30,741 bases of DNA. Source: a virus. The translations under genes and the position numbers were made by a program. The notes under the pieces were generated by a model. That model did no database searches, was not told where the DNA came from, and saw only the letters and a program-made list of their open reading frames with translations. The DNA lies in the IMG/VR virus record IMGVR_UViG_3300025815_000067, positions 1-30,741 of that record; one strand, given 5' to 3'. Below are positions 1 to 30,741 of the stretch, piece after piece (position 1 is the first letter of the stretch; each line of letters begins with the position of its first letter).

Positions 1-16
1 CCCTCTTCATTTATTC

Positions 17-36
17 TGATGTAGTCGATTACATCA
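17..36. promoter_or_regulatory. Operator-like 20-bp palindrome
   Basis: TGATGTAGTCGATTACATCA is its own reverse complement except for one mismatched pair flanking the central TCGA. No T-run follows on either strand, so it does not look like a terminator. The symmetry suits a dimeric DNA-binding protein. The bound factor and the regulated gene are unknown; a leftward gene just outside the window is possible. Confidence 0.35.
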
Positions 37-181
37 AAAACCAAATAGTTGAGTAAGTAGTATAAATGGAATTACCTAATCTCAACAACATATCATCCTA
101 ACAGTGTACCATGCCTATAACTTTAAACGAAAAACTAAAAAGTTATAAATATAGTTAAGTTAAGGTATCGGTATCCCTACC

Positions 182-213
182 GAAAAAGAATGGGGGCTTT
201 CACACCCTCCATT
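182..213 (-). terminator. Intrinsic terminator of the leftward replication operon
   Basis: Read on the minus strand, AATGG-A-GGG pairs with CCCCCATT (8 bp with one bulged A) around the loop TGTGAAAG, followed by CTTTTTC. It lies about 70 bp past the stop of the last leftward gene. The loop is identical to that of the terminator at 9261-9295 although the stems differ. Confidence 0.65.
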
Positions 214-285
214 CATAAGGAATACTAAATGAAAATACACTACCAAAATAGTTTCTCTAGTATGTAGCGTAGAATCGGGTCTTTA

Positions 286-579
286 TCAAAAGGGCAGTGC
301 TGCCTCAACCGCTGCTGCTGGAGCATCGGCATCTTCCCGTTCCGCTACGGTCACGGCTCCTTCAGTGTACACTACACGTCCGTTGCCTAAATATACTTTT
401 GGTTCTCCTGCCTCTCGCTGTTCCTTCGATTGGCTCATTGCAATACTAGCATTGTTTCCAAATCTAGTTTCATCATTAATGAACACGGTAACGTTGGCAT
501 ACGTGCCTTTTTTACCAGTTACTAATGCGTCTTTAGGGATTTTTGTTACGTCTATTGAAGCGTTTATAATTGTCGCCAT
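286..579 (-). CDS. Small single-stranded-DNA-binding-like protein
   Basis: The 97-residue product is short for a bacterial SSB (usually 150-180), but it has an N-terminal stretch compatible with part of an OB fold (MATIINASIDVTKIP, then GKKGTYANVTVFIND) and an acidic, low-complexity C-terminus ending in ALPF. That end resembles the hydrophobic tip (usually IPF) by which SSBs recruit replication and repair proteins. It is the last gene of the leftward operon, directly after the helicase, and it has its own candidate promoter at 609-640. The likely role is coating single-stranded DNA during phage replication or recombination. The SSB call rests on size, tip and position; no OB fold could be modelled. 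Confidence 0.55.
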   Translation of the reverse strand: MATIINASIDVTKIPKDALVTGKKGTYANVTVFINDETRFGNNASIAMSQSKEQREAGEPKVYLGNGRVVYTEGAVTVAEREDADAPAAAVEAALPF

Positions 580-608
580 TTTTCTTTGATTAAGTTATAG
601 TTGAAGTT

Positions 609-640
609 TAAATATAGATGAGTGAGTGAAGAAAGTCAAT
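609..640 (-). promoter_or_regulatory. Bacteroidota-type promoter for the SSB-like gene
   Basis: On the minus strand, ATTG (637-640) is separated by 20 bp from TATATTTA (609-616), close to the Bacteroidota -33/-7 pattern (TTG, then TAnnTTTG). Transcription would start near 602, about 23 bp before the gene start. It lies in the 63-bp gap after the helicase stop and would allow the SSB-like gene to be expressed more strongly than the rest of the operon. Confidence 0.45.
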
Positions 641-642
641 AA

Positions 643-1878
643 CTAAATTTTTAGCCCTAAGTCTTTGTGGTGTAAAAGTTTGATGCGTTCATGAGTGAGC
701 TGTCCTCGCCTGCTCTTCACAACCTTAACGAACACACTTTCATAGGAGTGAACGTCACCGTCTCTCCAGCCCTTTACCTTGAGGTCACCAAACCCATCCA
801 TCAGGATAAGGGACTCGACCATGTTAGGTCGGAACACTGAGGTCATACAATGAGCTACATTCTTAATAACCTGCGCCCATTGAGCGTCCTTGTACTTAGG
901 CTCTAGTTGCCACCCTGAACGGTTGTATTCGGATATAGTAACTTGGCTAGGTACGATGACCAACACGTTGAGTTCCTTTGCTATCTGCTTTAGTATCTTG
1001 GTTACATAGTTAATCTCTAGGGTTCTCGAATCGAACCTGCCTTGAGCATATACCTCTTGCACATAGTCAATGACCACGAAGTCAAGACCACCCTCAATTT
1101 TTGCTAGACGGCACAGACGTTTGATTTCGTCTATGTCATCGGTAGTATCCACTATGCGCACGTTATCAGCGTGAGCCACTGCTTGTAGGGCTAACTGAGT
1201 AGCCGTGTTCACGTCATAATCTTCCATTTGGAACCACAGACCCTGATAGCCCTGTACGGCTAACCTAGAGGCTAGGAACGTTGACCATTGGGTCTTTCCG
1301 TGCCCTGAGTCGGCTAGTATCACGTTTATGTCGCCCTTGTGTAGACCAACGTGTTGATACAGTTGATTATCTATTTTTTGCTCACCCGTTATCAGCTTCT
1401 CCTTCTTGGGCTGGGACTGTTCTCGCTCGAAGATTTGCGTTGGGGTCAGCGCATCTACTGGGGTAGCCTCGTCTAGCTCGCCACTTAGCTTATCTATCTG
1501 CATCATCAACTCATCCATCGTGGTGGACGGGTTATGAGCGAGCTGGGTAGCTTGGGTCAAGGACTTGGTTAGCTTTCGCCTGTCAGCGGTGTCCTTTAGG
1601 ATACGAGCATACCCCTTGATGTCGTGCTCAGAGGTTCGCTGGTGCATCTGCAACTCAAGAAGGTAGTCGGAGCTATAATTGTCTAGCCTAGCTGCTAGGG
1701 TATCCTCATTGAACAGGATGCCCTCTGCGTGTTGCTGACACGCTTCTAAGTAAATGGGGTGTAGATTAGGGAAGTGGGTAGCGTCCGTTACATTGAATAT
1801 AAGGTCTCTATATTCTCTACTAGCAATGAGCGTACCAACCAGCACTTCCTCTAAGTGCCTTTGGTCTAATTCGCTCAT
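643..1878 (-). CDS. DnaB-like replicative helicase
   Basis: This 411-residue protein has the DnaB layout: an N-terminal helical domain (about 1-105), a linker, and a RecA-like ATPase domain. Walker A is DSGHGKT (190-196), a putative catalytic Glu lies in FQMED (216-220), Walker B is FVVIDY (267-272), and PSQV (310-313) sits where DnaB has its H3 glutamine. It should unwind the fork as a hexamer, loaded by the initiator encoded at 4785-5438. It is slightly shorter than bacterial DnaB (about 450-470). The start overlaps the upstream stop in ATGA, indicating translational coupling. The family call is firm from motif order and spacing. Confidence 0.9.
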   Translation of the reverse strand: MSELDQRHLEEVLVGTLIASREYRDLIFNVTDATHFPNLHPIYLEACQQHAEGILFNEDTLAARLDNYSSDYLLELQMHQRTSEHDIKGYARILKDTADRRKLTKSLTQATQLAHNPSTTMDELMMQIDKLSGELDEATPVDALTPTQIFEREQSQPKKEKLITGEQKIDNQLYQHVGLHKGDINVILADSGHGKTQWSTFLASRLAVQGYQGLWFQMEDYDVNTATQLALQAVAHADNVRIVDTTDDIDEIKRLCRLAKIEGGLDFVVIDYVQEVYAQGRFDSRTLEINYVTKILKQIAKELNVLVIVPSQVTISEYNRSGWQLEPKYKDAQWAQVIKNVAHCMTSVFRPNMVESLILMDGFGDLKVKGWRDGDVHSYESVFVKVVKSRRGQLTHERIKLLHHKDLGLKI

Positions 1879-2114
1879 AGAAGTTCCTTAGCCTTGACTC
1901 TTCCGTATGGGGTTAGTGAATAGGTGGATGGGTGCTTGTTGTCAGAGACCATTACACCCGACTGTATCAAGCTACATATCGTTGAAAAGGTTGTCCAATA
2001 CTTGTCGTGACCCTCTATGGTCATCATAGGCTCTATGTCTTTATAGGAAGCCTTTCCTTGCTCTTGTAATAATTTTAGTATGTGTAGTTCATTTAGTGTC
2101 ATCTTTTTTCTCAT
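1875..2114 (-). CDS. Small winged-helix-like protein between nuclease and helicase
   Basis: The 79-residue product is predicted all-helical, with a possible winged-helix pattern (TLNELHILKLLQEQGKASYKDI, then SGVMVSDNK..TYSLTPYGR). The wing-like end 'YSLTPYGRVKAKELL' is typical of small phage HTH proteins. It overlaps the upstream nuclease gene by 26 bp and the helicase start by 4 bp, so it is co-translated with them. An alternative ATG at 2102 (MTLNEL) is equally possible. By position it could be a DNA-binding accessory or helicase partner, but that is inference from neighbours only. Confidence 0.6.
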   Translation of the reverse strand: MRKKMTLNELHILKLLQEQGKASYKDIEPMMTIEGHDKYWTTFSTICSLIQSGVMVSDNKHPSTYSLTPYGRVKAKELL

Positions 2115-2511
2115 TAGTTTTTCTTAAATCTCTTTTAGTTACGGTTCCATTTTTGTTGAATGTGTGGGTGACCCATCCTTTACGGTCATACCACGTCATT
2201 GCAAGAACCCTAATATATCTACTAGCAAAGTTCCTAGCAAAACGAATATACGGTTTTTGTGTGGGAGGTTTGTTCGTCTTGATTTGTACGAGCCAAACGT
2301 TACTCCCATCCATCGCTATAATATCGAACCCATCGAATCTAGGCTCGTTACACGAACATTCTAGGTTCCAACACTTAGTGCAGAGCCCAGCGAATAGGTC
2401 TTTGGATTTTCGAAAGCGACCACCCAGCTCTACCTCATCCACTATCATTCCCTTATCGTGGAAGAAGGCTATGGCTTTAGTGACGGTTCTGCGACCTTTG
2501 GCTTTGGACAT
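2089..2511 (-). CDS. PD-(D/E)XK nuclease, Holliday-junction-resolvase-like, with Cys cluster
   Basis: The 140-residue protein carries the core pattern of small phage PD-(D/E)XK nucleases: a basic N-terminal helix, RKSKDLF (34-40), GFDIIA (61-66), a turn, then WLVQIKT (73-79), giving Asp63 and the Q-x-K pair at 76-78. Unusually, a cysteine cluster (C44, C47, C52, C54) sits between the KDLF and FDIIA segments, where relatives usually run straight through. It may bind a metal. A branched-DNA or Holliday-junction nuclease is most likely. It starts on the stop of the next nuclease gene (TGATG). Another DNA-end nuclease is possible. Confidence 0.7.
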   Translation of the reverse strand: MSKAKGRRTVTKAIAFFHDKGMIVDEVELGGRFRKSKDLFAGLCTKCWNLECSCNEPRFDGFDIIAMDGSNVWLVQIKTNKPPTQKPYIRFARNFASRYIRVLAMTWYDRKGWVTHTFNKNGTVTKRDLRKTNEKKDDTK

Positions 2512-3053
2512 CAGCTAGAATAATCGTTGCTAATATAATAATCGAGGCTATCAACATATTCACCTTCTCTGTCTAGTTTTATTAGGGTGTGATTAATTTT
2601 TGGTAGGCTCGTGTTAGGTAGGAGCCACCCTGCTGCGTTGCCCTCCACTGAGTTTCCAGTGGTTGGAATGTCTACGTTCTCACACAAGAAATTTCTAAGT
2701 TCTCTTGTCTTGAACACATATAAGCGGTACGTATTATCGGGCATCAGAAAGAAGTACGCATACTTATCTGACTTGGTTTTGAAGATACCACTAGGCTCAA
2801 ACTGCTTAGTATTGAACATCTCAATGTAGAAGTTGAATCCGTTCTTGTTTCTCAGAAACATACCCGTTACGTCTAGTTTTACCTCTATCAAAACCGTTCT
2901 ACCTTCTGGTGTTATTGCTTTTATGTCCCAATCTGGAAATCGTTTAGGAGGGGCGGAGAAACACTCATAGCCTAACCCTGTTAAGTAGTTAGCTAAGAGT
3001 GCCTCGCCCTTTTCGCCATTCTTATTTAGCACGTTTGAAGTCCTCTGACTCAT
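2511..3053 (-). CDS. Second PD-(D/E)XK nuclease
   Basis: The catalytic core is visible as GEKGEALLANYL (helix with a conserved Glu), RFPDWDIKA (Pro-Asp and a second Asp), a hairpin, then VLIEVKLD with the E-x-K pair. This is the full PD-(D/E)XK signature near the N-terminus, followed by about 110 residues of unassigned mixed sequence. I chose the ATG at 3053 (180 residues); a GTG at 3068 would add five residues (MCLAK). The gene overlaps the end of the 145-residue gene by about 30 bp, so expression is coupled. The substrate is unknown; structure-specific nuclease or resolvase roles both fit this operon. Confidence 0.75.
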   Translation of the reverse strand: MSQRTSNVLNKNGEKGEALLANYLTGLGYECFSAPPKRFPDWDIKAITPEGRTVLIEVKLDVTGMFLRNKNGFNFYIEMFNTKQFEPSGIFKTKSDKYAYFFLMPDNTYRLYVFKTRELRNFLCENVDIPTTGNSVEGNAAGWLLPNTSLPKINHTLIKLDREGEYVDSLDYYISNDYSS

Positions 3054-3459
3054 CTTCGCTAAACACACCCTCTGAGTAGAACCCAGTGATTTGTAGAACG
3101 GCTCTCGCTTTTGCTCGCTTTTCAGCGGTCTCTACTGGATAGTGGGGTAACGCACCGCCAGTTTTCTTAGTTTTTATAGGACAGTTGTAGTGATTGGCTG
3201 TGCCATAAGACTCTACGGTATATACCTCACCGTTTGCATCTAATTTTTCGGCAGTAGCCTTGATACAACAGTTTTCCTGTCCCTCAGTTAGTTCGGGCAC
3301 AACCTCATAGGTTACGGTAATTTTGTCGTGCGCCATAATCTTCTCTACGCCTGTTCGGGTGATGATAATGAACCCTTGATATGGGTGCTTGAAGAAGTCC
3401 TTGCCAGTGAGTTTGTATCTCTCGGCTAATAGTTTAAGTGTGTTTTGTTCTGTGCTCAT
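3022..3459 (-). CDS. Conserved phage protein next to RecE-like exonuclease; possible annealing factor
   Basis: The 145-residue protein opens with a helical segment (LLAERYKLTGKDFFKHP), then QGFIIITRTGVEKIM, a beta-rich middle, and a characteristic helix near the C-terminus, ETAEKRAKARAVLQITG, followed by acidic FSEDESEDF. I recall proteins with this pattern (GFyIITr.GiekI ... mAEKRA.sRaVL) in phages of Bacteroidota, without assigned function. It overlaps the RecE-like gene by 4 bp (ATGA). RecE-type exonucleases usually work with a strand-annealing protein, and no RecT, Bet, Erf or Sak homologue is otherwise visible, so this gene is the best local candidate. That role is inference. Confidence 0.6.
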   Translation of the reverse strand: MSTEQNTLKLLAERYKLTGKDFFKHPYQGFIIITRTGVEKIMAHDKITVTYEVVPELTEGQENCCIKATAEKLDANGEVYTVESYGTANHYNCPIKTKKTGGALPHYPVETAEKRAKARAVLQITGFYSEGVFSEDESEDFKRAK

Positions 3460-4298
3460 AATAGTGTAATTGTATTAGTATTAGGTAAGCCCATTTCGGC
3501 TTGTTTTGGGTTGTTTTTCCACTCACCGATGCGATACTTAATCACATTCAGCTCCTTGAGTGCGTTCATCTGTGTTTCGGGGTTTAGCCCATACACCGCT
3601 GTATTAAAGGGGTATTGCTTTTCTATTGCAACAAAATAAAAGTCATCCACTAGGATGCCCATCACATCACAATAAAATGCTGCTTGTAGGTCGTATCGGT
3701 ACTTCCAAAAGTCCGAGCGAAAGGATTTTTCACTAGCGTCCCTACATGACTTCCAATCTAGGATAGCCATTGGCTCCTCATTTCGGACGAGCAATCGGTC
3801 AGGTCTAACTCGATACTTCAGGCCATGCAGGTCTTCCTCCTCGGTCAGGAACGAGTATTCGTCCCATGACTCCGATGGCTCATACATATTGTATATTTCC
3901 TTAACCGCATCGTTATTAGTCATAGACTGATACATATATTGAATCGTGTACATATCATCCTCTGATATAGCCACCTGATTTTCGTCAAGAGAGCACTCAA
4001 AGTCCCTCTTATAGGTCTTGTAGTCCTTGGTCATAGTGGGGCTCGTAATGTCGGGTCTCCTCTCAAGGATTTTTGCTATTATCTCAGAGTCCTTGAACAC
4101 CTTGAAGCGCTTGTGGAACTCCTGACTATCCTCGAAGTAGGTGTGCATAGCATCACCAAACAGCAGGGCTTGGCTCGGCTCAATGGGTTGTAGTGCCTTA
4201 GCAATGGAGTGCTTAGCTACGCTCTTAACGAATGAGCTAGATATATAGTCCTTTAGTGCATGGTAATCAGCGTTAGACATATTACTATAGGTCTTCAT
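3456..4298 (-). CDS. RecE-like PD-(D/E)XK exonuclease
   Basis: This 280-residue protein has the ordered motifs of the RecE/RecB-type exonuclease domain: an N-terminal helix with HALKDYISSSF, G-D-A-M-H (48-52), an Asp at 168 in RVRPDRLL, the D-x-K pair at 181-183 in AILDWKS, and Q-x-x-x-Y (205-209) in DLQAAFY. It should resect double-stranded ends to expose single strands for annealing-based recombination or concatemer formation. Its length suits a free-standing catalytic domain. A strong ribosome site (AGGAGGT) lies just before the ATG, inside the upstream gene. Which protein acts as partner recombinase is not settled. Confidence 0.8.
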   Translation of the reverse strand: MKTYSNMSNADYHALKDYISSSFVKSVAKHSIAKALQPIEPSQALLFGDAMHTYFEDSQEFHKRFKVFKDSEIIAKILERRPDITSPTMTKDYKTYKRDFECSLDENQVAISEDDMYTIQYMYQSMTNNDAVKEIYNMYEPSESWDEYSFLTEEEDLHGLKYRVRPDRLLVRNEEPMAILDWKSCRDASEKSFRSDFWKYRYDLQAAFYCDVMGILVDDFYFVAIEKQYPFNTAVYGLNPETQMNALKELNVIKYRIGEWKNNPKQAEMGLPNTNTITLL

Positions 4299-4530
4299 CG
4301 TGTACCTCCTGCGGAAAGTTGTTAATGGATATTATGGGCTCCTCAAAGGCTCTCAGGAATCCCTCTATCTTAAAGATAAGCTCCTCTGGGTCTTCTGACA
4401 TCATAGTCTCTGGCATCTTAGTAAACTCGGTTGGGGTGTCCCCACCCTCATAGTACACCTCGTGAAAGGAGTAGATTTTTTGCTTGCCCGAATCATCGAG
4501 CATTAATCGGTAGTTCCAAGTATTTTTCAT
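4285..4530 (-). CDS. Small hypothetical early protein
   Basis: I do not recognise this 81-residue acidic protein. It has an N-terminal beta-like part (WNYRLMLDDSGKQKIYSFHEVYYE) and a helical part (DPEELIFKIEGFLRAF). GGAGGAATAC precedes the start, a good ribosome site located inside the upstream gene. It overlaps both neighbours (38 bp upstream, 14 bp downstream) and is the second gene of the leftward operon, so it is probably made early. No function can be assigned. Confidence 0.7.
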   Translation of the reverse strand: MKNTWNYRLMLDDSGKQKIYSFHEVYYEGGDTPTEFTKMPETMMSEDPEELIFKIEGFLRAFEEPIISINNFPQEVHDEDL

Positions 4531-4684
4531 ACTGTATTCCTCCAGTTGTTTTTTGTTGGTTTAATTTAGCCGAGTGTAGGCACACCTCAAATGCCCTTAT
4601 GTAGGCACGGGTATACTCATCGGGGTTAGGTAGAGAGCGCAAGCCAGATAGGAATGCGTTCATAAATTGTATGTGTTCTTCCAT
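4493..4684 (-). CDS. First gene of the leftward operon, small hypothetical protein
   Basis: This 63-residue protein is mostly helical (MEEHIQFMNAFLSGL, then EYTRAYIRAFEVCLHSAKLN) with a short polar tail. I do not recognise it. AAAGGATAC lies upstream of the ATG as a ribosome site, and the divergent promoter at 4717-4747 begins the transcript about 25 bp earlier. First genes of such operons are often small modulators, but nothing in the sequence shows a specific role. Confidence 0.7.
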   Translation of the reverse strand: MEEHIQFMNAFLSGLRSLPNPDEYTRAYIRAFEVCLHSAKLNQQKTTGGIQYEKYLELPINAR

Positions 4685-4716
4685 TGATTGTATCCTTTGT
4701 GGTTCTTGATTGTGGA

Positions 4717-4747
4717 TAAATTTATAAAAAAGTATTGAGTATCCAAA
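4717..4747 (-). promoter_or_regulatory. Leftward early promoter
   Basis: On the minus strand TTTG (4744-4747) and TAAATTTA (4717-4724) are spaced by 19 bp, matching the Bacteroidota -33/-7 arrangement except for the last base. It would start the replication/recombination operon near 4711. Its -33 box lies inside the spacer of the rightward promoter. Confidence 0.55.
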
Positions 4748-4763
4748 ATTATTTTTATATTCG
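4734..4763 (+). promoter_or_regulatory. Rightward early promoter of the initiator gene
   Basis: ATTG (4734-4737) and TATATTCG (4756-4763) are spaced by 18 bp, one mismatch from TAnnTTTG. The transcript would begin near 4770, leaving a leader of about 15 nt with AAGGAAAAC before the ATG at 4785. The element interlocks with the leftward promoter, so only one polymerase should bind at a time. Confidence 0.5.
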
Positions 4764-4784
4764 AGTAAACAAATAAGGAAAACT

Positions 4785-5438
4785 ATGCTAGAAGTACCGA
4801 ATCACACACAAATACCCAACATAATAATTGATAGGCACATGGCTGAGCTGTCCCACGCCCAGTTCAAGGTGCTGATGGCTATATGCCGAAAGACCATTGG
4901 GTGGCACAAGCAATCGGACTATATAAGTATATCTCAGATAGTGGAGCTAGCTGGGGTATCTAACAAGACCGTAGTGGGAGCCATTAAGCAACTAGAGAAG
5001 AAGGGATTCATTGTTACCCAGAAGACCAACAGGTCAACCACCCTAATCACCATTAACTATGAGGTAACTAGTGTAGTGAGTACACCAACTAGTGTAATGG
5101 CTACACCACCTAGTGTAGTGAGTACACCAGTAACTAGTGTAGTGAGTACACACACAAAAGAAACTATAAATAAAGAAGAGAGTAGTATACCCACCCTTGA
5201 GGATGTCATAGAATATTTTAATGGGAATGGGTACACTACGGATAGTGCTAGGAAGATGTATGATTATTATCAGGCATCGGTTACTAGTAATCGTCAGAGG
5301 TATTGGAAGGACAGTAGGGGGAACACAGTGAAGAGCTGGAGGCAGAAAGCTCAATCGGTTTGGTTTAAGCCTGAGAATAAGAAAAAGGATGGAGATAGCT
5401 GGGAGGCTCAGGGATTTTCACCAGTGGTTATCAGATAG
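4785..5438 (+). CDS. Replication initiator / helicase loader, lambda-O-like, containing the origin
   Basis: The 217-residue protein has three parts: an N-terminal winged-helix domain (about 1-94) starting VPNHTQIPNIIIDRHMAEL and including LSHAQFKVLMAICRKTIGW, as in phage O-type initiators; a linker (95-123) made of repeated T-S-V-V-S-T-P units; and a C-terminal domain (about 137-205) with a pattern common in phage initiators and helicase loaders (VIEYF ... ARKMYDYYQ ... KSWRQKAQSVWF). It should bind the iterons in its own gene and bring the DnaB-like helicase. AAGGAAAAC precedes the ATG. The repeated linker is explained better by DNA-level origin function than by protein structure. Confidence 0.8.
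   Translation: MLEVPNHTQIPNIIIDRHMAELSHAQFKVLMAICRKTIGWHKQSDYISISQIVELAGVSNKTVVGAIKQLEKKGFIVTQKTNRSTTLITINYEVTSVVSTPTSVMATPPSVVSTPVTSVVSTHTKETINKEESSIPTLEDVIEYFNGNGYTTDSARKMYDYYQASVTSNRQRYWKDSRGNTVKSWRQKAQSVWFKPENKKKDGDSWEAQGFSPVVIR
5067..5152 (+). repeat. Four iterons, probable replication origin
   Basis: Four copies of a 20-bp unit (ACTAGTGTAGTGAGTACACC) start at 5067, 5088, 5109 and 5133. Each has the dyad GTGTA-N5-TACAC. Copy 2 differs in the five spacer bases (ATGGC for GTGAG), changing two amino acids, yet both dyad arms stay intact, which suggests selection on DNA. An A-rich stretch (about 5153-5185) follows, as beside the lambda origin iterons. Spacing is 21, 21 and 24 bp, about two helical turns. 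Confidence 0.75.
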
Positions 5439-5624
5439 GGATTTCTGCCTAGGGATTTCTACTCTAGATTTCTACTGTGGGTTATTAATATAATATCCTA
5501 AATGTAAAAGAATGTAAATAAGGGTAAAAATTGCATATTTTTAATAAAAATGTTGTTTTGCCAATTGCATATGTCAGAAACTCTTTGTAGCTTATCCTTT
5601 GAACATTAACGAATAAGGAATACT
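5439..5624 (+). promoter_or_regulatory. Intergenic block A: repeats and candidate promoter
   Basis: Three GATTTCTRC units (5440-5448, 5454-5462, 5467-5475) lie right after the initiator stop. GTAAAAGAATGTAAA follows at 5504-5518; its exact inverted copy is at 7500-7514. Two TTGCATAT motifs follow. A weak promoter candidate is ATTG (5564-5567), 20 bp, TAGCTTAT (5588-5595); a nearby TATCCTTTG could be an alternative -7 region. The leader ends in AAGGAATACT before the next ATG. Confidence 0.45.
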
Positions 5625-6470
5625 ATGATTGAGCAAAAGATTCAGATAATAGATGAGATGATTAGTAAGCAAGATGAGGCTTACAAAGAAGCAAGCGAGG
5701 AGTATTATCGGACACTAGAAACCGCAAACACTACCTTTTGTAAGGCGATAGAAAAGCACTTTGAAGAGGTGCTATCTACGGATGACACGCTATCCTTGGA
5801 GGCAGAGTTGGATTGGCGAAGTTTGTTTGTTTCGGTACGAACAAGGCGACCCGAAGATGAGAGGGACACACCAATAATACACCTCACATTTGAAAGTGAG
5901 TCCGAATATTGGTTGGATTTAAGTGGTCAATTTATTAACGCATCATTAGAGTTGGTTAATAACTCAGGGTCATCAGAGGTTGATTTTGGATTATATAGGC
6001 TAATAATCATCGGTGAAATGGCTAAGGTTCTAACCCTTAAAAAGGATGGTATCCTAGAGGAACTCAATAAGATTTTGTCTTATTGGATTGAGCCTCTTCA
6101 GAAGTACGATAAAGCAAGGGATACCATAAGGGATAATCATGGGGCACTAAAAAGTGAGAGGAACCAAGCCCTCCTAGATGAGGCTAAGAAATTACTCCAT
6201 AATGAGGGACTAAAATTTAGCCTTGATAAGAAAGGTTCCTTCGAGATTAATAGAGATGAAGTTGTTAGGCATATTCGTCACGTAAGGATTGTGGAACTCA
6301 GCAAATCGGGTAAGACCGCAACCGTTGAGGTTCAGCAAGAATTAGGTTGGAATAATGAACTCACACAAACCACCTATAAAAAGGTTAGGGTAGCTAACCT
6401 AGAGTGCCTACATTGGCAGTACCGAGATTATGTATTAGAACCACAACTAGAAGATTGGGAGTTAGTATGA
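5625..6470 (+). CDS. Hypothetical early protein with coiled-coil N-terminus
   Basis: I do not recognise this 281-residue protein. The first 45 residues form a likely coiled coil (IQIIDEMISKQDEAYKEASE). A beta-rich central part follows (WRSLFVSVRTRR, IIHLTFESESEYWLDLSG), then a helical stretch (about 130-195) and a final beta-rich part (HVRIVELSKSGKTATVEV). No signal peptide or membrane segment is visible. It opens the rightward early block with a clear AAGGAATAC leader, and its stop overlaps the next start in ATGA. The mixture suggests a cytoplasmic structural or binding role, without further support. Confidence 0.75.
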   Translation: MIEQKIQIIDEMISKQDEAYKEASEEYYRTLETANTTFCKAIEKHFEEVLSTDDTLSLEAELDWRSLFVSVRTRRPEDERDTPIIHLTFESESEYWLDLSGQFINASLELVNNSGSSEVDFGLYRLIIIGEMAKVLTLKKDGILEELNKILSYWIEPLQKYDKARDTIRDNHGALKSERNQALLDEAKKLLHNEGLKFSLDKKGSFEINRDEVVRHIRHVRIVELSKSGKTATVEVQQELGWNNELTQTTYKKVRVANLECLHWQYRDYVLEPQLEDWELV

Positions 6471-6745
6471 AAGTAGAATTAATTACTCATAAATATGAGG
6501 ATGGAAAAGTGTACGCAGTTGGCTACACAATGGTAGCTGAATCTGATGATGAAAAAGGTATCGTGAATACGATAAGGAACATAAACTTCTTCGGCAGTCC
6601 GAGATATAATGGGAGGCGTAGAGGTAATGATACTGATGATGCAGGATTATTGTCTTGGGTAGAAGAAGAGTTTAAGAGTAATAGATTCAAGCTGAATCTA
6701 GAAACAAACATGATGGAACCTAGGGATGAGGAGGATATATTATGA
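6467..6745 (+). CDS. Small hypothetical early protein
   Basis: The start is placed at ATG 6467, which overlaps the preceding stop (ATGA); the frame is open further upstream, but that part lies inside the previous gene. The 92-residue product begins with beta-like MKVELITHKYEDGKVYAVGY and has a glycine/arginine-rich loop (SPRYNGRRRGND) before a helical, acidic C-terminus. I know no family for it. It also overlaps the next gene by 4 bp, so the three genes from 5625 are translationally coupled. Confidence 0.65.
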   Translation: MKVELITHKYEDGKVYAVGYTMVAESDDEKGIVNTIRNINFFGSPRYNGRRRGNDTDDAGLLSWVEEEFKSNRFKLNLETNMMEPRDEEDIL

Positions 6746-6972
6746 AACAAGTTGAGCTAATGGGATTATACCAAAGGGTACTTGAATATGAAACGGAGGA
6801 ACATAGCCTTGAGTGGTTAGTGCAGTTCTTTGCTGACCTGATAGCTACAGGGTTAGCTTGGCAGTTGCAGGGTCACTATGGGAGGGAGGCAAAGCGATAC
6901 ATTGAGAATGGCTTGGTCACACCTCAGGGTGACGTAAATTGGGATATATACGAAGAATACTTTGAACTATAA
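6742..6972 (+). CDS. Small conserved phage protein of the 'LQGHYGR' family
   Basis: The 76-residue product contains HSLEWLVQFFADLIATGLAW followed by QLQGHYGREAKRYIENGLV. I recall this pattern (lv..GLaW.LQG.YGR.A..LIe.G) from many small proteins of unrelated phages, listed as a domain of unknown function; the DUF7417 name is from memory and unverified. It is helical and has no catalytic motif I can see. Conservation across phages suggests a general early role, perhaps host takeover, but this is not established. The start overlaps the previous stop by 4 bp. Confidence 0.7.
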   Translation: MKQVELMGLYQRVLEYETEEHSLEWLVQFFADLIATGLAWQLQGHYGREAKRYIENGLVTPQGDVNWDIYEEYFEL

Positions 6973-6987
6973 ATAATGAGGAATACA

Positions 6988-7158
6988 ATGGATAAACGAA
7001 TAGTAACAAAATACGTAACGGACGTTATCGACCAAGCACCACACAATCGTGAGGAGGCTATTGAGGAGATAGCGAATGTCTTACACATTGCCTTTAATGG
7101 GAATGTAGACCAAGCCAAATCGTTAATTATAAACATACTATTGGAGATAGAGGAATGA
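6988..7158 (+). CDS. Very small hypothetical early protein
   Basis: I place the start at ATG 6988 because GAGGAATACA lies just before it, matching the leader seen before other early genes; an in-frame ATG at 6976 would add four residues. The 56-residue product is helical (MDKRIVTKYVTDVIDQAP ... EEAIEEIANVLHIAF ... AKSLIINILLEIEE) and acidic at the end. No function recognised. The stop overlaps the next start in ATGA. Confidence 0.55.
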   Translation: MDKRIVTKYVTDVIDQAPHNREEAIEEIANVLHIAFNGNVDQAKSLIINILLEIEE

Positions 7159-7334
7159 ACCAAGTAAAATACCTTAAAGAGACGTATGGAACTAAGAACA
7201 AATTTCTTAGTAAGGTGACGAACATATCGGAACCTAGGTTGTCTAGGCTATCTAAGCTAAGTGATGAGGAGTACATAGCTAAGGTGTATGCTGATGAATA
7301 CATAAAGCTCAACAGAATCATAGAGGCTAAATAA
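7155..7334 (+). CDS. 59-residue hypothetical early protein
   Basis: This short gene begins in the ATGA overlap at 7155 and ends TAA at 7332-7334. The product starts MNQVKYLKETYGTKNKF, has a possible helix-turn-helix-like stretch (SEPRLSRLSKLSDEEYIAKV), and ends DEYIKLNRIIEAK. Coupling to the previous gene and the clean end just before the repeat block support it as real. A small DNA-binding protein is possible, but the HTH suggestion is weak. Confidence 0.55.
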   Translation: MNQVKYLKETYGTKNKFLSKVTNISEPRLSRLSKLSDEEYIAKVYADEYIKLNRIIEAK

Positions 7335-7574
7335 ATTTCTACGGAGGGTGGCTCTAGATTTCTACCCACCCTTCCTCTAGATTTTTACTGACCCTTACAC
7401 AATAGATTTTTACGTACCCTTACAAATATATATTTATCTATAAATAGAAATATACCTTTACCTAATATTATATTATACTTTAAAATATATATATATAATT
7501 TTACATTCTTTTACAAATTGCTTATTTCAAATTTCATATATTGGAACTGTTAACTTAAACTAAAGTAATACATA
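7335..7574 (+). promoter_or_regulatory. Intergenic block B: four-unit repeat array and promoter region
   Basis: RATTTYTAC units begin at 7333, 7356, 7379 and 7404 (steps of 23, 23 and 25 bp); the last three are followed by ACCCTT-like sequence, the first by GGAGGG. After A+T-rich DNA comes TTTACATTCTTTTAC (7500-7514), the exact inverse of 5504-5518. ATTG (7517-7520) and TATATTGG (7537-7544) could form a promoter, but the 16-bp spacer is short. No gene is seen here. Confidence 0.5.
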
Positions 7575-7757
7575 ATGAAAAATAGAGATAGGTACTTAGT
7601 AGATAAAGAAAGACATGATTTTAAATATCATGAACTATATGATGAACTACATCATGAGCATGATTATCATCATGAGAAACTAATGGCAGAAATATATAGA
7701 AATAGGATAAATAATGAACTTAAAAAAATAGGTAAAAAGAATGAAAAAACTAAGTAA
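7575..7757 (+). CDS. His-rich 60-residue hypothetical protein
   Basis: The product is highly charged and histidine-rich in the middle (HELYDELHHEHDYHHEKL), with a lysine-rich end. It begins the A+T-rich island and overlaps the next gene by 17 bp, supporting expression. The His cluster could bind metal, but no known family comes to mind. Codon use is strongly A/T-ending, as in all genes from here to 10078. Confidence 0.55.
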   Translation: MKNRDRYLVDKERHDFKYHELYDELHHEHDYHHEKLMAEIYRNRINNELKKIGKKNEKTK

Positions 7758-8337
7758 TTATAAGCTAAGAAAGTATAGAGATAATCTAATAGATATTTTA
7801 GAACGTACACCTAAAGATACTTTTAATGATGCTAAACTTTGGTATTATAGAGAGAATGAATGGCTTAATAAAGTAGCTACTTACTATAATAGAGAGCCCA
7901 AAAATATGGCTGAAATAATAGCTAGATTATCGGTGAGATGTAAATGGGTAAAAAATAAAATAGATGCACAAAAGATATGTATTTCTAGAAAATGGAATAT
8001 ACCAAAAGAAAAAATAAAAGTGTCTACTTTTAATACTCAAAAATATAAAGCATTTAATATATATGATTATAAAGAAAATATACCTATATCAGCTTTAAAG
8101 ATATATAGTTTCTACAATAATTTATTATTAGATGATAGATACGTTACAATTGATATATGGCAAAAAAGAGCTATACTAAATAAATATAATGTAGACTCTT
8201 TTAAGCCTAATAAAGTAGAGTATAAACAATTAGAAGATTTACATATATCTTTAGCTAAAGAATATAATCTAAAAGGATTCGAGCTTCAATCTATAATTTG
8301 GACACAAAAAAGAAATGAACATTATGCAATACAATAA
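7741..8337 (+). CDS. Phage protein of unknown function, WY...TID family (DUF7178-like)
   Basis: The 198-residue protein matches, from memory, a phage family (DUF7178-like, unverified) with ordered patterns: LWYYRENEWLNKVATYYN, MAEIIARLSVRCKWVKNK, a Lys-rich link, ISALKIYSFYNNLLL, YVTIDIW, and a C-terminal LAKEYNLKGFELQSIIWTQKR. The usual form after TID is Arg-His (TIDrH); here it is Ile-Trp, so a conserved His appears to be missing. The helix arrangement and K..SFY.N ... TID order recall helix-hairpin-helix glycosylases, but that similarity is speculative. Codon use is extremely A/T-rich, suggesting separate origin from the structural genes. Confidence 0.6.
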   Translation: MKKLSNYKLRKYRDNLIDILERTPKDTFNDAKLWYYRENEWLNKVATYYNREPKNMAEIIARLSVRCKWVKNKIDAQKICISRKWNIPKEKIKVSTFNTQKYKAFNIYDYKENIPISALKIYSFYNNLLLDDRYVTIDIWQKRAILNKYNVDSFKPNKVEYKQLEDLHISLAKEYNLKGFELQSIIWTQKRNEHYAIQ

Positions 8338-8524
8338 TCTATATATAAAACTAATAGAACATAATATAAAACAATACAAACTATCGTTAGAAACTGAAAT
8401 AGAAAAAACTAGATTAAATAGGTTAGTAAAAATGAGTAACGAAAGATTATATAAAAGTATATATCTATATGAGTATAAAATATTATCTGAATACTTTAAG
8501 GATAAATTTTTAGATAGCCTATAA
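8315..8524 (+). CDS. Small Tyr/Lys-rich hypothetical protein
   Basis: This 69-residue product overlaps the previous gene by 23 bp. It is helical and charged (IKLIEHNIKQYKLSLETEIEKTRLNRLVKM), with many Tyr and Ile residues as expected from A+T-rich DNA. ATG 8324 (MQYNNLY) is an alternative start. The repeat array of block C follows directly after its stop. No family recognised, and low-complexity composition lowers certainty that it is a functional gene. Confidence 0.45.
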   Translation: MNIMQYNNLYIKLIEHNIKQYKLSLETEIEKTRLNRLVKMSNERLYKSIYLYEYKILSEYFKDKFLDSL

Positions 8525-8603
8525 ATTTTTATGTATCCTAAATTTCTATATATCCTTTAAATTTTTATGTACCTTTAAATTTTTATATACCCTAAATTTT
8601 TAT
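8523..8603 (+). repeat. Five-unit AAATTTYTAT array
   Basis: AAATTTYTAT units begin at 8523, 8540, 8559, 8577 and 8594, most followed by RTAYCCT (for example ATACCCTAA). Spacing is 17-19 bp. It is the same repeat family as in blocks A, B and D with a shorter step and TAT instead of TAC. The array starts on the stop codon of the 69-residue gene. Confidence 0.6.
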
Positions 8604-8976
8604 ATACCCTAAAGTAGAAATAGAAATAGAAATAGAAATATAAATAGAAATATAAATATACTTAGAAATATAAATATACCTAATATTATATTATACACTA
8701 AAATAGAAATATATATTATAATAGAATATACCTTAAAATATACATTTACCTAAAAATAGAAATATATATTATAATATACTAGAAACTAATATTATACTTT
8801 ATATTATACGAAAAAATAATATTTGCATTTATCATAAAATATATTTCATATATACTTAAATAGGTTTAAAAATAATTTCATATTCAGCCATTTTTTTTGG
8901 TTTCATTTATGAAAAATCGTATATTTGAGTGTGCCCAAAATGTGCACATACTTAACATTAATTAAAGGATACTATT
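8604..8976 (+). other. Intergenic block C: hexamer tract and very A+T-rich DNA
   Basis: Positions 8615-8680 are eleven in-phase hexamers, TAGAAA alternating with TATAAA and TATACY variants. GTAGAAAT at 8614-8621 is the reverse complement of ATTTCTAC. CCTAATATTATATTATAC (8679-8696) also occurs at 7461-7478. The rest is nearly all A and T with no ORF I can support, and ends in the promoter at 8896-8927. Confidence 0.5.
8896..8927 (+). promoter_or_regulatory. Bacteroidota-type promoter, best match in the window
   Basis: TTTG (8896-8899), a 20-bp spacer, then TATATTTG (8920-8927) fits the Bacteroidota consensus exactly. Transcription would start near 8934, giving a leader of about 43 nt with AAAGGATAC before the ATG at 8977. 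It drives the 91-residue gene, which ends in its own terminator. Confidence 0.65.
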
Positions 8977-9252
8977 ATGATTACTATTGAAGATTACAAC
9001 CGCAATGCTAAAGAGTTAAATACTATAGTTGAAACCATTAGAACATCTCTCTATGGATTAAATGCTTCTACTATAGGTATTGAAGAAAATGAAGATGGTG
9101 AAAAGGTAAATGACATTTCATCTTATTCAGCTGAAAAAATGTATAAGAATAATATGATATTACACGGTTTAACCATAGAGTTAAAATCTATGGCAGAAAA
9201 GTATAGTAAGTTAAACGCTCAATACTTTAGTTTGTATTTAGACAAACAATAA
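8977..9252 (+). CDS. Small hypothetical protein with own promoter and terminator
   Basis: The 91-residue, soluble, mostly helical protein begins MITIEDYNRNAKELNTIVET and ends in AEKYSKLNAQYFSLYLDKQ; a central acidic loop (EENEDGEKVND) separates the two helical parts. I do not recognise a family. Its codon use is less extreme than its neighbours, and it has the window's best promoter upstream and an intrinsic terminator downstream, so it is an independent, probably strongly expressed unit. Such isolated early genes are often host-interaction proteins; that is inference. Confidence 0.65.
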   Translation: MITIEDYNRNAKELNTIVETIRTSLYGLNASTIGIEENEDGEKVNDISSYSAEKMYKNNMILHGLTIELKSMAEKYSKLNAQYFSLYLDKQ

Positions 9253-9260
9253 ACTCCATT

Positions 9261-9295
9261 AAAAGGGAATGTGTGAAAGCATTCCCTATTTTAAT
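9261..9295 (+). terminator. Intrinsic terminator with conserved loop
   Basis: AGGGAATG (9264-9271) pairs perfectly with CATTCCCT (9280-9287) around loop TGTGAAAG, followed by ATTTTAATCTT. It lies 9 bp after the 91-residue gene. The loop is the same eight bases as in the minus-strand terminator at 182-213, with an unrelated stem sequence. Confidence 0.75.
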
Positions 9296-9320
9296 CTTAA
9301 CATATAAAAAAGGATATATA

Positions 9321-9644
9321 ATGAATTTAAAACAAAAAACTACACTTGAAAATATACAATTTACTAAGTGTATAAATATAGAAGGTTTATTAGGTTATAT
9401 TATGGAAAATGATACATTATTCAATAATATAAAAACATTTATTCATATAGAAGGATTGTTTACAGATGAGCAAATATCTATTGAAATAAGGAATATAATA
9501 CATAAACATTTTACAGATATATATGTTAATGATTATAAAAATGATTCCTTTATTGATTGGATTATTACAGATTGGATAGAACATTTATTAGATGTTCCAT
9601 ATTTAATAAAAGAACTAAAAACATTTGAATGTATAAATGAATAA
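9321..9644 (+). CDS. A+T-rich-island hypothetical protein
   Basis: I start this gene at ATG 9321 with AAAAGGATATATA before it; the open frame extends back to a GTG at 9273, but that lies inside the terminator hairpin. The 107-residue product has LENIQFTKCINIEGLLGYIMEN, a helical middle, and an end with DSFIDWIITDWIEHLLDV. This acidic, Trp-containing end resembles the tails of small phage proteins like its downstream neighbour. No function recognised. It overlaps the next gene by 8 bp. Confidence 0.55.
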   Translation: MNLKQKTTLENIQFTKCINIEGLLGYIMENDTLFNNIKTFIHIEGLFTDEQISIEIRNIIHKHFTDIYVNDYKNDSFIDWIITDWIEHLLDVPYLIKELKTFECINE

Positions 9645-9912
9645 TACTATGAATACTTATAATGGATATAAAAATAAAGATACATGGCACGCTATGTTAT
9701 ATATAAATAATAATGATATAATATATAAAACTATATACAATATGATAGAATCTAATATTATAAAGGATATTATATATACCTATATATACTCTCAATTAGA
9801 AACCGATATAGAAGAAAATGATTTATCTATTGATGTAAAAAATATATGTTATAATGATATATGTGAGCATATATATTTAGATGTAGTTACTAATAATAAA
9901 TTATATAATTAA
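9637..9912 (+). CDS. Small phage protein of the 'NGYxNxxTW' family (DUF7249-like)
   Basis: The N-terminus YNGYKNKDTWHAMLYINNND follows a pattern I recall in many small phage proteins (NGy.NyeTWnv.LwinND; DUF7249 from memory, unverified). The rest is helical and very rich in Ile, Asn and Tyr. ATG 9649 (MNTYNGYK) is a plausible alternative start, preceded by AATAATACT. The function of the family is unknown. The gene is followed after 1 bp by a small membrane-protein ORF. Confidence 0.6.
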   Translation: MNNTMNTYNGYKNKDTWHAMLYINNNDIIYKTIYNMIESNIIKDIIYTYIYSQLETDIEENDLSIDVKNICYNDICEHIYLDVVTNNKLYN

Positions 9913-9913
9913 A

Positions 9914-10078
9914 ATGAAATACTTATTATACGCTTTATTGATTACTTTAATGATATTATTTAGTATAGAAACCTATACTTTAAAATATACTTTTATTCAC
10001 TGTAGTATTATACTTTTGAATATACTTTTAATATATATAGTGGACAAAAAAGTAAATATACTTCTAACTAGAAACTGA
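9914..10078 (+). CDS. 54-residue two-helix membrane protein
   Basis: This short ORF starts ATG 9914 directly after the previous stop and ends TGA at 10076-10078. It has two clear hydrophobic stretches, residues 3-18 (YLLYALLITLMILFSI) and about 28-43 (IHCSIILLNILLIYIV), joined by a short polar loop, then a Lys-containing tail (DKKVNILLTRN). A small inner-membrane protein is likely. Its size and topology would suit a holin or superinfection-exclusion protein, but no lysis enzyme lies nearby and the high A+T content itself favours hydrophobic codons. Confidence 0.45.
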   Translation: MKYLLYALLITLMILFSIETYTLKYTFIHCSIILLNILLIYIVDKKVNILLTRN

Positions 10079-10322
10079 AAATATGTTAAGCCTTTACATT
10101 CCTTTATATCTTATATTATATACTAAAAATATATCTTATATTATATATTGGAATGTAACAGGGGCTATATATTAAAATGTACGCCAGATGGTTGTTGCCA
10201 CCAATCCTTTCGCACAAATCAAATTTTCACCAATACCTGTCAATGTTGAATTTTTACCCATACCCCTTGCATTTGGGGGAATTTTTACCTATAGTTTGTA
10301 AACTACAATAAATTTCTACGTA
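10079..10322 (+). promoter_or_regulatory. Intergenic block D: inverted/direct repeats and four repeat units
   Basis: TTACATTCC (10094-10102) and GGAATGTAA (10150-10158) are inverted arms enclosing two direct copies of ATATCTTATATTATATA (10106-10122, 10131-10147). Four degenerate ATTTYTACC-like units then begin near 10221, 10248, 10279 and 10310, about 30 bp apart. CCCC-TTGCATTT-GGGG (10263-10278) is a small dyad. Base composition returns to normal across this block, which marks the right edge of the A+T-rich island. Confidence 0.5.
10267..10298 (+). promoter_or_regulatory. Candidate promoter of the packaging operon
   Basis: TTG (10267-10269), 21 bp, then ATAGTTTG (10291-10298) resembles the -33/-7 pattern with one mismatch. 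It would start transcription near 10305, just before the 57-residue gene. The TTG lies in the loop of the CCCC/GGGG dyad, so a protein bound there could block it. The call is weak. Confidence 0.3.
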
Positions 10323-10496
10323 ATGACGTGGCACAAGAAGTCGAGAATCGAGTCAAAAGAGGAGCTAATAGAGGAGATTAAGGTGGTCATCGAGTGCTTG
10401 CACGGGATACCATCAATGTCTGATAAGCTGCCTAATTACATATATAACCGCATAGAATCCATTATAGAGTATGTCAAAGAAAAAGGCTGGGACTAA
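10323..10496 (+). CDS. 57-residue hypothetical protein before the small terminase
   Basis: Begins ATG 10323, ends TAA 10494-10496. The product is helical and charged: MTWHKKSRIESKEELIEEIK, then VVIECLHGIPSMSDKLP and YIYNRIESIIEYVKEKGWD. It overlaps the start of the following gene by 26 bp in another frame. Codon use is ordinary, unlike the A+T-rich island just upstream. No function recognised; it opens the packaging operon. Confidence 0.5.
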   Translation: MTWHKKSRIESKEELIEEIKVVIECLHGIPSMSDKLPNYIYNRIESIIEYVKEKGWD

Positions 10497-11049
10497 CGAG
10501 TTTAGCCCTGAAGAGAAAGTGGCTATTCTGAGGGAAATTGAGGTGATGGGCAACGTGTCCAAAGTGGCTGAGAAATGGGGTGTGTCTAGACAGTCCATAT
10601 ATAACTGGCAAGCTCAGAGAAGAAACCTTGATGAGGAGATAATGATAAGGGAGCAAGCTAAGGACGTTGTGGCACGCTCAAAATTTGACCCAGAGCTCCT
10701 AAAAGACCTTGAGCAGTACCGTAACACTCTTCAGTTCATTGGAACGCTAGAGGAGAGAAAAGAGAAGATGTCGGCTAAAGTAGAGTTCATGCTCATTAAG
10801 ATTACGACCCTATTAGAGAATCATCCTGACCTAGATGAGATTCACCCGAAGGACTTGAGCAAGATAATGAAAGACCTTCATGACGTGCGTAAAGAGCTAA
10901 GTAATGAGCCGACCATTATTATTGAGTATAAGAACAAGCTCAGGGAACAAACCCTTCAGGTGCTTCAGGACTTCTTGGACTTAGACCAGCTAAAAGAGTT
11001 TGCGCATAGGATGGAAGCAATCGAAGCGGACTACGAGGTATTATCATGA
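10471..11049 (+). CDS. Probable small terminase subunit
   Basis: The 192-residue protein has an N-terminal helix-turn-helix (about 11-50: FSPEEKVAILREIEVMG, then VSKVAEKWGVSRQSIYNWQ) followed by a long, highly charged helical region, the usual build of a TerS DNA-recognition subunit that forms a ring at the packaging site. Its place upstream of the large terminase supports this, though three small genes intervene. HTH sequence alone would also fit a transposase-type or regulator protein. The TerS call rests on domain layout and position. The stop overlaps the next start by 4 bp. Confidence 0.65.
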   Translation: MSKKKAGTNEFSPEEKVAILREIEVMGNVSKVAEKWGVSRQSIYNWQAQRRNLDEEIMIREQAKDVVARSKFDPELLKDLEQYRNTLQFIGTLEERKEKMSAKVEFMLIKITTLLENHPDLDEIHPKDLSKIMKDLHDVRKELSNEPTIIIEYKNKLREQTLQVLQDFLDLDQLKEFAHRMEAIEADYEVLS

Positions 11050-11435
11050 TTAAGAAAGGCTACAAAAGATTCGTATCAATCTTTCTATATTCTGACTCAG
11101 AACCAAACGAGGTATTGATTGGGTTGTTACACGCTCTTATTTTACCGCCTGCAATGTTAGAGCTGGGTGACCCACACATGACCATGCAGATATGTGCTAG
11201 CATGGTGGGTTTCTTTCAGTTGTATGCAGTTCTGTATAGTGGTTCGCTCAGGGTTCGTAAATGGGCGGTGCAATTAGCTACACTTGTCGCTATTGGCACG
11301 GTAATGAACTACTACATGGAGGGTATGCTATCAGGCTCTCATTTTGGTTGGTTGTTAATTTTAATCTTTGCTATATGGAACCTAATAAGGGTAACAAAAG
11401 AAGAGCATCACTCGAAACAGAACTTTTCCTCTTGA
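11046..11435 (+). CDS. Membrane protein, first of a tandem paralogous pair
   Basis: The 129-residue protein has about four hydrophobic segments (near 24-38, 46-63, 74-88, 98-112) and a basic tail. It starts with IFLYSDSEPNEV and ends with HFGWLLILIFAIWNLIRVTKEEH. The next gene shares the same plan (MYSDSQPTEI ... HYGWLLFII ... SRLSREK), so the two arose by duplication. It overlaps the preceding gene by 4 bp. Position beside a membrane/coiled-coil gene and the terminase suggests an accessory or lysis-related membrane role, which is inference. Confidence 0.65.
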   Translation: MIKKGYKRFVSIFLYSDSEPNEVLIGLLHALILPPAMLELGDPHMTMQICASMVGFFQLYAVLYSGSLRVRKWAVQLATLVAIGTVMNYYMEGMLSGSHFGWLLILIFAIWNLIRVTKEEHHSKQNFSS

Positions 11436-11815
11436 AACTGAAAGCAATAAGGCTACGCCAAGTATGGATGTACTCCGACAGTCAACCCACTGAGATTGTG
11501 TTGGCTATGGCGAATATTTTTTTAGCTCCTTTGGCATTAAGTATTGAACTTGGAGCAAGTTTATTCTTTTCTTTGATACCGATGATGTCTGGTATATATC
11601 AGATAATCTGCGTGGCTTCTGATGACATTGACTGTAGAGTGCGAGCCTCTATGGTTACATTTGGGATTTATTCCGCATCGGCAGTTATGTACGCAATCAC
11701 CATAGGCTTCCCTAGTCCAACACACTATGGGTGGCTTCTATTTATAATCGCATCCTTTGGAAGTATGTCCAGACTTTCCAGAGAAAAAATCTATAGAAAA
11801 AACATCAATGGATAA
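11432..11815 (+). CDS. Membrane protein, second paralogue, TTG start
   Basis: I place the start at TTG 11432, overlapping the upstream TGA (TTGA). This gives 127 residues that align end to end with the preceding 129-residue paralogue: basic N-terminus, VWMYSDSQPTEIV, four hydrophobic stretches, THYGWLLFIIASFG, and a basic tail. The open frame continues upstream to 11261, but that part only overlaps the paralogue in another frame. ATG 11468 would cut off the basic start. The two may form a hetero-oligomer in the membrane. No named family recognised. Confidence 0.6.
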   Translation: MKLKAIRLRQVWMYSDSQPTEIVLAMANIFLAPLALSIELGASLFFSLIPMMSGIYQIICVASDDIDCRVRASMVTFGIYSASAVMYAITIGFPSPTHYGWLLFIIASFGSMSRLSREKIYRKNING

Positions 11816-12119
11816 CATCACGCAGATTGTAATCACGCTCGCAACGGTAGCTGGTTCCGCAGGTATATGGAAGTTCTTTGAGGCAAGACTTCGTATCAAA
11901 GCCGAACAAAAGAAGACCGAAGAAAATAATTCCGATACGGTACAGTACCGTGACGATTTAAAAAACAGAGTCCGCAACCTTGAAAAGTTGTTGGCTGAGT
12001 CATCTGATGAAAAGGATGACTTGCGAGATAAAGTGTTAAAATTAACAGAGGAAGTATCTGCCCTGCGGATTAAAGTTGAATTTCTTGAGAGGGAGAATGA
12101 AAGACTCAAACTCAAATAA
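11808..12119 (+). CDS. Membrane-anchored coiled-coil protein
   Basis: From ATG 11808 (8-bp overlap with the previous stop) the 103-residue product has one N-terminal transmembrane helix (ITQIVITLATVAGSAGIW) and then a long coiled coil with heptads (RNLEKLLAESSDEKDDLRDK, then LKLTEEVSALRIKVEFLERE). This build is common for phage holin-like or i-spanin-like proteins and for small envelope-associated proteins of Bacteroidota phages. No lipobox partner or endolysin is visible nearby, so the lysis role is a suggestion only. An earlier in-frame ATG (11757) is inside the preceding gene. Confidence 0.6.
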   Translation: MDNITQIVITLATVAGSAGIWKFFEARLRIKAEQKKTEENNSDTVQYRDDLKNRVRNLEKLLAESSDEKDDLRDKVLKLTEEVSALRIKVEFLERENERLKLK

Positions 12120-12216
12120 CTTTAAGTGCGTCAGCCAACTGGCTGGTCACAAGCGTTGCCGTAAACAGTGCCGCCTTTGTAGGGAGCATTACGGTGGCGA
12201 AGCCAAAACAAAATAA
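12097..12216 (+). CDS. 39-residue Cys-rich mini-protein
   Basis: This ORF begins ATG 12097 with GAGAGGGAGA just before it, the strongest ribosome site of this block, and ends at 12216. It overlaps the previous gene by 23 bp and the large-terminase start by 23 bp. The product contains Cys11, Cys21, Cys25, Cys28 and His31 (CVSQLAGHKRCRKQC, then RLCREH), a plausible zinc site, and is strongly basic. It could bind nucleic acid or, by its start position, couple translation into terL. It may also be only a coupling ORF. Confidence 0.45.
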   Translation: MKDSNSNNFKCVSQLAGHKRCRKQCRLCREHYGGEAKTK

Positions 12217-13006
12217 TTGGTCTAATCTATTAGTCAACATAGTAGGACACGAGCCACCCCCTGACTCGTTAGACCTGCGTAATTCTTTTATCGAAAACTG
12301 TTTAGCTGACCAAGACGGTTTTAAGGTTACCCAAGCTGAGATTCATCACACGATGCAGAAGGGTATCTATGACTGGGAGCAACAGGCGCTATCCAAGAAC
12401 GCTCGCCTTAATGGCTTAATTAGAGCGCCCTACAACACGGGTAAGTCCCAACAAGTTCCTATTGGCTTGTCAGCATACATGACCACGAGAAAGCACGAGC
12501 TAGAGACCCTGATAGTATCTGCCGACGGTGGCATCTCTACGAAGAGAATACTGTCCCTAAGAGCCTTGTTCATGAGTGATATGTACCGCTACTGGTGCAG
12601 AGAGCACAACTTTAACCCTGTTGAGTTTGATAGAACGGATACAGGCTCTACGCAACGCATCATCGTTAAGAGCCGTAACCGCACGGGTAATCCCACGTAT
12701 GAGGCGTATGCCGTCCTCACGCAAACCACAGGTCAACGTGCTGGTGTGCTTATTCTTGATGACGTGTGCAATGACGAAGACAGAATATCTACGGCTCGTA
12801 GGGAAACCGTGTGGAACAAAGTATCGAACACATGGATTAAGCGTGTACACGATAAAGGTATTGTTTTAAGTGTGTGTACACCATACCATCCTAATGACGC
12901 TAACAGCCGTCTGATGAAATCGGGCATTTTTAACGTACTGCAAATATCGGTAAAAGAAGATAAGACTGGTTACAAGGTCGAGGAGTGGAACAACTTTGAA
13001 AAATAA
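12194..13006 (+). CDS. terL: Large terminase, ATPase half (split gene)
   Basis: The 270-residue protein (GTG start, GGGAG upstream) is the packaging ATPase alone: Walker A RAPYNTGKS (77-85), Walker B LILDD (186-190), and the coupling motif TPYHPNDANSRL (229-240), as in TerL. Intact TerLs continue into an RNase-H-like nuclease, but this frame ends after VEEWNNFEK. The nuclease half is a separate gene at 13755-14540, with two inserted genes between. The halves sum to 531 residues, a normal TerL length, so nothing seems lost. They must assemble as two chains, or the RNA is spliced. Confidence 0.8.
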   Translation: MAKPKQNNWSNLLVNIVGHEPPPDSLDLRNSFIENCLADQDGFKVTQAEIHHTMQKGIYDWEQQALSKNARLNGLIRAPYNTGKSQQVPIGLSAYMTTRKHELETLIVSADGGISTKRILSLRALFMSDMYRYWCREHNFNPVEFDRTDTGSTQRIIVKSRNRTGNPTYEAYAVLTQTTGQRAGVLILDDVCNDEDRISTARRETVWNKVSNTWIKRVHDKGIVLSVCTPYHPNDANSRLMKSGIFNVLQISVKEDKTGYKVEEWNNFEK

Positions 13007-13424
13007 AACGTGTAATACGTGTCACATCTCTAAGCCTCTATCTGAGTTTAATAGAGACAGTCACGCATCGGATGGTCATAGGAGTCGTTGTAGTAAGTGT
13101 AGAAACAAATCACGAAGAGAAACAGAAAAGAAAAAATATAACTACAAAGTATTTAGGGGGATGGTCTACTGCGTTGAGTGTGAAGGTTTTTATAAGATAG
13201 GAGTAACGTCTTATGGTATTCGTAAACGACTTCAATCAATACAAACGGGTAACCCATTTGAGGTAAAAATTGTTTGGGTCAAGCGCACGAATAACGTAGG
13301 TAAATACGAGCGTATGCTTCACCAACAGCTAAAAGATAATCACGTAAGGGGTGAGTGGTATGCTATCCCCAAAGTACTAGCCAAAGAACTTAAACATATA
13401 GTAACGCACGATGAAGAAAGCTAA
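12996..13424 (+). CDS. GIY-YIG homing-type endonuclease with zinc finger
   Basis: The 142-residue product (TTG start, GGAGTGG upstream) begins with a four-Cys zinc finger (C6, C9, C32, C35; T-C-N-T-C-H then RCSKC) of the kind common in phage mobile endonucleases. A GIY-YIG-like domain of the T5orf172/MUG113 type follows: MVYCVEC-EGFYKIGVT (56-71), R76/R78, LQTGNP-like IQTGNP (82-87), Glu105 and GEWY (119-122). It should nick or cut DNA, probably at an intact terL. It overlaps the terL ATPase stop by 11 bp. It is the likely agent of the terL split. Confidence 0.8.
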   Translation: MKNKTCNTCHISKPLSEFNRDSHASDGHRSRCSKCRNKSRRETEKKKYNYKVFRGMVYCVECEGFYKIGVTSYGIRKRLQSIQTGNPFEVKIVWVKRTNNVGKYERMLHQQLKDNHVRGEWYAIPKVLAKELKHIVTHDEES

Positions 13425-13758
13425 AGTAATAATGTACGCTCGTTTTGGGGTGAACATAGAACAGGACGAGGTAGACTACATAAAAACAAAGATGGAAGAG
13501 TTCCTAGAGATGATAGAAGCTGAACTTGTTGGTCAGAAGTGGGAAATACTAGGAAAGAATCAAAACTCTAAGGCGATACACGAAATTATAAAGCAATGCA
13601 GTAAGAATGAATGGGCAATCCTAACATACGACCTTAAAACACTACACCAGCACCATTCAGGTGCAATGTCCTTAATAGCGGAGGGTGACGATGTTGGTGT
13701 GCCCGTTTATTTCATTGAGGGTGGAGCCGTCATGCAAACTTTATTTAGTAGGATATGA
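13411..13758 (+). CDS. Resolvase-fold protein lacking catalytic serine
   Basis: The 115-residue protein resembles the N-terminal catalytic domain of serine recombinases: it opens KVIMYARFGVNIEQD (compare YaRvSt..Q), has AILTYDLKTLHQHHSG (compare the D.L.v..ldRLsR segment) and VGVPVYFIEGG near the end. The catalytic serine position holds Gly13 and the RLsR arginines are absent, so recombinase chemistry is unlikely. There is no DNA-binding domain. It lies between the GIY-YIG gene and the terL nuclease half, overlapping both (14 and 4 bp). Its role may be regulatory or structural; the fold assignment is by pattern only. Confidence 0.5.
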   Translation: MKKAKVIMYARFGVNIEQDEVDYIKTKMEEFLEMIEAELVGQKWEILGKNQNSKAIHEIIKQCSKNEWAILTYDLKTLHQHHSGAMSLIAEGDDVGVPVYFIEGGAVMQTLFSRI

Positions 13759-14540
13759 GAGAACCAGATAAGGTCTGGGACATTCCCCTATGGGAAACCA
13801 ATCACAGTAAACAACGGCTACTCCAAGAGGAAGCGATGGATTTTCTGTCGTATAAGTTGGGGTACGAAATGAGCGAGGAAACAGATGACCCCACGAGAAA
13901 GGCTTACAAACACTTTGATGGATACAATCACTACCCTGATGGGAATCTTACGGCTCTTGATTACGATAGTGGGCATCCTGTCTGGCTTTGTGCTGATTTC
14001 AACAGGTCTCCTCATTGTTGGGCTCTTCTCCAAGTTAAAAGAGCTCGTAATGGGCTTAAGCAGTATGTTATTTTCGATGAAATCTTCTCGAAAGAAGCTC
14101 TAACTACTGAACAAGCCTTAAAAGCAGTAGAATTACTCAATAAATGGGGTATTTCGAAGGTTTTATTGGCTGGGGACAACACCTCTAACCAAAAAAGTGG
14201 TAATTATGGTCGTGTAGGCAAAAATGACTGGGATTACGTGCGAGAAGTGTTCGATGAAAACGACATTTCGTATAAAAACGAGCTAGACATCCAAAATCCG
14301 AAGCGAAAAGTGCGAGTGGACAAGGTAAACAACGTAATTTATGCTGGAACCAACGGAGAAAGGCGTTTGTTAGTCAATACTCGCTGCGAACACGTCATAA
14401 AGGACTATATGTACTCCATAGTTGATGACAAAGGGCTAAAAATAGACAACGGAGACAGGGGACATATGTCGGATGCGACAGATTATGCTATTTGGCGTAA
14501 TGAGCGAGGCAGTAATGCCCCCATGTATGTGCTCCGCTAG
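13755..14540 (+). CDS. terL: Large terminase, nuclease half (split gene)
   Basis: The 261-residue protein begins with TerL sequence just past the ATPase domain (VWDIPLWETNHSKQRLLQEE) and then carries the RNase-H-like headful nuclease: CADFNRSP with Asp81, YVIFDEIFS with Glu109, LLAGDNTSN with Asp141, and GHMSDATDY with Asp240/Asp243. These acidic residues bind the two metals that cut concatemeric DNA. Its ATG overlaps the TGA of the preceding gene, with a short AGGAT nearby, so it is translated separately from the ATPase half. Function requires assembly with the 12194-13006 product, unless RNA splicing occurs. Confidence 0.8.
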   Translation: MREPDKVWDIPLWETNHSKQRLLQEEAMDFLSYKLGYEMSEETDDPTRKAYKHFDGYNHYPDGNLTALDYDSGHPVWLCADFNRSPHCWALLQVKRARNGLKQYVIFDEIFSKEALTTEQALKAVELLNKWGISKVLLAGDNTSNQKSGNYGRVGKNDWDYVREVFDENDISYKNELDIQNPKRKVRVDKVNNVIYAGTNGERRLLVNTRCEHVIKDYMYSIVDDKGLKIDNGDRGHMSDATDYAIWRNERGSNAPMYVLR

Positions 14541-14648
14541 TTGATACTCTTGCCATAATTGCGTCAAACTTATGGCTGAATTACGATAAAATTCAATACC
14601 TTACTTTAGTATTGAATCTTTATGGAATATACGTATATTTTTGACACC
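14541..14648 (+). promoter_or_regulatory. Two tandem hairpins and candidate late promoter
   Basis: Hairpin 1 pairs GCCATAA (14552-14558) with TTATGGC (14570-14576). Hairpin 2 pairs ATTCAATAC (14591-14599) with GTATTGAAT (14609-14617), 9 bp, followed only by CTTTATGG, a poor T-run. TTG (14612-14614), in the second arm, and TATTTTTG (14636-14643) form a -33/-7 candidate with a 21-bp spacer. Transcription would then start almost at the ATG of the next gene. This gap divides packaging from head genes. Confidence 0.4.
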
Positions 14649-14933
14649 ATGAGTAGCAAAAAAGACCCAAAACTTACAAGGTACGGAGTAAGTGGCTATA
14701 ACAAGCCTAAACGGACTCCGAGTCACCCTACTAAGTCTCATATTGTAGTAGCAAAAGTGGGCAACAAAGTAAAGGTCATACGCTTTGGTCAACAGGGCGT
14801 ATCAGGTGCGGGCAAGAATCCTAAGACCGAAGCAGCAAAGGCTAGGCGTAAATCCTTCAAGGCTAGACACGCAAAGAACATAGCCAAAGGACGTATGTCA
14901 GCAGCGTATTGGGCGGATAAAGTAAAATGGTAA
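14649..14933 (+). CDS. Small conserved basic phage protein (KPKRTP...SAAYWADKVKW)
   Basis: The product is strongly basic: SSKKDPKLTRYGVSGYNKPK, then TPSHPTKSHIVVAK, VIRFGQQGVSGAG, and FKARHAKNIAKGRMSAAYWA. I recall near-identical small proteins in many marine phages close to portal or capsid genes, always without known function. I favour ATG 14649 (94 residues), because family members start at the KLTRYGVSGY region; ATG 14622 would add nine residues. Abundant Lys/Arg suggests nucleic-acid contact, perhaps in the virion. It precedes the portal in the late operon. Confidence 0.65.
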   Translation: MSSKKDPKLTRYGVSGYNKPKRTPSHPTKSHIVVAKVGNKVKVIRFGQQGVSGAGKNPKTEAAKARRKSFKARHAKNIAKGRMSAAYWADKVKW

Positions 14934-14943
14934 TAACAGTATT

Positions 14944-15063
14944 ATGCCTCTTCAGCGTGGTTCTTCACCGAATATTATTCAGCAAAACATTCGACAACTC
15001 ATCAAAGAGGGTTATACGAGGCAGCAAGCCGTCGCTATAGCCCTACAATACTCAAGAAAGTAA
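14944..15063 (+). CDS. 39-residue conserved small phage protein
   Basis: Begins ATG 14944, stop TAA overlaps the portal start by one base (TAATG). The product MPLQRGSSPNIIQQNIRQLI ends KEGYTRQQAVAIALQYSRK. The pattern MPL.rG.S...i..Ni..li.eG....QAvAIAl is one I know from many short phage proteins near the head genes; function unknown. The close match supports it as a real gene despite its length. Confidence 0.65.
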   Translation: MPLQRGSSPNIIQQNIRQLIKEGYTRQQAVAIALQYSRK

Positions 15064-16622
15064 TGATAGACACCTCAAAGTTATATTCCGTATCAAAAGA
15101 CGCTGTCGAAGACATCGTAATGAAAGAAACTCGTCACCCGTATTATAGTGTGGTTCTTGACCGTGCTAAGATGATGAACAGCTGGTTTCAGGCAGAGTAT
15201 GATGAGTACACAGCCATTTCTAGCACCGTGTTTTCTGATAAGTCCTATATCATTGACCAGAGCAGCATAGAGTCGGATGAGGAGTACAGAGAGCGTTTAT
15301 CCAGAATGAAGTTGTTTCCGCTAGAGCAGAAGTTCTTTTCAGCCCAGCAGCGTATCTATGACGAGAACAACGTCAACAGAATGTACCCTGAAAACAAAGA
15401 TTTTTGGAAGTGGAAAGAGTCTAACTTTGATGATGCAGGCTGTTCCATTACCGAGTTTTACCGAGATAAGGTTCTCTTCGTAAAAGAGGTTCTTGGATTC
15501 GGTGCGGTAGTAACCGACCTTATGATGGATGGTAGCGGAAATCCTGTTACCGACACAGACGGCAACGTAGTTCCTTATAACTTTGTTGTGCGTCCCCACG
15601 AAATATGGAACTTTCAAGTGAGACAAGGCGCTCTTACGTTGCTTGTTACTCGTCAAATGTATTACGAACTAGACAACGTTAAAAAGCATAAGTGGACTGC
15701 CTACACACCTGAGTACATCTGCGTGTACATCGAAGAGAACGGGAAGAAACAAAAGACGTTGGAAATACCTAATCCATTTGGTGAGGTTCCAGCCACGCTA
15801 CTCAAGGGTCAGACGGATGCTAACAGTTCGTTCATCGTAGGTAAGCCACGTAGATATTGCCTAAAAGGTATGTACCTAGCCTCTTCTGAGTTGTTCTATG
15901 ACCTAAAGAAGGGTTCTGAACTGTTTGGACACCCTATTCCTGTTCTCACAGATTCCATTGTTCGGTCTTTAGCTGGTGTCGCTGATGATGACCAGTACGA
16001 CTCTCGAACCATCAAAGAGGGTGTAGGTATGGCTATTATCATTCCTGATGACCAGCAAATACCTAGTAATATGTTATACCAAGCAGACATGCAGGGTCTT
16101 CAGCACCTTAGAGACGTAATTTTTGGTGATTTAATGTCGCTCATCTTCTCTATGGCTCAGGTTCGGGACAAGTCCATTGTTAAGAGCAATGTGTCGGGCT
16201 CCGCTAAGAGATTTGATAACGTAGAAGAACAAGGGCTACTAGCGTCTACAGCGATGGACATGGAAATGATAGAGATGCAGGTTCTAAGAAGAATGGCTAA
16301 GGTTCGTGACGAGGATTACGAGGGATACGGTGTAACCTACTCGAAGCATTATGACCTGTCTAGTGCCGATGAGATATTCCAAGACATTACCGAAGGTATG
16401 CAGTATCACGCAATGTCTCTACCTCTCATTAAGAAGCTAACTGCGGAATATATGCGCAAGCGCTCTATGCCTCAAGAGGATATTGAAGAGGTAATGCAAC
16501 ACTTTAATGAGTATGGTATGCCTAAAACAGCTACTGACCTAAGAAATTTAGTGGATATTCTACCACAAGAAGAACTTCAACGCCAAGCACAAGTTGGTAT
16601 TGAAACACAAAGCGAGCAATAA
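15063..16622 (+). CDS. Portal protein
   Basis: The 519-residue protein sits between the terminase and scaffold genes and has the size and style of a siphovirus portal: a helical N-terminus with FPLEQKFFSAQQRIYDEN, a central beta-rich wing (FVVRPHEIWNFQVRQGALTL), a region with GKPRRYCLKGMYLASSELFY, and a helical C-terminal part with MEMIEMQVLRRMAKV and DEIFQDITEGM. Twelve copies would form the ring at the head vertex through which DNA passes and to which terminase docks. No single motif identifies it, so the call rests on length, order and sequence style. Confidence 0.8.
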   Translation: MIDTSKLYSVSKDAVEDIVMKETRHPYYSVVLDRAKMMNSWFQAEYDEYTAISSTVFSDKSYIIDQSSIESDEEYRERLSRMKLFPLEQKFFSAQQRIYDENNVNRMYPENKDFWKWKESNFDDAGCSITEFYRDKVLFVKEVLGFGAVVTDLMMDGSGNPVTDTDGNVVPYNFVVRPHEIWNFQVRQGALTLLVTRQMYYELDNVKKHKWTAYTPEYICVYIEENGKKQKTLEIPNPFGEVPATLLKGQTDANSSFIVGKPRRYCLKGMYLASSELFYDLKKGSELFGHPIPVLTDSIVRSLAGVADDDQYDSRTIKEGVGMAIIIPDDQQIPSNMLYQADMQGLQHLRDVIFGDLMSLIFSMAQVRDKSIVKSNVSGSAKRFDNVEEQGLLASTAMDMEMIEMQVLRRMAKVRDEDYEGYGVTYSKHYDLSSADEIFQDITEGMQYHAMSLPLIKKLTAEYMRKRSMPQEDIEEVMQHFNEYGMPKTATDLRNLVDILPQEELQRQAQVGIETQSEQ

Positions 16623-16640
16623 TTAACTTATAACCACATT

Positions 16641-17384
16641 ATGAGCGAACAAAACATAGAGCAAGCTGATGCTCCTGAATCAGCTATAGAGGAGTCAACC
16701 TCACAAACACAAACACAACAACCAGAGTTCGATAAAGACAAGTTCTTTCGGGGTGCATACAACGAAGGAAAGAGTAAGGTCGAAAAGGACGTTGTTAGTA
16801 AGTTCTCTGAATTACTGGGGAATGACATTGAGTCATTAGACGATGCTTTTTCTCGCATACAGCAGAGCCTTCAACCTAAACAAGAAGAGAAGGGTGAATC
16901 TGAGAAGTTGCGAGAACTGTTGCAGCAATACCAGCAAGAGGCTGAAGCCGCAAAAGAGCAGTTAATGATGACTCAAATGGAGAATCGCATAAACACTGAG
17001 TTTCAATCAGCGTTTGGTGCACTCCAACAAGATAATGAACTGACTTTGCGTCAAGATTATATAGAGCAACTGTTCTATAACGAGTACGAGATTGAGGAGA
17101 GCAACGGACAGTTTTATGCCGTCAAAGACGGTGTACCTGACCTAGACGCTCAAGGCAACAGAAAGTCAGTGGCTAACTCACTCGTTGAGTTTGCTAAACA
17201 ATTTGCGAAGCCCAAGAAAGTGGGCGCTGGCGGAGCAACTGGTGGTACTCCAGCTAGTAGTGAAAGACCTAGCCGAGCAGAGTTTCAACAACTTGTACGC
17301 TCGTCTAATCCAGCAGACCGTGCTAAAGCTGAAGAGCTCTTTGGAGCAATGAAAGCAGCAGGCGGTTGGGCTGAACAAGCGTAA
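16641..17384 (+). CDS. Capsid scaffolding protein
   Basis: The 247-residue protein is highly acidic and Gln-rich, with a disordered start (EQADAPESAIEESTSQTQ) and a strong coiled coil (about 75-115: KLRELLQQYQQEAEAAKEQL). A Gly/Ala-rich hinge (VGAGGATGGTPASS) precedes a helical, basic C-terminus (SRAEFQQLV ... RAKAEELFGAMKAAGG). This build and its place between portal and major capsid mark it as the scaffold that directs procapsid assembly and then leaves. No protease motif is visible. No Shine-Dalgarno sequence precedes the ATG. Confidence 0.75.
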   Translation: MSEQNIEQADAPESAIEESTSQTQTQQPEFDKDKFFRGAYNEGKSKVEKDVVSKFSELLGNDIESLDDAFSRIQQSLQPKQEEKGESEKLRELLQQYQQEAEAAKEQLMMTQMENRINTEFQSAFGALQQDNELTLRQDYIEQLFYNEYEIEESNGQFYAVKDGVPDLDAQGNRKSVANSLVEFAKQFAKPKKVGAGGATGGTPASSERPSRAEFQQLVRSSNPADRAKAEELFGAMKAAGGWAEQA

Positions 17385-17489
17385 ATCCATCTTTTATGGT
17401 TAGGCAAAACCTTAATTGTCATGTTCTGGTCATAGCGACCCAAAAGCTAAAATATAACATTATACCTATAATTTAACTTTTATAAAGAC

Positions 17490-18683
17490 ATGGCAATTAA
17501 TAGCAATTTCAATATATACGAACCAGAGGCGTTTGTAGAGGTAGCTCTAGCTAACCAATATCCAGACCGACCAATGGTATCTAAAGCCGTTACTAACGTA
17601 GCTGGCGCATCTATCGAAGGACTCGTTGCAGCTCGTAACAAGTCTGTAAACATCACTCGTGCCGTAAAGCCTAGTGGTTCCCCTTCTTCTTACTCAGGTT
17701 CTTATAGTCTAGGAACTCCTGATGCTAGCGAAGAAACGCTAACTATCAACAAGCACTACTATGCTGGTTTCAGCATCGACAAAGCTGACCAAAAGTTTGC
17801 GCTTCCTGACTTAGTACAACAGCACTTTGTACCAAGACTACACCAGCTTATTGACCAAATCAATGCTGACGTAAAAGTAGAAGCTCGTAAGGCTTTTGAA
17901 GTAGCTTTCGCTGACAACAACACTGACTCTACTGTAATGGACGACAATGACCTTGCAGAAGCTCGTAGAATTATGGCTTCTCGTAAGTTCACTACGGATA
18001 ACTTAATGATGGTTATTGACCCATTCGTAGAGAAAGACTTGACTACCCTAAACATCTTCCAACAAGCTAACACTCGTGGAGATGCTGGTATTCAGTTAGG
18101 TGGAGCTATGGCTCGTGCGTATGGTTTCGACTTCTTTGTAGACAATCAAGGTTCTAGCCACACTGCGGCTACGGTAACTGACGCTACATTAGCTGCTGAC
18201 GAAGCTATCGGGCAAACTGAGTTAACCATTGACAATGGTTCTGGTGGTGCTGCTACTGTATCTTTAGCTGAGGGTGACATCGTTACTTTCGGTTCTGCTA
18301 AAGGCACGGATGACTTCTACACTGTTGAGTCTCAAACTGGAACTGTATTGACTCTTAAAGAGCCATTACGTGCCGCTGTTGCTAACAACGCTACTATCAA
18401 CCCAGTTGATATTGCTTCAGGCGACACTGGACGTGAGCAGTTCTTCTACGACCCATCTGCCCTTGCCTTAGTAACTGCTGTAATGCCTTCAGTGGATAGC
18501 GGTTCAGGTTCAGGCGTTCGTAGAGCTGCTGGTTTCGAGCCAATGAACAACGTAAACTACACGTTGACTGTAGAAGAAACCAAGTCAGGCGCTGACATCC
18601 TTATCGAAGTACTATACGGAGTTAAGGTATTCAGACCAGACTTAGGTGGACGATACATTCGTGGTAACGTAGCTAAGGCGTAA
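17490..18683 (+). CDS. Major capsid protein, HK97 fold (P22-coat-like)
   Basis: The 397-residue protein begins MAINSNFNIYEPEAFVEVAL, like P22-type coat proteins, and has the expected sequence of strands and helices: KSVNITRAV, INKHYYAGFSIDKADQ, the long spine helix (about 107-150: DLVQQHFVPRLHQLIDQIN), then IMASRKFTTDNLMMVIDP. A Gly/Thr-rich insert (about 224-300) could be an I-domain-like insertion as in P22 coat. It should form the icosahedral shell. The leader is A/T-rich without a Shine-Dalgarno sequence, and a strong terminator follows, as for a highly expressed gene. Confidence 0.85.
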   Translation: MAINSNFNIYEPEAFVEVALANQYPDRPMVSKAVTNVAGASIEGLVAARNKSVNITRAVKPSGSPSSYSGSYSLGTPDASEETLTINKHYYAGFSIDKADQKFALPDLVQQHFVPRLHQLIDQINADVKVEARKAFEVAFADNNTDSTVMDDNDLAEARRIMASRKFTTDNLMMVIDPFVEKDLTTLNIFQQANTRGDAGIQLGGAMARAYGFDFFVDNQGSSHTAATVTDATLAADEAIGQTELTIDNGSGGAATVSLAEGDIVTFGSAKGTDDFYTVESQTGTVLTLKEPLRAAVANNATINPVDIASGDTGREQFFYDPSALALVTAVMPSVDSGSGSGVRRAAGFEPMNNVNYTLTVEETKSGADILIEVLYGVKVFRPDLGGRYIRGNVAKA

Positions 18684-18702
18684 GCCCTAGTAACTAATTA
18701 AA

Positions 18703-18744
18703 AGGGGTGTGGTTACCATTATGGTAACTGCCCCCTATTTTTTT
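18703..18744 (+). terminator. Strong intrinsic terminator after the major capsid gene
   Basis: GTTACC (18712-18717) pairs with GGTAAC (18723-18728) around ATTAT; below it, wobble pairs and a small bulge lead to GGGG/CCCC (18704-18707 with 18731-18734) and an A-T pair. TATTTTTTT follows immediately. It would cut or reduce transcription after the capsid gene, so tail genes receive less read-through. Confidence 0.8.
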
Positions 18745-18765
18745 AATACACACAAAACAATACTC

Positions 18766-19221
18766 ATGGCGTTTAGCGACTTAACACTTACTAGAAACAA
18801 TATTGATGCACTAGAAGAGCTAACGTTCAAGGGCGTTAACGTCACTACAGGCACTACCGTGCTCAATCTATCGGAGAAGGATAACCTAATACTAGGTAAA
18901 GCAATTAAGCTCCTTAAAACGGATATTCTTGAGAATTTAAGGGAATACATAAACGATTCTACGTATGCTACAGAGGCAGCGTTATTAGATGCTATACATG
19001 CTGCGGATTCTGAAGAACTTCTTGTTGACTTGCTTTCATACAAATTTTTAGAGCTGTGGTTTGCACAGGACGCAACGCACAGAGATAGCTACTCTTATGA
19101 AAAGGCTAGAAAGTACTATGGTATGTATAGCCAATATTTAACAGCTAATCTTAGAAGACTTAGTGGTTTACTTTCTAAACCCAAGACAACGCCAAGGGTT
19201 AGATTCATGAGTTTGTACTAA
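18766..19221 (+). CDS. Probable head-tail connector (adaptor)
   Basis: I start at ATG 18766 (MAFSDLTLTRNN, 151 residues); the frame is open back to a GTG at 18709 inside the terminator hairpin, which is not a credible start. The protein is mainly helical, with AIKLLKTDILENLREYIN, LVDLLSYKFLELWFAQD and SQYLTANLRRLSGL. Position directly after the capsid gene, size and helical content fit a gp6/gp15-type adaptor that sits on the portal. Sequence alone does not prove it. ACACAAAACAAT precedes the start, as before the gene at 20178. Confidence 0.55.
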   Translation: MAFSDLTLTRNNIDALEELTFKGVNVTTGTTVLNLSEKDNLILGKAIKLLKTDILENLREYINDSTYATEAALLDAIHAADSEELLVDLLSYKFLELWFAQDATHRDSYSYEKARKYYGMYSQYLTANLRRLSGLLSKPKTTPRVRFMSLY

Positions 19222-19706
19222 TGAAAAAGTTAGCTAAAATTATATTAGATGATGTAAAGTCTCAAATTAACTCTAATAAGTTTATTAAAGTTTTAGATGA
19301 TATAGGGACAATATATTCTGATTCGATAGAAAGCATGAATAGAAAGTCATTAGAGCCTGATGGTTCCGATAGGTTCCCTTTAGTAGAAAGCTACGCAAAG
19401 TACAAATCAGACATAGGAAGAAAACCTGAACCTGACTTCTTTTATACTGGAGATGCTGATGCTACATTTATGTATCAAGCAAAAAAGAAAAGCGTCAGTT
19501 TTGGTTATAGTGACAGCTCTGTTGCTAATTACATGGAGGATCACGAGCAAGGTTATGGAGTACCCCAAAGAAGGCAATTTCCTATTGAGCAAGATTCAAG
19601 TTCTAGCGAACAACAATCTAACATAGAGGATGTTAAAACATTTGTTTTTGACTTACTAAATGAGAAAAGAACTATACACGCTGACTTAATAATTAATATG
19701 AAGTAA
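19221..19706 (+). CDS. Probable neck / virion morphogenesis protein
   Basis: The 161-residue protein has a helical N-terminus and GYGVPQRRQFPIEQD (about 111-125). This matches the pattern of Mu gpG-type or HK97-gp10-type neck proteins, in which a G.P.R.F.p segment precedes the C-terminal helix. It is followed here by a short Ser-rich stretch and a helix, VKTFVFDLLNE. It should act in joining heads to tails or completing tails. It overlaps the previous stop by one base. The motif match is suggestive, not decisive. Confidence 0.6.
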   Translation: MKKLAKIILDDVKSQINSNKFIKVLDDIGTIYSDSIESMNRKSLEPDGSDRFPLVESYAKYKSDIGRKPEPDFFYTGDADATFMYQAKKKSVSFGYSDSSVANYMEDHEQGYGVPQRRQFPIEQDSSSSEQQSNIEDVKTFVFDLLNEKRTIHADLIINMK

Positions 19707-20162
19707 ATGGATAGAAACTCAATACTTAGTGGATACGTAACAAGTTTTAGTAGTTATTCATCTAGCGACGCAAGACCTACAGCAGAAAAGGTATTGAAGT
19801 TCAGTGGTGATAATATCGATATTAGAAAGCGTGGTGACATTAAAACCGAGGCGGTTATGTTCAAGTTGCTTAATGGGTCTACAGACTATCAAGTAGACGC
19901 TGAGAAACCAACAGAACTTAACCAAAGTTTTCAGGCTAAAGTATATGTAGACCAGCCTGACTCTCACAGCGGTAAAGATGTTGCTTATGATAGAATGTTA
20001 GAACTTACAGATCAGCTTATTGATTGGGCAGATACAACAGCAGCGACGACGATAACAGCTGACGTATATACCATTACAATAACTGGCGTTGATACGATAG
20101 ACGAAGAAGATGGCTACCTGTCAACAAACGTGAATTTTCAAAGTATAATTAAAATATCCTAA
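19707..20162 (+). CDS. Probable tail terminator protein
   Basis: The 151-residue protein starts immediately after the previous stop (TAA-ATG). It has an alpha/beta pattern with LKFSGDNIDIRKRGDIKTEA and long beta stretches near the end (ADVYTITITGVDTI, LSTNVNFQSIIKIS) surrounding the helix YDRMLELTDQLIDWADT. Size and position between neck and tail tube genes suit the tail terminator (lambda gpU type), which caps the growing tail. No diagnostic motif seen. Confidence 0.5.
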   Translation: MDRNSILSGYVTSFSSYSSSDARPTAEKVLKFSGDNIDIRKRGDIKTEAVMFKLLNGSTDYQVDAEKPTELNQSFQAKVYVDQPDSHSGKDVAYDRMLELTDQLIDWADTTAATTITADVYTITITGVDTIDEEDGYLSTNVNFQSIIKIS

Positions 20163-20177
20163 ACCAAACACAAAACA

Positions 20178-20609
20178 ATGGCTAAATTTATATTAGACAA
20201 AGTTATCATAGGTAGCGACTCTATTGGAGGAACTACTGGTGGTGGCGAAATACATAATGTTGTAGTTGAAGCTTCTTTACCTACAATAGAACCAAATACA
20301 GTAGTAGTTGATGACGGTCAAACTATTAACGAATCTTACACTGTAAACATTGAAATGAGAACCAAGCATACAGGAATAGGAGCTGATGGTACTGGTACAG
20401 CTATATTATCATTGGCTACTGTTAGTAATGACGGCACTCTACACGACAAGGCTTTTGTTCGATTTGATGGTGCATCAAATTCATTTAACATAGACAGTGG
20501 TAAAATGTATCTAAACGGATACGAAGATTACAGTAACGGTCGTAGAGAAACTGTATTAACTGGAACATTAGAAGTAATCAGTGCTGCTGACGGATTAACT
20601 TCTAGCTAA
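20178..20609 (+). CDS. Tail tube-like protein, first
   Basis: The 143-residue protein is almost all beta (KVIIGSDSI, VVVEASLPTIEPNT, YTVNIEMRTKHTG, AFVRFDG, ETVLTGTLEVISA), consistent with a tail tube or tube-initiator fold. It has the A-rich leader AAACACAAAACA and no Shine-Dalgarno sequence, which often marks strongly expressed late genes here. Whether this gene or the next encodes the main tube is not clear; tube, tube-cap or decorating protein are all possible. Confidence 0.5.
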   Translation: MAKFILDKVIIGSDSIGGTTGGGEIHNVVVEASLPTIEPNTVVVDDGQTINESYTVNIEMRTKHTGIGADGTGTAILSLATVSNDGTLHDKAFVRFDGASNSFNIDSGKMYLNGYEDYSNGRRETVLTGTLEVISAADGLTSS

Positions 20610-20627
20610 TAATTAGGAGATAATCTA

Positions 20628-21518
20628 ATGAGTAGAAGTCAACTAGAGAAGTTGAGCATTTTAAATACTGCTGACTTTTCCGATCACTTTACTTTTTCTG
20701 TAGTTCAAGAGGGTTCAGATGAGGCTTCTCGTCAAGTCCTTAGTATAGAACCAGCATCATCACCAATCATAGAAGATGGGCAAACCATTATTCTAAGTAA
20801 GAACTTTGATCTTACTGTTAGTGGTTTGTTTAAAGCGAGTACTATATCTAGCTTGCAGACGTTAGCCGACAACCGTACAAGCCTTGTGTTTGGTGGATTC
20901 GGTTTAGGCGGTCAAATACTGCAGCTAGAAGGTGCAATGAACGTAAATCAAGTGTTTTCTGAGTCAGCCTCCTTTAGATTTAATAGTCCTCGTGAAGCTA
21001 CTGGTGGATACGATTCAACCACAGGTAAACATACCTCTGGCTTATCATATAGCAATAATGGTTTAGCTCTTTATAAATGGGGTGCTGCAGCAGCTACAGG
21101 CGCTAATGCTCTTGCTTATGGCTGGACCAAGTCTGCTGGTACAGTGTCGTTTTCTACGGTAACTAATGCTCAAACTTTTACTCATAGTTCAGCAGCTACA
21201 TTGCATAGAGACGTGTACTTACCATTTGATGGTAGAACGCTATATTTCAATATAAACGTTACTGCTCTTTCTGATGACTCAGGAGACAGTACCATTAAAA
21301 TAAAGTTGGAGTCCTTTGATGATAATGGTAGTACATCAGATGTTAGTGACGAAACTGTTATATCATCCACTGGTAACAAGCAAGTTAGTATAACGCCAAC
21401 TTCTGACGCCAAGATGATTAGAGCATCTGTTATTATTGGATCTAGCGACAGTATATCCTTTAAAGAGCCAACACTTCAACTAGATAGCACCTACAATTTT
21501 GTAGAATTTAACACTTAA
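20628..21518 (+). CDS. Tail tube-like protein with extra C-terminal domain
   Basis: The 296-residue protein starts with a beta-rich part (about 1-120: HFTFSVVQEGSDEASRQVLS, LSKNFDLTVSGLF, ILQLEGAMNVNQ) like a tail-tube or tube-associated domain. It continues into a Gly/Ser/Thr-rich C-terminal domain (about 140-296) with DVYLPFDGRTLYFNINVTAL, KIKLESFDDNG and ASVIIGSSDS. That domain resembles jelly-roll carbohydrate-binding modules that decorate tails or fibres. Unlike many late genes here it has a clear ribosome site (TTAGGAGAT). The C-terminal domain probably projects from the tail surface; this is inference. Confidence 0.5.
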   Translation: MSRSQLEKLSILNTADFSDHFTFSVVQEGSDEASRQVLSIEPASSPIIEDGQTIILSKNFDLTVSGLFKASTISSLQTLADNRTSLVFGGFGLGGQILQLEGAMNVNQVFSESASFRFNSPREATGGYDSTTGKHTSGLSYSNNGLALYKWGAAAATGANALAYGWTKSAGTVSFSTVTNAQTFTHSSAATLHRDVYLPFDGRTLYFNINVTALSDDSGDSTIKIKLESFDDNGSTSDVSDETVISSTGNKQVSITPTSDAKMIRASVIIGSSDSISFKEPTLQLDSTYNFVEFNT

Positions 21519-21542
21519 ACCCTAAAATAAAGCGAGCAATTT

Positions 21543-21944
21543 ATGGGACGTATTACAAAAGTAACTGGCGAATTTATGGGGGTTCGGTTTGAGGTCAAGC
21601 CGACCCCTATTCGTTTTGATAAAGTAGTCGAGGAGCGTAGACAAATGCTCTTGGGCTGGTACAAGGAAAAACATCCTAAAACTTATAAAAAGTTAATTAG
21701 TGATAAGCTGGATATTGATGATTATGATGTAGACGATTTACAAGCGGTAAACGCTTGGCGTTTGGATGAAGAGTTTCGTGCTAAGTATTGTGAATTTACC
21801 GCAAGACACTGCATGAAACTAGAGAAGACCATTAACAATGACACTTGGAAGTCTGACGAATTAGAACTCGGAACGCTTGAGGAAGCGTGGGATTTTTTTA
21901 CGAACAGGCGACAAGTACCTTTAGATGGAGTCGGAGTACTTTAG
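21543..21944 (+). CDS. Tail assembly chaperone, short form (gpG-like)
   Basis: The 133-residue product (MGRITKVTGEFMGVRFEVKP ... DDYDVDDLQAVNAWRL) sits just before the tape-measure gene, where tail assembly chaperones lie. Its frame ends at 21944, but the sequence GAT-TTT-TTT-ACG at 21891-21902 allows a -1 slip that extends it into the next ORF. The short form would be the main product, binding the tape measure while the tube forms. No Shine-Dalgarno sequence precedes the start. Confidence 0.75.
   Translation: MGRITKVTGEFMGVRFEVKPTPIRFDKVVEERRQMLLGWYKEKHPKTYKKLISDKLDIDDYDVDDLQAVNAWRLDEEFRAKYCEFTARHCMKLEKTINNDTWKSDELELGTLEEAWDFFTNRRQVPLDGVGVL
21893..21899 (+). other. -1 ribosomal frameshift site (T_TTT_TTT)
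   Basis: Seven T's in the register T_TTT_TTT satisfy the X_XXY_YYZ rule for simultaneous slippage of both tRNAs. After a -1 slip reading continues Phe-Phe-Tyr-Glu-Gln into the 21887-22132 frame, the expected direction for gpG/gpGT. AAGTAC/GTACTT arms about 13 nt downstream could form a weak stimulating stem. Standard site sequences such as GGGAAAG are absent. Confidence 0.7.
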
Positions 21945-22132
21945 AGTCATTAGACTTGCTCGCACCTAATGACCTAGTGGTTGAAGTTGGCGGTGCATAC
22001 ACATATTACTGTTATGTACTTGCTGACTTTGATCCACTGCGAGCACAGGAACTTGAAGCCGAGTGTTCGGTTGAACAGATAACTAAGGCTATGATGTGTC
22101 GTGAAGCGTATCATAGACCTCCAGATAAATAA
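21899..22132 (+). CDS. Tail assembly chaperone frameshift extension (gpT-like part)
   Basis: This frame has no credible start of its own (the first start codon is a GTG inside the slippery region). It is expressed as the C-terminal part of a fusion: 119 residues from the frame starting at 21543, then 77 residues (YEQATSTFRWSRSTLESLDL ... VEVGGAYTYYCYVLADFDPL ... MCREAYHRPPDK), 196 in all. The YYCYVLADFDPLRAQELE segment is like the T part of GT chaperones. It ends 2 bp before the tape-measure start. Confidence 0.7.
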   Translation, partial: YEQATSTFRWSRSTLESLDLLAPNDLVVEVGGAYTYYCYVLADFDPLRAQELEAECSVEQITKAMMCREAYHRPPDK

Positions 22133-22134
22133 AT

Positions 22135-24441
22135 ATGCCTGATTTAATTTACAATATAAAGTTTAAAATCGATTCAAAGATTGGTGACTTTGGTCAGGCA
22201 GGTGCAGCTAAGTCCTTAGAAGAACTAAATGATTCTTTAGATAAAACAAATAGATCAACTGGTAATTTAGGGAAAGAAGTTAAGGGTGTATTAGAAAAGA
22301 ATAAATTATTCATTAGTTCTAATGACAAGTTAAAAAGGTCTATAGACCTAAAGAGAAAAGCCACTCAAGGTGATTTAAGGGAGATAGTAAAAACTAATCA
22401 GGCTGCTAGTAAAAGAGCGCAACTGATAAGAAAACAAAGAATTGATTTAGAGAAACTTACTAGCTCAGGTAAGTTAAATAGAGCTGAAAGAACTAGACTA
22501 AATGGACTTATATCTAGGTTAACAACTCAAGAGCAACAATTAATTGTTCAACTGCAAAAAGGTAGGGCAGCGCTTAGAGGTCAGGAAGTTCAAACAGAAA
22601 GTCTAACCAAAGACACGAATAGATTAGCTGCTGCTAAAAAGAAATTAGGTAAGCAAACATCGTCTAACAACAAAGCTTTCTCTACGGCTAATCAAACGCT
22701 GTTTTCTTTTAGTGATGGTATTCAGGATGCGTCTCAATTTATTCAGGGCGGTCAAGTTAATTTTGCTCAGGGTATGAGAGCTGTTGGTAACAACATTGGA
22801 TTCACTGCTGAGTTAATGGGTAATTTAACCACTAAAACTGGTGGTTTAAAAGGAGCTTTTAAGGCTTTAGGAAAATCTCTTTTAGGTCCAGGAGGAATCC
22901 TTATAGGTATAAACTTATTGGTAACGGCAGCCACTGTATTACCTCAGTTATTAGGGAAAAATAAAGAATCAGCAGAAGAATTAGAAAAAGCAATAGAAGG
23001 ATTAAATGATGATGTTAGACTAACGGCTCAATTAATTGCGCAAACTGGTGCATTTGATTTAGGTATAAAGGGTCTTAAAGGGCAAAAAGAATTGTTGGCT
23101 GAACTACTTCAAAACAAAAAAGAGGAAAATAATCTGAACGAAAAGTCTCTTGAGGCTGAGTTAGAGCAGGCTAAAATAAGGGCTAGAAAATTAAAAGAGT
23201 CGCATCAATTTAGGGTTTTTTTCGAAGGAGAGATTGCTAGTCAAGAAATGGTGATTCAAGGCAAACAAGATGTTTTAGCAATTGAACAAAAAATTGAAAG
23301 AATTAAGGCTGAGAATTTAAAAATAGATGAAGAGATAGAAAAAGTTGGTCAGGAGATAATAAAAAATACTGAAGCAAGACGTTTAGCTGGCTTAAAACTT
23401 CAAGAAGAAGGGTTCGTAGATGCTTTAAGGGCTAGTCTAAATATAGAGCCTGAAGACGTTGTCATTGACAACATGGATGAAATGAGCGCTACTATTAATT
23501 CTTTGTTTGGCGAACAATTAGCTAGAGAATCGGTAAAGGCAGTTGCTCCAGTAGATGTGTTAATTGATGATTCTCTGGAAGTTTTTGAAGGTAAGATTCC
23601 TGACATGTTCAACACTATTAACGGCTTAGTTCAATCAACAGTAGATGGTGTTGTAAGAGTTAGTAGAGAGTTTGAAGAATTGTTAGGTTTAGAGGATACA
23701 GAGCTACCTCCTTTGTATCAAACTGTTGCGTTTGCAGAACAAGAAATAGCAAGACTTCAAATAGAATTGGCTAAAACAGTTAGCGATGAAGAGGCTAAAA
23801 TATTACGTGAGAGGATACAGAATTATCAAGACTTTATTGATTCAAGAACTAAAGGAATCACGGAATCTACTGAGACTGAAACAAATGCGTTAACAGAGGA
23901 GCAGAAGGAGCGACAAACAGCCACACTGTCTATGCTCAAGGTTACGGATCAGTTTACTGATGGGTTTACTTCTTTAATGAAAACTCAGCTTAAAAGTGAG
24001 TTTCAGGTTGCTAAGGCAAGGGGTGCATCTGCGAAACAGTTAGAGATGATTAGAAGGAAGCAATTTGAAGTGGAAAAGAAGTCCGCTATAGCAGAAGCCT
24101 TAATAAATACAGCTAAGGCTATAACTGAGAACTTAGGAAAGCCAGGGCAAATAGCTATAGCAGCTGCGTTAGGGGCTATACAAATAGCTAAAATAAAAGC
24201 CACTAAATTTGGCGCTGATGATTCTGGTGGCGGTGCTAGTACAGGATCAGGTGGAATATCACCCATATCGTCATCTAAATCTGGCGTGTCTGAACCTACA
24301 CAGCAAATAAGTTTTTTACCTAACGCAACAACATCAGGTCAAGCACCTCCAACTATTGATGTAAAGATAGATAGGGCTGGATTAGCCGTAGCTGTTGGTA
24401 AAGGAGGAAGAGAGATAGGTAACAAACAGGTTAGGGTATAA
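22135..24441 (+). CDS. Tape measure protein
   Basis: The 768-residue protein follows the chaperone genes and is long and helical with extended coiled coils (about 60-160 and 310-420). A hydrophobic stretch (about 245-280: LLGPGGILIGINLLVTAATV) is typical of tape measures, and so is the late segment IAEALINTAKAITENLGKPG, followed by an Ala-rich repeat-like helix. A flexible Gly/Ser region and a short basic tail end it. It sets tail length, and at this size would make a tail of roughly 110 nm by the usual 1.5 angstrom per residue rule. The stop overlaps the next start by one base. Confidence 0.85.
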   Translation: MPDLIYNIKFKIDSKIGDFGQAGAAKSLEELNDSLDKTNRSTGNLGKEVKGVLEKNKLFISSNDKLKRSIDLKRKATQGDLREIVKTNQAASKRAQLIRKQRIDLEKLTSSGKLNRAERTRLNGLISRLTTQEQQLIVQLQKGRAALRGQEVQTESLTKDTNRLAAAKKKLGKQTSSNNKAFSTANQTLFSFSDGIQDASQFIQGGQVNFAQGMRAVGNNIGFTAELMGNLTTKTGGLKGAFKALGKSLLGPGGILIGINLLVTAATVLPQLLGKNKESAEELEKAIEGLNDDVRLTAQLIAQTGAFDLGIKGLKGQKELLAELLQNKKEENNLNEKSLEAELEQAKIRARKLKESHQFRVFFEGEIASQEMVIQGKQDVLAIEQKIERIKAENLKIDEEIEKVGQEIIKNTEARRLAGLKLQEEGFVDALRASLNIEPEDVVIDNMDEMSATINSLFGEQLARESVKAVAPVDVLIDDSLEVFEGKIPDMFNTINGLVQSTVDGVVRVSREFEELLGLEDTELPPLYQTVAFAEQEIARLQIELAKTVSDEEAKILRERIQNYQDFIDSRTKGITESTETETNALTEEQKERQTATLSMLKVTDQFTDGFTSLMKTQLKSEFQVAKARGASAKQLEMIRRKQFEVEKKSAIAEALINTAKAITENLGKPGQIAIAAALGAIQIAKIKATKFGADDSGGGASTGSGGISPISSSKSGVSEPTQQISFLPNATTSGQAPPTIDVKIDRAGLAVAVGKGGREIGNKQVRV

Positions 24442-25703
24442 TGCCAACGTTAACGGTAAATACAGGAAACGTAACTAGACAGTTTGGGACGTTCTCATCA
24501 CAGATAAGTATGACCCATACCAGTGACGTGACTACTACGATGAAATTGGCTAATATGCCTAAAATATCTCAGGACTTTGACGTGCAAGACGAGGTCAATG
24601 ACCTATCCGAACTTAGAGTAAATATAGCTGAAGTGTCTATCACAATATTTGATGAGTTAGGGAACGGAGATAGTTTATTTACGTATATAGACGCTCTTGG
24701 GTTAGGTGACACCATACAAGTGCAAATAACGACTCCATCAGGAACCGACTACTTTATTACTACTAAATCTTCTTGTGAATATGATTGGCAAGCTAGAAAA
24801 ATAAGTATCAAGGCTCAAGCTGCGTTAAGATATAATGTACAAGTTACGAATTACGACATTTCTAGCTACGAGACAAGCGGAGAAACAAACGCAGATGACG
24901 GACTAATCGTTTCAACCGATGTAATTACTGCGTTCTTAGAAGCGCAAGGGTCAAGCCCTACACTTAAAATATTAGGGCACTTTTCTAGCGTTACCAAGTC
25001 TGATATTACGTCAATACCTACACCGACCACTACTCGCTACTTAATCTTTGATAGTCAGTACGTGAACACATACGCTGAAGGGCAAGACGTTGTTCTGAAG
25101 TTATCTATCGTTGAAGGCGCTGTTGTAGGAGCCATGATGGGTTATTCTTTTTATGTACGCAGAAACTTTGCTAGTACATCCAACTCTGATTACTATGCGC
25201 AGATAGGATCTTCAGATTTAAAGTCTTTTGGTGTATCGTTCAATGACAGGCACGTAAGAAACTTTAATAGTGTCTTTGCTATTCAAGACAACATAGATGG
25301 CGCTCAAATAAGCACGTCTGAGACTGAAGAGATAGATGCTACAGGTGCACAAGACATATCCATTAACTACTTTGTTCCTGATATGCACACCGTATTTTTT
25401 GATACTACGGAGTCGCCTCAAAAGTGGGAATTAGCAACGACAGGGGCTAGTGCCTTGTCTCAATCCGATATGGACGATATATCCGATGACGCTCGTGACT
25501 CCTACAAAAAGAGCTTGGGTATCACGTCTTCGTATTCTGTTGACTTTGAGATATTTGGCATTAGCACGCTAAAGCCCTATCAGTTCATTCAATTTGATAG
25601 TGGCATACACCCTACTATTAACAGCAAAAAAGTACGCCCATCCTATTTGGAGTATGACCTAGAGTCCGACACTATCAAGGGCGAAGGGTATATTATTGGC
25701 TAA
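24441..25703 (+). CDS. Distal tail / baseplate hub-like protein
   Basis: The 420-residue protein follows the tape measure. It is beta-rich, with LTVNTGNVTRQFGTFSSQIS, a segment VQDEVNDLSELRVNIAEVSI, LGDTIQVQITTPSGTDYF, then SSCEYDWQARKISIKAQ, and a C-terminal part DFEIFGISTLKPYQFIQF. The opening resembles hub or distal-tail domains that reshape the tube end and hold fibres. No enzyme motif is seen. The call is by position and general composition. Confidence 0.55.
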   Translation: MPTLTVNTGNVTRQFGTFSSQISMTHTSDVTTTMKLANMPKISQDFDVQDEVNDLSELRVNIAEVSITIFDELGNGDSLFTYIDALGLGDTIQVQITTPSGTDYFITTKSSCEYDWQARKISIKAQAALRYNVQVTNYDISSYETSGETNADDGLIVSTDVITAFLEAQGSSPTLKILGHFSSVTKSDITSIPTPTTTRYLIFDSQYVNTYAEGQDVVLKLSIVEGAVVGAMMGYSFYVRRNFASTSNSDYYAQIGSSDLKSFGVSFNDRHVRNFNSVFAIQDNIDGAQISTSETEEIDATGAQDISINYFVPDMHTVFFDTTESPQKWELATTGASALSQSDMDDISDDARDSYKKSLGITSSYSVDFEIFGISTLKPYQFIQFDSGIHPTINSKKVRPSYLEYDLESDTIKGEGYIIG

Positions 25704-26208
25704 GTTAACCGACATAGTAGTCATCACTGATTCGGGCGGTACACAGACGCTAACCATCCAAAATTACACGGAGAGCGACGAACTACAATTTTGGGGGTCA
25801 ACATTCGATGAAGCTATAGATGGGACGTTACGGAGCAACGTCAGAGGTATAAGGCGCAAAGCCGAGCTTTCCTATCAGTTGTGTACGACTCCAGATGTAT
25901 ATCGCTCGGTCTGTAACAACATAGCCACCGACCTAATCAATGGTGCAGAGTTCATATATATCGGTATTGATACTGATAATGTATTTCGTGTAGTTTTAGA
26001 CGATGGATTCGAACATAGAGTTCAATACGCTAATCAGCATGGTCTGTTTATTCCCAAGCTAGTATTTAGAAGCACTGAGGGTGACGTGGACATTATAATA
26101 GACTTTGAAGATTGGCGGTTCATTACCGAGTCCGTCACCGAAGCCAGAGACTATAGGCTCATAACAGAATCAGTAACCGTACAATTAGATTATGGCTCTA
26201 TCATCTAA
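25696..26208 (+). CDS. Tail tip protein, first of a paralogous pair
   Basis: The TTG at 25696 overlaps the previous stop; the product would be MAKLTDIVVITDSGG (170 residues). It contains STFDEAIDGTLRSNVRGIRR, shared with the next gene's SAFDEAIDGSLRHNLRGFR at the same relative place, so the two are duplicates. Uniquely, it ends with two imperfect repeats, RFITESVTEARDY and RLITESVTVQLDYG, of a kind I recall at the ends of tail proteins in marine phages. Probable baseplate or fibre-attachment component. Function not proven. Confidence 0.55.
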   Translation: MAKLTDIVVITDSGGTQTLTIQNYTESDELQFWGSTFDEAIDGTLRSNVRGIRRKAELSYQLCTTPDVYRSVCNNIATDLINGAEFIYIGIDTDNVFRVVLDDGFEHRVQYANQHGLFIPKLVFRSTEGDVDIIIDFEDWRFITESVTEARDYRLITESVTVQLDYGSII

Positions 26209-26683
26209 AATTACTAATATCTATATACGACAGAAGGATTATGATACAGCCAACGATTGGAAGTATGAGTTTATCATAAACAGCGCTGTATCGGAACTTG
26301 GTCAGGTTAATTACGGCTCAGCTTTTGATGAGGCTATAGATGGTAGCTTGAGGCATAATCTGCGTGGATTTAGAATTACCGTTAACCTAGATTGGGGTAA
26401 ACTATTAAGTTCCACCGCAAAAAGAACTTTATTTGGTGATAGTCAAACGTCTAGTACCATAGGAGCGCTCCTTACAGACTTAGTAGATGCTCTCGTTACA
26501 GACGGTGATAGCTACATAGAAGTATCTTTTGACGATACTAACTGGGTCAAGGTAGTGCCTGACGCTGCAACGTACAGAACCGCATATACCAACCAAATAG
26601 GTAGAGGTTCATCTAGTATAACTCTTATAGGGCAGGAAATATTAACCAGTATTCCAGCGTATCTGGAAGCACCTAGCGTATAA
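26192..26683 (+). CDS. Tail tip protein, second of a paralogous pair
   Basis: The 163-residue protein (ATG 26192, 17-bp overlap with the previous gene) shares the FDEAIDGSLRHNLRGFR segment and overall beta-rich plan with the preceding protein but lacks the ITESVT repeats. It carries SYIEVSFDDTNWVKVVPD and YRTAYTNQIGRGSSSITLIG, similar in order to GAEFIYIGIDTDN and HRVQYANQHGLFIPKLVF of its paralogue. It likely forms part of the tail tip next to the fibre encoded just downstream. Confidence 0.55.
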   Translation: MALSSKITNIYIRQKDYDTANDWKYEFIINSAVSELGQVNYGSAFDEAIDGSLRHNLRGFRITVNLDWGKLLSSTAKRTLFGDSQTSSTIGALLTDLVDALVTDGDSYIEVSFDDTNWVKVVPDAATYRTAYTNQIGRGSSSITLIGQEILTSIPAYLEAPSV

Positions 26684-26688
26684 CGTAT

Positions 26689-29600
26689 ATGGCAACGGAA
26701 GTAAAACGCAGACGTGGTACAACCGTAGAACACAGCACGTTTACTGGCGCTGTAGCGGAACTTACGGTAGACCTTACCAAAGACACTGTAGTCGTTCATG
26801 ACGGAGCCACACAGGGTGGGTTTCCATTGTTGCGTGAAGACTTTGATAATGTACCGACCACTGCTCCGTTTACGCACATTACCCTAGACACCGCCATCTT
26901 TGATACTACGTATACAGAGACAGGTAGCGAGACGCAGGGAACCTTGTATTGGAACTCAGACGAAGAAACGTTAAGTCTCGTTACTAATGGACAAACCATT
27001 GAGCTAGGTCAGAAAGTAGAGGTCAACGTAAAGAACCAGACAGGCTCCCAAATCAATAAAGGTGAGGTAGTATATTCCTCTGGCACCGTTGGAGCCTCAG
27101 GAAGGATTCTCGTAACTAAAATGATAGCAGATGGCACTATAGCTGCTACACGAATACTAGGAGTAGCCGCTGAAAACATAGCCAATGGAGCGGATGGTAA
27201 AGTAGTTAAGTTTGGTAAGTTACGCCAAATAAATACAAGCACGTTTAGTAATGGCGACATCCTTTGGGTTTCTACTACGGTGGCTGGTGGGTTTCAGAAC
27301 ACGGAACCCGTACAAGCGGATGGTGAAATAGCATTATCCATTGCTTATGTCGTGTACTCCTCCTCTAACAATGGAGAGATATTTGTACGGGTCACTCCTA
27401 TTGATGAGAACGAATATCAAAACTATGACGCTGGATTAACGGACATCGCTGGACTCACTCCAACCGATAGCAACATCATTGTAGGAGACGGAACGAATTG
27501 GGTAGCAGAGTCTGGAGCTACCGCACGAGCGAGCTTAGGTCTTACGATTGGAACGGACGTGCAGGCATGGGACGCTCAGTTAGATGACATAGCTGGTCTG
27601 ACACCTACAGACGGAAACTTCATTGTTGGTAACGGAACTAACTTTGTAGCGGAGTCAGGTAACACCGCAAGAACAAGTTTGGGGTTAGGTACGAGTGATG
27701 ATGTTCAATTTGATGACCTTACACTGACTGGTGTTTTACGAACCAACGAAATAGACACGCAATCTGATTTGGTATGGAACACATCCACAGAAGTTTGGAA
27801 TACGTCTGATTATTACATTTCAGGAGCCTTAAATATAGCAGGTAGCGTTTATATAACTGATGATTTAAATGTAGCAGAATCATTGACGGTGGGTACTACG
27901 CTAGACGTAACAGGTAACACCACCATTTCAGGAACATTAGACGCTCCTACACTGAACACTGGTCAAGGCGACAATGAGCTTTATGCGATGAACCAAAACG
28001 TTCAGACTAGCGACAGCGTAACGTTTGGGGCGCTAACAGTAAGTGGGGCTACAATCCTTAGCTCAACACTACAGGTCGATGGAACGGTAACCGTTAATGA
28101 CGATATAGAGACGGCTGATTTTAGTTCTTGGTTTACTACTACACCAAGTGGCTTCCAAATATCTCAGGCAGGTGTTGGTGACTTTAGAACATTGTATATA
28201 GATGAGTTAGTAGCTAAAGCATTTACGGCAGACGTGGCGCAAGCGTTAGCAGGGTCTGACATACTAACGAAGTCAGTTGCTAAGTTAAACGCATCATTTG
28301 TAGTTCCTAGTGTTGGCGCATCTGTAAGCATCACAGTGGAAGACCTAGAAGGATTAAGTGGGTTACAGGTGTTTGAGGCTGGTGACCATGTAAGGGCTAG
28401 AGTCGTTGATTCTACAAGTGGATTAACTATACTTGATGTATATGGAACCGTATCTAACTACGCTAGTGTAGCAGGCGGTACACAAACTTGGGATTATACT
28501 ATAACGTATGCAGGCGCATCAAATGGAGCTGTAGGGAAAACAGTAAACAAAGGAAACATACTATTAGACTACGGAACATCAGGTAGCTTCTATATAGAGC
28601 GAACAGTATTAGATAGGAGTTCTGGTTCTGACTTTACTAAGGTTCCTTACAATAGAATCGTACAATGGACTAACACAGTAAGTGGTTCGCCAAGAGCAGG
28701 AGACCCTGATACGGTCATAACGGTAATCACGCAAAGTGGTAACCTTGCTAACTTAACTAGCACGTATTCCAATGTAAGTGGGTTTGGATTCTTCGGAGAT
28801 AATACGTTCCTCACTGGCTCTTTATTAGTGGGTGACCTGTCTAAGGCTGGTCAATACATGGAGTTTAGTGGAAGCACTCTTACTGTACAAGGTAATATTA
28901 TAGTTCAAAGTGGCTCTTCTGGTATTGCTTCATTTAGTGACGCAGGAGCATTTGCTACATTGGATACAGCTACATTATCATTAATATCTGATGCAGGCGC
29001 TATTGCTGCTATAGATGCTATAGACTCAGGTAACGCAACAACATATATTGGTGCTGGAGCCATAACTACTGGACTTATAGCAGCTAATACGATTGTAGCT
29101 GGTAATATAGCCGCAGGAACAATTACTGCTGATGAGATAGCATCTAATACCATAACTGCAAATGAAATAGACGCTAACACCATTACCGCTAGTGAGATTG
29201 CCGCTGGAACGATTACTGCTACAGAAATAAATGTATCTAATTTATTTGCCCAAGAAATAGAAGTTACTGGTAAGTTAAAAGCTACAGATGGAAGTAACGA
29301 GGCTATTGTAGGTAAACTTGAGAATATAGACATAAACGTACAAGCAGCTCAGGGTGGTGTTAGTAACGGAGACTTTTACGGATTCTTTATAAATGCCAAT
29401 AATTACTTTGGTATTGGTGAGGGTGATATTGAGTCAGGTAATATGTTTAGGGTTGGTGATGCTACTAATTTCTTAGAGTTTGATGGCACGAACTTTACTA
29501 TAAATGCTACCACCTTTGACCTTACTGCTGGGTCAATGACTATAGATAGCACGGACGGTATTACGATAGGTGCTAATGACTTCTTTAAACAGGATAAGAC

Positions 29601-30654
29601 ATTCTCTTTTGGTGGTGGGTTACTTTCAGGTACAGCTACTACCCTGTCTATATCAGGAGCAGGCGCTACGATAGATGTAAGTACATTTGAACTAACAACT
29701 AATGACATCAGAATTGATAATTCATTTGATAGAACAAATTCAAATATAACAAGTTCAGTAACCTATTCAGATACACTGCAATTTAGTGGTATATTTCTTG
29801 ATTCAGATAATTACTTAGGATACATAACTGATGTAGACACTTCGGCTAACAGTGGCTATTTGTTTAGGGTGGGTGGTAACACCTCTAACTTTTTAGAAGT
29901 AAACGAAGCAGGCGGTATTGCTAAAATAAACTTCGATACTTTTACCCTAGATGCAACAGACGCAAGCGGTGGTATTAAAATAGACTCAGCGAATGAGTTA
30001 ATTCAGCTAGAAGATGCTAACAGGGTAAGAACTCAGATAGATGTAAATAATGGTGCGCCCACTGTATCGCCTACAAGTGAAATAAACGATACTACTAACA
30101 ACGCTTTTGATAAAGACGCTTCTTACACGACTTCTTCATTCCAAGTAACAAATGGGGATTCTATAAGAGTTAAGGTAACGGCACAGTTGATAGATATATC
30201 AAGTTTAGACTCAGGAGATAATTTTCAGTTTGAAGTTAGGCTACTAAGTTCTTCTACAAGTGGTGGTACGTACACTCAAGTCGGTAGTACTGTAATAAGC
30301 GAACTATTTAATGGCACGGATGAATTTAATAGCGATACAGTATCTTTTAGTTATCATACTTATGGCAACGAATACTTTAAAGTGCAGGTATCTGCTCAAA
30401 GTGTAGATGCAGACCCAGCGGATGACCCACAATTTCAAACAACGCTTATAGATGTAGATTCATTTCCAAGCGTAACAAGAGTTAGTTTAGATGGCGTATT
30501 TGTGCAGAATAATGATTTGCAATACGCACAATTTACTAGGACTAAAAACGAATTAAGCGGACAGATATTCTTAAAAAACTTACCTGATAGCGACCCTTCT
30601 ATAAGTGGTCAACTATATAGGGACTCAAGCGGCAACCTAAAAGTATCATTATGA
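26689..30654 (+). CDS. Large tail fibre / receptor-binding protein
   Basis: The 1321-residue protein has an attachment-type N-terminus (VKRRRGTTVEHSTFTGAVAE, then VVVHDGATQGGFPLLRED) and a beta domain with GSQINKGEVVYSSGTVGASG (about 118-137). Two 49-residue repeats follow (about 247-345: TDIAGLTPTDSNIIVGDGTN and DDIAGLTPTDGNFIVGNGTN). Next are beta-helix-like VTGNTTISGTL segments, a four-fold 10-residue TITAxEI repeat (about 808-848), further fibre repeats, and an end NLPDSDPSISGQLYRDSSGN. It should trimerise and contact the host surface. No enzymatic motif is visible. Confidence 0.85.
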   Translation: MATEVKRRRGTTVEHSTFTGAVAELTVDLTKDTVVVHDGATQGGFPLLREDFDNVPTTAPFTHITLDTAIFDTTYTETGSETQGTLYWNSDEETLSLVTNGQTIELGQKVEVNVKNQTGSQINKGEVVYSSGTVGASGRILVTKMIADGTIAATRILGVAAENIANGADGKVVKFGKLRQINTSTFSNGDILWVSTTVAGGFQNTEPVQADGEIALSIAYVVYSSSNNGEIFVRVTPIDENEYQNYDAGLTDIAGLTPTDSNIIVGDGTNWVAESGATARASLGLTIGTDVQAWDAQLDDIAGLTPTDGNFIVGNGTNFVAESGNTARTSLGLGTSDDVQFDDLTLTGVLRTNEIDTQSDLVWNTSTEVWNTSDYYISGALNIAGSVYITDDLNVAESLTVGTTLDVTGNTTISGTLDAPTLNTGQGDNELYAMNQNVQTSDSVTFGALTVSGATILSSTLQVDGTVTVNDDIETADFSSWFTTTPSGFQISQAGVGDFRTLYIDELVAKAFTADVAQALAGSDILTKSVAKLNASFVVPSVGASVSITVEDLEGLSGLQVFEAGDHVRARVVDSTSGLTILDVYGTVSNYASVAGGTQTWDYTITYAGASNGAVGKTVNKGNILLDYGTSGSFYIERTVLDRSSGSDFTKVPYNRIVQWTNTVSGSPRAGDPDTVITVITQSGNLANLTSTYSNVSGFGFFGDNTFLTGSLLVGDLSKAGQYMEFSGSTLTVQGNIIVQSGSSGIASFSDAGAFATLDTATLSLISDAGAIAAIDAIDSGNATTYIGAGAITTGLIAANTIVAGNIAAGTITADEIASNTITANEIDANTITASEIAAGTITATEINVSNLFAQEIEVTGKLKATDGSNEAIVGKLENIDINVQAAQGGVSNGDFYGFFINANNYFGIGEGDIESGNMFRVGDATNFLEFDGTNFTINATTFDLTAGSMTIDSTDGITIGANDFFKQDKTFSFGGGLLSGTATTLSISGAGATIDVSTFELTTNDIRIDNSFDRTNSNITSSVTYSDTLQFSGIFLDSDNYLGYITDVDTSANSGYLFRVGGNTSNFLEVNEAGGIAKINFDTFTLDATDASGGIKIDSANELIQLEDANRVRTQIDVNNGAPTVSPTSEINDTTNNAFDKDASYTTSSFQVTNGDSIRVKVTAQLIDISSLDSGDNFQFEVRLLSSSTSGGTYTQVGSTVISELFNGTDEFNSDTVSFSYHTYGNEYFKVQVSAQSVDADPADDPQFQTTLIDVDSFPSVTRVSLDGVFVQNNDLQYAQFTRTKNELSGQIFLKNLPDSDPSISGQLYRDSSGNLKVSL

Positions 30655-30741
30655 CCAACCTAGAATTACTCGAAGCAATACAGAACGACCTTAGAAAGCT
30701 CAACGTTAATTACGAGGCGCACGCTACTATTCAACAAATCA
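30651..30741 (+). CDS. Start of a gene after the fibre (partial)
   Basis: Begins ATG 30651, overlapping the fibre stop (ATGA), and runs off the window after 30 codons: MTNLELLEAIQNDLRKLNVN, then YEAHATIQQI. The start is a charged helix. Genes here often encode fibre chaperones or small tail proteins, but 30 residues do not allow a call. Confidence 0.5.
   Translation, partial: MTNLELLEAIQNDLRKLNVNYEAHATIQQI

Follow-up and report, generated by a model that had tools for sequence, protein, structure and literature searches.

The large subunit of the phage terminase (TerL) is normally one protein, and viral packaging models, T4 gp17 above all, rely on ATPase-nuclease domain movement within a single TerL chain. 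Interruptions of the terL coding sequence are nevertheless well documented, and the known ones are spliced introns or inteins: those of CB7 (PMC7344957), ICP1 (PMC10448857), the Bastillevirinae (PMC11878797), IBB_35, Mic1 and SIOphi. An unspliced split is described for another essential enzyme, NrdA of Aeromonas phage Aeh1, which is made as two chains with a homing endonuclease gene (HEG), mobE, adjacent; there the split is attributed to the HEG (PMC7344957, PMC10448857). Split DNA polymerase genes, again a different enzyme, are reported for MEP401-like OM43 phages, in a paper that does not settle the mechanism (PMC10580990). No published unspliced split terminase was found in the open-access literature.

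In the window, by which we mean the entire 30.7-kb linear virus record analysed here, the terL coding sequence is interrupted as it is in CB7, ICP1, SIOphi, IBB_35 and Mic1. In those phages, however, splicing restores one protein, whereas the chains of the window have their own stop and start codons and no splicing element was detected. A sequence-only reading had described the locus as a large terminase encoded as two proteins, with a GIY-YIG/zinc-finger endonuclease and a resolvase-like protein between them. Its ORF coordinates (ATPase end at 13006, nuclease ATG at 13755) are all right by our ORF check, and the gene overlaps that it put at 4-14 bp measure 11 bp, 14 bp (GIY-YIG and middle genes) and 4 bp (Table 1). 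The surroundings of the TerL halves are those of a normal head module (TerS-like, portal, capsid), and in relatives with contigs long enough to show it, the HTH/TerS-like gene likewise precedes the ATPase gene. Two look-alike ORFs for small membrane proteins (11046-11435 and 11261-11815), mutually overlapping, lie between the TerS-like and ATPase genes.

Table 1. Positions of the split TerL locus and of its neighbours in the window.
Feature	Position	Strand	Details
HTH protein, probable small terminase (TerS)	10471..11049	+	HTH_Tnp_1 4.2e-7; TerS PHROGs weakly matched
TerL ATPase chain	12194..13006	+	270 aa, GTG start; phrog_38, E 7e-21
Walker A	~12425-12448	+	APYNTGKS
Walker B	~12752-12766	+	ILDDV
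Coupling motif	~12878-12898	+	TPYHPND
ATPase/GIY-YIG overlap	12996..13006	+	11 bp
Optional GIY-YIG gene	12996..13424	+	142 aa, TTG start; Pfam MUG113 1.3e-14, T5orf172 4.4e-10
Middle gene, resolvase-like	13411..13758	+	115 aa; predicted serine-recombinase fold without catalytic residues
ATGA stop/start overlap, middle gene to nuclease gene	13755..13758	+	4 bp
TerL nuclease chain	13755..14540	+	261 aa, ATG start; phrog_10250, E 2.3e-7
Portal protein	15063..16622	+	phrog_145 1.6e-18
Capsid	at 17490		phrog_283

Both halves are recognized as TerL in a PHROG search. Besides phrog_38, the ATPase half matches the TerL family phrog_4758 (2.6e-14), and the phrog_10250 family matched by the nuclease half is a TerL nuclease cluster; when aligned to the nuclease domains of intact TerLs, the nuclease half gives an hhalign value of 2.4e-19. 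Pfam reports no TerL domain in either half, and a PDB sequence search returned no relatives of note for either. The Walker A, Walker B and TPYHPND motifs previously assigned to the ATPase half are indeed present and conserved in the listed relatives, with a TPYHPND-type coupling motif in 74/74 listed junction sequences. Likewise, the acidic residues proposed at nuclease positions 81, 141 and 240/243 are the aspartates D81, D141, D240 and D243, which are invariant in 64/64 distinct listed relatives and in the 55-62 % identical sequences of a sister group described below. Median pairwise dN/dS is 0.02-0.05 for the ATPase gene, 0.04-0.06 for the nuclease gene and ~0.2 for the middle gene. Both TerL halves are thus under strong purifying selection (dN/dS 0.02-0.06) and keep their motifs, and no dead fragment was detected.

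The halves sum to 514-531 aa, and intact TerLs in the class matched by the ATPase half have 516-577 aa, which bears out the normal TerL length claimed for the window's total of 531. Alignment to intact TerLs places the junction downstream of the coupling-motif region, immediately ahead of the LW-containing linker, and shows no residues lost there; the linker segment (IPLWE...) leading into the putative RNase H-like domain belongs to the nuclease chain. The AF2 model of the nuclease chain has a pLDDT of 52 and is too weak for use alone; its best VIA Z scores, 6-7, include retroviral integrase cores, and no terminase is prominent among them, which rules nothing out. In 12 contigs of up to 36 kb, possibly incomplete, that were searched with phrog_2 and phrog_38 for a second TerL elsewhere in the phage, the only hit was the ATPase half, matching phrog_38, and no TerL of the phrog_2 type turned up.

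IMG/VR was probed separately with each half, and each probe retrieved at least 80 loci, mostly on the same contigs. The locus records, at least 246 in number and many of them overlapping, reduce to at least 74 distinct junctions that are 84-100 % identical to the halves. Every listed locus covering the junction (74/74 distinct junctions) has separate ORFs for the two halves, and the nuclease start codon is ATG in all 74. Among the listed loci, the gap between the halves is 324-328 bp where it holds the middle gene only and 730-848 bp where it holds the GIY-YIG and middle genes; the GIY-YIG gene is present at 22 and absent from 52 of the 74 listed distinct junctions. Where the GIY-YIG gene is lacking, the ATPase and middle genes share exactly 19 bp (52/52 listed). 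The nuclease gene overlaps the preceding gene by 4 bp in 71/74 listed junctions and by 14-17 bp in the remaining three, and the 4-bp overlap persists even though the protein encoded by the preceding gene drops to 36-40 % identity. The sequence-only reading had looked to relatives with an intact terL for the exact insertion boundary; no such relative, and no fused TerL, is among the IMG/VR matches listed for either half. Because the half-probes would equally catch a fused gene, this absence is informative within the sampled relatives, though a fused, intact TerL of the group may lie beyond the matches listed. Genome-contig scans gave no cellular or prophage relatives, and no isolated-phage relatives of the portal, capsid or middle gene were found.

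A sister group was reached by scans for Walker A and for the variant TPYHPQDA. Six of its contigs (L285, L289, L292, L344, L345 and L346) are 55-62 % identical to both halves, and all six are split; L284 and L291 are partial members, while L350, which came from a nuclease-motif scan, holds the nuclease side only. The cargo between the halves is varied: L285 has a 92-aa relative of the window's middle protein, L292 a lone 76-aa ORF and L289 a gap of equal size, while the ORFs measure 71 and 52 aa in L344, 60, 259 and 51 aa in L345, and 76, 259 and 59 aa in L346. The 60-76-aa ORFs of this group appear mutually related at 18-91 % identity, the most distant one weakly. Despite the differing cargo, the sister nuclease genes begin 4 or 14 bp inside the ORF before them in all cases read. 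Since the overlap is kept with differing cargo, the nuclease gene has a start of its own, probably coupled to whatever precedes it. The 259-aa ORF, a phrog_8198 member of unknown function (L345:2445-3224 and L346:405-1184), is absent from the close relatives L289 and L292, and the 52-aa membrane-like ORF of L344 (phrog_1374; L344:2876-3034) directly precedes the nuclease half.

With the split found in 74/74 listed junctions and in six sister contigs, the description of this TerL as two proteins holds well beyond the window. Its recurrence in every relative examined places the arrangement far beyond chance; it is the fixed state of a whole lineage and not a single accident.

The terL introns of CB7, ICP1 and the Bastillevirinae cited above lend weight to a different account, namely that the halves are exons of one TerL flanking a self-splicing group I or II intron, with the middle genes as intron ORFs. 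We consider this highly improbable. A group I intron joining the halves, the case that the sequence-only reading had set against itself, has no counterpart in the data: there is no relevant Rfam match in the window or in seven relatives at gathering or relaxed thresholds, Rfam models being known to miss some introns. At the GIY-free loci, moreover, the 324-328-bp gap is coding throughout, covered by a middle gene that overlaps both halves, and in every listed close relative the ATPase chain ends at its own stop and the nuclease chain begins with ATG. The cargo also differs between the clades, so that a common intron core is unlikely. As for inteins, neither half carries extra sequence at its termini, and the alignment of the halves to intact TerLs runs from end to end. 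An intron- or intein-split terL is hence improbable, with no Rfam match, a fully coding gap and no extra termini.

The halves do not point to one and the same kind of TerL. The isolated phages that match the ATPase half have Zobellviridae and mycobacteriophage-type TerLs, and those that match the nuclease half are of a different class, led by hairong and ctIqW946. In whole-record PHROG scans, GP100, 521E56-1, PA11, ctsHD2 and Dori have phrog_38 but not phrog_10250, while hairong, ctIqW946, LP.2, 1.240.O and S-H1 have phrog_10250 but not phrog_38. With five-member profiles, hhalign gives the ATPase half 6.8e-16 against the phrog_38 class and 0.38 against the phrog_2 class; for the nuclease half the values are 2.4e-19 against the phrog_2/phrog_10250 class and 0.024, in the wrong region, against the phrog_38 class. 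When the domains are cut apart, the ATPase profile reaches 34-55 bits with one class but falls below zero with the other, and the nuclease profile scores 17-47 bits solely on the class opposite to the ATPase's; the best scores of shuffled controls are 4.6 and 6.2 bits. Neither class is matched by both halves. Given that each class was picked by one half, what counts is that the other half fails to match, and the mismatch between the nuclease half and phrog_38 is weaker evidence than the positive match, since TerL nuclease domains diverge fast. Such divergence, together with incongruent ATPase and nuclease trees, is reported for TerL in general (PMC12846349).

Among the nearest described proteins, the Zobellviridae-type TerLs of GP100 and PA11 (phrog_38) share the motifs of the ATPase half and include its best isolated-phage match, at 26 % identity, but they are single proteins of 533-535 aa whose nuclease domain is unmatched by the window's nuclease chain. 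Conversely, the TerLs of Pseudomonas phage hairong, Vibrio phage LP.2 and Synechococcus phage S-H1 (phrog_2/phrog_10250) have an RNase H-like domain that matches the nuclease half, but they are single proteins of 407-450 aa whose ATPase domain is unmatched by the window's ATPase chain. No isolated phage with this ATPase/nuclease pair was found. An unsampled single-chain TerL with the same domain pair may exist as an ancestor or relative; the pair may also have been assembled by domain exchange instead of by the cutting of one gene.

We conclude, with a probability of roughly 0.83, that the locus encodes a two-chain large terminase, its ATPase and nuclease translated separately from overlapping genes of a packaging operon whose junction is old, fixed and tolerant of cargo. 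Nuclease translation would be coupled to termination of the gene before it, the nuclease chain would dock on the ATPase chain through its linker segment, and the two chains would in all likelihood come together next to each other on the portal, doing the work of one TerL. The ATPase/nuclease junction would now be an inter-gene site that tolerates cargo. The motor is probably a two-chain terminase, and since the halves resemble different TerL families, its ancestry may be chimeric. A more specific version is tentative, its odds a little short of even: a heteromeric motor held together non-covalently, with the ATPase from one TerL family and the nuclease from another, which predates the split of the 55-60 % identical clades and whose gap serves as a dock for swappable accessory genes.

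The chief rival is that the ATPase chain alone is the motor, the nuclease being a free-standing maturation enzyme that acts at packaging ends and is not stoichiometric with it. The ATPase and nuclease activities of TerL are separable, as domain work on T4 gp17 showed, and two independent enzymes would be consistent with chains that resemble different TerL families. Yet the nuclease chain carries the interdomain linker segment of an intact TerL, and both genes are always in one overlapping operon among the listed loci; we regard this rival as unlikely. It is doubtful, too, that the GIY-YIG homing endonuclease and the resolvase-like passenger split an intact terL in the manner of mobE and nrdA in Aeh1. 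The endonuclease itself is as previously described, with MUG113 and T5orf172 matches and N-terminal Cys pairs, and HEGs of the T5orf172 type are common near terL (PMC10448857). Where the GIY-YIG gene has inserted, it takes the place of the final ATPase codons and the initial codons of the middle gene, with the EEWNN end of the ATPase kept. In one relative (L035:4161-4673), another GIY-YIG copy, 46 % identical, occupies the same ATPase/middle junction, and a sequence starting ATGGAACAA is repeated on both sides of it. Its place at the junction, the frequency of such HEGs near terL and the L035 copy would suit an HEG-made split, but the 52 listed junctions without the gene are split nonetheless, the sister group is split around mostly unrelated cargo, and the best matches of the halves lie in different TerL families, so that the evidence does not establish an HEG cutting one intact gene in two. 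Nor is it supported that the passengers made the split. The HEG-free split relatives refute this GIY-YIG gene as its present cause, and the gene is not needed for it; an older, vanished HEG could have made the first cut. In this respect the locus differs from Aeh1 NrdA, for most listed relatives here are split without an HEG, and the split has persisted in two divergent clades. With its catalytic-domain match and its patchy presence at a conserved site, the GIY-YIG gene is probably an ordinary, optional homing endonuclease inserting at a favoured site, the 3' end of the ATPase gene.

The remaining rival assigns a structural part to the middle gene, whose product would be an obligatory third terminase subunit bridging the two chains. 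The sequence-only reading had called this protein resolvase-like, and for the fold this stands. The match of the window's protein to Pfam Resolvase is weak (0.012), but 17/26 family members match, the best at 1.3e-5, and its AF2 model (pLDDT 76) superposes on an IS607-like TnpA with a VIA Z of 12.1 (2.4 A rmsd over 97 residues); the protein is thus predicted to have the fold of a serine-recombinase catalytic domain. A recombinase activity does not follow. R68 and R71 are conserved in 0/68 members and position 10 is Ser in 16/68; with the catalytic Arg missing, the protein can hardly be an active recombinase. The bridging role draws on the presence of the gene in all 246 listed records holding both halves of the main family and not elsewhere among those listed (no free-standing copies among 80 listed of 95 relatives), on its constraint (dN/dS ~0.2), and on the sister group, where L285 has a homologue and other contigs have a different small constant protein of 60-76 aa. 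Against it, the middle protein evolves much more quickly than the halves (median distance 0.51 vs 0.07-0.08) and does not track them: flanks 94 % identical occur with middle proteins 36 % identical, and the reverse also occurs. An obligatory bridge is accordingly improbable, and a swappable accessory fits better; within the two-chain terminase, this fast-changing and catalytically dead protein might be an accessory or adaptor of the motor, which is a guess. The pattern of replacement is cassette-like, at one fixed site, with exchange between lineages far faster than that of the flanks.

If the two-chain reading is true, a covalent ATPase-nuclease link is unnecessary, and the two chains are natural, ready-made parts for testing force transfer between the domains. 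It would also be a rare instance in which a machine essential to a phage persists as two chains with no splicing to join them. The split TerL bears as well on the exchange of TerL domains between families, which discordant ATPase and nuclease trees have already suggested (PMC12846349). Because the halves point to different families, annotation or taxonomy based on TerL could call such genomes devoid of TerL or misplace them. Finally, PHROGs contains half-length clusters annotated as 'terminase large subunit' (4758, 10250, 7579, 5653 and 6672), whose members may be fragments of intron-split genes or genuine two-chain terminases, so that an ATPase and a nuclease in separate ORFs may occur elsewhere as well.
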